53,397 nt of DNA. Origin: Candidatus Gastranaerophilales bacterium (GTDB lineage Bacteria > Cyanobacteriota > Vampirovibrionia > Gastranaerophilales > Gastranaerophilaceae). The first letter of the stretch is position 1. The number at the start of each line of letters is the position of its first letter. The position numbers and the translations under genes are program-made. Shown here piece after piece: positions 1 to 53,397 of the stretch. The notes beneath the pieces are model-generated. The model was given only the letters and a program-made list of their open reading frames with translations, was not told where the DNA came from and ran no database searches. The stretch spans positions 1 through 53,397 of the forward strand of contig CALUWK010000009.1 in the NCBI GenBank assembly GCA_944324475.1, given 5' to 3'.

Positions 1-31
1 AGAAAAACAAAAAGAAAAAAATCTAATTCCA

Positions 32-68
32 GTGGTTTATTTATAATCCACGGCTATAAATAAACCAC
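32..68. repeat. Perfect 14-bp inverted repeat, 9-nt loop
   Basis: Bases 32-45 and 55-68 are perfect reverse complements (arm GTGGTTTATTTATA) around the loop ATCCACGGC. No T-run follows on the + strand, so it is not a standard terminator. It could be an operator or a structured RNA element at the end of a gene lying left of the window. No protein family can be assigned to it. Confidence 0.6.
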
Positions 69-116
69 ACTCCAAATGCTTACAAAAAATTTCATATTAT
101 TTTTTGTGTTTTGGTT

Positions 117-149
117 AGGGACAATGCTCCAACATTGTCCCTTTTTTTT
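117..149 (+). terminator. Rho-independent terminator
   Basis: A 10-bp perfect stem (AGGGACAATG / CATTGTCCCT) with the six-base loop CTCCAA is followed directly by a run of eight T. It ends transcription of a rightward gene or RNA that begins left of the window. Confidence 0.9.
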
Positions 150-270
150 GTTAAGTTTTATAAAATTTTGACTTTTTAAAAAAAATTATTAAAGTTTTAA
201 AAACTTATGCCGAAAGATAAATTGTGTGTATTATAACAATTTGTTTTTATAATGAGTTGAAAGGTATAGT

Positions 271-1086
271 ATGTCTTATAAGAATGATCATGAATTAACT
301 ATTGCAAATAAATATGGAGCTGCAAGCTCCGCTGCTAAGGCTGAATTATATGAAACTTATGACAGATTAAGAGATTTAACAGTCTCTGGTTCAACTGCAA
401 CTGGTTCAGGATTTGGTACTGCAGGTGGGTTTTTGTGGCAATTAGCTAATTTATTTTCACCTTCAAGTTTTATGCCAACATTGGGTGGTTCTCAAATGAT
501 GAATATTCCTGGAACTTCTTATTGGTCACCTAATTATTCAACAAATTCTTATCTTGATTCGGGAACAAATTCTTTTGGTGTGTCAGGATTGTCCAGTTAT
601 TCAGGTTTTCCTTCAGGAGCTGCAGGTATTTCACTTGGTTTTGGAGAAGATGGAGTTCCGACAGGCGGAGCTGCAGGTATGGCAACCGGATATGCTGTTT
701 CTGCTGCAGGATTAGCTGCACTAAATACTGCATCTTATGCAACTGGTGCAACAAGTGGATTTGGATTTGGACAAAATATTGTACTTCCTATTGCAGGTTT
801 AATTTCAGGATGGGGTGGTATATTGCAAGCATTAGCTCCTTATGCGGGTGAATTTGGACTTGGTGCAATAGTTGCAGGTAATTTAATGCAAGGCACAGGT
901 TCTGCTGCATTATCTGCTTATCAAAATATAACAGGTAACATTACAAATAATGCAGATGTTATTTTGGAAGATAAAGTAAGAAATATTGAAACAGTTTGCA
1001 AAATGCTTGACACTCAAGCAGACATTGTAAGACAAACTCTAAAATCCAATATGGAATCTGATTCTAAGCTAGTTGATGAGCTATAA
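271..1086 (+). CDS. Gly/Ser/Ala/Tyr-rich hypothetical protein
   Basis: Family not recognised. The 271-residue product has a short polar N-terminus, then a low-complexity body from about residue 35 to 225 rich in Gly, Ser, Ala, Phe and Tyr. A charged helical tail of about 45 residues containing a single Cys (VCKML) follows. There is no cleavable signal peptide; the small-residue-rich middle segments could pack as helices or lie against a membrane. The start is supported by AAAGG eight bases upstream of the ATG and a plausible -10 (TATAAC) near 231. The gene stands alone between two hairpins. It could be a surface or secreted structural protein, but that is a guess from composition. Confidence 0.75.
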   Translation: MSYKNDHELTIANKYGAASSAAKAELYETYDRLRDLTVSGSTATGSGFGTAGGFLWQLANLFSPSSFMPTLGGSQMMNIPGTSYWSPNYSTNSYLDSGTNSFGVSGLSSYSGFPSGAAGISLGFGEDGVPTGGAAGMATGYAVSAAGLAALNTASYATGATSGFGFGQNIVLPIAGLISGWGGILQALAPYAGEFGLGAIVAGNLMQGTGSAALSAYQNITGNITNNADVILEDKVRNIETVCKMLDTQADIVRQTLKSNMESDSKLVDEL

Positions 1087-1103
1087 TCTTTTTGATAAAA
1101 AAA

Positions 1104-1132
1104 ACGGCTAATTTGTGAACAAATTAAGCCGT
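1104..1132 (-). terminator. Hairpin with T-run on the minus strand
   Basis: ACGGCTAATTTGT pairs with ACAAATTAAGCCGT through one bulge around a short loop. On the + strand only an A-run precedes it and no T-run follows. On the minus strand the stem is followed by about eight T, so it is a good intrinsic terminator for leftward transcription. It may still define the 3' end of the 271-1086 transcript as a simple hairpin. Confidence 0.6.
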
Positions 1133-1174
1133 GATGGATAGAATTAGTATTACGGAGTTTATAGAGGAGTTTAC

Positions 1175-1231
1175 ATGCTATTTAATGTATGTGAATTTTT
1201 CTTTTTGCTATTTTTTATTTTTTTAGTTTAA
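1175..1231 (+). CDS. Possible 18-residue hydrophobic peptide
   Basis: A short frame, ATG to TAA, encodes an 18-residue peptide made almost wholly of Leu, Phe, Val and Ile after the first few residues. A good Shine-Dalgarno (GAGGAG, 1164-1169) sits five bases before the ATG. It lies in the gap between the Gly-rich gene and the lexA-like operon. Hydrophobic peptides of this size occur as small membrane proteins or type I toxins. The region is so T-rich that a chance Phe/Leu frame is also likely. Confidence 0.25.
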   Translation: MLFNVCEFFFLLFFIFLV

Positions 1232-1293
1232 TAAATTTACAAAAGTTTACATTAATTCAAATTTTGTTTTTTATAAATACATTAAAAGTTTGC

Positions 1294-1322
1294 TTGACTT
1301 ATTATGTACAAATGTACATAAT
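1294..1322 (+). promoter_or_regulatory. Sigma-70 promoter of the lexA-like/umuC operon
   Basis: TTGACT (1294-1299), a 17-bp spacer and CATAAT (1317-1322) form a near-consensus promoter. The -10 ends six bases before the ATG at 1329, and there is no Shine-Dalgarno, so the mRNA should start at or within a base or two of the start codon (leaderless). Confidence 0.8.
1301..1322. promoter_or_regulatory. SOS box (LexA operator), cyanobacterial type
   Basis: A 22-bp palindrome has 10-bp perfect arms (ATTATGTACA / TGTACATAAT) and an AA centre. Its core, GTAC-AAA-TGTAC, matches the cyanobacterial LexA consensus core GTAC-N3-(A/G/T)-GTWC. It covers the spacer and the -10 of the promoter, so a bound repressor would block RNA polymerase. 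The downstream LexA-like protein is the obvious ligand, implying autoregulation and SOS induction of umuC. Confidence 0.8.
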
Positions 1323-1328
1323 ATTACT

Positions 1329-1916
1329 ATGAAAAATGATTTAACTGAAAGACAAAAAGATTTTTTTGAAAAATTGTGTATGGTTTTTAAACAAAAAGCT
1401 CTACCAAGTTATGAAATAATTAAAAATGAATTTGGCTATAAATCTAAAAATTCAATAAAACAATATGTGGAAATTTTAAAAAATAAAGGTTTTTTAGTTC
1501 AAGAAAATGAAAATCTTTATGTAAGTTCCGAGTATTTGGGGGCGAAGCTCGTTTCGAGTTATGTTAAAGCTGGTTTTGCATCAATTATGGATGATAAAAT
1601 TGAAAAAAGGATTTCTTTTGATTTGCTTTTAGGCATAAATAATCCTTCCACTTTTGTTTTTAAGGTCTCAGGGGATTCAATGGTTGATGTTGGTATATTC
1701 GATGGGGATTATGTGACAATAAAAAAGACGCAGGTTGCCAATTTTGGCGATATTGTTCTTGCTATTGTGGATAATGAATTTACATTAAAAACCTATAAAA
1801 AAGATGAAAAAGGACTCTATTTAAAACCAGAAAATAAAGAATATCCTATTATTCGTCCTAAAAATTCTTTATCAATTTTTGGTGTTGCAGTTGGAATAAC
1901 AAGGAAAATCGGTTAA
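1329..1916 (+). CDS. LexA-like self-cleaving repressor (HTH + S24 peptidase)
   Basis: A 195-residue LexA-family protein. An N-terminal winged-helix DNA-binding domain (about 1-70) is followed by a cleavage site Ala81-Gly82 (in KAGFAS) and the S24 protease domain. The nucleophile is Ser117 in GDSM and the general base is Lys154 in FTLKTY. This spacing is almost that of E. coli LexA (84/119/156). I chose ATG 1329, 13 codons inside the longest frame, because the longer version would put the promoter and SOS box inside the coding sequence. The stop TAA overlaps the umuC ATG by one base, the position normally held by umuD. The protein could therefore be the local repressor, and after cleavage could also act as the UmuD' partner of UmuC, but the latter is inference. 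Confidence 0.88.
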   Translation: MKNDLTERQKDFFEKLCMVFKQKALPSYEIIKNEFGYKSKNSIKQYVEILKNKGFLVQENENLYVSSEYLGAKLVSSYVKAGFASIMDDKIEKRISFDLLLGINNPSTFVFKVSGDSMVDVGIFDGDYVTIKKTQVANFGDIVLAIVDNEFTLKTYKKDEKGLYLKPENKEYPIIRPKNSLSIFGVAVGITRKIG

Positions 1917-3103
1917 TGAAAAGAGTTATAGCACTTGTTGATTGTAATAATTTTTTTGTATCTTGCGAAAGGCTTTTAAAACCTGAACTTATAGGAAAAC
2001 CTGTTTGTGTTTTGTCTAATAATGACGGATGTGTTGTTTCTCGCTCTAATGAAGCTAAAAAAATGGGTGTTAACATGGGTGCGCCATATTTTATGATTAA
2101 AAACCAATTTAAAAAGGTAATATTCTTATCGGGTAATTTATCGTTTTACTGTGAAATTTCAAAAAGAGTCATGGATAAACTTTATGATTTTACTCCTGAT
2201 GTTGAAATATATTCTATTGATGAAGCATTTTTAGATTTAACGGGCTTGAGAAAAACTTTTAAATGTTCTTATGAAGAAATAATTAAAAAAATCGTAAAAG
2301 ATATTAAAAATGAAGTTGGAATTGATGTTTCGGTTGGTCTTTCTTATTCAAAAGTTTTAGCTAAACTTGCTTGTGAAAAAACAAAAAATCTTCAAAAAAC
2401 TTTAAAAGAGGAGTTAATTGAAAATAAAACCTATAAAATTGGTTATAGAGAAATTGAAAAGGAATTAAAAGCAACTTTAATAAGCGAAATTTGGGGTGTT
2501 GGAAAAAATACAACTGCTTTATTAAAAAAACATTTAATCCAAACAGCTTGGGATTTTACATCTCAAGAGGATATTTGGATAAAGAAAAATTTAGGAAAAG
2601 TTGGTTTAGATTTAAAACAAGAACTTTTGGGAAATTCAATTAATCCTGTTAAATCAATTCAAGAAGCCCCGAAATCAATCTCTAGAAGCGAAAGTTTTAA
2701 AGAATTTCAAACTGATAAAAATTATATTCAACAAGAGCTTAACTCTCATATTCATAAGGTTTGTAAGAAATTAAGAAGTCAAAATCTTTTTACAGGTTGC
2801 ATATCCGTTATGTTGAGAACAAAGGATTTTCAAGTTTCAGAAATTAAAATTAATCTTGTAAGCCCTACGAACAGTGAATTTGAGCTTGTAGAACATTCAA
2901 AACAAATTTTAGATAAAATGTTTAAAAATGGTATCATATATCGTTCTGTTGGGTTTTGTGCTATGAAATTAATTCCCGCAAATACAAGACAAATTTCTAT
3001 TTTTAATGGTGAAGAATCAATTAAAAAAGAAAATCTTTCAAAATCTTGGGATAAACTTGAAGAGAAATTTGGCAAGGGTGTTATAAAAATAGGGATTAAA
3101 TAA
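1916..3103 (+). CDS. umuC: Y-family translesion DNA polymerase, UmuC subunit
   Basis: A 395-residue Y-family polymerase that copies past DNA lesions when the replicative enzyme stalls. The catalytic acidic residues are visible: Asp9 in VDCNNFF and Asp102-Glu103 in YSIDEAF. Typical UmuC signatures are LSNNDGCVVSRSNEAK, then the helix-hairpin-helix and little-finger regions. The C-terminal stretch SKSWDKLEEKFG belongs to the UmuC tail domain. The length is slightly below the E. coli protein (about 420). The start codon overlaps the stop of the LexA-like gene, so the two are translationally coupled and under the SOS box. A strong bidirectional terminator follows. Confidence 0.95.
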   Translation: MKRVIALVDCNNFFVSCERLLKPELIGKPVCVLSNNDGCVVSRSNEAKKMGVNMGAPYFMIKNQFKKVIFLSGNLSFYCEISKRVMDKLYDFTPDVEIYSIDEAFLDLTGLRKTFKCSYEEIIKKIVKDIKNEVGIDVSVGLSYSKVLAKLACEKTKNLQKTLKEELIENKTYKIGYREIEKELKATLISEIWGVGKNTTALLKKHLIQTAWDFTSQEDIWIKKNLGKVGLDLKQELLGNSINPVKSIQEAPKSISRSESFKEFQTDKNYIQQELNSHIHKVCKKLRSQNLFTGCISVMLRTKDFQVSEIKINLVSPTNSEFELVEHSKQILDKMFKNGIIYRSVGFCAMKLIPANTRQISIFNGEESIKKENLSKSWDKLEEKFGKGVIKIGIK

Positions 3104-3106
3104 TTT

Positions 3107-3143
3107 AAAATTACGGGCTTGAATTATTTAAGCCCGTAATTTT
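3107..3143. terminator. Bidirectional intrinsic terminator
   Basis: Perfect 14-bp arms (AAAATTACGGGCTT / AAGCCCGTAATTTT) surround a nine-base loop. A-rich and T-rich ends on both sides make it work in either direction. It ends umuC from the left and the thioesterase gene from the right, whose stop codon touches the hairpin. Confidence 0.92.
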
Positions 3144-3549
3144 ACCGAGCATCAGCTTTTAAAATATTTAATACCGGCTCGGGTAAACTCCTATATAGTT
3201 TTCCATCATTGTGTATCGCAACAATTTTAACAACTGCATTGATATACGTCTTTTCTTCCTTTTCATCAGTTATTTTCTGTTGAAAAGTTAAATAAAATTT
3301 ACCATAATCGGATATTTCAGTATGTACTATAATTTCATCATCTAATTTTGCACCGCATTTATATTGTATGTTTAAATCAACAACAGGAAGTGTTATATCT
3401 TGCTCAACCAGTTCTGATAATTTATAACCTGCCTTCTCACAAAGATAAATACGACCCATCTCAAGCCATCTTAAATAACTTCCATGCCATACAACACCAT
3501 AGGCATCTGTGTCTGCGTAGAATACTTTTTGTTTAAATGCATGACTCAT
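3142..3549 (-). CDS. ybgC: Acyl-CoA thioesterase, YbgC/4-hydroxybenzoyl-CoA thioesterase family
   Basis: A 135-residue single hotdog-fold enzyme that hydrolyses acyl-CoA thioesters in the cytoplasm. The family signature is intact near the N-terminus: YADTDAYGVVWHGSYLRWLE, including the catalytic Asp (the second Asp, of DTDAYG) and the conserved His, Tyr and Glu. Length is normal for YbgC. The gene is single and converges on umuC. It has no Shine-Dalgarno; an extended -10 on the minus strand (TGA-TAAAAT) ends six bases before the ATG, suggesting a leaderless mRNA. In other bacteria YbgC sits with tol-pal; here it does not. Substrate unknown. Confidence 0.88.
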   Translation of the reverse strand: MSHAFKQKVFYADTDAYGVVWHGSYLRWLEMGRIYLCEKAGYKLSELVEQDITLPVVDLNIQYKCGAKLDDEIIVHTEISDYGKFYLTFQQKITDEKEEKTYINAVVKIVAIHNDGKLYRSLPEPVLNILKADAR

Positions 3550-3555
3550 AGGGCT

Positions 3556-3564
3556 ATTTTATCA
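3556..3564 (-). promoter_or_regulatory. Extended -10 of the thioesterase gene
   Basis: On the minus strand TG-A-TAAAAT ends six bases before the ATG at 3549. No clear -35 is seen; the TG dinucleotide would compensate. Predicted leaderless start. Confidence 0.5.
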
Positions 3565-3655
3565 TAAATAAAGTTTTTATACTTAAAAAGTTGTTATTTT
3601 GGCAATAAATGATAAAAAAATGTTTTTATTTAATTATATAATTTATAGGTGTAAA

Positions 3656-5587
3656 ATGAATAATATAAATCTTAGCCCTGTTAATGAGGCTTATGTTGGA
3701 AAATTAAATTCGTCTAAAAAAGAAACTACTGAAAAAGATTCGATTATTAATGAAAAAAATAATGCTGATGAAAAAATAAAACTGGCATTAACTTGTTTGG
3801 CTGCATTAGGTGTTGTGATTACCGCAGGTGTTGCGATGTATAGGCACAGAAACCCAAGCGGTTTAGCAAATGTTGCAGATGATGCGACTCAAGTTGTACA
3901 AGATTTTACTCAAAAATCGGTTAGTGTTGCAGATGATGCGACTCGTGTAGTATCTGAACCTATTAATAAGCCAATTGAAGAATCTATAACCACTTTGGAA
4001 GATATTATATTTAAAAAAGGGCATGCAAAACTTAAAAATGGTAAAGAATATACTGGAATAATAGAACATGTTTTGCCTGATGGAGATAAGGTGTCTTTGG
4101 AATATGCTAATGGCGTTCTTAAAAAATCAACAAGGAGCGGCAAGAAGGCTTTTGAAAAGACTTATGAAAAACTTACAGATGGCAGCGGCAAAATAACCAT
4201 ATTACAAAATGGTGAAAAAAAGGAGGTTTTACTTAGAGATATTCGTCAACAGGTATATGAATCTAAGAAAGCTTATTGTGATTTAGTTTTAAATAATCAA
4301 CAAATGTCTATAGAGGAAGTTCAAAAAAAAGTTAACAGCATAAAATATAAAAATAAAGAACAAAAAGAATATATAGAAGAAATTATATCTGATAAAAAAT
4401 TATATCAACTTCATTTAAAGAAGCAAGCGGATTTGGATAATATAAGAGAACAAATATCTAATCTGAAAAAGAAAGCTGATAAAACATCTGAAGAAGAAAT
4501 TGAATTAGGGAGATTAGGTATAGAAGAAATTAAAGCTGATATTGAAGTAAGAAAAACATCAAAGTATTGTGTAGAATCTGATATTAAAGAATTAGAACTA
4601 GAATTATCAGTAAGAGAAGCTGAATTAGAAAATTTAAAAAAATATTTTAGTTTGGGAGAATTTAATACTTCATTAGGTGATAATTTAAGAAAGCCTGATA
4701 GATATGATGGAATAACTTATGACAAAATGAATGATTTAAATAGACCCTTCTATAAAGTTGGAACCGATGACTATAATTTTTATCTGCAAAATAGAAATTT
4801 AACCGTGGATTCAGATGTGGATTTGTTTATTGGATTTGATAAACGACCTTATGATATTCCTGAAAGATTTGCCATTATGGCTGATAATACTTTAAAATCG
4901 AGAGGAAATGCTTATATAACAGATAACATTCCTGAAATATTTGCAGATGTAAATCAAAGTGAAGTAATGGATACTCTAAGTAAATTTGCACGAGCTGATA
5001 AGGAGCATATTGCATATAGACTCAATATAGGCGGAAAAGAAATTATTGCTAAAAATATAGGCGGTGGCGAAGTTGGAGTAGTCTATAAATTAACAGATCA
5101 AAACGGACATTCTGCCGCTTTAAAAATTTATTCACAAACGAGAGGATCTAGTTTGAATATCAATTCTGGCATGTCGGAAATTGCAACATCTAGACAGCTG
5201 ACCCGTGATGGTGTTGTTGATGTACCAAGATTTTATATGGCAAACGGCGCTTTGACAAAACAAGTTGATGGTGTCGTTTATCAAGATGTTCCTTGGATGT
5301 TATCTGAATATATAGAGGATGATAAAATCCCGACAGCTGGAAAAAAACTTTCCGAATGGTTAAAAGAGCATTTTATGTATAATGGTGATGCTATGAAAAA
5401 TGGTCGTACGCAAGGAGGATATATTCTTGATCTTGGTGGTATGGTTTCAAAAAATTACGGAAAAATGCGTGATGATTTTGGAATTTCTGGATTTAACAAT
5501 GGCTCTTTATCGGGTTTAGGTGATTTGCTTGAAATCGCAATAAAACAAGGCAAAGGAGTAGAAGATATATTAAAAATATTTAAATAA
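3656..5587 (+). CDS. Membrane-anchored coiled-coil protein with kinase-like C-terminus
   Basis: A 643-residue protein of no family I can name. In order: a polar N-terminus, a single membrane segment (about 42-61), a short duplicated motif (VADDAT at about 72 and 91), a small basic/beta region, then a long charged coiled coil (about 200-340). The C-terminal 190 residues look like a protein-kinase or aminoglycoside-kinase fold. They show a glycine loop GGGEVGVVYK (469-478), Lys490 in ALKIY, Glu508, a hinge-like MLSEYIEDD, a catalytic-loop-like NGDAMKNG (Asp578, Asn582) and a metal-loop-like LDLGG (Asp592). His of the usual HxD/HGD motif is Asn. I chose ATG 3656 (preceded by AGGTG) over an upstream TTG. 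Single gene. An effector or signalling role is speculation. Confidence 0.7.
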   Translation: MNNINLSPVNEAYVGKLNSSKKETTEKDSIINEKNNADEKIKLALTCLAALGVVITAGVAMYRHRNPSGLANVADDATQVVQDFTQKSVSVADDATRVVSEPINKPIEESITTLEDIIFKKGHAKLKNGKEYTGIIEHVLPDGDKVSLEYANGVLKKSTRSGKKAFEKTYEKLTDGSGKITILQNGEKKEVLLRDIRQQVYESKKAYCDLVLNNQQMSIEEVQKKVNSIKYKNKEQKEYIEEIISDKKLYQLHLKKQADLDNIREQISNLKKKADKTSEEEIELGRLGIEEIKADIEVRKTSKYCVESDIKELELELSVREAELENLKKYFSLGEFNTSLGDNLRKPDRYDGITYDKMNDLNRPFYKVGTDDYNFYLQNRNLTVDSDVDLFIGFDKRPYDIPERFAIMADNTLKSRGNAYITDNIPEIFADVNQSEVMDTLSKFARADKEHIAYRLNIGGKEIIAKNIGGGEVGVVYKLTDQNGHSAALKIYSQTRGSSLNINSGMSEIATSRQLTRDGVVDVPRFYMANGALTKQVDGVVYQDVPWMLSEYIEDDKIPTAGKKLSEWLKEHFMYNGDAMKNGRTQGGYILDLGGMVSKNYGKMRDDFGISGFNNGSLSGLGDLLEIAIKQGKGVEDILKIFK

Positions 5588-5597
5588 TTTTATTTCA

Positions 5598-5606
5598 TGT
5601 TATCAT
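5598..5606 (+). promoter_or_regulatory. Extended -10 of queD
   Basis: TG-T-TATCAT ends six bases before the ATG at 5613; no Shine-Dalgarno is present. Predicted leaderless promoter in the 25-bp gap after the kinase-like gene. Confidence 0.5.
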
Positions 5607-5612
5607 TAACTT

Positions 5613-5975
5613 ATGTTCGAAGTTAAAATTGAGACAAGTTTTTCATCTGCTCATCATTTGCTGAATTATAAAGGCAAATGCGAGAATATGCACGGGCATA
5701 ATTGGAAAGTTGAAGTTTATGCAAGAGGTGATAAACTTGATAAATCAAACATCTTAATCGATTTTAAAGTATTAAAAAAAGAAATAAATGAAATAATAGA
5801 TTACCTTGATCATAAAGATTTGAATGAATTGTCTGAATTTAGAGGTGAAAGTCCAAGTTCAGAGTTTATTGCAAGATTTATTTATAAAAAAGCAAAAGAA
5901 CGCTTTGATTTAGTTTATCGTGTAGATGTTTGGGAGACAATGACTTCTCGGGCAAGTTATTTTGAAGAAAATTAA
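5613..5975 (+). CDS. queD: 6-carboxytetrahydropterin synthase / 6-pyruvoyl-tetrahydropterin synthase family (QueD)
   Basis: A 120-residue T-fold enzyme. Zinc ligands are His15 (SSAHH), His27 and His29 (MHGHNW). The catalytic Cys23 lies in KCENMHGH, and the DHKDLN and WETMTS motifs carry the catalytic His/Asp and the substrate-binding Glu. In bacteria this family converts 7,8-dihydroneopterin triphosphate to 6-carboxytetrahydropterin, the second step to queuosine. Length is typical of QueD. queC, queE and queF are not in the window, so the pathway assignment rests on the family. uppP follows 12 bases later and may share the transcript. Confidence 0.9.
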   Translation: MFEVKIETSFSSAHHLLNYKGKCENMHGHNWKVEVYARGDKLDKSNILIDFKVLKKEINEIIDYLDHKDLNELSEFRGESPSSEFIARFIYKKAKERFDLVYRVDVWETMTSRASYFEEN

Positions 5976-5987
5976 AAAGGGGTTTAT

Positions 5988-6830
5988 ATGCAGACTATCC
6001 AAGCTGTAATAACCGGAGCAATCCAAGGTTTGAGTGAATTTTTACCTATATCAAGTTCTGCTCACATTGTTTTTTCACATGAAATATGCAGTTTACTGTC
6101 GGGCACTCCAATCAATCAGGAGATTAACCAAGAAGAGATTTTTTTTGATATTTTAGTGCATTTAGCTACTTTATTTGCAGTTGTTATATATTTTTTCAGG
6201 GATCTAAAAAATATTTGTTTGGAATTTTTTAAATCTGTTAAAAATAAGAATTATAAAAATCAAAATGTAAAACTTGTCGGATATATTGCTTTATCTGTTT
6301 TTATTACAGGCATTATAGGATTATTATTAAAAGAAAAAGTTGAATTTTTAACTGCCAACCCTCAAATAGTGTGCTTTTTTCTTATGGGGACAGGTTTTAT
6401 ACTTTTATTTAGTGAAAAAATGTATAAGGGGAATAAAAAAATATCATTAAAAACTGCCATATTAATTTCTATTGCTCAAGGATTAGCTGTTTTCCCCGGA
6501 TTTTCAAGAAGCGGTTTAACCATTTCAACCGCTATTATGAGAGGAATGAGTAGAATTGAAGCTGCAAAATTTTCTTTTTTAATGAGTATTCCAGTTATCT
6601 TTCTTGCAAGTCTTGTATATCCATTAATGGAGCTTGATTTTAAGGAAATTATGACATTTAACATAAAAGCACTTTTATTTGGTTTTGTAACTTCTTTTAT
6701 AGTCGGCTATTTATGTATTAAATATTTTATGAAGCTTTTGGGCGAGTTAAGTTTAAAAAGTTTTGGATTTTATTGTATTGGAATGTCGGTTGTGATGTTT
6801 TTTGTATTTCAATTCTTTTATCATCAATGA
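5988..6830 (+). CDS. uppP: Undecaprenyl-diphosphatase UppP (BacA)
   Basis: A 280-residue inner-membrane enzyme that dephosphorylates undecaprenyl diphosphate to recycle the lipid carrier for peptidoglycan and surface glycans. The first signature GLSEFLPISSSAH (about 14-26, with catalytic Glu17) and the second, FPGFSRSGLT (about 167-176), are intact. Seven to eight hydrophobic segments are present. Shine-Dalgarno AAGGGG precedes the ATG. The last 104 bases are also the antisense 3' end of the convergent nucleotidase gene, so the final membrane helix shares DNA with that gene. Confidence 0.95.
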   Translation: MQTIQAVITGAIQGLSEFLPISSSAHIVFSHEICSLLSGTPINQEINQEEIFFDILVHLATLFAVVIYFFRDLKNICLEFFKSVKNKNYKNQNVKLVGYIALSVFITGIIGLLLKEKVEFLTANPQIVCFFLMGTGFILLFSEKMYKGNKKISLKTAILISIAQGLAVFPGFSRSGLTISTAIMRGMSRIEAAKFSFLMSIPVIFLASLVYPLMELDFKEIMTFNIKALLFGFVTSFIVGYLCIKYFMKLLGELSLKSFGFYCIGMSVVMFFVFQFFYHQ

Positions 6831-8319
6831 ATTCTAAATCATCCTTTTTAGATAATTTATTCAAATAATTAATCATTGTGGTATCTTTATCAAACTCAAA
6901 ATTTTCAACTTCAAATTTTGGATAAAGTTCAGGGTACTCTCCATCTTTTTTAGCTACGAAATTATCATAAGCAATTGTGTATATGATATTTTCGGATGGA
7001 TTATTTATATCAATTGAAGTTTTTGTGCCGTCTTTTTCAACAAAATAGGCTTCCAGAAGATTTCCTTTGTCATCTGCTTTATAAGTTATACCGCTTGTAA
7101 TAAGAATTCCCGGAACACCTTCTTTGTCGCTAAAAGTTCTTTTTAGTGCTGATTTAATCGCTTCAATTAATTGTTTTTGAGTTATTTTTGTTCTCAAAAG
7201 CTTATTTTTCATTGGAGCAGATTCAGATACATCTCTTTCGGTTAATATACCTGCTTGGGGAACTTTTCTTATATTTGCGGCGTTTATTAGGGCTATTTGA
7301 GTATTTAACTCACTTTTCATTGAATTCGCAACTGCGTTAGTCCAAGCACAGGGGGCAATTCTTCTGTTTTTTGGAAAGGAGTCTATTTTTGAAATTGTAG
7401 CAATTTTTGGGCTTTTCCCTAAGTTTTCTTCTTTAATATGTTCTATAATAGGACATTTTTTATTGTTTGTGCTTTTTTCTAATTTGTTTTCAATTTCTTT
7501 TAGGATACCGTTTTCATCGAATTCGGCTTCAATTCTTCCAAAATATTTACCATTTTCGCCTGCCTGAACAATTAAAACAGGTTCGCCTGACTTAGATTTT
7601 ACGATATTTTCGCCGTTTTTTGCACCTTCGACAACCGTATGCGTATGTCCACCTACGATTATATCGACGCCGTCAAGATTTTGAGCATATTTTTTATCAA
7701 GTTCATAACCGCTATGAGAAAGTAAAATAATTTTATTTACGCCTTGCAATTTTAAGTCATTAATTTCCTTTTGCATAGCTTTTATTGATTCGTTAAAATC
7801 CATGACAGAAATATCTTTTTGGTTTTCTTCTTTACTGCAAGTTTTAAAATCAATGGGCATTGCTCCAATAAAGCCGTATTTAACGCCTTTTTGTTCTTTA
7901 ATTGTAGATTTCTTGATAATATCTTTTATGGGGCTGTTTTCCTGCAAAATGACATTTGTTGCAATAAATTGTGTTTTTCTATTTTTTGCAACATCATATA
8001 ATCCTTGAACGCCTCCGTCTATTTCATGATTTCCTATTGCGGATAAATCTACCCCCATAATATTCTGCATTAAGCTAACTATAAAATTATTTTTTTTAAC
8101 GTCGGCTCCGGAATAATTGTCTCCTGCAGATAAAATAAAATTTACAGAATTACTATTAAAGCTGTCAGCTTTAAATTGTTTTGCACTGTGAACAATCCCC
8201 GCAATTTGATCCGAGTTTCCGTGAGTGTCGTTATAGTAGAAAATGCTTAATTTTTGAGGATTAATCGGCTTTGTTTTTTCTCTAAAACTATCAAAATTAT
8301 ATGAATTCATATTTATCAT
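6727..8319 (-). CDS. UshA-type 5'-nucleotidase / metallophosphatase
   Basis: A 530-residue two-domain enzyme. The N-terminal calcineurin-like phosphatase domain has metal motifs DTHGN (31-35), SAGDNYSG (64-71), GNHE (96-99), SHSG (about 212) and GGHTHT (about 233). The C-terminal 5'-nucleotidase domain (about 310-510) binds the nucleoside. Relatives release phosphate from nucleotides, UDP-sugars or cyclic nucleotides. Unlike most UshA proteins it has no signal peptide in either start version (ATG 8319 or ATG 8310; GAGGAG lies upstream), so a cytoplasmic site or non-classical export is implied. Its last 34 codons overlap uppP in antisense. Confidence 0.88.
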   Translation of the reverse strand: MINMNSYNFDSFREKTKPINPQKLSIFYYNDTHGNSDQIAGIVHSAKQFKADSFNSNSVNFILSAGDNYSGADVKKNNFIVSLMQNIMGVDLSAIGNHEIDGGVQGLYDVAKNRKTQFIATNVILQENSPIKDIIKKSTIKEQKGVKYGFIGAMPIDFKTCSKEENQKDISVMDFNESIKAMQKEINDLKLQGVNKIILLSHSGYELDKKYAQNLDGVDIIVGGHTHTVVEGAKNGENIVKSKSGEPVLIVQAGENGKYFGRIEAEFDENGILKEIENKLEKSTNNKKCPIIEHIKEENLGKSPKIATISKIDSFPKNRRIAPCAWTNAVANSMKSELNTQIALINAANIRKVPQAGILTERDVSESAPMKNKLLRTKITQKQLIEAIKSALKRTFSDKEGVPGILITSGITYKADDKGNLLEAYFVEKDGTKTSIDINNPSENIIYTIAYDNFVAKKDGEYPELYPKFEVENFEFDKDTTMINYLNKLSKKDDLEFIDDKRIEIQKTSQPTFQYNKIQNFLNLTRPKAS

Positions 8320-8439
8320 ACCAAAATAAAACTCCTCAATTAAAAAAATTGCTTTAATATAATTTTTTAATATATTAAGTTGATTTAATTATAAACTACT
8401 TTTATTATACTTTATTCAAATACTCATGTGGGGGATTTC

Positions 8440-9327
8440 ATGCCAATCAGTTCGAAAAAGAAAGCAATTAACAAGGCAACTCTTGAAGTTGTAAAACCTG
8501 TCAAAACAAAACCTTATAATGATATTGATTTAAATAATTGGAAATTATATGAAAATATTAAAACAGGTACTTGGTGGGAATTTTCATCTCGTGAGAAAAC
8601 AGGCGGTCATAGTTATGATTACCATGGGAATTACATTCCACAAATAGCAACGCAACTTTTAACAAGGTATACAAAGAAAAATGATATTGTACTTGATTTA
8701 TTTTTTGGTTCAGGTACAACAGGTATCGAAGCAAAAAATATGCAAAGACGCTGTATTGGTGTTGAATTGAAGCAGGATATGGTAGATTATGTTGCTTCTA
8801 AATTTAATAAAAAAGAACTTGTTGTTGACGTTAATATAATCCAAGGAGATAGTGCATCTTCTGATGTGAAAGAAAAAGTTAAAGCAAGACTTGAAATTAT
8901 GGGTGAAAATTTTGCGCAATTTTTAATCTTACATCCTCCTTACGATGATATAATCAAATTTTCAGATAAAAAAGAAGATTTATCTAATTGTGGCTCAACT
9001 GAAGAATTTTATGAGTTATTTAAAAAAGTTGCAAAAAATGGTTATGATTTATTAGAACAAAATCGTTTTGCTGCGCTTATAATTGGTGATAAATATTCAA
9101 ATAGCAGGTATGTTTCTCTTGGATTTGAATGCCAAAAAAGAATGGAAGAAATAGGTTTTATAACAAAAGCAGTTATTGTAAAAAATATAACAGGAAATGA
9201 AAAAGCTAAAGGAAAAACCGCAAATTTGTGGCGTTATAGAGCTTTATCAGGTGGTTTTAATATATTTGAACATGAATATATAATGATTTTTCAAAAAACA
9301 AAATTAAAAAGAGTCAAGAAAAGATGA
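8440..9327 (+). CDS. Orphan DNA methyltransferase (N4/N6 amino type)
   Basis: A 295-residue SAM-dependent DNA methylase. The SAM-binding motif DLFFGSGTTG (86-95) comes before the catalytic motif, which reads HPPY (165-168) instead of the usual DPPY/NPPY/SPPY. A C-terminal half with GDK and EHEYI motifs follows. I prefer ATG 8440 to GTG 8428 because GGGGGA just before it makes a Shine-Dalgarno at good spacing. No restriction endonuclease gene is adjacent. Such solitary enzymes are common on phages and as epigenetic regulators. A strong terminator follows. Specificity cannot be read from the sequence. Confidence 0.82.
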   Translation: MPISSKKKAINKATLEVVKPVKTKPYNDIDLNNWKLYENIKTGTWWEFSSREKTGGHSYDYHGNYIPQIATQLLTRYTKKNDIVLDLFFGSGTTGIEAKNMQRRCIGVELKQDMVDYVASKFNKKELVVDVNIIQGDSASSDVKEKVKARLEIMGENFAQFLILHPPYDDIIKFSDKKEDLSNCGSTEEFYELFKKVAKNGYDLLEQNRFAALIIGDKYSNSRYVSLGFECQKRMEEIGFITKAVIVKNITGNEKAKGKTANLWRYRALSGGFNIFEHEYIMIFQKTKLKRVKKR

Positions 9328-9353
9328 ATTAGACAATAGATGAGAATAGTAAG

Positions 9354-9377
9354 GGCTGTTAATACAGCCTTTTTTTT
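9354..9377 (+). terminator. Intrinsic terminator after the DNA methyltransferase
   Basis: GGCTGT, four-base loop TAAT, ACAGCC, then eight T. It abuts the stop codon of the convergent emrB-like gene. Confidence 0.9.
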
Positions 9378-10935
9378 ATGCTTTTTTTGCTTTTTTTATA
9401 CCTTTTATAAATAAAATTAGAGGAATAATAGCCAGACAAGCTATTGCACAGAATTCAAAAGTATCCCTAAAAGCTCCCATGTTAGCTTGTTGTAGCATTT
9501 GTTTATATAGCATTGTGTTTGCCATATAATTTGCACTAATTGGATCAGTTAAAGACTGAAATGTGCTGCTATATGAATTTAACCTTTCAATAAAATTATC
9601 ATTTAACATTGTAAGATTATCTACAAGAAAACTTTGATGTGCTTGTGCTTTTCTTGATATAAGTGTTGTAACTATTGATGTACCTATTGCGCCACCAAGA
9701 TTTTTTAACAGATTTTGCACACCTGAAGCATTTGTCATTTGTTCGTTAGTTAATGTCATGGTGGATAATGTAATAATTGGAATCATACACATCGCCATGC
9801 CTACACCCATAATAAAGTTAGGGATTGCAATGCTTAATGTTGAAATTTGTAAATTTAGTTCGCACAGCATAAAACCCGATAAGCTTAATAAACACATTCC
9901 AAATGTGACTAACAATTTATTGTTTATTTTGCTTCCTATTGTGCCTATAAAGATTACTGTTGATAGTGCTCCTATTCCTCTTGGCATCATAGCAAGTCCC
10001 GATAAATAAGCATCATAACCCATGAGGCCTTGCAAAAATTGTGGTAAAATAGCAAGAGAAGCTAACAAAACTCCTTGCATAACTATTTGCATCAAAGTTC
10101 CAAAAAAGAAATTACTATCTTTGAATACATTTAAATCTATAAGTGAATTTTTTTTGGTTGCTTGAATATAGAAAAACCAAATCGCAAAAATAACCGCAAA
10201 AAATGTCATCCAACAAACCCAACTTGAGCCAAACCAGTCAGCGTCGTTACCTTTATCAAGAACTATTTGCATACAAGTAAGCCAGCCGATTAACATAAAA
10301 AAACCAAGTCCGTCTATTGATACATTTTTTTGTTTTCTGGCATAAGGAGGATCTTCAATACATTCTTTAGCAAGATATACTGCAAGAATTCCTACGGGAA
10401 TGTTTATAAAATATATAAATGGCCAAGACCAGTTTGTTGTTATCCATCCTCCCAATACAGGTCCTATAATTGGTGCAATTACAACAACCAGTCCGAACAT
10501 TGCCATGGATTGAGCTCTTTTTTCAAGTGGGAACAATTCCAAATTCATTGCTTGAGCTAAGGGTAAAAGTGCTCCGCCTCCAAAACCTTGCAATATTCTT
10601 GTTATTACCATCATTGGAAGAGAAGTTGCAATTCCGCATAAAAATGATGAAATTGTGAAAATTATAATACTTAAAATAAAGAAATTTTTTCTGCCCAGTA
10701 ATTTGCAAAAAAAGTCAACCGAGGGAATAACAATACCAGAAGCTATTAAATAACTTGTCAAAATCCAGGTACTTTCTTGTCTTGAGACGCTAAAACTGCC
10801 TGCCATATATGGAAGTGCTACGTTTGCAATGGTTTCATCTAAAACAAACATAAAAGCGGCCACCATCAATGGAATACAAGTTATCCATGGATTTTTTGTC
10901 GGTTGCCAGTTTTGTTCTTTTGTTTCGTTTGTCAT
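9376..10935 (-). CDS. emrB: DHA2-family (EmrB/QacA) drug efflux transporter
   Basis: A 519-residue major-facilitator protein of the 14-helix DHA2 group, the inner-membrane pump of an EmrAB-TolC-type exporter driven by proton exchange. Signatures include the motif-C stretch GPVLGGWI, motif LDETIANVALPYM in helix 1, and R/K-rich cytoplasmic loops. The start codon lies one base after the stop of the emrA-like gene, so translation is coupled. The operon order is marR-emrA-emrB, with a tolC-like gene divergent, giving the full set for a tripartite pump. Substrates are unknown; EmrB relatives expel hydrophobic compounds, uncouplers and, in gut bacteria, bile salts. Confidence 0.93.
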   Translation of the reverse strand: MTNETKEQNWQPTKNPWITCIPLMVAAFMFVLDETIANVALPYMAGSFSVSRQESTWILTSYLIASGIVIPSVDFFCKLLGRKNFFILSIIIFTISSFLCGIATSLPMMVITRILQGFGGGALLPLAQAMNLELFPLEKRAQSMAMFGLVVVIAPIIGPVLGGWITTNWSWPFIYFINIPVGILAVYLAKECIEDPPYARKQKNVSIDGLGFFMLIGWLTCMQIVLDKGNDADWFGSSWVCWMTFFAVIFAIWFFYIQATKKNSLIDLNVFKDSNFFFGTLMQIVMQGVLLASLAILPQFLQGLMGYDAYLSGLAMMPRGIGALSTVIFIGTIGSKINNKLLVTFGMCLLSLSGFMLCELNLQISTLSIAIPNFIMGVGMAMCMIPIITLSTMTLTNEQMTNASGVQNLLKNLGGAIGTSIVTTLISRKAQAHQSFLVDNLTMLNDNFIERLNSYSSTFQSLTDPISANYMANTMLYKQMLQQANMGAFRDTFEFCAIACLAIIPLILFIKGIKKAKKA

Positions 10936-10936
10936 T

Positions 10937-11920
10937 TTATTTAACTTTCACTTTTGGAACAACGCTCATACCCGAGACAATATTGTATTTGGATGAATCA
11001 ATAGGTTCATCAAAAACAATTTTAACAGGAATTCTTTGTACTATTTTAACGAATGAACCGACAGCATTTTCCGGAGGAAATAGGCTGGATTTTGCTCCTG
11101 ATGCTCTTTGAATTGAATCAACTTTTCCTTTGAATTTTTTGTGTGGATAGGCATCAATTTTAATTGAAACATCTTGCCCTGGACGCATTTGACCAACTTG
11201 GTTTTCTTTAAAATTTGCAACTATCCAAATTTTATCGGGAACAACTGCAAACAAAGGTCCGCCTGCCGATACAAAACTTCCTTTTTCAATTCGTCGATTT
11301 GTTACAACTCCAGTATTTGGAGAAAGCACATTAGTATATTCAAGATTTAACTTGGCTTGATCCATAATGGCTTTAAGTGCTTTTAAATCAGCATCTGCTA
11401 CATTATTTCCTTTAGCAAAAATATCTTCTTTTGCTCTTGTTTGACTCGCTAACACATTGTCGTAGTTGGTTTGGGCTTTATCTAGTGTTTGTTTTGAAAC
11501 AGCACCTTCTTCGTATAATTTTTTGTATCTTTCTAAATCTGTTTTTGCAAGTTTAATTTGTGAGTCAACGGATTTCAAGTTTGCTTTAGCATTTTTTTGA
11601 TTTAGTATAGCTCTTTCATAATTTGCTTTTGCCTGCTCATATTTAGCTTTATACATTTCGTCATCAATTTTTGCAACAAGGTCGCCTTCTTTTATGTGCA
11701 TATTATCAGTGATATAACTTTTAATAATATGTCCTGAAACTTTAGGGGTTACTTGAATTATATCTGCCTCTACATAAGCGTCATCTGTTGATTGAAAGTG
11801 ACTTTCATGAAATAAATATATACTTGTTAAAATTACTAAAACAGATGCAATAGGAATTAAAAATTTTCTTTTTTTAATCCTTTTATGTTCTGTTTCTTGT
11901 ATTTGTTCTGCTTCAGTCAT
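10937..11920 (-). CDS. emrA: HlyD/EmrA-type membrane-fusion protein
   Basis: A 327-residue periplasmic adaptor. One N-terminal membrane anchor (about 19-36) is followed by a first biotinyl-lipoyl half (DAYVEADIIQVTPKVSG), a helical hairpin (about 85-185), a second lipoyl half (APNTG-type LSPNTGVV) and a beta-barrel domain. It links EmrB in the inner membrane to the outer-membrane channel. Shine-Dalgarno AGGAG lies upstream of the ATG. It sits 10 bases after marR in the same operon. Confidence 0.93.
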   Translation of the reverse strand: MTEAEQIQETEHKRIKKRKFLIPIASVLVILTSIYLFHESHFQSTDDAYVEADIIQVTPKVSGHIIKSYITDNMHIKEGDLVAKIDDEMYKAKYEQAKANYERAILNQKNAKANLKSVDSQIKLAKTDLERYKKLYEEGAVSKQTLDKAQTNYDNVLASQTRAKEDIFAKGNNVADADLKALKAIMDQAKLNLEYTNVLSPNTGVVTNRRIEKGSFVSAGGPLFAVVPDKIWIVANFKENQVGQMRPGQDVSIKIDAYPHKKFKGKVDSIQRASGAKSSLFPPENAVGSFVKIVQRIPVKIVFDEPIDSSKYNIVSGMSVVPKVKVK

Positions 11921-11930
11921 AAAAATTCTC

Positions 11931-12386
11931 CTATATGTTTTTTTTCATAATTTTTTCTACAATATTTTTTAGATGTTTTAATGTTTCAGATGTTTTATCA
12001 AGCGTTTGTTCGTCTAGTTCTTTTCTTATTTCGCTTAGTAGGGGCATTATAATTATTCTTATTTTTTCATTTAATTCCATTCCTTTTTGAGTTGGAATTA
12101 AAATTTTAGCAGGTCTGTTGTTTTTGGTTGTCAATTTAATTTCAATTAATCCCTTATTTTGTAAAATGTTAACTAATTTTCCTGTTCCTGCTCTATCTTT
12201 TAATATTATTCTTGCTAAATCTCTTTGGCAGCAGTTTCCTGTTTCTATAATTACTGCAAGGGCAAGATGTTCCGTTGCGCTTATTCCAATGTTTAATTCT
12301 TTGAAAAATTGTTCAAAAACGACATGAAAATATCTTGCGCACGAATTTATATGATAAAAAATTGAATCTTCATATTTTGTTTTCAT
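11931..12386 (-). CDS. MarR-family transcriptional regulator
   Basis: A 151-residue winged-helix regulator of the MarR family. The recognition region (CCQRDLARIILKDRAGTGKL) and the wing (TTKNNRPAKILIPTQKG) are visible, flanked by dimerisation helices. I chose ATG 12386, 13 codons inside the longest frame, because AAGG precedes it and the longer version would run into the operator. It is the first gene of the exporter operon. A 7-bp-arm palindrome in the divergent promoter region is its likely site. MarR proteins usually repress and are released by the pump substrate. Confidence 0.9.
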   Translation of the reverse strand: MKTKYEDSIFYHINSCARYFHVVFEQFFKELNIGISATEHLALAVIIETGNCCQRDLARIILKDRAGTGKLVNILQNKGLIEIKLTTKNNRPAKILIPTQKGMELNEKIRIIIMPLLSEIRKELDEQTLDKTSETLKHLKNIVEKIMKKNI

Positions 12387-12423
12387 ACTTGCCTTTTTAT
12401 TATGAATATGTTGTATAAATAAC

Positions 12424-12441
12424 ATGTTGCTTTTGCAACAT
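12424..12441. promoter_or_regulatory. Putative MarR operator between marR and tolC
   Basis: ATGTTGC, four-base spacer TTTT, GCAACAT: perfect 7-bp arms, a spacing typical for a MarR dimer. It lies in the divergent promoter region, about 40 bases upstream of the marR ATG and 50 upstream of the tolC-like ATG, so one bound dimer could repress both directions. A partial second copy (ATGTT-N8-AACAT) lies at 12408-12425. Confidence 0.65.
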
Positions 12442-12492
12442 TAATATGCTAACATTCTATTGTTAAAAATGCAATAAATTTTTGAGGAAAGT

Positions 12493-13848
12493 ATGAAAAA
12501 GTTATCAGTACTAGTTTTATTAACAACTTTTATGTTTTGTTTTATGATAAATCCTGCTTTTGCTATATTAGAAGTAAAATCAAAGGATTTACCTGCTACA
12601 ACAATTTTGGATTATATTAATTTTGATTGGTGGAAAAAACTTGATGATCCGTGTCTTGAAAAATATATAGTAACAGCAATAAATAATAATAATGATATTA
12701 AAACTGCTGCGCTTAAAATTGAGCAGGCAAAATTAAATGTTTTATCTACAAGAGCAGGGCAACTCCCTGTGGTTACGGCAGGGGCATCACCTTTGCTTCT
12801 CAAAATGCCTGAGTCTACAAAAACTACAGGTTCTTTTGCCTTTCCAATATTGGCAAGTTATGAGTTGGATTTATTTGGAAAAAATTGGGATAAGACAAAA
12901 TCCTCTAAAAAACTTTTGGAAGGGACAATATATCAAGCTCAAGGGTCAGATATAGCGGTAATTTCAATGGTTGCAACTGTTTACTATAATGTTGTTATGT
13001 TAGATAAAATTATTGAAATTCAAGAGAAATTAACACAAGATAGGGAAGAAATTTATAAATTAATGAAATTATCAAATGATGAAGGGATAGTTTCAACATC
13101 TGATTTAATTGCTGCTGAGAAGTCTTTTGTTTTAGCTCAAAATGATTTGCTTGATTATAAAAAATCAAGAGAAAATGCTCTAAATGCTCTTGCTGTGTTA
13201 ATTGGAGACAGTCCTAATAACACAAAAGATTATCAAAGAAGTTCGTTGGATGAATTAGGTGTAGATTTTGAAATTCCAAATGAAATTTCATCTGATATTA
13301 TTGTTAATCGTCCCGATTACAAAGCAATAGAAAAACAATTAGAAGCGGCAGGAATTGATATTAGGGTTGCTAAAAAAGAATTTTTGCCAACTATAAATAT
13401 ATTAGGGTTGTTAACTTTTATAGCTTCATCTTCTATGGGCTCAATGGGTTGGAATAATAGTTTGTCTCTTTTAGGTGCAAGTGCTGATTTGCCTTTATTT
13501 ACAGGTTTTGTTCGGATTGCAAATTTAAAATTGAATAAAAATAAATATGAACAATTATTACAAAGTTATCAAAAAACTAATTTAACTGCAATTCAAGAAG
13601 TAAATGACTCTTTATATAATTTAAAATCAGATAATGAGAAATTATTAAATAATATAAAAGCTCATGATATTCAACAACGTGAATATGATTACTCTAAATC
13701 AAAGTATGATACGGGCGTTATTTCCAAGCTTGATTTACTCCAACAAAAAGAAAGTTTACTGTATATGAAAAAACTTTTAGCACAGTCAAAAATTGATTGT
13801 TATATTGATAAAATAAGTCTTTACAAAACAACTGGTGCTAAAATATAA
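12493..13848 (+). CDS. TolC/OprM-type outer-membrane efflux channel
   Basis: A 451-residue outer membrane factor. A signal peptide (about 1-24, ending PAFA) is followed by two repeats of the outer-membrane efflux domain with long coiled helices. The start is supported by GAGGA before the ATG. It is transcribed away from marR-emrA-emrB and shares their control region, so it supplies the outer-membrane exit for that pump and itself shows that the cell has two membranes. It carries no N-terminal lipobox Cys of the OprM type. Confidence 0.92.
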   Translation: MKKLSVLVLLTTFMFCFMINPAFAILEVKSKDLPATTILDYINFDWWKKLDDPCLEKYIVTAINNNNDIKTAALKIEQAKLNVLSTRAGQLPVVTAGASPLLLKMPESTKTTGSFAFPILASYELDLFGKNWDKTKSSKKLLEGTIYQAQGSDIAVISMVATVYYNVVMLDKIIEIQEKLTQDREEIYKLMKLSNDEGIVSTSDLIAAEKSFVLAQNDLLDYKKSRENALNALAVLIGDSPNNTKDYQRSSLDELGVDFEIPNEISSDIIVNRPDYKAIEKQLEAAGIDIRVAKKEFLPTINILGLLTFIASSSMGSMGWNNSLSLLGASADLPLFTGFVRIANLKLNKNKYEQLLQSYQKTNLTAIQEVNDSLYNLKSDNEKLLNNIKAHDIQQREYDYSKSKYDTGVISKLDLLQQKESLLYMKKLLAQSKIDCYIDKISLYKTTGAKI

Positions 13849-13849
13849 T
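13820..13849 (+). promoter_or_regulatory. Internal promoter for the matrixin-like gene
   Basis: TTTACA (13820-13825), an 18-bp spacer and TATAAT (13844-13849) lie inside the end of the tolC-like gene; the perfect -10 overlaps its stop codon. The -10 ends six bases before the next ATG (13856), which has no Shine-Dalgarno, so a separate leaderless transcript is likely. Confidence 0.65.
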
Positions 13850-13855
13850 TTTTGT

Positions 13856-14419
13856 ATGAAAATTGTAATAAGTATAGTTTTTATTTGTTTTTATTTGTTT
13901 TCAAATGCTATTGCAAGACAAGATTTGCGCAGTTATTATTCTGATGTTGCCATTCCTGCTGTTTGGATAAATCCAAAAAATATTAAAGTGTATATAAAGC
14001 CCGATGACCTCAAAGAATATATTTTTACGAGAAGTTTTAAAACCTGGGATGATGCGCTCGGGAGTGATTTGAATTTTAAATATGTTAAAAATGCTAATGA
14101 AGCAGATATTACTATAAAATATGTTGACAAATTATCTGATAATCAAGCAGGTAGCACTAAAACAAGCTATATAAAAATTCAAGGACGAACTTACCTTGCA
14201 AAATCTGAAATTTCTATTTCTAGATGTAGTCCTATAGGTTTTAAATTTACTGATGCTCAATTAAATAAGATAACGTTGCATGAAATAGGACATGCCATAG
14301 GAATTTTAGGGCATAGTGACGATGTTAATGATATTATGTATCCTTCTACTGCTTGTCCGAGGTTGAGCACTTTATCAAGTAAAGACGTTGAAACTGTTAA
14401 AAAAATATACGGGTTTTAG
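13856..14419 (+). CDS. Secreted matrixin-like zinc metalloprotease
   Basis: A 187-residue protein with a signal peptide (about 1-20, ending NAIA) and a metzincin catalytic site. HEIGHAIGILGH (142-153) supplies three zinc ligands and the general base, and the Met-turn is at Met161 (DIMYP). The layout, a small domain without hemopexin repeats, is that of bacterial matrixin (M10) enzymes. No separate inhibitory propeptide is obvious, although about 20 residues precede the first strand. I chose ATG 13856 because it begins directly with the signal peptide; a frame starting at 13835 would overlap tolC. It may be exported to the periplasm or outside. Target unknown. Confidence 0.85.
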   Translation: MKIVISIVFICFYLFSNAIARQDLRSYYSDVAIPAVWINPKNIKVYIKPDDLKEYIFTRSFKTWDDALGSDLNFKYVKNANEADITIKYVDKLSDNQAGSTKTSYIKIQGRTYLAKSEISISRCSPIGFKFTDAQLNKITLHEIGHAIGILGHSDDVNDIMYPSTACPRLSTLSSKDVETVKKIYGF

Positions 14420-16365
14420 ATGTATTTTTCGGCATTTTTTATTGCTTCATCTGCTTTATTCATTAATTCTTGATATTCTTGACTTTGAATTTCGTTTAAA
14501 GTGGAGTTTTTGGCAATAAATTGACTTGATGGGATATATGTTGCGCTATCGTAAGATAAATCATCATCTTGTTTTGTTTTTTCTTGATTTTTATTGGAAG
14601 AATCAAATAAATTTCTTTCATTATTTTGTGGCTGTTTATTTTGGTTATTTTTAATCAAGTTGATGTTTGCAGGACTTGATAGCTTATCTTTTGGTTTTAT
14701 TTTAATTTCTTTTCCATCTAAAATATCTAAGATTAATTTTGGATTATTTTTAACTGCTGATAGAAGCATCGGATCTGACTGAAGTTTATTAAGTGCATTT
14801 GGATTGGCTTTTATTTTTTCTTCTAATTCGCCTGCTGTTATTCCTAGCTCAGGAATTATTGTATTTTTTTGTTGTTTCAATGCTTCTTCTTTTTTTGCTT
14901 CATTAGCATCATATGGTTTTCCGAAGATTTTGTTTATTATTTTTTTAACGGGTTTGGAATAAAATGGTGAAAATACCATCATAGTAAGGAAAAATCTTAA
15001 AGCGCCGCCTGCAAATCTTATGAATTTGTTATTTGTTCCTTGAATTAAATTTCCAGCAAGATCTTTTTTATCAAGTCCCATTCCAAAAAATTTACCGCAT
15101 CCTTTTAGAATTTTTGACATAAAACCTTTGCTACTGTCAAGATTTTTTAAGCTTGCAAGACCATAAGTTGTAGCAAAGGCTAACGGGGTTGAAATTGCTA
15201 TATTTCCCATTGTTCCTATGTAGTCATCTGCTACTGTGGCAACCTTTTTTTCTTTTGGAGCATCTTGTACATTATTGTATAGTGACATTATAGGAATGCA
15301 TAAAAATGCACCTAAACCGGATTTGTCGTTTACAAAGTTTGTGATTGATTCACTGGGGATGGTTATCGATTTTTGAATGAGTGAACCTATTTTGGTATCT
15401 GCAAGTGTACCATTTACTGCATTAAACTTAATTAAAGAATCACCAAGATTACCTTTGCCAATAACCTTCCATTTATTTTTAAAGATTTTTTCACCTATTG
15501 AATTTATGAAATTAACAGGCCACCATGCGCCAATAATGCCACTAAGACCTCTTTCTTGCATAGCTACATTAGTAAAGCTACTGAAATCAGCTTTTTTGCC
15601 ATTAATTTCACAAATTTCACCTTTTTTAAGTTTTTTAAACAAACCGAGTAAATCTTTTTTTGCGGATATACCAAAATTTTCTTTAATTGCATCAGTTAGT
15701 TTTGAACAAAATTCTCTGTTGTCTTGTATAGTCTTTGAGCTACCATTCAAAAAATCTACAAAACTTTGTGCTTTTGCTTCTCCTACAAGCTGTTTAAGTG
15801 CTTCTAATCGTTTATCAGAATCGTTAAAAGCTTTTTTTAATATATCAACAGGAGTTAAACTAAAAATATTTACAAAACCTCTACCATAACCTCTTGTAAA
15901 ATCGCATTTTGCTTTTGCAGGACGTTTTTTTAAAGTTTCAGCTATATTATTAATCACCGGTACTTTTTTTAAAGTTTTTGCAATTTTATTTTTACTTTTT
16001 TTAAAAAATTCTCCAAGTGAATTAAACCATCTCCGATTTTTTAAAAAGTTATCAACCATTATGCCCAGTTCAGCCATTTTATCTGATGATTTATTTCCAA
16101 GAAATGCAAGCCCCGCAACGGTTGCAAGTGTTGCAGTCAGTGAAATAATAAATTTTTTAGTATCTTTTGGTTTAAGATTTTTTGCAGTTTGCGAAACGAA
16201 ATTTTCCTTAGTATGTTCTTGTGCTTTTTCTTGAAATTCTGCTACATCTTGTTTAAGTCTTTCTTTATCTATAGCAGTAAAATTCTCCTTGTCTTCGAGT
16301 CTTTTTTTGACCTCGGGTGAAGGAGAATTTAGTTGTATATTATTTTTGAAATTAATATTGTTCAT
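14416..16365 (-). CDS. Large membrane-associated hypothetical protein
   Basis: A 649-residue product of no family I recognise. The N-terminus is polar and charged (about 1-65), then a hydrophobic segment (about 72-90). A basic region with repeated Lys-rich helices follows, and at least two more hydrophobic stretches (around residues 385-405 and 440-465). The C-terminal 170 residues are Asn/Gln/Lys/Ser-rich and look disordered. The first five residues (MNNIN) and the early membrane segment resemble the kinase-like protein at 3656-5587, suggesting a shared targeting module. It overlaps the protease gene by four bases at the 3' end. A 24-residue peptide gene precedes it. Confidence 0.72.
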   Translation of the reverse strand: MNNINFKNNIQLNSPSPEVKKRLEDKENFTAIDKERLKQDVAEFQEKAQEHTKENFVSQTAKNLKPKDTKKFIISLTATLATVAGLAFLGNKSSDKMAELGIMVDNFLKNRRWFNSLGEFFKKSKNKIAKTLKKVPVINNIAETLKKRPAKAKCDFTRGYGRGFVNIFSLTPVDILKKAFNDSDKRLEALKQLVGEAKAQSFVDFLNGSSKTIQDNREFCSKLTDAIKENFGISAKKDLLGLFKKLKKGEICEINGKKADFSSFTNVAMQERGLSGIIGAWWPVNFINSIGEKIFKNKWKVIGKGNLGDSLIKFNAVNGTLADTKIGSLIQKSITIPSESITNFVNDKSGLGAFLCIPIMSLYNNVQDAPKEKKVATVADDYIGTMGNIAISTPLAFATTYGLASLKNLDSSKGFMSKILKGCGKFFGMGLDKKDLAGNLIQGTNNKFIRFAGGALRFFLTMMVFSPFYSKPVKKIINKIFGKPYDANEAKKEEALKQQKNTIIPELGITAGELEEKIKANPNALNKLQSDPMLLSAVKNNPKLILDILDGKEIKIKPKDKLSSPANINLIKNNQNKQPQNNERNLFDSSNKNQEKTKQDDDLSYDSATYIPSSQFIAKNSTLNEIQSQEYQELMNKADEAIKNAEKYI

Positions 16366-16406
16366 ATCTTGATAAAAACATTTAATTTAAAAAGATTGCT
16401 ATTTTT

Positions 16407-16481
16407 TTAAATTGTGCGATATTTTTTGTCATATTCATTAACAATTGAAATAACATTTGTAATAAATCTGATAATTTTCAT
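16407..16481 (-). CDS. Possible 24-residue peptide with strong ribosome-binding site
   Basis: On the minus strand TTAGGAGAG lies six bases before an ATG opening a 24-codon frame that ends at TAA. The peptide is amphipathic (MKIIRFITNVISIVNEYDKK, then four more residues). It ends 41 bases before the start of the large hypothetical gene on the same strand, so it could be a leader peptide for that gene or a small protein. The ribosome-binding site is better than that of the gene it precedes. Confidence 0.4.
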   Translation of the reverse strand: MKIIRFITNVISIVNEYDKKYRTI

Positions 16482-16531
16482 AATTCTCTCCTAAAAATTT
16501 AATCTCTTGATATCTAAATAAAGTATTTTTT

Positions 16532-16554
16532 AAAGAAAAGATTGATACCCAATC
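16532..16554 (-). terminator. Weak terminator after the aminotransferase gene
   Basis: On the minus strand GATTG, loop GGTAT, CAATC is followed by TTTTCTTT. A five-bp stem only, but well placed about 25 bases after the stop. Confidence 0.45.
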
Positions 16555-16578
16555 AGATTTTTTAATAAAATTTTACAA

Positions 16579-17763
16579 TTATATTTCAAGCAGTGCTTCG
16601 CTTAATCGTTTTATGCCTTCTTCGATTGTGTTTTCATCAGCATTTGTATAATTTAGTCTCAGAGTATTAGTGTCTTTTGTGGCATCAATGTAAAATGGAT
16701 TTCCTGGAACAAAAGCGACATTTTTTTTGATTGCTTTATCAAAAAGTTTTGTTGAAGATTTTTCTTCTTCTAGTGTTACCCAGGTAAACATTCCTCCTTT
16801 TGGAATAGTAAATTTAATATTTTTTGGAAAATATTTTTTCATTGCTTCAACCATTGCATTTGCTTGGATTTTGTATAATTTTTTAATTTTTTCAATGTGT
16901 TTATCAAGATCATTATTATGTAGATAATCCGAAATTAAATATTGTCCGAATATGTTTGAATGTAGATCGGAAGCTTGTTTTGCGGTTTCAAGCATTTTTA
17001 TTATTTCTTTTTGAGCTATAACATATCCAAGACGCATTCCGGGCGTAATTATTTTTGAAAATGAACCTAAATATATATTTTTTTCTGTTTGATTTAATCC
17101 GATATATGGAATTCTGTTTTCATTAGTAAATCTTAATTCTCCATAGGGATCATCTTGAATTAAAATCAAGTTTTCATTTTTTATTATTTCAAAAACTTTT
17201 TTTCTATTATCCGGAGTATAAGTTAAGCCTGTTGGGTTTTGAAAATTTGGAATTAAGTATGCAAGTTTTGGCTTATGAAGTTTAATCGTTTTTTCAAGTT
17301 CTTCAATGTCTAGCCCGTCATCATTTAATTTTGTTTGGATAAAATTAGCTTCATAAAGATGAAAAGCTTGTAAAAGCCCAAGATATGAAGGGCTTTCAAC
17401 CATGACTTTGTCGCCTTCATTTATAAAAACTTTTCCGATTAAATCAAGTGCTTGTTGAGAACCCGTTGTAATTATAATATTGTCTGTTGTTATATCCATA
17501 TTCCAGATTTTTTTGTATCTTTCAACAATATATTCTCTTAGAGAGTCGAGTCCTAATGTTGTTGAGTATTGATAAATTTTTGCTCCATATTTATCGGCTA
17601 TTCTGTTCATTGATATTTTAAGTTCTTCTTGTGGAAAGGAAATTGGGTTTGGAAGTCCTCCTGCAAAAGAAATAATTTCAGGTTTTTGTGTTACTTTTAA
17701 TATTTCTCTTATAAATGATGAAGGCGTTGTTTTAATTCTTCTGGAAAAATAATTTTCAAACAT
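16579..17763 (-). CDS. PLP-dependent aminotransferase, class I/II (2-aminoadipate/aromatic type)
   Basis: A 394-residue fold-type I aminotransferase. Key motifs: FAGGLPNPISFP near the N-terminus, TTGSQQALDLIGKVF, the NFQNPTG turn, DDPYGELRF with the PLP-pairing Asp, and the Schiff-base lysine in GSFSKIITPGMRLGY. The pattern is that of the LysN/aromatic-aminotransferase group that resembles the C-terminal half of MocR regulators. I prefer ATG 17763 to 17769 because AAGGA then sits nine rather than three bases upstream. The amino donor/acceptor pair cannot be read from the sequence. It is not of the PhnW (AEP transaminase) type and lies far from the phosphonate genes. Confidence 0.88.
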   Translation of the reverse strand: MFENYFSRRIKTTPSSFIREILKVTQKPEIISFAGGLPNPISFPQEELKISMNRIADKYGAKIYQYSTTLGLDSLREYIVERYKKIWNMDITTDNIIITTGSQQALDLIGKVFINEGDKVMVESPSYLGLLQAFHLYEANFIQTKLNDDGLDIEELEKTIKLHKPKLAYLIPNFQNPTGLTYTPDNRKKVFEIIKNENLILIQDDPYGELRFTNENRIPYIGLNQTEKNIYLGSFSKIITPGMRLGYVIAQKEIIKMLETAKQASDLHSNIFGQYLISDYLHNNDLDKHIEKIKKLYKIQANAMVEAMKKYFPKNIKFTIPKGGMFTWVTLEEEKSSTKLFDKAIKKNVAFVPGNPFYIDATKDTNTLRLNYTNADENTIEEGIKRLSEALLEI

Positions 17764-17831
17764 TGTCATACTTCCTTTATATTCATTGGTGTTTAAATAT
17801 TACTACAAAAACCTTTATTTGTCTTAAGATA

Positions 17832-19439
17832 TTAATTTTTTTCAAATTTAGAAAAACAAAAACCAAATATCAAAGGAATTATAAGATAATTTTGATAAAT
17901 ATATCTTAAAAGTGCAATAGGACCGAATAATACGGTTAGAAATAGGAAAGGAATTATAATTAATGGTAAAATGAAATTATAATATTTTTTGTAAAATAAT
18001 ATAAAAAAACCACTTGTTATAATCCAAAAATTTATTCCCATTGCGAATAAAATAAAACTTATAGGATTTTTTTCAAATGAATTAAATAGAAATATTGAAT
18101 CATAAAATTTTCTTAAAAAAGGATTAAAACAATAAGAATATATAGGGACTCCAAAGATATTATCCCAGCGGTTATATGTCAGGATAAAAAAGTGTTCGGC
18201 TATTGTTTTATATTTTCCTATTGGATAATAATATGAATAAGTTTGAAGAAAAAATGCGTTAATATAGTCTTTTGGATATAATATCATCCATTTTAAATAA
18301 AGAGAAATAAATAATATCGGGTTATTTTTTATTGAATTTTCAATAAAATCACTATGCAACATTTCATTATCAATCTTAATTGTATCAACGTTGTATGGAA
18401 AGTATTTTAGTTCTTTATCTTTTGATACAATTAATCTAAATGCTTTTTTATCAAGTTCGGATAAATTTTTATTTTGGAATTTTCTTACCCTTGCCATTTG
18501 TTGTAGAGGTATTGCAATAGAAGAAGCTATTGGAGGCGGCTTTATATTAAAAGATTTTTTTATTATTCCAAAAGAAAAATAAAATAATATTGGCGTTAAG
18601 AAACAAATAAAAGCTTTTTTAAAATTTTTAAGTGAAAATAAAATAAATGGTAAGGTTAAAATATATGCTATAAAACCATTATGTCTGAATAAAAATATAA
18701 AGCAAATAACAATGATTAATTTTAATAAATTAATATTTTTTTTGAAAAATATTTCTTTGTTATTAAAAAGTTCAACTAAAAAAAGAATATAAAGTAAAAT
18801 TAAACCTGAAAAGATGGTATCTTTTGTAGAAATTAAACAAAACATTTGATTAATGGGATGAAGCGCAAAAAATAAAATAGATAATAATATTATTAGTTTA
18901 TTGATTTTTAATTTTAACATTATAAAAATACAGTAGGCAAAAATTGATGCCATAACAAGCGTTTGAGTCAAGGTTAAAATGAAAATCGGAATTGTTGCAG
19001 AATTTAAGAAAAATCCGAATATTAAAACCAGTAAAATCAAAAAATTGTGAAAAATCGGATTTATTTCAATATAATCATGGTTTATAAAAAAATTTGCTTG
19101 ATATATAACATCATAAGTAAACAAACCGGGAAAATATGCTAAAAATGCGGGAATGTAGCATATTATAATGAAACATAGTATTCTAAAAAAGCATTTTTTA
19201 TCTGGTTTAAGAAAAAAATTTTCTAATTTTTCAGGAATTTTTATATTGATTTTATTTTGTATTTCAGGCAAAAATTTCAAAAATAAAAAACTAACTAAAA
19301 AAGTTGCTATAAAAGAAATAAAAAATATTTTTAAGTTAAATTTAAAAATATCCGCATATTTATCAAGACAATATCCTGTTGTTAGGCAAAAAGAAAGCAA
19401 TAAAGAATAAAAAAATGAAAAATTAAATATTCTTTTCAT
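17832..19439 (-). CDS. Polytopic membrane protein, DUF6020/GT-C-like
   Basis: A 535-residue integral membrane protein with 11-13 hydrophobic helices. A short motif region after helix 3 (FPGLFTYDVIYQANFF, then NPIFHNFL) resembles the DUF6020 group of putative polyprenol-linked glycosyltransferases, which I recall only by pattern. Its N-terminal codons overlap the GT2 gene by 17 bases, so the pair is co-translated. The usual partnership is a GT2 that loads a sugar on polyprenyl phosphate and a GT-C-like protein that uses it on the outer face. The function is an inference. Confidence 0.7.
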   Translation of the reverse strand: MKRIFNFSFFYSLLLSFCLTTGYCLDKYADIFKFNLKIFFISFIATFLVSFLFLKFLPEIQNKINIKIPEKLENFFLKPDKKCFFRILCFIIICYIPAFLAYFPGLFTYDVIYQANFFINHDYIEINPIFHNFLILLVLIFGFFLNSATIPIFILTLTQTLVMASIFAYCIFIMLKLKINKLIILLSILFFALHPINQMFCLISTKDTIFSGLILLYILFLVELFNNKEIFFKKNINLLKLIIVICFIFLFRHNGFIAYILTLPFILFSLKNFKKAFICFLTPILFYFSFGIIKKSFNIKPPPIASSIAIPLQQMARVRKFQNKNLSELDKKAFRLIVSKDKELKYFPYNVDTIKIDNEMLHSDFIENSIKNNPILFISLYLKWMILYPKDYINAFFLQTYSYYYPIGKYKTIAEHFFILTYNRWDNIFGVPIYSYCFNPFLRKFYDSIFLFNSFEKNPISFILFAMGINFWIITSGFFILFYKKYYNFILPLIIIPFLFLTVLFGPIALLRYIYQNYLIIPLIFGFCFSKFEKN

Positions 19440-20133
19440 TTTTTTGACCCTTAAAATAAAAAATTGTTTTTATAACTTTAAAACCGTCAATGTAGGTGTT
19501 TAATTTGGATTTGCTGCCTTTTGGTCTTTTTTTAATGTTAATTGGAATTTCAATTATTCTAAATTTGTTTTTAAGTGCAAAAATTGAAATTTCTGTTTCT
19601 ATTTCAAATCCTTTTGTTAGAATATTTAAATTTCTAACAAAATTTTTGTTAAATACCCTATAACCACTCATGACATCTTTTAAAGATGCATCAAATAGCT
19701 TATTAATTAATTTTGTTATAAGCTTATTTCCTGTTGAGTGAAAGATTCTACTGTTTTTTTCTTTGAAATTTCCAGAGAGTCTGTCTCCAACAACCATGTC
19801 GCAATTATTATTTTTGATTAATTCAATCATTTTAAGACATTTTTCTACAGGATAAGTATCATCTCCGTCAATAAGTACGTAACAATCTGCTTGAATTTCT
19901 TTAAGCATTTGTTTTATAACATTACCCTTACCTTTTTGTTTAACAAATTTATATTTTACTTTTTCATTATTAAAATTTTTAATTATTTTTGCGGAATTAT
20001 CATTTGAGGCATTGTCATAAGCATAAATTTTAAAATTATAATTTTTAAGCACAATTAAAAAGTCATCTATAACTTTTTGGATTGTTTTTTCTTCGTTAAA
20101 ACAGGGTATCAAAACTGCAATTTCATATTCCAT
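19423..20133 (-). CDS. Dolichyl-phosphate mannosyltransferase-like GT2
   Basis: A 236-residue GT-A glycosyltransferase of the DPM1/GtrB group without C-terminal membrane helices. IAVLIPCFNEEKTI begins the nucleotide-binding fold, LIDGDDTYP holds the metal-binding Asp residues, and GDRLSG, DVMSGYRVF and EIPI(N)IKKRPKGSKS are standard DPM-type motifs. It should transfer a sugar from a nucleotide to polyprenyl phosphate. ATG 20133 is preferred over TTG 20139 because a TG-T-TATAAT box on the minus strand ends six bases before it. It overlaps the downstream membrane-protein gene. Confidence 0.88.
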   Translation of the reverse strand: MEYEIAVLIPCFNEEKTIQKVIDDFLIVLKNYNFKIYAYDNASNDNSAKIIKNFNNEKVKYKFVKQKGKGNVIKQMLKEIQADCYVLIDGDDTYPVEKCLKMIELIKNNNCDMVVGDRLSGNFKEKNSRIFHSTGNKLITKLINKLFDASLKDVMSGYRVFNKNFVRNLNILTKGFEIETEISIFALKNKFRIIEIPINIKKRPKGSKSKLNTYIDGFKVIKTIFYFKGQKNEKNI

Positions 20134-20169
20134 TTGCAAATTATAACATAGTCAACATATAATTAAAAT
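20134..20169. promoter_or_regulatory. 36-bp divergent promoter pair with two leaderless starts
   Basis: Rightward: TTGCAA (20134-20139), 18 bp, TATAAT (20158-20163), six bases, ATG 20170. Leftward: TG-T-TATAAT, with the hexamer at 20145-20140, six bases, ATG 20133. The two -10 boxes are 12 bp apart, each inside the other promoter, so the two directions must compete for polymerase. Neither start has a Shine-Dalgarno. Confidence 0.7.
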
Positions 20170-20862
20170 ATGGAGTATCAAGCAAAAGATAATCTTGAAG
20201 TAATGAAATTTGCAAAAAATTATAATAATTTTATTGTGAATTTAATTTTTAGAATAATAAAAAAATATTCATATAAAAAAATTTTGGATTTTGGTTGTTC
20301 GGATGGTTTTTTTATTAATTTAATTTTAAAAAAAAATCCTGAATTAAAAATCACAGGCGTTGATTCTGATGGAAATTATCAAGCTAAGATTAAAGAAAAT
20401 ATTTCTTTTTATTCCAGTTTGGATCATATAGGTGAAAAATTTAATTTTATATATTCGCTCAATACTCTGGAACACATATCAAATGATGTTGAAATTTTAA
20501 AAAAAATAAATTTGAAACTTGAAAATGATGGAAAATTATTTTTGTATTTGCCGGCATTTAACTGGCTTTATTCTTCTATGGATAAAAAAACAGGGCATTA
20601 TAGAAGATACAGTAAAAAAATAATTAAAAAAAAGCTTGAATTTTCGGGTTTTAAAATCGAAAAAGCAAGTTATTGCGATATTTTGGGAGTTTTTATAACT
20701 TTAATTTATATTTTAAAAGATAAAATCATGACTGATAATGGTAATATAAATCGTTTTCAGATTGAATTGTATGACAAAATTTTTAATTTAAGCAGGTTTT
20801 TGGATTTATTTTTTTCGTTTTTTTTAGGAAAAAATTTGTTTATTGTTGCTTCAAAAAAATAA
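20170..20862 (+). CDS. SAM-dependent class I methyltransferase
   Basis: A 230-residue methyltransferase. The SAM-binding motif is ILDFGCSDGFF (about 38-48), the acidic strand-2 residue lies in VDSD, and the post-core NTLEHI marks the methyltransferase 11 type. The tail LYSSMDKKTGHYRRYS is a pattern common in methyltransferases encoded beside polyprenol-phosphate glycosyltransferases. The gene is divergent from such a GT2. The C-terminal hydrophobic helices (about 170-225) may tie it to the membrane. The substrate is probably a lipid-linked or surface glycan intermediate, by context only. Confidence 0.8.
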   Translation: MEYQAKDNLEVMKFAKNYNNFIVNLIFRIIKKYSYKKILDFGCSDGFFINLILKKNPELKITGVDSDGNYQAKIKENISFYSSLDHIGEKFNFIYSLNTLEHISNDVEILKKINLKLENDGKLFLYLPAFNWLYSSMDKKTGHYRRYSKKIIKKKLEFSGFKIEKASYCDILGVFITLIYILKDKIMTDNGNINRFQIELYDKIFNLSRFLDLFFSFFLGKNLFIVASKK

Positions 20863-20902
20863 TGATGTTATCATTTTAATTCGGAAAGCGTTAATAACAA
20901 AA

Positions 20903-22312
20903 ATGTTTAGTCAGCAGACAACAAAATTAAAATGGATAATTTTTACTGTTAGTGCCATAGGCGGTTTTCTTGCTATGATGGATTCAAATACGGTGAATGT
21001 TGCATTGTATCAAATAGCAGATGATTTTAATATTTCAATTAATGCGGCTCAATGGGCAGTAACAGTTTATATATTAATTTTATCAACATTTTTAACTCTT
21101 TTTGGAAAGTTAAATGATTTGGTTTCAAGAAGTAATTTATATGCTTTTGGATATTTAATTTTTGCTTTTGGAGCTTTTTTAAATACTTTTTCTTTCAATT
21201 TAACAATGTTGATTTTATCAAGAATTGTTCAAGCAACTGGCGCAAGTATATTATTGTCTAATAATTATGCAATTATTTCATCAATTTTTAAAGGAAATAA
21301 AAGAGCAAAAGCACTAGGTTTTTCAACTGCCTTGATGGCATTAGCTGGAATGTCGGGACCAATATTGGGCGGTTTTTTAATGCATTATTTTTCCTGGCGT
21401 TCAATATTTGTACCAAGCATTGTAATAGGGTTAATAGGGGCATATTATTCAAAAAAATATATACCTGAGATTGTTCATAAATCAGAATTTAAGTTTGATT
21501 ATTTTGGAATGGTTTATATGTTAATTGCGATTTTGTCAATGCTTATGGTAATTTCTAAAGGACATGATTGGGGCTGGACATCACATAGAATAATATTTTT
21601 TGGAGTTTTATTTGTGGTTTTTGGGGCAATATTTTACTTTCAAGAAAAGAAAATACCATATCCCGTTGTAAACTTTGAACTTTTTAAATCAAAAGTTTTT
21701 ACATACGGTAATTTTGCGCTTTTAGTTGCTTATTTTGCGCTTTTTACAAATGCACTTTTATTTCCGTTTTATACACAGGAGATTTTAGGTAAAAGTCCTG
21801 TTATGACTGCTATTTTAATATTACCTTTTTCAATAATGTTTATGATACTTGCTTTGTTAAATGGTAAATTGACTAAAAAATTACATAGCTCTATATTAAT
21901 GACAACAGGCACAATTTTAATAGTTATAGGCTATATAATTTTTACAACAGTTGGAGAAAATTTAACATATTGGAATATTATAGTAGGACAAGCTTTAATA
22001 GGAGCAGGGTCGGGTTGTTATCAACCAAGCGTTAATGCTTTAATTGTTTCGGTTGCTCCAATTGGAAAAATGGGCATAGCATCTGGAATTTTAGCTATGT
22101 TTAGAAACGTAGGCATGCTTTTGGGTATATCAATTTCAATAAGTATTTTTGATTATGCACAAAAACTTGCTTTATTAAAGGGATTAGATAAAAACGCTTC
22201 ATTTATAGAAGGTTATCACATGGCAATATATTGGGCAATTATTTTTGGTATAATATGTGCAATTCTTTCATATATGTCCCACAAGGCTTATAAAAATGAA
22301 ATGGTAAAATAA
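20903..22312 (+). CDS. MFS transporter, DHA2/14-helix type
   Basis: A 469-residue major-facilitator exporter with about 14 hydrophobic helices. It shows MDSNTVNVALYQIADDF in helix 1, the motif-A-like LFGKLNDLVSR loop and a motif-C stretch GPILGGFLMHY. It is a paralogue of the pump at 9376 but has no adaptor gene beside it, so it probably works alone in the inner membrane. I start at ATG 20903; the longest frame begins inside the methyltransferase gene and adds a non-conserved 20 residues. Substrate unknown. Confidence 0.88.
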   Translation: MFSQQTTKLKWIIFTVSAIGGFLAMMDSNTVNVALYQIADDFNISINAAQWAVTVYILILSTFLTLFGKLNDLVSRSNLYAFGYLIFAFGAFLNTFSFNLTMLILSRIVQATGASILLSNNYAIISSIFKGNKRAKALGFSTALMALAGMSGPILGGFLMHYFSWRSIFVPSIVIGLIGAYYSKKYIPEIVHKSEFKFDYFGMVYMLIAILSMLMVISKGHDWGWTSHRIIFFGVLFVVFGAIFYFQEKKIPYPVVNFELFKSKVFTYGNFALLVAYFALFTNALLFPFYTQEILGKSPVMTAILILPFSIMFMILALLNGKLTKKLHSSILMTTGTILIVIGYIIFTTVGENLTYWNIIVGQALIGAGSGCYQPSVNALIVSVAPIGKMGIASGILAMFRNVGMLLGISISISIFDYAQKLALLKGLDKNASFIEGYHMAIYWAIIFGIICAILSYMSHKAYKNEMVK

Positions 22313-22386
22313 AATTAACCAATTTGCATTATTTAATTTATAATAGTAAAATTTAATTATAGAGATAGTATAGACGGTAGCAAAAG

Positions 22387-23052
22387 TTGCAAGCTAAATT
22401 AAAAGACTATATCGATATAATACAAAAAGTTGCAAGGGTAGAATATAAAAGAATTCCAAGTCATATGCTTGATTGTGATGAGTTGGTTTCAATAGGGATT
22501 ATTGCGCTGCAAGCTTTGTTTAAAAATAAAACTGAGGAGCAACTCCAAAATTATAATTCATCATATATTGCAACTGCTGTTCGTTGGGCAATCAGAAATG
22601 AACTTAGAAATCGTTATAAATGGTACACTTTAAAACATAAAAAAGAAGACAGTGAAGAAGAATATAAAGAAGAATATTCAGATAATCAATCTGCGCTTGA
22701 TGTTTCTCCTTCTAAAATCAGAGAAGCGGTTTATGAAACAATCCTTTCTATTGATTCGATTATGGCAGCGAGTTCTGATAATGAATCGCCTTTTGATTTT
22801 ATAAAAGATACATCGGCTACACCAGATGAGAAAGCAGAGATTTCGGAATTAAGCAAGTTAATCAAGGAAGCAATTTCAAAATTGCCTCAAAAAGATAGAA
22901 CAATAGTTGAGTACAGATTTTATAGAAATATGCAAGTAAAGCAAATTGCAACAATGGTTGGTCTTTCGAGTTCAAGAATTACAAGAATAGTCCAGTCGTC
23001 TTTAAATCATGTGCGAGAGTACTTGCAAAAGCGTGGACTTAATAATTATTAA
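22387..23052 (+). CDS. RNA polymerase sigma factor, sigma-70 family (FliA/SigF-like)
   Basis: A 221-residue alternative sigma factor. Region 2 shows DELVSIGIIALQALF and the DNA-melting helix YIATAVRWAIRNELR. Region 4 is the helix-turn-helix LPQKDRTIVEYRFY...VKQIATMVGLSSSRITRIVQS (about 165-205). Region 3 between them is poorly conserved and acidic. The only start that keeps region 2 whole is TTG 22387, because TAG precedes it in frame. The presence of fliD in the window makes a flagellar (sigma-28) role possible, but the match is not close enough to name it. malQ follows 16 bases later. Confidence 0.85.
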   Translation: MQAKLKDYIDIIQKVARVEYKRIPSHMLDCDELVSIGIIALQALFKNKTEEQLQNYNSSYIATAVRWAIRNELRNRYKWYTLKHKKEDSEEEYKEEYSDNQSALDVSPSKIREAVYETILSIDSIMAASSDNESPFDFIKDTSATPDEKAEISELSKLIKEAISKLPQKDRTIVEYRFYRNMQVKQIATMVGLSSSRITRIVQSSLNHVREYLQKRGLNNY

Positions 23053-23068
23053 TTTTAAGGAGAGGATA

Positions 23069-24985
23069 ATGTTGTTACAAGAATCAAAGTTGTTTACTAA
23101 AGAATATAAAACTGTAATTCAAGAGGCACTTAAGGTTTTGGGAAAGAAAAATTTAGCTTTAATTTTACATGGAGTTAGTTTTCCTTCAAAAAATAATGAA
23201 GATATAGGTTTTGGGACTTATAATTCTACTTGTGCAAAGTCTTTATTTGATTATTTAAATGGTGTTTTTAGTGCTATTCAGTTAGGACCTTGTGGTAAAA
23301 CAAAATTGTCTGATTCTTCTCCATATACTGGAACAGTTTTTTCAAAAAATCCCTTGTTTATTAATTTAAAAGAGTTAACTACGGATAAATGGGGGAATAT
23401 TTTATCTCAAAAAACTCTTGATAAGATTATTGAAATGAATCCAAATAAAAATTCAAACAGAGCAGCTTATGTTTATGCGCTCGAGAGTCTGGAGTTGTGC
23501 GCAAATGAATTTTATAAAAATTTTAAAAAGAATGCTCCAAAAGATTTGAAAAAAGAATTTGAAGTTTTTAAAGAGCAGAACGCTTTTTGGCTTGATAAAG
23601 ATTCACTATATGAAGCGTTATCCATTGAAAATAATTCTGATTACTGGCCTCAATGGAAAAGTGAATTAGATAGAACTCTTTATGGAAAGGCAGATAAGAA
23701 ACTTGCTGAAAAAAGAATAAAAGAAATTCAGAAGAGATATTTTGACACTATAGAAAAATATAAATTGGAGCAGTTTATTGTTCAAAAACAAAGTGATGAA
23801 ACTCTCGAATATACTAAAAAGTTAGGATTGAAGTTAATTGCAGACAGACAAGTTGCCTTTTCAGACAGAGATAATTGGGCTTACCAGTCTTTATTTTTGG
23901 ATGGCTGGTGTTTGGGTTGTCCTCCAGATTATTTTTCTAAAGACGGGCAAGCTTGGGGGTTTAGTGTTGTAAATCCGGAAAAATTATTTAATAAAGATGG
24001 TTCGCTTGGTGAAGCGGGTCTTTTGCTTAAAAAGTTGTATACAAAAATGTTTAAGGAAAATCCCGGAGGAGTTAGGATTGATCATACTGTCGGTTTGATA
24101 GATCCTTGGGTATATAAAAAAGGGCATCTTCCAAAGGTAGAAGAAGGCGCAGGAAGGTTGTATTCGTCTCCAACTCATCCTGAGCTTAAAAGATTTTCTA
24201 TAGCTTGTGAAGAAAATATAAATAAAACTCCTATTGAAGGTAAGTTTGCAACTCCTGATGATGAAAAATGGATAGATAATTTAACAGACGAACAAGTAAC
24301 TTTGTATGGCAGAATGATTGAAAAAATTGTTATAGCATCTGCAAAAGATGCAGGACTTGATAAAAATTCAATTATAGCTGAGGATTTAGGTACATTAACT
24401 TATCCTGTTGTTCAGGTTATGAAAAAGTACGGTTTACAAGGAATGAAACTTGTTCAATTTGTTGTAACTCAGGAAGAAAATCATCCCTACAGGTGCAAAA
24501 ATATTACTCCTAATTCTTGGGTTATGGTTGGAACACATGATAATGAACCCATTAGAATGTGGGCGTCCAAGTTGGTAAATACCGAGGAAGCAAATCCGTA
24601 TATTAAGAATTTAATTGAAGATTTATGTTCGGAATTCGGAAATAAAGATGAAATTTGGCACAAGATGTATAGCGATGAAAAATTCTTTGCATTTATGAAG
24701 CTTGTTGAATGTTTTGCATCTAAAGCTGAAAATGTTCAGATTTTCTTTACAGATTTCTTTGGAATAAATGAAGTTTATAATGTCCCTGGAACTTCGGGAG
24801 ATCCAAACTGGACATTGAGATTGCCTTGTAATTTTGAAGAATTTTATAAAGAAAAATTAAAATCTAATGAAGCACTTAACTTGCCTTTGGCGATGATTTA
24901 TGCTATGAAAGCAAGAGGATGGGAGTTTTATAAAAACCATCAAGATTTATTGGAAAAATTAGAACAGCTGGTAAATGAAAAATAA
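23069..24985 (+). CDS. malQ: 4-alpha-glucanotransferase (GH77)
   Basis: A 638-residue amylomaltase/disproportionating enzyme that transfers maltodextrin units between alpha-1,4-glucans, used in glycogen or starch breakdown. Catalytic motifs are intact: GVRIDHTVGL (nucleophile Asp), IIAEDLGTLTYPV (acid/base Glu) and GTHDNEPIR (stabilising Asp). The start ATG 23069 has the excellent Shine-Dalgarno AAGGAGAG; the longer frame overlaps the sigma-factor gene. It is somewhat longer than the about 500 residues of bacterial MalQ; the extra residues are inserted between the N-terminal strands and the RIDH motif. The next gene overlaps its end by 11 bases. Confidence 0.93.
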   Translation: MLLQESKLFTKEYKTVIQEALKVLGKKNLALILHGVSFPSKNNEDIGFGTYNSTCAKSLFDYLNGVFSAIQLGPCGKTKLSDSSPYTGTVFSKNPLFINLKELTTDKWGNILSQKTLDKIIEMNPNKNSNRAAYVYALESLELCANEFYKNFKKNAPKDLKKEFEVFKEQNAFWLDKDSLYEALSIENNSDYWPQWKSELDRTLYGKADKKLAEKRIKEIQKRYFDTIEKYKLEQFIVQKQSDETLEYTKKLGLKLIADRQVAFSDRDNWAYQSLFLDGWCLGCPPDYFSKDGQAWGFSVVNPEKLFNKDGSLGEAGLLLKKLYTKMFKENPGGVRIDHTVGLIDPWVYKKGHLPKVEEGAGRLYSSPTHPELKRFSIACEENINKTPIEGKFATPDDEKWIDNLTDEQVTLYGRMIEKIVIASAKDAGLDKNSIIAEDLGTLTYPVVQVMKKYGLQGMKLVQFVVTQEENHPYRCKNITPNSWVMVGTHDNEPIRMWASKLVNTEEANPYIKNLIEDLCSEFGNKDEIWHKMYSDEKFFAFMKLVECFASKAENVQIFFTDFFGINEVYNVPGTSGDPNWTLRLPCNFEEFYKEKLKSNEALNLPLAMIYAMKARGWEFYKNHQDLLEKLEQLVNEK

Positions 24986-26090
24986 ATTAATTAAAATTGT
25001 AATTACTGTTTGTCTTTTTATAGCCGGAAGTGTCGGTGTTCAAGCATTTTCTTTCAGAAATATGACTTTGGATTTTGTTCAAATTTCGGACACTCATATT
25101 TCTGTTGATAGAGAAGATACTGCGTATAAAGCGCTTGGCTCCTCAAGCGCACTTTTGAAAGATGCAATAGAACAGGTAAATGAAATAAAAGGTCTTGATT
25201 TTGTTTTATTCACTGGTGATTTAGTAGATAGTGCCACAGTTGATAATTACAGGGAATATTATACTTTATTAACTAAGCTGCGTTACCCTACTTTGAATGC
25301 TTTTGGAAATCATGATCTTTCTTATGGTGGGTTGGATAAAAGTGTAGTATTGAATATAGTTCAAAAATGTAATCCTAATTATACATTTTCAGATACATTT
25401 TATGCTTTTAGTCCCAAAACTGATTATAGAATAGTTGTGCTTGACGCAACTATATCTGACAGAAATACATCAAATGGTGAGTTGTCGCAAGAGCAACTCC
25501 AATTTTTAGATAATGAATTGTCACAAAATCAAGATAAAATTGTATTAATTGCAATACATTTTCCTTCTGTTCAACCTTTTGTAGCGCAAGAACATGCTTT
25601 ATTAAATGCGGCTGAATTCAATGAAATTTTAATTAAATACAAAAATCCTATTGTAGTAGTTTCGGGTCATTATCATGCTACAAAAATAAGAAAAATAGGA
25701 AATATTGTTTTTGTTTCAACTCCTGCTTTGGTTACGTATCCTATGGCATTTCGGCACATAAAGATAGTAAATTATAAAGATAGAGTTTCATTTGATTTTG
25801 ATTTTATATCAACAAGATTAGAAGATGTAAAAGAAAAAAACAGACAAAGTGTTATATCTTATGCAACTTTAGCAGGATATGAAAAAGATAGACAAACAAA
25901 CTTCGTTTTAAAGAAAAATCATCACAAATCTGTTAGGTACAAGAGAAATAAAATAAAGAATGCTTCAAAAACTACTAAAACAAAAAAAAGAGAGATAAAA
26001 AAATTAATGCAACATAAGGAATTAAAGCAAAAAAAACAAAAAATAAAAAGAGAAAGAAAATTTAAAAAAGAAAAAATAGATCAACAGTAA
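24975..26090 (+). CDS. Secreted calcineurin-like phosphoesterase with basic tail
   Basis: A 371-residue metallophosphoesterase. A signal peptide (about 1-25, ending VQA) precedes a domain with the motifs QISDTHIS, GDLVDS, GNHDLSYG, AIHFPS and GHYHATK, which bind two metal ions. The last 60 residues are unusually basic (more than 25 Lys/Arg/His) and helical, which could bind nucleic acid, LPS or peptidoglycan, or anchor the protein at a negatively charged surface. Overlaps malQ by 11 bases and is followed by the MBL gene after 21 bases, so it is part of a string of genes from the sigma factor to dnaE. Substrate unknown. Confidence 0.87.
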   Translation: MKNKLIKIVITVCLFIAGSVGVQAFSFRNMTLDFVQISDTHISVDREDTAYKALGSSSALLKDAIEQVNEIKGLDFVLFTGDLVDSATVDNYREYYTLLTKLRYPTLNAFGNHDLSYGGLDKSVVLNIVQKCNPNYTFSDTFYAFSPKTDYRIVVLDATISDRNTSNGELSQEQLQFLDNELSQNQDKIVLIAIHFPSVQPFVAQEHALLNAAEFNEILIKYKNPIVVVSGHYHATKIRKIGNIVFVSTPALVTYPMAFRHIKIVNYKDRVSFDFDFISTRLEDVKEKNRQSVISYATLAGYEKDRQTNFVLKKNHHKSVRYKRNKIKNASKTTKTKKREIKKLMQHKELKQKKQKIKRERKFKKEKIDQQ

Positions 26091-26111
26091 ATATTGGAAA
26101 AATTAATTGCC

Positions 26112-27041
26112 ATGAAAGAGAACAGTGAAAAATTTATAGTAAAATTTAGAGGTACAAGAGGTTCATACCCAAGTCCAAAAATAAATTTTTTGGAATTTGG
26201 AGGAAATACGGCTTGCGTGGAAGTGAATTGCGGAAATCAGCTAGTAATATTAGATGGTGGAACGGGAATTATAGATGTAGGTTTGGATGTAATTAAAAAT
26301 AAGATAATTCAAAATGAAAAGACTCCTCATCAAGCAACTATTTTATTAAGTCATATTCATCAAGATCATATACAAGGTTTGCAGTTTTACAAGCCATTGT
26401 TTGAGCCTATGTCTACAATTAATCTTTTTGGTTTAAGTACAAATGATGAAGATTTAAAAGAAACTCTTAGAACTGTTTTATTTGATAAAGTCTTTCCTTT
26501 GGGAATTGATGAAATTAGAAGTAATTTCACTGTTAAAAATTTAAATGAAAATAACGTAATTATAATCTCTCAAAATGGTACTACAAAAGTATATGATGTT
26601 TTAGATTATAAAAATTTAAAGTTAAATAGTGATGATATTGTAATTACTGCCTATAAAACTCAAGCCCACCCCAAAAATGGTTGTTTGTGCATAAAAATAA
26701 AATATAAATCTAAAACCTTAATTTATGCTACTGATAAAGAAAGTTATATAGGTGCTGATAAAAAATTTATTCAATTTGCATATGGGGCAGATTGTATGAT
26801 TCATGATGCTCAGTATACTTATCAGGATTATATTAATCCAATACAGCCAAAGCAAGGATTTGGACATTCAACTTTTGAGATGGCAATAGAGAATTATAAA
26901 CTTGCAAAAGCAAAAAAACTATTCTTCTTTCATTATGATCCTGAGTATGATGATAAAAAACTTTCAATATTAGAAAAAGAATTTGCAAATAGTGAAGAAA
27001 ATATATATTTTGCAAAAGAAAATTATGAAATTGAGCTATAA
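26112..27041 (+). CDS. MBL-fold metallo-hydrolase
   Basis: A 309-residue metallo-beta-lactamase-fold enzyme. It opens KFRGTRGSYPSP and carries the metal motif SHIHQDHIQG (HxHxDH), plus later metal ligands in AHPKNG, YATDKE and FHYDPE. The combination GTRGS near the N-terminus with HxHxDH is shared by cyclic-phosphodiesterase and PhnP-like groups. No signal peptide. I chose ATG 26112; a TTG at 26094 would add six residues but has no ribosome-binding site. The substrate cannot be told. It overlaps the next gene by 17 bases. Confidence 0.85.
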   Translation: MKENSEKFIVKFRGTRGSYPSPKINFLEFGGNTACVEVNCGNQLVILDGGTGIIDVGLDVIKNKIIQNEKTPHQATILLSHIHQDHIQGLQFYKPLFEPMSTINLFGLSTNDEDLKETLRTVLFDKVFPLGIDEIRSNFTVKNLNENNVIIISQNGTTKVYDVLDYKNLKLNSDDIVITAYKTQAHPKNGCLCIKIKYKSKTLIYATDKESYIGADKKFIQFAYGADCMIHDAQYTYQDYINPIQPKQGFGHSTFEMAIENYKLAKAKKLFFFHYDPEYDDKKLSILEKEFANSEENIYFAKENYEIEL

Positions 27042-27597
27042 AATATTAATTGTTTTATTATTATTTTTATGTATGCCTTCTTTTTCAATGAATTCAAATA
27101 GAGGGCTGGATGGTTATGAATGGCAGAAAATAGATGCCAAGAAAAATGCCAGATTGCATTCAAATATGGGGAATATATATTTTGAAGAAAAACATTATTT
27201 AGGTGCTCTAAAGGAATATGAAATCGCATATAGCTTAACTCAAGATTTACCAGAAAGTGCAATATATATTTACAATATCGGCAGATGTTTTATGGTATTG
27301 GAAAGGTACGATTTAGCAAAAAAGGCATTTAGTGAGGCAATAAACATAGATTGTGTTAATATGGCATTTTATGAAGCATATTCAGATGCATGTATTAAAA
27401 CAAAAACTTACGAAACAGAACTTGAAAAAAATTTAAAAGATAAAACCAATCCCTATAATAGAATAATAGCAGGTTTAATATATTATAAAACGGATAGAAA
27501 AGTGCTTGCAAAGACGGTATTTGATGAATTTATAAATCAACACCCCAAAATGATAATAACAGAAGATGTAAAAGCTTTGTTAAAAAGGATAAAGTAA
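27025..27597 (+). CDS. Secreted TPR protein
   Basis: A 190-residue protein with a signal peptide (about 1-21, ending PSFS) followed by three to four tetratricopeptide-like helical repeats (ARLHSNMGNIYFEEKHYLGA and YNIGRCFMVLERYDLAKKA are the clearest). Such repeats bind partner proteins, here in the periplasm. ATG 27025 is chosen because it starts the signal peptide; it overlaps the MBL gene by 17 bases. No enzyme motif is present. Confidence 0.8.
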   Translation: MKLSYKILIVLLLFLCMPSFSMNSNRGLDGYEWQKIDAKKNARLHSNMGNIYFEEKHYLGALKEYEIAYSLTQDLPESAIYIYNIGRCFMVLERYDLAKKAFSEAINIDCVNMAFYEAYSDACIKTKTYETELEKNLKDKTNPYNRIIAGLIYYKTDRKVLAKTVFDEFINQHPKMIITEDVKALLKRIK

Positions 27598-27601
27598 TAT
27601 G

Positions 27602-27629
27602 CTATCATGCTTTTGAGTTATGATAGAAT
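27602..27629 (+). promoter_or_regulatory. dnaE promoter: inverted repeat overlapping an extended -10
   Basis: CTATCAT (27602-27608) and ATGATAG (27620-27626) are perfect 7-bp arms around an 11-base loop. The right arm runs into an extended -10, TG-A-TAGAAT (27621-27629), which ends six bases before the dnaE ATG. No Shine-Dalgarno is present. The repeat may be an operator at the promoter or, as RNA from the upstream operon, a hairpin. Confidence 0.5.
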
Positions 27630-27635
27630 TTAATT

Positions 27636-30600
27636 ATGAAATATGTTCCTTTACACATACATACAGAATATTCGCTATTGGACGGAGCCATAAGAATTCC
27701 TGAATTTTATAAATATGCAGCAGAAAATGATATGCCTGCAATAGCTATTACAGACCATGGGGTAATGTATGGTTGCGCTGATATGTTCATCGCAAAAAAT
27801 GAAATGTTGTCGCATATGTTAGATGAAAGTGAGCAGGAACTAAAAAAGAAAATTGAAGCCGTAAAACCAATTTTAGGATGCGAATTTTATATTTGCGACG
27901 GGGATGTATTAGAAGATAGATCAAAAAAAACAATGTATCATCTTGTTTTATTGGCAAAAAATCAAAACGGGTATCACAATTTGTGTAAATTGGATTCAAT
28001 CGCTACAACTCAAGGATATTATTATAAACCACGTATTAATCATGAACTTCTAGAAAAATATAAGGATGATTTAATTTGCCTTTCTGCTTGTATACAAGGT
28101 GAGGTTGCAAAGTTTTTTTTGGATGGCAATAAAGAAGAAGCAATAAAAAGAGCAAAATACTATAAAGAACTTTTTAAAGATGATTATTACATAGAATTAC
28201 AAGACCATGGTTTGAAAGAACAGAAAGAATCAAACCCTTTTTTAATGGAATTGGCAAAAGAATTAAACATAAAGACTGTTATAACAAATGATTCACATTA
28301 TTTGAAAGCGCAAGATGCAGCATGGCATGATACTTTATTGTGTGAACAGACAAAGTCTTCAAAATCTAATCCTGATAGATTTAAGTTTTCCGTAAATGAA
28401 TTTTATGTAAAAACTGTAGATGAATTAAGAAAAGCATTTTCTTGGATGGATGAAGATTATTTTAATGAATGTATAAATAATACTGTAGAAGTTGCTTCAA
28501 AAGTTGATTTTCAAATGGATAAATTGGAGTTTGGCAAAACAAAAGAGTATTTACCAAAATTTCCTTGTCCTGATGGATTAAGCGAAGAAGAATATTTTGA
28601 TAATTTATGTATTGAAGGCTTAAAAAAGCGCTACGGTGACCCTATTAGCGATTCGATAATGGAACGTTATGAGTATGAAAAAAGTGTAATTTTTAAAATG
28701 GGATTTCCTGCTTATTTTCTTTTAACTTGGGATTTTATAAATTGGGCAAAAGAACATCATATTCCGGTCGGTCCTGGCAGGGGTTCGGCTGCTGGTTCTA
28801 TTGTTGCTTATGCTCTTGGAATAACTGAGCTTGACCCTATATATCATAATTTGTTGTTTGAAAGATTTTTAAATCCCGAACGAATTTCCATGCCTGATAT
28901 TGATATAGATTTTTGTAAGCGCAGACGTGGGGAAGTGATTGATTATGTTTCCGATAGGTGGGGTAAAGATCATGTTTGTCAAATTATAACTTTTGGTACT
29001 TTGGCCGCTAAAGCTGCTTTGAAAGCAGTGTGTAGGGTATATGATATTCCTTTTACTCAGGCAAATTCTTGGGCAGGTATGGTTCCAAATGCTCCCGGTA
29101 CAAAGTTAAAAGAAGCTTTATTGGATGGAATGGAGTTAAAAAAACTTTGTGATGAAAATTCTCAAGTTCAAAGTTTGGTTGATGAAGCACTACACATGGA
29201 AGGGCTCAAAAATCAAGTGGGTACTCATGCTGCCGGAGTTATTATAGCACCTCGTCCAATGGACGAGATTATTCCGGTTGCTCTTTCAAAAGAAAAAGCA
29301 ACAACAACTCAATATCCGATGGCGGGTATTGAAAAACTCGGGCTTTTAAAAATGGACTTTTTAGGGCTTGAAACTTTAACGATTATCCAAGATGCACTTG
29401 ATTTGATAAAGGAAAGAACTGGAAAAGATATTGACATAAATAATATTCCGCTTGATGATAAAGCTACATTTGAAATGTTATCAAAAGGCGAAACTGATGC
29501 GGTTTTTCAACTTGAATCAGGCGGAATGAAGAAATATATTAAGCGTTTAAAACCAACAGTTTTCGAGGATTTAGGTGCTATGGTCGCTCTTTATCGTCCG
29601 GGGCCGTTGGAAGCTGGCATGGTAGAAGATTTTATAGATAGAAAACATGGTCGTCAAAAAATTGAATATGCTCATCCTTTACTAGAAGATATTTTAAAAG
29701 ATACGTATGGTACAATTCTTTATCAAGAGCAAATTATGGCAATATTTCAAACTCTAGCTGATTATTCATTAGGTGGAGCTGATATGGTTCGTCGTATGAT
29801 GGGCAAAAAGAAGCTTCAACAAATGGCTGAACAAAAATCTATTTTTGTTGAGGCAACTGCTAAAAAAGGTATGAGTTCTGAAAATGCAACTAAACTTTTT
29901 GAGCAAATTGAAAGTTTTGCAAAGTATTGTTTTAATAAAGCTCATTCTTCTGCTTATGCTTTTGTAGCATATCAAACCGCATATTTAAAAGCACATTTTC
30001 CTGTTGAATATATGTGTGCCATGTTGACGTCAGTTGCTGATAATCAGGATAAAACCCAGCAATATATTCTTCAATGTCAAGCTCAAGGGATTGAAGTTTT
30101 GGCTCCTGACATTAATAATTCAAATTCTCAATTTACTCCAGATGGTAAAAATATTCGTTTTGGTTTGGCTTCTATTAAAAATGTAGGAGAAGCTGTAATT
30201 GAGCAAATTGAAAAAGAGAGGAAAAACAAACCTTTTGAAAGTTTTTTTGATTTTTGCTCCAGAGTTGATTCAAAATGTTTAAATAAACGGACTCTCGAAA
30301 GTTTAATTAAAGCAGGTGCTTTTACAGGTATTGAAAAATCTAGAAAACAACTTTTAAATAATATGGATAATGTTGTTGATTTTGTCCATAATGCCGAAAA
30401 AACAAAAATGTCAGGTCAAGTCAGTTTATTTTCTGCTTTTGGTGGCGAACAACAAGAAGCTTTAAATATTCCTACTTTTAAGATGTCAGGAAGTAGCGAA
30501 GACGAATTTAGTGATTCTCAAATTCAAATGTTTGAAAAAGAATTAATGGGTATATATGTTACATCTCATCCATTGGCATCTATTAGGAATACTTTAAAGT

Positions 30601-31160
30601 ATATTACTACTGAAACTATAGAGGATATTATTGAAAATCCTGTGCAAGATGAGATGGTTACAATTTGCGGTTTGTTGTCTCAAATTGTTCAAAAATCTAC
30701 TAAAAAAGATCCTTCAAAGTATATAAAAACAGGACAAATTGAAGATTTAACAGGAAGGATTAGCATTGTAGCTTTTCCTAAAATTGTAGAGAATTATGGG
30801 GCATTAATTGAATCTGAACAAAAAGTTATAATTAAAGCAAAAGTTAATGTAAGAGATGAAGAAATTAATCTTGCAATTAATGAAGTTAAACCAATAGGCG
30901 AAGTTAATGTTGTTACTTTACATTTTTTAAAGGAATTTGCAGCTGAAGAAAATATTTTATTAAAAGAAGTGCTTGTAAAATATAAAGGTGAAAATCCTGT
31001 TGTGATAGATTTTGAAGCGCCTGATGAGTTTGATAATTTAAAAAGGTTTCAGTTATTAACTAGTTCACATCTTTGGATTAGCTTAAATAATTCTTTTGAA
31101 AAAGAATTAAATGCTACATTTAAGGATAAACTTGAAGTTGAAATACAATCTTTAGGTTGA
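27636..31160 (+). CDS. dnaE: DNA polymerase III alpha subunit
   Basis: A 1174-residue replicative polymerase of the DnaE1 type. The N-terminal PHP domain (PLHIHTEYSLLDGA, ITDHG) is followed by the polymerase palm and fingers with GPGRGSAAGS and the catalytic Asp pair in PDIDIDFCKRRRG. A helix-hairpin-helix region (about 830-900) and an OB-fold (about 1000-1080) complete it. Length matches the family. It has no intein and is not split, unlike many cyanobacterial dnaE genes. The start is ATG 27636 with an extended -10 exactly six bases before it. The gene ends in a nine-base convergent overlap with the zinc-ribbon gene. Confidence 0.97.
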   Translation: MKYVPLHIHTEYSLLDGAIRIPEFYKYAAENDMPAIAITDHGVMYGCADMFIAKNEMLSHMLDESEQELKKKIEAVKPILGCEFYICDGDVLEDRSKKTMYHLVLLAKNQNGYHNLCKLDSIATTQGYYYKPRINHELLEKYKDDLICLSACIQGEVAKFFLDGNKEEAIKRAKYYKELFKDDYYIELQDHGLKEQKESNPFLMELAKELNIKTVITNDSHYLKAQDAAWHDTLLCEQTKSSKSNPDRFKFSVNEFYVKTVDELRKAFSWMDEDYFNECINNTVEVASKVDFQMDKLEFGKTKEYLPKFPCPDGLSEEEYFDNLCIEGLKKRYGDPISDSIMERYEYEKSVIFKMGFPAYFLLTWDFINWAKEHHIPVGPGRGSAAGSIVAYALGITELDPIYHNLLFERFLNPERISMPDIDIDFCKRRRGEVIDYVSDRWGKDHVCQIITFGTLAAKAALKAVCRVYDIPFTQANSWAGMVPNAPGTKLKEALLDGMELKKLCDENSQVQSLVDEALHMEGLKNQVGTHAAGVIIAPRPMDEIIPVALSKEKATTTQYPMAGIEKLGLLKMDFLGLETLTIIQDALDLIKERTGKDIDINNIPLDDKATFEMLSKGETDAVFQLESGGMKKYIKRLKPTVFEDLGAMVALYRPGPLEAGMVEDFIDRKHGRQKIEYAHPLLEDILKDTYGTILYQEQIMAIFQTLADYSLGGADMVRRMMGKKKLQQMAEQKSIFVEATAKKGMSSENATKLFEQIESFAKYCFNKAHSSAYAFVAYQTAYLKAHFPVEYMCAMLTSVADNQDKTQQYILQCQAQGIEVLAPDINNSNSQFTPDGKNIRFGLASIKNVGEAVIEQIEKERKNKPFESFFDFCSRVDSKCLNKRTLESLIKAGAFTGIEKSRKQLLNNMDNVVDFVHNAEKTKMSGQVSLFSAFGGEQQEALNIPTFKMSGSSEDEFSDSQIQMFEKELMGIYVTSHPLASIRNTLKYITTETIEDIIENPVQDEMVTICGLLSQIVQKSTKKDPSKYIKTGQIEDLTGRISIVAFPKIVENYGALIESEQKVIIKAKVNVRDEEINLAINEVKPIGEVNVVTLHFLKEFAAEENILLKEVLVKYKGENPVVIDFEAPDEFDNLKRFQLLTSSHLWISLNNSFEKELNATFKDKLEVEIQSLG

Positions 31161-31535
31161 TTTTATTCCTATTTGTTCTATTTTTTCGTTTTCTTCAACC
31201 CATATTTGTGTTTCCGGGTATGCATTTTTTATTTCTTTTGCTATTTCTTTCAGATATATTGCATATTGCGCATCTATAAAACTAATTTTATCAAGTTTTT
31301 CTATATAATACTCTTTTGTGCCACAGTTTGTACAATATTTTTCTTTAGGGACAATTTCACCCCAAAAGAGTTTTGCCTCTCTTTTAACATTGCAAGACGC
31401 GCATCTTAATATATAATAATTTTTTACAAGATATTCCCCACAATCCGGACAATAACCTTCATTTGTATTGATTAATGCTTTTTTATGATTGCATTTTTTG
31501 TTGTTTTTTAACAATTTAATTAAAATATTTTTCAT
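31152..31535 (-). CDS. Small zinc-ribbon hypothetical protein
   Basis: A 127-residue protein not assignable to a named family. Four Cys pairs or half-pairs form at least two zinc ribbons: CNHK near residue 15, CPDCG (about 29-33), CASC (about 45-48) and CTNCG (about 68-72). A helical acidic tail follows. Zinc ribbons of this kind bind nucleic acid or proteins. It converges on dnaE with a nine-base overlap. Confidence 0.7.
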   Translation of the reverse strand: MKNILIKLLKNNKKCNHKKALINTNEGYCPDCGEYLVKNYYILRCASCNVKREAKLFWGEIVPKEKYCTNCGTKEYYIEKLDKISFIDAQYAIYLKEIAKEIKNAYPETQIWVEENEKIEQIGIKST

Positions 31536-31702
31536 ATTTTTTATTTAATGATGCAAACTAATTTGTCATAATCTATAAATTTTTATATTTATTAAGAAAT
31601 ATTAAGTAGAAATATTTTAAAAAATCAATTTATTTAATCAGATATACTTTATATATATGTAAGAACTATAGCAAAAATAAAATAGCAATAAGGAGAATGT
31701 CA

Positions 31703-31891
31703 ATGGCAAGAGTTCTAATTTCAATGCCCGAAAAGTTTTTATCACAAATTGATTCTGTAGCAGAAGGAGAAAACAGAACCCGAAGCGAACTTATCAGAGA
31801 AGCACTAAGAACGTACATTAATCGTTCTAAAATGAGGGAAAATACCTTGGCGACAAAGAACGCAGCAATTTTGGAAGCACTTTTGGATTAA
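31703..31891 (+). CDS. Ribbon-helix-helix (CopG/Arc-type) regulator
   Basis: A 62-residue DNA-binding protein. A short beta strand (ARVLISMPEKFLSQID) is followed by two helices (NRTRSELIREALRTYI), the classic RHH dimer fold. ATG 31703 is preferred over ATG 31697 because AAGGAG then has the right seven-base spacing. RHH proteins of this size are often antitoxins, but no toxin gene follows; a terminator lies 58 bases downstream. It is therefore probably a stand-alone transcription factor. Targets unknown. Confidence 0.85.
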   Translation: MARVLISMPEKFLSQIDSVAEGENRTRSELIREALRTYINRSKMRENTLATKNAAILEALLD

Positions 31892-31949
31892 AATTAAGAG
31901 AGAAAAGAGAGTAAAATAATACACGAAAAAGAGAGGCATCCAAATTTGA

Positions 31950-31976
31950 AAAGACCGCATATAATATGCGGTCTTT
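31950..31976. terminator. Bidirectional terminator between RHH gene and rplT
   Basis: AAAGACCGCAT / ATGCGGTCTTT, perfect 11-bp arms around five bases. It ends the RHH transcript and probably the rpmI-rplT transcript coming from the right. Confidence 0.85.
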
Positions 31977-31994
31977 GTGTATATAAAAAAATAT

Positions 31995-32345
31995 TTATTT
32001 TCCACTTTGTGCCGTTTCAACCAAAACTTTAAAAGCTTCGGGTTCATTTACTGCAAGTTCTGCTAACATTTTTCTGTTTACTTGGATATTCGCTTTTTTG
32101 AGCATATTCATGAATTTTGAATAGCTTAAACCTAACTCACGAACTGCTGCATTAATTCTGATTATCCAAAGAGCACGCATATTTCTTTTTATGTTGCGTC
32201 TGTCTCTATATTGATATTTTAATTTTTTCATTACAGCGATGTTTGCAACTTTAAATATTCTGCTTCTTGCTCCTATAAAGCCTTTAGCTAATTTTAATAT
32301 TTTCTTATGTCTTTTTCTTAAAACATTACCACGTTTGACTCTCAT
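31995..32345 (-). CDS. rplT: 50S ribosomal protein L20
   Basis: A 116-residue, highly basic ribosomal protein needed early in large-subunit assembly. The family signatures [22 protein letters not shown] and [19 protein letters not shown] are intact. It follows rpmI by 10 bases. In many bacteria L20 represses its own operon by binding the leader. Confidence 0.98.
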
Positions 32346-32355
32346 TGATTAGCTC

Positions 32356-32568
32356 CTATCTAGTAAATTTCTTTTTGTACGGCAACTCTTTGGAAATCAT
32401 TTTTAAATTTCCTTCAAAAACTTCAGTTGTTCCTGAAATTCTGTTCTTTCTAGCTGAGCTTTTATGAGCTAATAAGTGTCCTTTTCCGGCTTTTTGTCTT
32501 AAAATTTTGCCGGTACCAGTAATTTTGTAGCGTTTTGCCGCTGACCTGTGAGTTTTCATTTTAGGCAT
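32356..32568 (-). CDS. rpmI: 50S ribosomal protein L35
   Basis: A 70-residue basic protein; the signature [20 protein letters not shown] is intact. ATG 32568 is the true start: AAGGAG lies seven bases upstream, and the ten extra codons of the longer frame are not part of the family. infC, which heads this operon in most bacteria, is absent: the next gene upstream is rlmN, transcribed the other way. Confidence 0.97.
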
Positions 32569-32591
32569 TTTTTTCTCCTTTTTATTTCCTT

Positions 32592-32609
32592 GTGGCATAC
32601 CAAAGCCAC
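32592..32609 (-). promoter_or_regulatory. Leader hairpin of rpmI-rplT
   Basis: On the minus strand GTGGC, an eight-base loop and GCCAC form a small hairpin about 23 bases before the rpmI ATG, just upstream of its Shine-Dalgarno. It is in the right place for L20 autoregulation, but it is much shorter than known L20 leaders. Confidence 0.35.
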
Positions 32610-32687
32610 TTCGGGTAGAATCATTTTATGTTAAATATATTTAATTTTCAAGTGAAATTGAATAATTTTTAAAAAATTTTTAATTTA

Positions 32688-32696
32688 TGTTAATAT
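32688..32696 (+). promoter_or_regulatory. Extended -10 of rlmN
   Basis: TG-T-TAATAT ends six bases before the rlmN ATG; no Shine-Dalgarno and no clear -35. Predicted leaderless start. Confidence 0.45.
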
Positions 32697-32702
32697 TTTG
32701 AT

Positions 32703-33731
32703 ATGAAAAAAATAGTATTGTCCAGATTTTCAAAAGAAGCCCTTATAGATTATATAATTTCTACAGGAGAAAAAAAATTTAGAGCAGAGCAAATTTTTTC
32801 TTGGATTTGGGCAAAAAATGCTTCTTCTTTTGATGATATGACAGACGTTAAAAAAGAATTCAGAGCTTTTTTGAATGAAAATTGTACTATTTTAGATTCA
32901 AAAATTAAAATGAGACAAATTTCAAAGGATGGAACTATAAAATATTTGATTGAATTTTCTGATGGAAATTGTGCAGAGACTGTATTGATGAGGTTTGATA
33001 ATCGTTCAAACCTTTCGATGTGTGTTTCAAGTCAAGTTGGTTGTAAAATGGGTTGTAAATTCTGTGCAACCGGAAAAAACGGTTTCAAGAGAAATCTTTT
33101 AGCATACGAAATTGTATCTCAAATATTACATGCACAAATTGATACAGGTTTAAAAATAACCAACGTTGTTTTTATGGGGCAGGGAGAACCTTTGGATAAT
33201 TTTGAAAATGTTGTTGAAGCTTTGAAATTAATTAATAAAAATCTTCAGATTTCTATAAGAAGAATTACTGTTTCAACTTGTGGAATAGTTCCAAAAATTC
33301 TTGAATTGTCGAATACTGATTTGCTTCCAACTTTAGCAATTTCTTTACATGCACCAAATCATACACTAAGAAGTGAGGTTATGCCCATAGAAAAAAAATA
33401 CGATATAAATACCTTATACGATGCACTTAAAATATATAATAAGTTGACAAAAGATAGGATTACCATTGAATATATATTAATTGGTGGATTTAATGATAGT
33501 TTGGAAAATGCAAATGAGCTTATTAAGTACTTGAAAAATATAAAATGTAATATAAATCTTATTCCATATAACCCAATTAAAGGTGATAAATTTAAAAAAC
33601 CTGAAAGAAATAATATGCTAAGGTTTAAGTATTTGCTTGAAGCAAGTGGCAAAAAAGTAACTATAAGGCTTGAAAGAGGTGCAGACATTGACGCTGCTTG
33701 TGGGCAACTTGCAGGCAAGCTAAATAAGTAA
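32703..33731 (+). CDS. rlmN: Dual-specificity 23S rRNA A2503 / tRNA A37 C2-methyltransferase
   Basis: A 342-residue radical SAM enzyme that methylates C2 of A2503 in 23S rRNA and of A37 in some tRNAs. The iron-sulfur motif is CKMGCKFC (about 118-125). GQGEPLDN, STCGIVPKI with the catalytic Cys, and a C-terminal ERGADIDAACGQL with the second catalytic Cys are all present. Length is normal. It is divergent from rpmI and ends four bases from convergent fliD. Confidence 0.97.
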   Translation: MKKIVLSRFSKEALIDYIISTGEKKFRAEQIFSWIWAKNASSFDDMTDVKKEFRAFLNENCTILDSKIKMRQISKDGTIKYLIEFSDGNCAETVLMRFDNRSNLSMCVSSQVGCKMGCKFCATGKNGFKRNLLAYEIVSQILHAQIDTGLKITNVVFMGQGEPLDNFENVVEALKLINKNLQISIRRITVSTCGIVPKILELSNTDLLPTLAISLHAPNHTLRSEVMPIEKKYDINTLYDALKIYNKLTKDRITIEYILIGGFNDSLENANELIKYLKNIKCNINLIPYNPIKGDKFKKPERNNMLRFKYLLEASGKKVTIRLERGADIDAACGQLAGKLNK

Positions 33732-33735
33732 ATTT

Positions 33736-35577
33736 TTATCCAAAGTATGATTGGAATGAAGATAGTTGAGCACTTAACGACGAAATTGTTGAATCCATAT
33801 TATTAAATTGTTTAGTAATTCTTGCTTCATAGTTTGAAATTTTTGTGTTTGCCCTTTCAATTCTATCATTTACGGAATTTATTTGAGAATCAATACTTGA
33901 TGATTTTTGGCTAAAATATCCGTTTTGAATATCTAAAACAGACGTAACATCAGCTAATAGTTTATCAAACAACCCGTTATCGGTTTTACTTGTATAACCG
34001 TCAGATAAAAGTAATTTAACCGAATCAAAGTTTTTTGTTAATGCTTCATCTAATTTTTTTTCATCAATAGTTAGTTTGGTTGTATCTGCGGATGACGTTG
34101 AAATACCTATTTGAGCAAGCATTGTATACATTCCGTCATTATTGCTTATATCTGAAGTTAATCCTCTTACAGATGATAAAATGGAATTTAGCGTTGAATC
34201 ATGTCCTATTGCGCCATCCGAGCCTACCATTGATTTTGTTGTAGTTACTACATCATTGTATGCATCAACAAATGTTTGCAAGGCTTCTTTGACTTTTGTA
34301 TAATCGGGCTCAATATTAAGTGTGATATTTTTTTCATCATCTTTATTATTTGAATAATCGCTTGTTGGTTTTTTAACTGTAATTGAAAGATTAGCTATAC
34401 CGGATGATTCACCGGTTATTGTGTTTGAGGTTGAGATAACTTTATTTCCGTTTATGTATACTATTGCATTTTGACCCAACGTTTGAGAACCTTGAGCTAA
34501 TATTTCGTTTTCACCTTCACCTGTTGTAAAACCTAAAACATTTAATAAATTTGTTCCTGATTCAGTTAAACTTATGTTATTTTGACCTGTTTCGGTTGAA
34601 GTTAGAATAAGTTTATTAGTCAAAGAATCATAACTTGCTTTCACGTTTGCTTCGGAGTTTCCGTTAATTCTTGAAATTAAAGTATTTAATGATGTACTTT
34701 CATCAATTTCAAAATCTACACCGTTAATTGTAATTGTGCCTGATTTAGCTGGGTCTCCATTTTCATCGAAGAATTTTATTCCACTCAATCCCGATTCAGA
34801 ACTTGCCATTGCAGCTTTTGTATTAACTGTTGAAACTGGATAGGAGCTTGTGTAGCTGTATGTTCCTTCTTTATCATGCAGTTTTAAAGCTGAAGCTAAA
34901 TTAGATTCATCCGAGCTTGACCCTAAGGATAATATTGCATTTTCATCTACAATATAACTTTTTGCACCGTCAGAGTCAATTTCTTCTTTATATGCTTTTA
35001 TAGAAAAATTGCCGTTATCATCAACGCTTGCTTGAATTTTACCATCTGTTGCATTATAGATTTTATCCATAACATTTTTAACAGTATCATTTGATTCAAT
35101 TTCAATTTCATATTCTTTACCGTTTAAAAACATTGTGAAGTTACCTGCTGTTGCTTGACCGTTAGCAAGGTTTGTGAATTTTGCATTTTCTATATTTTCT
35201 TTTGAAATTGTACCTAAACTATTTACACTTTTTGCACTTGTTGCTGTTGCAATTTGTTCTATTTGAAGTTCAATATTAGCACTTGCAACATTCCCCGATG
35301 AAGTTGCGGTTGCATAAGCTGAATTAGAAGAATTTATTGTTGTATTGCACCACATATCGGATGAAGAATCGTAAATTGTTTTTGTAAAAGTTTGCAAAGC
35401 TGATTGTAAAGTTGAATACTTACCTTTTAACTCTGTTAGCGCTGAACTTTTATTTTGTAGAGTTGTCAGTTTTGTTTGAAGGGGTGTTAAAAGAGAAGTT
35501 TCTTTAGCAGAAACTAACTGGGTAATCCACCCGTCTATATCAAAACCTGAACCGACGCCTGTAATTGTTGTAGACAT
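33736..35577 (-). CDS. fliD: Flagellar hook-associated protein 2 (filament cap)
   Basis: A 613-residue FliD. The N-terminal coiled region starts GVGSGFDIDGWITQLV; the hook IN-type motif and variable middle domains span about 100-400. The C-terminal coiled coil ends QLSSFQSYFG. FliD caps the growing flagellar filament and lets flagellin fold into place. Composition is Ser/Thr-rich and Cys-poor (one Cys), as usual for exported axial proteins. AAGGA lies about nine bases before the ATG. No other flagellar gene is present, so this is an isolated locus. Confidence 0.93.
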   Translation of the reverse strand: MSTTITGVGSGFDIDGWITQLVSAKETSLLTPLQTKLTTLQNKSSALTELKGKYSTLQSALQTFTKTIYDSSSDMWCNTTINSSNSAYATATSSGNVASANIELQIEQIATATSAKSVNSLGTISKENIENAKFTNLANGQATAGNFTMFLNGKEYEIEIESNDTVKNVMDKIYNATDGKIQASVDDNGNFSIKAYKEEIDSDGAKSYIVDENAILSLGSSSDESNLASALKLHDKEGTYSYTSSYPVSTVNTKAAMASSESGLSGIKFFDENGDPAKSGTITINGVDFEIDESTSLNTLISRINGNSEANVKASYDSLTNKLILTSTETGQNNISLTESGTNLLNVLGFTTGEGENEILAQGSQTLGQNAIVYINGNKVISTSNTITGESSGIANLSITVKKPTSDYSNNKDDEKNITLNIEPDYTKVKEALQTFVDAYNDVVTTTKSMVGSDGAIGHDSTLNSILSSVRGLTSDISNNDGMYTMLAQIGISTSSADTTKLTIDEKKLDEALTKNFDSVKLLLSDGYTSKTDNGLFDKLLADVTSVLDIQNGYFSQKSSSIDSQINSVNDRIERANTKISNYEARITKQFNNMDSTISSLSAQLSSFQSYFG

Positions 35578-35716
35578 AATAATAAATCCTTTTATCTTAT
35601 CATATCCGTATGATTATACTATAATATTCTGTGTTCCACGTTATAATAAAATTATATCATCTTTGTAAATAATTGTAATGGTTTTAGGTAATTTTCATAC
35701 TGAAAAAGGATTAAAA

Positions 35717-36367
35717 ATGAAAGTAAAAGTTGTAGTTTTTGATATGGATGGTACCTTATTATATACTCTTGAAGATTTAACAGATAGTGTCAATTTTGCA
35801 CTTGAAAAATGCAATTTAAAAAAAAGGAATATAAATGAAATAAGAGAATTTGTGGGTGATGGGGTTTACAAATTAATAGAAAGAGCCGTCGGTGATAATG
35901 TAGAAAAAATTGGTGAATGTTTTGAAATTTTTAAAAACCATTATTCAAAAAATTCAACAAATAAAACAAGACCCTATAACGGTGCACAAGAAACTCTTAA
36001 GAAATTAAAAGATAAGGGTTTAAAACTTGCAGTATTATCTAATAAACCTGATTTTGAAGTTAAAAAATTATCTAAATTGTTTTTTGAAGATATTTTTGAT
36101 ATTTCAATGGGAGAAACAGTTGATTTTCCTAAAAAACCAAATCCTAAAAGTCTTTTGAGTATTATAAAAACCTTTGGTGTTAAAGAAAAAGAGATAATTT
36201 TTATAGGGGATAGCGAGGTTGATATTCAAACCGCTAAAAATGCTGGCATTAATTGCTATAGCGTTTCTTGGGGCTATAAAACACGTGACTTTCTTGTTCA
36301 AAATGGTGCAGAAATTATTTTTGATAATTTTTCGGATTTATATGAAAATATTTTAACTATGATTTAA
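35717..36367 (+). CDS. HAD-superfamily phosphatase, phosphoglycolate-phosphatase-like
   Basis: A 216-residue HAD subfamily IA enzyme. Motif I is FDMDGTLL (catalytic Asp pair), motif II lies in LAVLSNKP, motif III is the Lys in PKKPNPK, and motif IV is FIGDSEVDIQTA. The helical cap sits between motifs I and II. The pattern matches Gph, which clears 2-phosphoglycolate; HAD phosphatases are too broad in substrate to be sure. ATG 35717 is chosen because AAAGGA precedes it and motif I then lies at the usual distance. Overlaps the convergent radical SAM gene by 11 bases. Confidence 0.87.
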   Translation: MKVKVVVFDMDGTLLYTLEDLTDSVNFALEKCNLKKRNINEIREFVGDGVYKLIERAVGDNVEKIGECFEIFKNHYSKNSTNKTRPYNGAQETLKKLKDKGLKLAVLSNKPDFEVKKLSKLFFEDIFDISMGETVDFPKKPNPKSLLSIIKTFGVKEKEIIFIGDSEVDIQTAKNAGINCYSVSWGYKTRDFLVQNGAEIIFDNFSDLYENILTMI

Positions 36368-37232
36368 CCCATTCATTAATTTCTTTTTTGGATATTTTAT
36401 AGGTATCAAATTCAATTTCTTTATCATTACAATATTTGCAAAAATTAACGGGTTTTTTAAACATTGAATTAATTTTTGAAGCACTTTTAATTTTGTTTAA
36501 ATCTATATAATCGTTTTTTGTAACCTCAAAGTTAACATTAAAATATTTATTTAAAAAGCATATATTTGGAATGGGTGTACAGATATAGAGTTTACCGTCT
36601 CTGATAAAATGACATCTTTTTTCTATACACATTGAAAAAGCCTTATTTTTATCGCTTTTTCCTTCCAAATTAAGATTTTGTTTTCTCATTTTGTTTCTAT
36701 CCAAACTGAAATAATATGCTTTTATGCCCATTTCATCAAGTTTTTTTATCCATCCTTCATAATCTACTTTTATGGGATAATGCGTCATTGAAATGGCAAT
36801 ATTATATTTTTTTAGCATTTTAAAGAAATTTTCATTTTGTTTATCAAGCAAAATCCCGTTTGTAATAATAATTATTTCGCTTTTTGGATAAATTGTTCTC
36901 AAAGGCTCCAAAATATTTAAAAGTTCAGGATGCAAAAGCGGTTCTCCGCCCAAAATAAAAATTTTCCCGATATTATCAAAAATTGTTTTTAATTTTTTAA
37001 AATCAGAAATTATATCATCTATTTTGCAGAAATTCTCGTCTGCTAACGGAGTAAAATGGTTGCAATGAGCACAATTTAAATTGCAATGGTCAACAAGATG
37101 AAATTCAACTTGTGATAAGTATGTTCCTTTGCCTAATTTTCTAGACAAAAAATCCTGAAAGGTATAGGGTAAGATTTTATCGGATAAATTTTTAAATTGA
37201 TTTACTACTTTAACCAAAGTTGAAAGTTTCAT
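36357..37232 (-). CDS. Radical SAM protein of a surface-glycan locus
   Basis: A 291-residue radical SAM enzyme. The iron-sulfur motif is CNLNCAHC (Cys50, Cys54, Cys57) followed by NHFTPLAD. The SAM-binding GGEP motif follows, and a C-terminal group of six Cys (CIEKRC, CTP, CFL, CKYC) could bind an auxiliary cluster. Proteins with CNLNC-x2-C plus (S/N)HF(S/T)PLA are common in bacterial polysaccharide gene clusters, with unknown reactions. It is the last gene of the four-gene leftward set beside the phosphonate genes. AAGGAAAT precedes the ATG. Confidence 0.83.
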   Translation of the reverse strand: MKLSTLVKVVNQFKNLSDKILPYTFQDFLSRKLGKGTYLSQVEFHLVDHCNLNCAHCNHFTPLADENFCKIDDIISDFKKLKTIFDNIGKIFILGGEPLLHPELLNILEPLRTIYPKSEIIIITNGILLDKQNENFFKMLKKYNIAISMTHYPIKVDYEGWIKKLDEMGIKAYYFSLDRNKMRKQNLNLEGKSDKNKAFSMCIEKRCHFIRDGKLYICTPIPNICFLNKYFNVNFEVTKNDYIDLNKIKSASKINSMFKKPVNFCKYCNDKEIEFDTYKISKKEINEWVKS

Positions 37233-37244
37233 TATATTTCCTTT

Positions 37245-38246
37245 TTAAAAGTAATGTTTTAAAAATATTTTTGTTAATAAAAATCTTTTTTTAAGTTCAT
37301 ATAATTCATAGTTTTGTTTAATTATATCATTTAGTTTAAAAAATTGAGTATTTTTTTGTACAAAATCAAAAGAATAAGTATTTTTTATGTATTTTGCAAT
37401 AATTTTAAACATGTAAAAATATTTTTTTTTGTTTTTTTTATCACAAATTGCAAAATAATAAAATAATTGTCTTAATCTGTTATTTAAAAATGAATTTATA
37501 ATTTTTTTATTTTTATAATATTTTGAATTTTTTAATATATTTTCACAAGTAAAAAATGTGTCTTTTATTGTTTTTATTCTTTTATTTTGTGTAAAGGTTG
37601 TTGAGTTTTCATGAATTCTGTAATTTACTAAATATTGATTTAAACAACAAATTTTTTCCGCATACAAAAGTGCTTTTATATAAAATTCTGAATCTTCTAT
37701 AAATCTTGTTTCGGAGTATTTTATATCATTTTTAATTAAAAAATCTTTTTTGTAGGCCCTAAAAGGCAATCCGCCTGTATTAAAAAGTATATCCGGAGCG
37801 GTTTTAGCTGAAAAAATATTTTCTTTGTATTTCAAAAAATATGAATCAATATATCTGTATTCATTTTTTTGTCTTGTTTCTTCAAAAAATTTATACGCAT
37901 TAAAAAATAATATATCAGGATTGTCTTGGCTAAATTTTTTGTATATTTCCGAAAGTGCATTTTTTTCAAGCCAATCATCTGAATCAAGATATAAAATAAT
38001 TTTACCTTTTGCCTTTTTAATGGCAAAATTTCTTGCAACTCCTTGACCTTCGTTTTCTTTTGAAAAAATCTGTACTCGATTATCTGAAAGATATTTTTGA
38101 GCGATTTTAAAAGAATTATCAGTTGAGCCGTCATTAATTAAAATTAATTCAAAGTTTTCAAAATTTTGTTCAAGAACACTTGAAATGCACTGTTCAAGAT
38201 ATTTTTCACTATTATAAAATGGGGTTATTATGCTTATTTCAGGCAA
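37245..38246 (-). CDS. Family 2 glycosyltransferase
   Basis: A 333-residue GT-A enzyme. It shows ISIITPFYNSEKYLEQCISS, the strand INDGSTDNS, and the metal-binding LYLDSDDWLE (about 88-97). The second half is Lys/Tyr-rich and helical and probably binds the acceptor. It starts inside the end of the TagF-like gene (13-base overlap), so the two are translationally coupled. It probably adds one sugar to the glycan that the neighbouring phosphotransferase decorates. Confidence 0.9.
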   Translation of the reverse strand: MPEISIITPFYNSEKYLEQCISSVLEQNFENFELILINDGSTDNSFKIAQKYLSDNRVQIFSKENEGQGVARNFAIKKAKGKIILYLDSDDWLEKNALSEIYKKFSQDNPDILFFNAYKFFEETRQKNEYRYIDSYFLKYKENIFSAKTAPDILFNTGGLPFRAYKKDFLIKNDIKYSETRFIEDSEFYIKALLYAEKICCLNQYLVNYRIHENSTTFTQNKRIKTIKDTFFTCENILKNSKYYKNKKIINSFLNNRLRQLFYYFAICDKKNKKKYFYMFKIIAKYIKNTYSFDFVQKNTQFFKLNDIIKQNYELYELKKRFLLTKIFLKHYF

Positions 38247-39535
38247 TTTAAAATGTCCTCCAATATATTTTTTGCAGCATAATTATTTTCATAATTTAAT
38301 TCATCGTATACTTTTTTTCTTTGGTCTGATTTGTAATCGTTATTTTTAATTAAAACTTCATTTAAAATTTTCTCCAATTCGTCAAAGTTTTCTGCCTCAT
38401 AACAGGATTTTACGATTTTATCTACCGAAGGATTAAAAGGAGTTGGATCAATATTTGATTTTAAGTGGATTAGTGGTTTTTGAGTTAAAAAATATTCAGT
38501 TTCAAAAGAACCGCAGTCGGTTATAAGAGCTTTTGATTGCATAAATAAATCAAGATAATCACCTGTTTCCATAATTTGTCCGATATTTTTCCATTCTTTT
38601 CTATACAAATCAATTTCATCTTTTGAAAAATATTTGTTTGTAATTAAATAGCTTTCAAGACAAGGATGAGGTTTATATATCCAATTTAGCTCAGGATGAG
38701 TTTTTGCAAAATTTAAAATTTTATAACCTAAATCAAGAAAAGTACCCCAGTGAAGATTATTATTTTTATCTACAGACCAGTGCGGAGCATAAATTGTATA
38801 ATTTTTATTTTCATATTTTTTGTTTCTATTTAAGTAAAAATAATCCAACATAGGGTGACCTGTTGATTTAAGATTTTTGCCTTTGTTGTCCATATTTTTT
38901 GCATAGTAATTTTTAATTAAATCATTTAAAACATAATGATTTTCAACATATTGGTGAAATCTTGTGTAATATTCAATAGGAGAAATTGATGTAGCTAAAA
39001 AATATGGTATATAACAAGTTACTGCATATCTTGAAACCATTACAGGGCCTTGTGTTTCATAGATATACCAAGGATGAGAATAAAAAACTATATCGGGCTT
39101 AACTGGCATTTCATCAAATGGTATATAATCATCTTTTTCAAAATCATACGCATAAACAACTCTCATTTTTTTATTTTCAAAAAAATTATAAACTTTTTTT
39201 ATGTCATTTTTTGTTTGAAAATTCATATTGTTTTTAGGAGAACAATTTTTAGAAACGAAAATATAAGGAGTAAATTTATCATTATTTTCAAAAATATCGT
39301 ATATACTTTGAGATTTCCATTTTGTTTCGTCATAAATATAAAAAATCACATTAATTTTTTGATTATTTTTAATTTTTTCTTTTAATTTTTTTATGACTTC
39401 TTTTTTATTTTTTGAAATATATCTTAAATTACTTTTTACTTTTAATTTTTGTCCAATTTTTTTTATTTTTACCCCGAGTTTTATTGGAGCAAAGAGTGCT
39501 ATTGTATTAAATATTTTTTCATAAGGTATATTCAT
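38234..39535 (-). CDS. CDP-glycerol glycerophosphotransferase-family (TagF/TagB-like) enzyme
   Basis: A 433-residue GT-B-like polymer-phosphate transferase. Family motifs: GHPMLDYF, YAPHWSVD with a catalytic His, YKPHP with the second His, and DCGSFETEYF near the C-terminus. The known members move glycerol-phosphate or ribitol-phosphate from CDP to teichoic-acid-like acceptors. No CDP-glycerol synthesis gene is nearby. Instead, a CMP-phosphonate pathway is encoded divergently, 0.5 kb upstream, so the donor may be CMP-hydroxyethylphosphonate. That is an inference. The stop overlaps the following GT2 start, and its start overlaps the preceding small gene by one base. Confidence 0.85.
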   Translation of the reverse strand: MNIPYEKIFNTIALFAPIKLGVKIKKIGQKLKVKSNLRYISKNKKEVIKKLKEKIKNNQKINVIFYIYDETKWKSQSIYDIFENNDKFTPYIFVSKNCSPKNNMNFQTKNDIKKVYNFFENKKMRVVYAYDFEKDDYIPFDEMPVKPDIVFYSHPWYIYETQGPVMVSRYAVTCYIPYFLATSISPIEYYTRFHQYVENHYVLNDLIKNYYAKNMDNKGKNLKSTGHPMLDYFYLNRNKKYENKNYTIYAPHWSVDKNNNLHWGTFLDLGYKILNFAKTHPELNWIYKPHPCLESYLITNKYFSKDEIDLYRKEWKNIGQIMETGDYLDLFMQSKALITDCGSFETEYFLTQKPLIHLKSNIDPTPFNPSVDKIVKSCYEAENFDELEKILNEVLIKNNDYKSDQRKKVYDELNYENNYAAKNILEDILNCLK

Positions 39536-39936
39536 TAATTTATCCAGATATCTTTAATTAATTGCAGGATAGGGAGTTTTGCCAATGGTAAAACCTTAAT
39601 TTTAGTTTTATTTAAAATATTTATTTCAAAATCTTCAACAATACTTATATATTTTAAAGTTGTAACAAGTACATAATCAGGTTTATAGCTTAAGATTTTA
39701 TCTTTAGGTATCATTTTATATCCTAAAAAATCGTTTCCTTCATTATTTTCGTCAAATTTCATATCGGAAATTCCGATTATATTTAAACCTGATAAATCAT
39801 AGTTTTCATTTATATATTTAAAAAAACTTCCTGCCCCGTATATTATTGAAGTTTTATTTTTTAATTTTTTCTTTAATTTATTCAGATATTTTTCAAATCC
39901 GATATTTTCTAAATGTGTTCTAAAATCTTCAGACAT
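39535..39936 (-). CDS. Small Rossmann-like protein of the glycan locus
   Basis: A 133-residue protein. After a charged helix it shows [13 protein letters not shown], a nucleotide-binding-like glycine turn, then GISDMKF and PDYVLVTTL. The pattern matches the small Rossmann domain often found in front of glycosyltransferases or as the C-terminal part of sugar C-methyltransferases. No catalytic residues for an epimerase or dehydrogenase are seen. First gene of the leftward operon; GGAG precedes the ATG by nine bases. Confidence 0.65.
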
Positions 39937-40038
39937 ATAATAAACTCCGCTAATGTTTTAAAGATACTATATAATTATTGTTATTGCAACATAAATAAGG
40001 TATTATTTAAAAATAAACTATTTAATTTCGGAGTTAAA

Positions 40039-41358
40039 ATGAAAAAAATTTATATAGGAATGAGTGCGGATTTATTGCACCCCGGACATTTAAACATAAT
40101 AAATGAAGCAAGAAAAATTTTAGATAATGAAGATGGTGGCAAAATTATTGTAGGACTTTTAACCGATAAAGCCATTGCAAGCTATAAAAGACTTCCTTAT
40201 ATGACATTTGAACAAAGAAAGATTGTAGTTGAAAATGTTAAAGGAGTTAGCGAGGTTATAGCGCAAGAAACCCTTGATTACGTCCCAAATCTTTTAAAAA
40301 TTAAACCTGATTATGTGCTTCATGGTGACGATTGGAAAACTGGAGTTCAAGTTCAAATCAGACAAAAAATAATTGAAGTTATGAAAGAATGGGGTGGAAA
40401 AGTAATTGATATACCATATACAGAAGGTATTTCTTCAACTAAACTTAATAAGATTTTAAAAGAAGTAGGAACAACTCCCGAAATCAGAGGAAAAAGACTT
40501 AAACGTCTTTTAAATTCCAAAGAATTGGTAACTATTTTAGAAGCTCATAACGGATTAAGCGGTTTAATTGTTGAAAATGTTTCAGTTGAACAAGAAGGAA
40601 GAAAGATTGAATTTGACGGCATTTGGTTATCGTCTTTAACTCAATCCGCTGCACAAGGAAAACCTGATACAGGTTATTTAGATACAACATCCAGAATGTC
40701 TACTTTAAACGATATTTTAGATGTTACAACAAAACCTGTAATATATGATGGAGATAACGGAGGACCTTGCGAACATTTTGTTTTTACGGTTAAAACACTT
40801 GAACGTCTCGGGGTTTCGGCGATAATTATAGAAGATAAAATCGGTTTAAAGAAAAATTCTCTTTTTGGTTTAGATGTTGAACAAAGTCAAGACAATCCTG
40901 AGGATTTTGCATTAAAGATTAAAGCTGGAAAACAAGCTCAAGTGACTGATGATTTTATGATTATAGCAAGAATTGAAAGTTTAATTTTAGAAAAAGGTTT
41001 AAATGATGCTATAAATCGAGCTAAAATATATCTTGAAGCCGGAGCAGATGGTATTATGATACATTCAAGACAAAAAACTTTTGATGAAATAAGGGAATTT
41101 GCAAAAATTTATAATACTTTAGAAAATAAAAAACCGTTAATAGTTGTTCCATCATCATATAGCGAGGTTACAGAAGAAGAATTGATTGAAAATGATATAA
41201 AGATTGTGATATATGCAAATCATCTCTTAAGAGCAGCTTGGCCTGCGATGGTTAATAGTGCAAAAAGTATTTTAAAAAATCACAGATGTAAAGAGGCATC
41301 TGATGAATATTGCATGAAAATAAATGACATTTTAAATTTAATTCCAGGGAGTCGTTAA
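40039..41358 (+). CDS. fom1: Fom1-like fusion: cytidylyltransferase + phosphoenolpyruvate mutase
   Basis: A 439-residue two-domain enzyme. The N-terminal nucleotidyltransferase (about 1-140) has HPGH (14-17) and ISSTK (131-135), as in CTP:phosphocholine-type enzymes. The C-terminal PEP mutase (about 155-430) has DGDNGG (237-242) and the diagnostic [10 protein letters not shown] (265-274), which separates true mutases from isocitrate-lyase relatives. The mutase makes phosphonopyruvate, the first step of nearly all phosphonate synthesis; the other half should activate the final phosphonate with CTP. The same fusion is Fom1 of fosfomycin synthesis. ATG 40039 is chosen for its GGAG. The stop overlaps the next start by one base. 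Confidence 0.93.
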
Positions 41359-42455
41359 TGTTAGCTAATGACTTTGTTAATATATTAAAAGAGTATAATT
41401 TTGAAGCTTTTTTTGGAGTTCCAGATAGTCTTTTAAAATCATTTTGTTCTGAGATTTTAAATATGGAAAATACAATAACCGCAAACGAAGGAAATGCAGT
41501 CGCAATGGGTTGTGGATATTACCTTTCAACAGGTAAAATTCCTGTTATTTATATGCAAAATTCGGGACTTGGAAATGCAATTAATCCAATTTTATCTTTA
41601 GCAGATATTTATGAAATACCTTTATTATTCATTATCGGCTGGAGAGGCGAACCCGATATAAAGGATGAACCACAACATTTTAAACAAGGGCTTTTAACAA
41701 GAGAATTATTAAATTGTATTGATTTAAAAAATGAAATTTTATCAAATGATATAAACATAGTAAAAAAGCAACTTTTAACAGCAAAAGAATATATGGACAA
41801 AACAAAAAAATCTTTTGCTTTTGTTGTTAGAAAAAGTACTTTTGAAAAAGAAATAATAAATAAAGATGTTTTTCAAGAATTTGAATTAACCAGAGAAATG
41901 GCAATAAAAACAATATTAAAATTGGCATCTCATGATTCTTTTTTTGTTTCAACTACAGGTTATATTTCAAGAGAACTTTATAAAAATTCAAAAGATAATT
42001 CAAGAAATTTTTTAACGGTCGGTTCTATGGGACATGCCAGCTCCATTGCTTTATCTATAGCTTTAAATAAAAAAGATAAAAGAATATTTTGTCTTGACGG
42101 TGACGGAGCCTTGTTGATGCATCTTGGTGCCATTGGTACAATAGCAGTTAAATCTCCCTGCAATTTTAAACATATTTTATTAAATAATTTTGTTCATAAT
42201 TCAGTCGGATCTCAACCTACATCAGCAAAAATAATGAATTTTTGTGAAATTTTTAAAGGTGCAGGTTATAAAAGGGTATATACAGTAAAAACACAACTCG
42301 AACTTGAAAATATTTTTCCGGAATTTATTAAAAACAAAGAGCTTTCTTTTTTGGAAATTAAAATAAGACCTGATGACGCCAAAAATCTTCCAAGGCCTGA
42401 AAAATCTCCAACAGAAAACAAAAAAGCTTTTATGGAGAAATTAAATGAAAAATAA
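41358..42455 (+). CDS. aepY: Phosphonopyruvate decarboxylase
   Basis: A 365-residue thiamine-diphosphate enzyme that decarboxylates phosphonopyruvate to phosphonoacetaldehyde, which drives the unfavourable mutase step forward. Visible: the TPP-activating Glu44 in ANEGNAVAMGCGYY, and the TPP/Mg motif GDGALLMHLG ending in NN (LLNNFVHNSVGSQPT). GDG...NN with SVGSQPT is characteristic of this family. It overlaps the mutase gene by one base and the dehydrogenase gene by 11. Confidence 0.93.
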   Translation: MLANDFVNILKEYNFEAFFGVPDSLLKSFCSEILNMENTITANEGNAVAMGCGYYLSTGKIPVIYMQNSGLGNAINPILSLADIYEIPLLFIIGWRGEPDIKDEPQHFKQGLLTRELLNCIDLKNEILSNDINIVKKQLLTAKEYMDKTKKSFAFVVRKSTFEKEIINKDVFQEFELTREMAIKTILKLASHDSFFVSTTGYISRELYKNSKDNSRNFLTVGSMGHASSIALSIALNKKDKRIFCLDGDGALLMHLGAIGTIAVKSPCNFKHILLNNFVHNSVGSQPTSAKIMNFCEIFKGAGYKRVYTVKTQLELENIFPEFIKNKELSFLEIKIRPDDAKNLPRPEKSPTENKKAFMEKLNEK

Positions 42456-43437
42456 TTTTGTATATAAAGGTGCAATTTGCGAGCTTTTGAAAATTAATTT
42501 TAAAAACCCTCTTGTTTTTTGCGGAAAAAAATCTTTTGAAAAAATTAAACCTATTGTTGAAAAATATCTTAAAGACCCAACTTTTTACAACGATTTTTCA
42601 ACCAACCCCAAAATTGAAGATATTGAAAAAGCCATATTGATGTTTAATAATAATTTAAATTTCGATATAATTATTGCAATAGGTGGCGGAAGTGTTATAG
42701 ATTTTGCAAAGATTTTTAAATTTAAAAATAAATTAAATTTAAAACTTGTTGCAATTCCGACAACATCAGGCACAGGTTCTGAAGTTACTCAATTTGCCGT
42801 TTATTATGAAAACGGTATTAAAAAATCTTTGGATAGTCCTTTGATATTACCCGACATTTCAATTGCAGATAGTCAATTTGTTGAAAATAATCCAAAATAT
42901 TTAAAAGCAACAACTGCACTTGACGCATATTCACAAGCGATTGAGTCTTATTTTGCAACAAAATCAACCGAAGAAAGCAGACAATACGCTATTGAAGCAA
43001 TAAAATTATGTAGGGATAATATTGTAAAATATGTCAATTCATCCGATGAAGAATATTCTAGGAATATGATGCTAGCATCAAATTTAGCAGGCAGAGCCAT
43101 TAATATTTCAAGAACAACAATAGCGCATGCTATGTCTTATGCAATAACAACAAAATATGGTTTACCTCATGGACATGCCGTTGCATTGAATATTGCAAGG
43201 TTAATGGAGTACAACAAAAAAATTGATACTGAAACTTTAAATGATCCAAGAGGGGTTGATTTTGTTAAAGAAAGAATGAAAGAAATATATTCTTTAATTG
43301 GTATTTCTAACGCTTTTGAATATTTTTCAAATTTATTTGAACAAATCGGAATAAAGCAAATAAATTATGAAATAGATTATATTGATTCTGAAAGATTAGG
43401 GAATAATCCAAGAAAATTGTTAATAGATAAATTTTGA
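42445..43437 (+). CDS. Iron-type alcohol dehydrogenase, probable phosphonoacetaldehyde reductase
   Basis: A 330-residue group III alcohol dehydrogenase; by context it reduces phosphonoacetaldehyde to 2-hydroxyethylphosphonate. NAD(P)-binding motif GGGSVIDFAK (80-89) and PTTSGTGSE (105-113) are intact. Metal ligands would be Asp160, His228 (TIAHAMSY) and His242 (PHGHAVAL); the usual second His, four residues after the Asp, is Gln164. It is shorter than typical members (about 380) at the C-terminus. A transaminase to make aminoethylphosphonate is absent from the operon, which favours the alcohol as product. Confidence 0.87.
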   Translation: MKNNFVYKGAICELLKINFKNPLVFCGKKSFEKIKPIVEKYLKDPTFYNDFSTNPKIEDIEKAILMFNNNLNFDIIIAIGGGSVIDFAKIFKFKNKLNLKLVAIPTTSGTGSEVTQFAVYYENGIKKSLDSPLILPDISIADSQFVENNPKYLKATTALDAYSQAIESYFATKSTEESRQYAIEAIKLCRDNIVKYVNSSDEEYSRNMMLASNLAGRAINISRTTIAHAMSYAITTKYGLPHGHAVALNIARLMEYNKKIDTETLNDPRGVDFVKERMKEIYSLIGISNAFEYFSNLFEQIGIKQINYEIDYIDSERLGNNPRKLLIDKF

Positions 43438-43446
43438 AAGGTAAAA

Positions 43447-45075
43447 ATGAAAACAGTAATTATTGGTGGTGGGGCGGCAGGAGCAAGTTGTGCAACGAGA
43501 TTAAGAAGATTGGATGAAAAAGCTGAGATATTAATTTTGGAAAAAACAAATGAAATTTCAATAGCAAATTGTGGGCTTCCCTATTATATTTCAAATGTTA
43601 TAAATGACAGAGAAAAAATGCTTGTTTCAACTCCAGAGAAATTTAAAAATTGGTTTAATATTGATGTTAAGTTAAATGCTGAAGTTATTGATATAAATGT
43701 TAGTGAAAAAACAGTTATTCTAAAAAATAATGAAAAAATAAGTTATGATAAATTGGTTTTTGCTGTTGGTGCTAATCCTTTTGTACCGGATTTTAAAGGC
43801 TTAAATAAACAAAAAGTTTTTACTTTGAGGACTCTTAAAGATGCGGATAACATAAAAGATTCTATAAGAAATAATAATTTTAAAAAGATTATTGTAATAG
43901 GTGGAGGTTTTATAGGTGTAGAAGTTGCTGAAAATTTGTGTCAAATGGGACTTGAGGTTAGTCTTGTTGAGTTAGGAAGTTCTATTTTGCCTCAAGTTGA
44001 TTATGATATTTCGATTTTTGCTCAAAATGAAATGAAGGAAAATGGAGTAAATCTCATTTTATCAGATGGAGTTAAAGAATTTAGAGATGATAAAGTTATT
44101 TTAAATTCAAATAAAGAGCTTGATTTTGATATTGTTATTATGGCGATAGGTGTTCGCCCTGAAATTGAACTTGCTAAAAAGGCAGGATTAGATGTGAATA
44201 GAGGTATTAAAGTAAACGAATTTTTAGAAACTTCAAACAAAGATATTTATGCAGCAGGAGATAGCATTGAAGTTAAAGATTTTATATTTGAAGAAGACGC
44301 ACTAATTCCTTTAGCAGGTCCTGCGAATAGACAAGGAAGAATTGTTGCGGATAATATTTGTGGTCTTAGAGCAACTTATAAAAAAACTCAAGGAACATCT
44401 GTTATAAAAGTTTTTAATTATACTGTTGCAAACACTGGAGTTAATGAAAAACAGCTAAAAAGTAAGAACATAAAGTATTTTAAGACTTATCTTTTTGCAA
44501 GAAATCATGCAGGATATTATCCTGATTCATCGCAAGTTTTATATAAGCTTTTATTTGATGAAAATGGCAAAATATTTGGTTCGCAAGCGGTAGGTGCAGA
44601 TGGCGTAGAAAAAAGAATTGATGTAATATCAACAATAATTAGAAACAAGGGCACAATTCAAGATATGATTGATTCGGAATTATGTTATGCCCCTAAGTAT
44701 TCATCTGCTAAAGATGCGGTTAATTTGCTTGGAATGAATGCACAAAATATTCTAAAAGGATTTTTAAAACCGGCTTATTTTGAAGATTTAAGAGATTCTT
44801 TTATTATCGATGTGCGTCCTAAAATTGCTTATGAGTTACAAACTATAGAAAATGCGATAAATATACCTATAGATGAAATTAGGGAAAGAATGAATGAAAT
44901 TCCAAGAAACAAAAAGGTGGTTTTGTTTTGCAATACAGGGTATACAAGCTATTTAGCCTCTAGAATTTTAGTTCAAAATGGCTTTGATAATGTTTATTCT
45001 TTTTCGGGTGGATTTGAATTATATAGGGAACTTAATAGAACTATTGATATTAAAACGGTGGTTTTGGGTGAATAA
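43447..45075 (+). CDS. CoA-disulfide reductase/NADH oxidase-like flavoprotein fused to rhodanese
   Basis: A 542-residue FAD enzyme. FAD motif IIGGGAAGASCA, active Cys42 in SIANCGLPYYIS (the CoADR/NADH-oxidase type), NAD motif VIGGGFIGVEVAE, and the AAGDS FAD motif are present. A C-terminal rhodanese domain (about 450-540) has active Cys in CNTGYTS. CoADR-rhodanese fusions reduce CoA disulfides, CoA persulfides or polysulfides. It begins 10 bases after the dehydrogenase gene with AAAGG before the ATG, so it is probably co-transcribed, but no link to phosphonate chemistry is known to me. Confidence 0.9.
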   Translation: MKTVIIGGGAAGASCATRLRRLDEKAEILILEKTNEISIANCGLPYYISNVINDREKMLVSTPEKFKNWFNIDVKLNAEVIDINVSEKTVILKNNEKISYDKLVFAVGANPFVPDFKGLNKQKVFTLRTLKDADNIKDSIRNNNFKKIIVIGGGFIGVEVAENLCQMGLEVSLVELGSSILPQVDYDISIFAQNEMKENGVNLILSDGVKEFRDDKVILNSNKELDFDIVIMAIGVRPEIELAKKAGLDVNRGIKVNEFLETSNKDIYAAGDSIEVKDFIFEEDALIPLAGPANRQGRIVADNICGLRATYKKTQGTSVIKVFNYTVANTGVNEKQLKSKNIKYFKTYLFARNHAGYYPDSSQVLYKLLFDENGKIFGSQAVGADGVEKRIDVISTIIRNKGTIQDMIDSELCYAPKYSSAKDAVNLLGMNAQNILKGFLKPAYFEDLRDSFIIDVRPKIAYELQTIENAINIPIDEIRERMNEIPRNKKVVLFCNTGYTSYLASRILVQNGFDNVYSFSGGFELYRELNRTIDIKTVVLGE

Positions 45076-45142
45076 AGTTATTTAATTTGCAAATAATTGA
45101 GATTTATATTATCATCAAAATACCGACAAAAGCGAGAAATAA

Positions 45143-46447
45143 ATGGATTTAAAAATAATTTTTAATCTTATTTTTATAATTTTTTTACTTTTTGTAAATG
45201 GTTTCTTTGTAGCAGCTGAATTTGCTCTTGTTGGAGTTAGAAAAACGAGAATTTGCCAACTTGCAAACGAAGGAAATTTTGATGCTAAATTAGCATTTGA
45301 TGCAGTTAAAAATATTGATAGATATATTGCTGCAATACAGTTAGGTATAACTATTGCCAGTCTTGGAATAGGTTGGGTTGGAGAATCAACTCTTGCTAAG
45401 GTTTTATTGCCTTTATTTAAATTTTTACCTGTTAATTATGATAATATTGCAGCTCATAGTGTTGCAGTAGTAGTAGCATTTAGCGTAATTACAATATTGC
45501 ATGTTGTAATAGGTGAATTGATGCCAAAATCTATTGCACTTCAATATCCCGAGGATACAACTTTGTTTGTCGCAAAACCAATGTATATTATCACGAGGTT
45601 TTTTTCACCAATGATTTTTATTTTGAATGGTTTGGGAAATTTTCTTTTAAAGCTTATTAAAATAGAACCTGCGAACGAAAAAAGTAGAGCTTGCAGTAGC
45701 GAAGAACTTAATATGTTAATTGATGCGAGTTGTAAAGGCGGTGTTATAAAAGAGCAAGAAGCTGAAATGCTCCAGAATGTTTTTAAATTTTCCGAGCTTA
45801 ATGTATCTCAAATTATGAAGCCCAGAATGGAGATGGTTTGTATATCTGAAAATGCAACTATGCAAGAGTTAAATGAAATCATAATTGAAAATCAATTTAC
45901 AAGATATCCTGTTTATAAGGATGACTTGGATCATATAATCGGTTTTATTCATATGAAAGATTTGTATTTGCCTATTATAAATAATCAAGAAATAAAAATT
46001 TCAGAGATTTTAAGAAAACCTTTGTATGTTCCTGAAACTATGTCAGTTGAAAAGCTTAATATGGAATTTCAAAAAAAACATTCTCAAATGGCAATTGTTG
46101 TGGATGAATTTGGTGGGACTAGCGGATTGATTACGCATGAAGACATTTTAGAAGAAATTTTTGGTGATGTTCAAGATGAATTTGATGATGAAAACAATGA
46201 CTTAATTAAAAAAATAAATGAAAATGAATATGAGATTCTTGGAAAAACCAGAATAGATGAATTTGAAGATTACTTCAATGTAGAATTAAAAGAAGATGAA
46301 AGTGTTAATACGATAAGTGGTTATTTTATTAAAAAATTTGGCAAAATGGCAAAAATAAATGATGAAATAACTGATGAATTTTTCTTATATAAAGTGTCTG
46401 ATGTTGAGAGTATGAAAATATTAAAATTAAAAATAATAAAAAAATAA
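45143..46447 (+). CDS. CNNM/CorC-family membrane protein (hemolysin-related)
   Basis: A 434-residue protein. An N-terminal CNNM transmembrane domain (about 1-195, three to four helices, with GWVGESTLAK and IGELMPKS) is followed by a pair of CBS domains (about 205-330; motif MKPRMEM) and a C-terminal CorC/HlyC domain (about 345-430, TISGYFIKKFG). Members transport or regulate Mg2+ and other divalent ions; the CBS pair senses adenine nucleotides. The old name hemolysin is misleading. Confidence 0.93.
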   Translation: MDLKIIFNLIFIIFLLFVNGFFVAAEFALVGVRKTRICQLANEGNFDAKLAFDAVKNIDRYIAAIQLGITIASLGIGWVGESTLAKVLLPLFKFLPVNYDNIAAHSVAVVVAFSVITILHVVIGELMPKSIALQYPEDTTLFVAKPMYIITRFFSPMIFILNGLGNFLLKLIKIEPANEKSRACSSEELNMLIDASCKGGVIKEQEAEMLQNVFKFSELNVSQIMKPRMEMVCISENATMQELNEIIIENQFTRYPVYKDDLDHIIGFIHMKDLYLPIINNQEIKISEILRKPLYVPETMSVEKLNMEFQKKHSQMAIVVDEFGGTSGLITHEDILEEIFGDVQDEFDDENNDLIKKINENEYEILGKTRIDEFEDYFNVELKEDESVNTISGYFIKKFGKMAKINDEITDEFFLYKVSDVESMKILKLKIIKK

Positions 46448-46498
46448 AATTATATATCTTAACAAAAGTTCATATATTGTGTTTTTTTCTCAAGAATA

Positions 46499-46521
46499 TA
46501 TCTTTTTTGCCGTAAAAGATA
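46499..46521 (+). promoter_or_regulatory. Inverted repeat in the leader of the EF-hand gene
   Basis: TATCTTTT and AAAAGATA, perfect 8-bp arms around TTGCCGT, end 16 bases before the ATG at 46538 and just upstream of its AAGGAG. It could be an operator or a hairpin in the 5' leader. Confidence 0.4.
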
Positions 46522-46537
46522 ATATAAGGAGAAAAGG

Positions 46538-48706
46538 ATGAAACTTGATGCTTTAATGTCTTTAATTTCAAATTATGCAACTTCTTACAGAGCTAAGGAA
46601 CAAAAAGATGATTTGGAAGGTTCTTATGAAGAAGAAAATTTTTTTAGTTCTCAAAAAGGTGAAAAAGTTGTATCAAGTTTGTTTTCTTTGTGTGACAACG
46701 ATAATAGCGGCGATTTGTCAAATGATGAATTAATAAATTTAATTCAAAAACTCGAAAGTTATTCTGAATTTTCGGGAATATCTTTTGAAGATTTTAGCAG
46801 TTATTCTGATGATGTTGATTTGCAAGGACAGGATATAAGCATAAATAATGATATTCAAAATCAAGATATTTTGCAATATTTTAATTCAAATAATGAATTA
46901 GAATTTTTATTAATGTCAGATGATTCTGTAAGTGATGAAATAATTGCAACCAGAAGTCAATTATTGGAAGATATACAGGCCAATTATGAATCAATTAATG
47001 CACTTAATCAAAAATCAGATTTAACTTCGGATGAACAAAAACAACTGAATCAACTTTTATCTCAAAGACAAGAATTATTAAAAAAACGTGATAAAATAGA
47101 ATCTGAACTTATAGAAAGTGCTTCACCTGAAACAATAGAGGCATTAAAAAATGTCCAAGAATCAAGACTTTCTTTAAATGATGATCAACTGGAAACCCTT
47201 ATTTCCTTGGGCCCGGTATATAGTAAGATAGACCCTGATATTGATGCAGCAGATGAAACAAAAGTTTCGGCAGCGGAAAGTACTTCTACTCCTCAAAACA
47301 CTTCTGTTCCTTATAGTGCGGATGGTTCCGGTGGAGTTCCACAGCAGTATAATCCGGCGGGCACTCAAGATATTCAACCTGTTGATGAAGCTTCTACCCT
47401 TGAACAATTAGAACAGCAAAAAGCGGAAAAAGAAGCTTCATTAGCTACAAGTCAGACAAATTTAAATGGTGTAATAGATGGGTCAAATTCTGAACTTGCA
47501 TCTTTGAAAGAACAGGAAAATACTGCATTTGAAGCATATAATGAACTTTTAGCAACTATAGCTCCTGAATTATCTCAGCAGTTAGAAACAACAAAAGGAA
47601 GCATAGAGGCCAAAGAGCAAGAAATTGCTCAAAATGAAATTGCAATATCTCAAAAAAATCAGGATATTACAAATACACAAATGAGTTTGGATAGAATTAA
47701 CGGTAATATTTCTTCTTGTGAAAATGCAATTTCATCTTTAGAAAGTGCTTTAACTTCTTCTGATTTAACGGAAGAAAAAAAGGCTTATATTAATGGAATG
47801 ATTCAAGCTATAAAAACTGCAATGGATGAATCAAAAACTGAAAAGACTACACTGGAGACTAATTTAAGTACCCAACAAAATGACCTAACAACTTTGCAAA
47901 CGGATTTAGAAACGAAACAAAATGATTTGGTGCAATTAAATACCACAATGGTAGAAATAGAGACTCAAATTGATAACTTAAATAATCAAGAATTGGCAAG
48001 TTTAAAAACCACTTATGAACAAGCAAAAAGTGATTATGAACAAAAACAAACCACTCTAAAAACACAATATGAAGGGGAAGTTAATCAACTTCAAGCAGAC
48101 ATTAAAGAACTTCAAGCAAAAATAATTCAAGAAGAAAACACTCAAATTGAAGCATTGGGCAATGTCTCGGGCATGCCTGGTACATATACTCTAAATGATC
48201 AAACTTATGATACTGTAATAGATGGCGCGGAACTTGAATCATACATTGCTCAAATTCAAAACGCAGGAGTTATGACTAAAAATGGACATGGCGGAATGTG
48301 TTTATCATTTTCTTATGCATATAGTGAATGGTTTAATGGCACTTCAACTATAGGTTTTGATGATGATGCCGCTACGCAATATGTAGGAGCATCAAGTTAT
48401 CAAGCGTTTGAAACATCAAGCAAAGAAACTGCTATGACAGAAATTGCAAATCAGCTTAATAGCGGTGTTCCCGTAATTATTCAAGTTAATGGTACGAACC
48501 ATGGCTCATATTATGGTAGACACTATGTTGTAGCTGTTGGATTAAGACAAGGTGCAAGCAATCCTCCGACTGAAAGTGATTTATTAATAGTTGATACTTA
48601 TGATGGACAAATTGAAGGTATGGGTGATTACGGATCAAGATTTATGACAGAAGGTTCAACTACAAAAGCTAATGATTACGATTATAGAATGTATGTAAGA
48701 AAATAA
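46538..48706 (+). CDS. EF-hand / coiled-coil / papain-like peptidase protein
   Basis: A 722-residue protein of novel build. Residues 53-64 are a canonical calcium-binding EF-hand loop (DNDNSGDLSNDE). A helical stretch and a Pro/Ser/Gly-rich linker (about 245-290) follow, then a long coiled coil rich in Gln, Glu and Thr (about 290-540). The C-terminal domain (546-722) looks like a C39/papain-type cysteine peptidase: Cys588 in GGMCLSF, His662 in GRHYVVAVG, Asp686 in VDTYDG. There is no classical signal peptide, so it is cytoplasmic or exported by another route. AAGGAG precedes the ATG. Function unknown; a secreted or surface protease/amidase is one possibility. Confidence 0.75.
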   Translation: MKLDALMSLISNYATSYRAKEQKDDLEGSYEEENFFSSQKGEKVVSSLFSLCDNDNSGDLSNDELINLIQKLESYSEFSGISFEDFSSYSDDVDLQGQDISINNDIQNQDILQYFNSNNELEFLLMSDDSVSDEIIATRSQLLEDIQANYESINALNQKSDLTSDEQKQLNQLLSQRQELLKKRDKIESELIESASPETIEALKNVQESRLSLNDDQLETLISLGPVYSKIDPDIDAADETKVSAAESTSTPQNTSVPYSADGSGGVPQQYNPAGTQDIQPVDEASTLEQLEQQKAEKEASLATSQTNLNGVIDGSNSELASLKEQENTAFEAYNELLATIAPELSQQLETTKGSIEAKEQEIAQNEIAISQKNQDITNTQMSLDRINGNISSCENAISSLESALTSSDLTEEKKAYINGMIQAIKTAMDESKTEKTTLETNLSTQQNDLTTLQTDLETKQNDLVQLNTTMVEIETQIDNLNNQELASLKTTYEQAKSDYEQKQTTLKTQYEGEVNQLQADIKELQAKIIQEENTQIEALGNVSGMPGTYTLNDQTYDTVIDGAELESYIAQIQNAGVMTKNGHGGMCLSFSYAYSEWFNGTSTIGFDDDAATQYVGASSYQAFETSSKETAMTEIANQLNSGVPVIIQVNGTNHGSYYGRHYVVAVGLRQGASNPPTESDLLIVDTYDGQIEGMGDYGSRFMTEGSTTKANDYDYRMYVRK

Positions 48707-48764
48707 TTTTTATAAAGCAAAAAAATATTAAATTTTGTTTTGATTATATTATGGAGAAGTATGA

Positions 48765-49563
48765 ATGAAAATTCCAAAATCTTATAATATAACCAATTTT
48801 TATAAGGATAAAAAACAAAATAATGAATTTAACTATATGAAGACATCTTTTGGAAGTGATGTCTTTATAAAATTTTATAAAATACGGGGATAATAACGGA
48901 ATTATACTTTCTGATGTAAGTGATGAAATAGTGGAAGAAGGTATAGTGAGTGGGTTTATTAGTGTTTTTTCTAATAAGAAATATAATAATATATTTTCGT
49001 CTCATGCAAATGATAAAATCAAAGATGCTTTTTCTTCATCGGCTGATATGAAACGTGTTGTAGCAATATTTAATGAGGCTGGTATTTATTATTTCTCTCA
49101 GTTAAATAATTTTGCAAGATAATGCATTAAGACACCTCAAAGCAGACAAGTTTTTTCAAATCAACAGGCACAAGCAGTCAGAATATACTCAAAACTTGAT
49201 AATAAGTCTGATTTATCAAATTATCCTGATATACTTTTGTATTTGTATAACCGAGAAGCACAAAAGGAACAACCTGATTTTAATGAATTGAACAGTTATA
49301 TTGCTTTTTTAAAAAAAATAAAAGTCAATAAATCATTGGAATTTGATGAAAAATTTGCATATTTGAAGCTTAAGTTTAATAATTTTGAAGATATTTTAAG
49401 AACTATTTATGATAAAAAACCAATTCATGTAAAAGGTAACGAATATACCCAAAGGATAATGGCTTGTTATGAATATAATTCAGTTATAATTGAGGCTGTC
49501 TATGCTAGTAATGGAGAATTAATTACTGTTTTTAAAAGACGGTCCGACAGAAATAATATTTAA
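48765..49563 (+). pseudogene. Broken hypothetical gene (one frameshift, one nonsense codon)
   Basis: Three pieces of frame read as one protein of about 265 residues. The first 38 codons (ATG 48765, with GGAG upstream) pass into the second frame if one A is removed from the A-run at 48879-48882, giving FYKYGDNNGIILSD. The second piece stops at TAA 49120-49122, but the same frame stays open for 146 more codons to 49563. Family not recognised; an Asp/Asn/Gly loop suggests a degenerate calcium-binding stretch. It lies just after the EF-hand/peptidase gene and may be related to that system. Sequencing error could explain the frameshift but less easily both lesions. Confidence 0.65.
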
Positions 49564-49616
49564 TTTTAGATATTTAGATTAGCCTTGTAGCTGATTAAAA
49601 TTAAAAATATGATTAA

Positions 49617-49622
49617 TATTAT
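49617..49622 (+). promoter_or_regulatory. -10 box of the autotransporter gene
   Basis: TATTAT ends six bases before the ATG at 49629; no Shine-Dalgarno is present and no convincing -35. The AT-rich setting makes a chance match possible, but the spacing equals that of other SD-less genes in the window. Confidence 0.35.
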
Positions 49623-49628
49623 TATTAA

Positions 49629-52310
49629 ATGAGGTTGAGGCTATTTATTATTTTAATTTTATTCATTATATGTAGCGCTGAGGCAAACAATATTTATGTT
49701 AGTAATTTCGATGAGCTTTTAAGTTCTGGACCTGGAAGCACAAATGGAGATATTATAACTATTATAGATAATTTAATTTCAGAAAGCTCAATTGGAAATA
49801 ATTTTTATGCAAAAAATTTAACTTTTCAAGGTGAAAGTCATAGTATAGATGGTAAAGATATTTTTGGGGGGTTTGTATTAAGCGAAGGAAGTACTTTTGA
49901 TAGTTTAAAGATAATAAATTGTAAAGGTCAATTTTATAATTATCATTATTATGCAGGAGCTATATATAACACAGGTGGCAATACGGCAATATTAAACTCT
50001 GCTTTTGTTGGTAATTATGCAAATGCACAAGGTATTAATTTTGCTTTTGCTGGGGCAGTTTATAACGAAGAAGGCGGAGCAATAACAATAGATTCTTCTC
50101 TTTTTAGTAATAATTATACCTTTGGTGCAAGTGCAGAAGGTGGAGCTATTGGTAATGAATCTGGGGCAAATACAATAAATATTAATGACTCTGTTTTTAG
50201 TGGAAATTACACAAATGGAAGTGCTGTTTCTTATGGTGGAGCAATTTTTAATTTAAAAGATGCAACAATGAATATATCAAACAGTTTATTTAATGATAAT
50301 TTTGCCATAACTCAAGATACAAATGTCAATTTGTTTGGTGGAAGCATTTATAATACAGGAGATATGAACATAGAAAACTGTTATTTTTTAAATAACCATA
50401 TTATTGGAAATGACGGCTCGCTTTCCTATGGCGGAGCAATTCATAATAATTCAAATTTGAATATTTTAAATAGCATTTTTAGTAATAATTATATAAGCTC
50501 TGATGTAGATTCATCGGGTGGAGCCATTTATAATTATATAGATGGAAATATCACAATTCAAGATTCAACTTTTGTAAATAATTATTTAAGTGCTCAAAAT
50601 ACAAGAGGTGGAGCTATTGGTAATGAGGGCATTTTAACTATTATAAATTCAACTTTTAAAGATAATAGTGATTCAAGCGGATTAAATGATATTTTTAGTA
50701 TTAATACCATAAATTTTAATGGCAATGGTACAACAAATATATATGGTGGGATTAGGGGAAGTGGTGAAATATATAAAAATGACAACGGAGTTTTAAATTT
50801 AGGTGGTAATAATTCAAATTATACAGGCAATTTCTCTTTAAATGAGGGGACTGTTAATATTCTTGAAGGTTGCAGTTATTTTAATGCTAAAATAACTAAT
50901 TTTTCGAACAATGTTAATTTTAATATGCAAAATAATCAAATAGATAATATAAATTTCGATATTTTAAGTTTAACCGGACAGGCAAATGTTTACCCTGATG
51001 TTGATTTTTCAACAAATACAATGGATACAATTAATGCCGATAGTATAAGTGGATCGGGTAGTATATTTGTTCCAAACCTTTCTTTAATTGGTGTTCCCGA
51101 GGGAGAATATATTTCAATTCCTTTTGCTGATTCTGTTTTAAAAAATTCAGTTAAATATAATTCTCAAATTATAAAAACCCCTATTTATGATTATTTGTCA
51201 TCATACAATTTGTCTAATGGTCATTTTGATTTTAGCAGAAAAAGTTTTAACTCATCAGTTTTTTCACCAGCCGTTGCAGCTCAACTTGCTGGTTATCTTG
51301 GTCAGGTGGATATGTTTAATGATGTTTTTTCAAATCTTGACATGGTTTTGGTATTGGATAAAAAAAGGAAAATTGCACTAGATTTTTATAATAAAATTGC
51401 AAATATTAATCAAAATCAATTTATTTTTTCACCTTTGTCGATACCTGAAGAAAATAAAGGAATTTGGTTAAGACCTTATACAACTTTTGAAAAGGTACCT
51501 TTAAAAAATGGTCCTGATGTATCAAGTGTTTCTTATGGCAGTATTTTTGGAGGCGAAAGTAATCTTTTGGATTTAAAGAAAGGCTGGAAATATTTATACG
51601 GAGGTTATGGCGGATATAGCGGTTCACATCAAGCATTTAACGGTATTGGTATATATAATAATGGCGGTTTTTTGGGTGCAGTAAGCGCTTTTTATAGAAA
51701 TAATTTCTTTTCTTTATGGAGTGTTTCAGTTGGTGCAAATAGTGCAAAAGCGCATACATATTTTGGAAATGACGGTTTTTCTATGCTAAATGCTGGTATA
51801 GCTCAAAAAACAGGTTTTAATATTCCATTATTTGAAGATAAATTTATAATTCAACCAAATATAATGACATCTTATACTTTTGTTAATACTTTTGATTATA
51901 CTGCTTCGGAAAATGTTTCAATGGATTCTAAACCTTTAAATGCTTTGCATATTGAACCGCAAATAAAAATAATAGGTAATTTAAAAAATCTTTTACAACC
52001 TTACATTGCTGTTTCTGTTGCTTGGAATATTTTGGATGAATCAAGGTTTCATGCAAATGATGTTTATTTGCCTGAACTATCTATAAAACCTTATGTGAGA
52101 TATGGTGCAGGAATTCAAAAACGTATAGGAGACAGTTTTCTTGGCTTTATTCAAGCATATATTACAAATGGCGGAAGAAATGGGATTGGATTACAATTAG
52201 GTTTAAGATGGTCAATAGGCAAAGTCGCAGAACCAAAAAAAAGTATAAAGCAAACACATTTGCCTGAATTAAAAAAGACTGAAATTACACTAAAAAATAT
52301 AAAATTTTAA
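49629..52310 (+). CDS. Pmp-like autotransporter adhesin
   Basis: An 893-residue type V secreted protein. A signal peptide (about 1-19, ending AEA) is followed by a right-handed beta-helix passenger. Residues 109-346 hold eight repeats of about 31 residues, each with GGAI-like and FxxN motifs (for example GGAIGN, FSGN), the hallmark of chlamydial polymorphic outer-membrane proteins. A linker and helix (about 540-600) lead to a C-terminal beta-barrel (about 610-865). After the last barrel strand (LGLRWSIG) there is an extra tail of about 30 basic residues, unusual because autotransporters normally end at the barrel. Probably an adhesin on the cell surface. No neighbours help. Confidence 0.9.
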   Translation: MRLRLFIILILFIICSAEANNIYVSNFDELLSSGPGSTNGDIITIIDNLISESSIGNNFYAKNLTFQGESHSIDGKDIFGGFVLSEGSTFDSLKIINCKGQFYNYHYYAGAIYNTGGNTAILNSAFVGNYANAQGINFAFAGAVYNEEGGAITIDSSLFSNNYTFGASAEGGAIGNESGANTININDSVFSGNYTNGSAVSYGGAIFNLKDATMNISNSLFNDNFAITQDTNVNLFGGSIYNTGDMNIENCYFLNNHIIGNDGSLSYGGAIHNNSNLNILNSIFSNNYISSDVDSSGGAIYNYIDGNITIQDSTFVNNYLSAQNTRGGAIGNEGILTIINSTFKDNSDSSGLNDIFSINTINFNGNGTTNIYGGIRGSGEIYKNDNGVLNLGGNNSNYTGNFSLNEGTVNILEGCSYFNAKITNFSNNVNFNMQNNQIDNINFDILSLTGQANVYPDVDFSTNTMDTINADSISGSGSIFVPNLSLIGVPEGEYISIPFADSVLKNSVKYNSQIIKTPIYDYLSSYNLSNGHFDFSRKSFNSSVFSPAVAAQLAGYLGQVDMFNDVFSNLDMVLVLDKKRKIALDFYNKIANINQNQFIFSPLSIPEENKGIWLRPYTTFEKVPLKNGPDVSSVSYGSIFGGESNLLDLKKGWKYLYGGYGGYSGSHQAFNGIGIYNNGGFLGAVSAFYRNNFFSLWSVSVGANSAKAHTYFGNDGFSMLNAGIAQKTGFNIPLFEDKFIIQPNIMTSYTFVNTFDYTASENVSMDSKPLNALHIEPQIKIIGNLKNLLQPYIAVSVAWNILDESRFHANDVYLPELSIKPYVRYGAGIQKRIGDSFLGFIQAYITNGGRNGIGLQLGLRWSIGKVAEPKKSIKQTHLPELKKTEITLKNIKF

Positions 52311-52315
52311 ATTTT

Positions 52316-52522
52316 AGTTGTCCATTTATTGAAAATAGAAGTAATGGCATTGATTTACCTTTATCATTGCATTTATCTTTAACATTATTTGGTTTAATTC
52401 CAGCCTTTTTATTGTATAAATTTTTTAAGTATTTAACTAAAAAATATCCAACTCCATTTGAAAAAATTGCTTATTATTGCTCGATTGAATTTTATAAGGG
52501 TTTATCTAAAAGAAATCCCTAA
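52316..52522 (+). pseudogene. Possible gene remnant after the autotransporter
   Basis: An open frame of 68 codons without a usable ATG ends at TAA 52520-52522. The translation has a hydrophobic helix (LSLTLFGLIPAFLLYKFF) and a basic end, as in a small membrane protein. It could be the 3' remainder of a lost gene or chance. It overlaps the stop of the convergent gene by four bases. Confidence 0.3.
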
Positions 52523-52974
52523 AATCTCTTACATAATTCCTTGCAAATTAATTCACCGTTTATAAGTCCACGACAACTGCAACCTATCCCATGGGTATTT
52601 TCTTCATCGAATAAAATATTATTATTTTTGTCAAAATATTTAACATGCCTAATAAATATACCGTCATCACCCTCAGTGCAATCAACTTCATATTTATCGA
52701 TTGCATAATAAACATCAACACCATTTACAGTATATAAATCATCTTCAGGAGTGTCATAAATTTTAAACCATCCGGAAACAAGATATTTTGTTTTAGAAAT
52801 TGAAGAAGTATCAAGATAAATATTGTCGCTAACTTTTACCCATTTACCATTTTCATTTTTTATGGTCATTATAGCACTTTGTATTTGTTCTTTAACTGAA
52901 TTGCGAACTTCAGGGAAAGATAGAGGAATTGCATAAATAAGAATAATAATTGTGATTATGATAAATTTTTTCAT
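52519..52974 (-). CDS. Small secreted or membrane-anchored hypothetical protein
   Basis: A 151-residue protein starting with a hydrophobic signal or anchor (about 1-20, then SFPEVRNS). The rest is a compact, beta-rich domain with five Cys, four of them in the last 30 residues (GCSCRGLINGELICKELC), which suggests disulfides outside the cytoplasm. The family resembles small surface-adhesin-E-like or lipoprotein-like domains (WVKVSDNIYLDTSSI), but I cannot name it firmly. ATG 52974 is chosen because it begins the hydrophobic segment and a TATAAT on the minus strand ends six bases before it. Confidence 0.7.
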   Translation of the reverse strand: MKKFIIITIIILIYAIPLSFPEVRNSVKEQIQSAIMTIKNENGKWVKVSDNIYLDTSSISKTKYLVSGWFKIYDTPEDDLYTVNGVDVYYAIDKYEVDCTEGDDGIFIRHVKYFDKNNNILFDEENTHGIGCSCRGLINGELICKELCKRF

Positions 52975-52980
52975 AAGATT

Positions 52981-52986
52981 ATTATA
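52981..52986 (-). promoter_or_regulatory. -10 box of the small secreted protein gene
   Basis: A perfect TATAAT on the minus strand ends six bases before the ATG at 52974, with no Shine-Dalgarno. Predicted leaderless start. Confidence 0.5.
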
Positions 52987-53013
52987 TTTAAATTTTGGAA
53001 ATAAGGGAAACAC

Positions 53014-53397
53014 TTTATGTTGTTTGAGCTTAGTGAGACTTCACTTAGTGAATGCAGTTTAGGCACAGGTGTGTGAAGTGCGAAAGCAGGAACGTTGAGC
53101 TCGTGCCGAGCACGTATACCTTTCCACTGCGACGTAGAAATTTGCTATATGCAAATTTTACAGGAGCGGAGCGGTTGCTCCGAGACGTTTGTCCTATATT
53201 AAAACTTTATATAAATGCAAAAAATTTGCCGCGTCTCACTCTGCCGAGAAAAAGTCCGAAGGAGTTTTTCGAGAGGGCATTAGCGGAGTGTAAAAGGACA
53301 CATGGTTTGATTATTTGTTTCACATGGTTTGATTATTTTGGGCAACATAAATTTGAAATATTAAATAAATGAGCAAATTTGCAATTTTAAGAATATA
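53014..53397. other. Repeat-bearing region of different composition, no clear gene
   Basis: The last 384 bases hold no gene I can support. From about 53040 to 53290 the GC content is visibly higher than elsewhere. Short palindromes crowd together: CGTGC-CGA-GCACG (53103-53115), AAATTTGC-N5-GCAAATTT (53138-53158) and GGAGC-N8-GCTCC. A 106-codon frame exists (53052-53372) but its translation is a mix of Arg, Cys and Phe with no domain, no signal and no ribosome-binding site. Likely an intergenic repeat element or the edge of a mobile element. Confidence 0.5.
53299..53338. repeat. Tandem direct repeat, 18-bp unit
   Basis: CACATGGTTTGATTATTT occurs at 53299-53316 and again at 53321-53338, period 22 bases. 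It lies at the right edge of the GC-richer region. Confidence 0.8.

Follow-up and report, generated by a model that had tools for sequence, protein, structure and literature searches.

A Gastranaerophilales autotransporter with a conserved basic tail beyond its barrel, a candidate periplasmic docking peptide

Introduction

To our knowledge, the usual description of an autotransporter stops at the barrel and leaves no part of the chain in the periplasm. A gene of a Gastranaerophilales genome, from an order placed in Candidatus Melainabacteria, raises the question of what it would mean for the chain to run on. The gene (positions 49629-52310, + strand, ATG start, 893 aa) lies in a window of 53,397 nucleotides, the whole stretch of DNA analysed here, and a sequence-only reading had described its product as an autotransporter with chlamydial Pmp-like repeats and a post-barrel tail, a candidate host-contact adhesin. 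Literature searches on autotransporters in Gastranaerophilales, Vampirovibrionia or Melainabacteria, and on adhesins in Gastranaerophilales, returned no relevant account as judged by title. The reading that we favour, at a probability of about 0.5, is that the protein is a type Va autotransporter whose tail would serve as a periplasmic docking peptide. If this is true, a conserved post-barrel motif carried by very different passengers means that some autotransporters are linked to the envelope interior. The barrel family to which the protein belongs also comprises widespread type V surface proteins of a gut-associated order known mostly from metagenomes.

Results

Rung motifs and the question of chlamydial kinship

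FxxN motifs lie in register at residues 126, 159, 190, 221, 253, 284, 315 and 343 (n = 8), with spacings of 33, 31, 31, 32, 31, 31 and 28 residues (mean 31.0), and are accompanied by GGA-like motifs at residues 109 (AGAI), 141 (AGAV), 171, 203, 237 (GGSI), 268, 297 and 327. Chains of eight motifs at spacings of 28-34 residues appeared in none of 5,000 composition shuffles of residues 24-540, for either motif. The alternation of eight GGAI with eight FxxN motifs at a period of about 31, reported from the sequence, therefore holds for the counts and the period and needs amending for the letters: only five of the eight in-register GGA-like motifs are literal GGAI, those at 109, 141 and 237 being variants, and a sixth literal GGAI, at residue 149, falls out of register. 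In the AlphaFold2 model the motifs are placed at turns between the short strands of each rung, FxxN 159-162 lying where strand 158-160 turns into strand 163-170 and GGAI 171-174 where strand 163-170 turns into strand 174-176. These positions agree with turns T2 and T4 of Pmps as given in the available part of PMC10715098.

The Pmp-like spacing of the motif pairs is also what suggested an adhesin of the chlamydial Pmp type, one that would bind host cells through its FxxN and GGA motifs. Peptides and mutants of Chlamydia pneumoniae Pmp21 implicate these motifs in adhesion, according to the available part of PMC2997323, and three distant barrel relatives (L099, L102 and L106) match the Pmp repeat model PF02415 above its cut-off, so Pmp-type rungs are present in the barrel family. 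Against this, PF02415 has no match at E≤1 in the 893-aa protein and matches only 2 of 17 orthologues, weakly (best E 0.00034); in a sequence test at E≤1, no Pfam match to the Pmp middle domain was obtained in 17 members; and its genome has just one copy of the gene, while Pmps form multi-gene families and related genomes hold several copies. Kinship with chlamydial Pmps is accordingly not borne out. Nor does the step from motifs to a host-contact adhesin follow, since later structural work, in the parts of PMC10715098 and PMC11166332 available, describes the conserved FxxN/GGA residues as packing elements inside the beta-helix and finds them in non-chlamydial proteins too; as rung-packing motifs that also occur outside Chlamydia, they are no evidence of host contact. 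A Pmp-type adhesin is thus unlikely, and adhesion by the passenger is possible in the way that it is for any beta-helical passenger.

A type Va autotransporter missed by the common model

The full-length AlphaFold2 model (17 input sequences; mean pLDDT 84.3, pTM 0.66) consists of a beta-helix, a helix at residues 546-570, 12 barrel strands ending with strand 851-863, and a disordered tail at 864-893 (Table 1). A model of the barrel alone puts the last strand at fragment residues 311-323, which correspond to the same residues 851-863. The basic tail of about 30 residues noticed in the sequence is therefore found after the last barrel strand, and structure prediction, used to check whether the tail itself might be that strand, assigns the strand to the residues before it. 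NalP (1uyn) aligns to the barrel model with Z 31.4 and an rmsd of 2.0 over 268 residues, and EspP (Z 30.6), Hbp (Z 30.4), AIDA-I (Z 29.9) and EstA match as well; the alignments to autotransporter structures run from model residue 1-2 on, helix included, and stop at residue 323-325, leaving most of the tail outside them. For the full model, Foldseek placed the BrkA beta-domain (3qq2) at the top rank, with E 3.3e-10.

At the sequence level, PF03797 has no match in the 893-aa protein, in its barrel profile or in anything encoded by its own genome; a PDB sequence search returned nothing for either the protein or the barrel profile, and PHROGs nothing for the protein. A profile link to PF03797 runs through a divergent family member (L113), which is found by the family profile (A2) at E 1.3e-40 and itself matches PF03797 with 37.4 bits (cut-off 26, E 3.1e-9). 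Together, the modelled 12-strand barrel, alpha-linker and beta-helix and the match to type Va structures sustain the earlier autotransporter call: going by the models, the protein is almost certainly an autotransporter, predicted to be of type Va (classical, monomeric) and missed by the common model PF03797. Because PF03797 misses the barrel family in this genome, its surface biology is easily overlooked.

This autotransporter structure is predicted with good confidence, and its secretion may be read from the class. The signal peptide would send the protein to the periplasm, where an Omp85 machine, of which the genome encodes one, would insert the 12-strand barrel using the beta-signal of the last strand; the passenger would then cross the barrel and fold outside as a beta-helix, its rungs packed by the FxxN and GGA motifs.

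Table 1. Features assigned to the 893-aa protein, with residue numbers, window coordinates and the basis of each assignment.
Feature	Residues	Window coordinates	Strand	Basis
Putative signal peptide	1-19	49629..49685	+	By eye: basic start, hydrophobic core, AEA before NN
Predicted beta-helical passenger	42-540	49752..51248	+	Full-length AlphaFold2 model; up to residue 390, pLDDT 85-98 in most blocks
FxxN / GGA-like repeat region, period 31	109-346	49953..50666	+	Motif positions, shuffles, turns in model
Autotransporter beta-strand repeat	381-411	50769..50861	+	TIGR02601, 23.5 bits (cut-off 19.85); PF12951 (PATR) below cut-off
Predicted alpha-helical linker before barrel	546-570	51264..51338	+	Helix in both models (2-28 in barrel model)
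Predicted 12-stranded outer-membrane barrel	610-863	51456..52217	+	Model strands; NalP and BrkA matches
Beta-signal QLGLRWSI in last strand	856-863	52194..52217	+	Fits zeta-x-G-x-x-phi-x-phi
Putative periplasmic tail, basic, predicted disordered	864-893	52218..52307	+	Both models; tailed orthologues and paralogues
Conserved tail core PELKKTEITL	879-888	52263..52292	+	Core pattern in 40 of 50 tails

The barrel family across Gastranaerophilales

A profile of the C-terminal domain matches 301 of 383 genomes of the order Gastranaerophilales (E≤0.001). Of 240 genomes drawn from the class, 122 match, 120 of them inside the order and 2 outside. Several copies occur in many genomes, among the matches scored per genome; the passengers carried by family barrels differ greatly in length, with ORFs of up to 5248 aa among the matches listed. 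Among 16 loci of relatives, those with named records come from Candidatus Gastranaerophilales MAGs or from records labelled 'uncultured bacterium'. The barrel family is widespread in these gut relatives of cyanobacteria, and apparently undescribed. Several contigs of one genome (G219) contain short ORFs (52-65 aa) whose matches cover just the final part of the barrel profile; some of these probably sit at the edges of contigs, where the assembly was broken by repeated barrel genes.

Composition and prevalence of the tail

The 30 residues of the tail include 8 Lys and carry a net charge of +5 (K/R minus D/E, counted by eye), and residues 866-893 have pLDDT values under 50 in the models. In type Va barrels strand 12 ends on the periplasmic side, so by analogy with the class the tail should lie in the periplasm; a tail of 28 residues, if extended, would span some 90 angstroms, enough for the cell wall.

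Nine of the 17 proteins in the first alignment are tailed and eight end exactly at the barrel end. Larger samples were ranked by a profile that contains tail columns and so favours tails, and their shares, which are not unbiased, were as follows: among 101 distinct C-termini, 50 have at least 15 post-barrel residues, 11 have 3-14 and 38 have 0-2, one being cut at a contig edge (L085) and one unanchored (L095), while a second set of 40 consecutive mid-rank matches comprised 24 tailed (21 scored, 2 by eye and 1 cut by the stretch edge, L175), 14 tailless (12 scored, 2 by eye) and 2 short members. The four judged by eye, all unanchored, were L144, L153, L162 and L163.

Tail statistics were computed on 73 tails, 68 of them distinct, with the cut one excluded. 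Lysine makes up 22% of the distinct tails, and 67 of the 68 are net positive. The pattern K[TAPSK]x[IVLMF]x[LVI] occurs in 47 of them, against a mean of 6.8 and a maximum of 13 in shuffles, with a shared core near PELPKTxIxLxNIK; a second tail type, with a VIK-like core, accounts for 17 (shuffled mean 2.0, maximum 6). ORFs of up to 3369 aa bear the same tail type. The longest case discussed here (L187, G059:C15:7700-12500) has a post-barrel tail of 465 residues, rich in K, V, T, E, Q and P, in which two copies of a VIK-type segment are followed by KKHLEYTTRTKMN; the segment reads VIK/INQ...EKKHLEYTTRTKMN, and a GFFSGLFS stretch is also present. An unrelated post-barrel extension of roughly 215 residues occurs in L095/L182. 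As judged from these comparisons, the tail is a conserved and recurrent feature of a large family.

Use of the tail motif as a general outer-membrane tag was considered and rejected. The DNA pattern for PE[LIVFM]xK[TASP] has 20 matches in the genome. The gene itself aside, a single long frame (L126) has a match no more than 20 residues from a stop, and there the rest of the core is missing; the other matches lie inside unrelated frames, or in short or antisense frames.

Gain, loss and selection of tails

In a tree of 96 barrels, the window protein and its tailed orthologues (17 rows) form a well-supported group. The type of tail switches several times along this tree, the PELPK type undergoing 7 changes, at least 4 of which are forced by supported branches, and from these repeated changes it appears that tails come and go, or get exchanged. 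Two distant barrels (L008:2211-3269 and L051:1705-2760) have near-identical tail linkers (GKTKPSNIDRTS..GIPELPK) that are more alike than the barrels, with an identity of 0.82 in the linker window versus 0.42-0.80 in the preceding windows; this is suggestive only of an exchange of 3'-end (tail) DNA between these paralogues.

Pooled over five close pairs, which partly overlap and are not independent, pN/pS is 0.30 in the tail, 0.17 in the passenger and 0.10 in the barrel. The tail thus evolves faster than the barrel, and with a pooled value of 0.30 it seems to be under selection. These data bear on a reading of the tail as an extension that is simply tolerated, having arisen by loss of a stop codon and having little or no function: its presence flips repeatedly on the tree, tail lengths and linkers vary widely, and its pN/pS is the highest of the three regions, as such an extension would have it. 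The same core is nevertheless found in the tails of distantly related barrels (e.g. L101), its frequency far exceeds that in shuffles, and the pooled pN/pS of the tail speaks against it as well, which makes a tolerated extension improbable.

Among the relatives scored, 68 of 72 with a tail and 35 of 50 without one have the beta-signal in its strict form, and all 72 tailed ones have it in relaxed form. As the signal is kept in the last strand of tailed members, the tail is best regarded as an addition after a normal barrel. The same result weighs on a second alternative, in which the tail is an assembly or quality-control tag that BAM, a chaperone or a protease reads while the protein is being inserted and that has no later role. 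A strand-like core near the C-terminus, where assembly machines read outer-membrane proteins, would suit such a tag, as would the terminal K or R of 43 of the 68 distinct tails (36 K, 7 R). With an ordinary beta-signal intact in tailed members, the same barrel existing in tailless relatives, and a tail of 465 residues that far exceeds the needs of a tag, we consider this role the less likely one, if clearly more plausible than a functionless extension.

Genome context

The genes flanking the window gene are mostly not common to the 16 relatives: L003 shares two genes within 43447-46447, and L002, L008 and L010 share smaller pieces. The neighbourhood yielded no functional clue. RNA and tRNA searches of the window came back empty, the surroundings of the gene showed no intrinsic terminator-like site, and the number of promoter-like matches (42) was not far above chance (32.1, sd 6.2). 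Elsewhere in the window, positions 46538-48706 (+) encode a 722-aa protein whose N-terminal part has weak EF-hand matches, whose long middle resembles a coiled coil and whose C-terminus weakly matches a C39-like peptidase, and a FliD-like flagellar cap protein at 33736-35577 (-) suggests a flagellated member of the group. For a 106-aa ORF at 53052-53372 (+) no family matched significantly; a segment close to its C-terminal end is found again in L008 (96% identity over 27 residues) and L002 (86% over 22).

Discussion

Proposed docking of the tail, and its rivals

A short strand-like core that is conserved beyond a variable basic linker, in proteins with many unrelated passengers, has the look of a docking motif. 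We propose that the tail comprises a flexible basic linker and a short docking strand of the PELPKTxIxLxNIK type, the strand being suggested by the conserved pattern; it would bind a partner in the periplasm, the likeliest candidates being the cell wall and proteins bound to the wall or residing in the inner membrane, and would thereby fix or position the surface rod. Taken by itself, docking by the tail is at or slightly under an even chance. The 465-residue tail of L187 fits the expectation of a spacer carrying docking motifs. On the other side, the models leave the tail disordered where a docking strand is proposed, and it evolves faster than the barrel. Tailless relatives are also numerous (38 of 101; 14 of 40), which means that the barrel can do without a tail, and outer-membrane tethering could already be supplied by the SLH proteins of the genome (8 repeats on 4 ORFs, on C7, C12, C14 and C18) and by its one OmpA-type domain match. 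A broader proposal, which we hold only tentatively, sees the short motif beyond the barrel, which at least one member repeats along a long lysine-rich spacer, as the point by which many different surface rods dock to one shared partner in the periplasm or cell wall; the motif would then be an interchangeable periplasmic anchor for type V secretion.

Braun's lipoprotein offers a precedent for attachment of another kind: an L,D-transpeptidase joins its C-terminal lysine covalently to peptidoglycan. The 36 distinct tails that end in K would allow it, but the 893-aa protein ends in KF rather than K, and no YkuD domain (PF03734, L,D-transpeptidase) was found in its own genome, which is 97% complete, whereas 6 of 14 control genomes match; a covalent wall link is very improbable. 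SLH repeats together with the lack of a YkuD match suggest non-covalent outer-membrane tethering.

Comparison with known systems

What appears to be new is the Gastranaerophilales barrel family as such, together with its conserved tail; post-barrel segments (PMC3419190) and FxxN/GGA rungs outside Chlamydia (PMC10715098, PMC11166332) are already described in the available parts of these papers. With NalP, EspP, Hbp, AIDA-I, EstA and BrkA the protein shares a predicted 12-strand barrel, an alpha-linker, a beta-helical passenger and a beta-signal in the last strand, and it differs from type Va autotransporters in being undetected by PF03797 and in a chain that runs 30 residues past the barrel. 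With chlamydial Pmps it has in common an autotransporter barrel and beta-helix rungs that each bear one FxxN and one GGA(I,L,V)-type motif, but it is without an HMM-recognisable Pmp repeat or middle domain, is present here in a single copy, and has no other sequence kinship that we could find. The Pmp-like beta-helix proteins of Akkermansia, Methanobacteria and Trichomonas, unrelated lineages, show the same rung motifs, and the available portions of the papers describing them (PMC11166332, PMC10715098) mention neither Gastranaerophilales nor a conserved post-barrel tail. The closest parallel to the tail is the short 'alpha-tail' that Celik et al. (2012) report, in the available part of PMC3419190, for 12 of 1523 autotransporter sequences: like the tail considered here, it follows the last barrel motif and is presumed to be periplasmic, whereas the Gastranaerophilales tail is predicted to be disordered, is basic, carries a PELPKTxIxL core and recurs across a large family.
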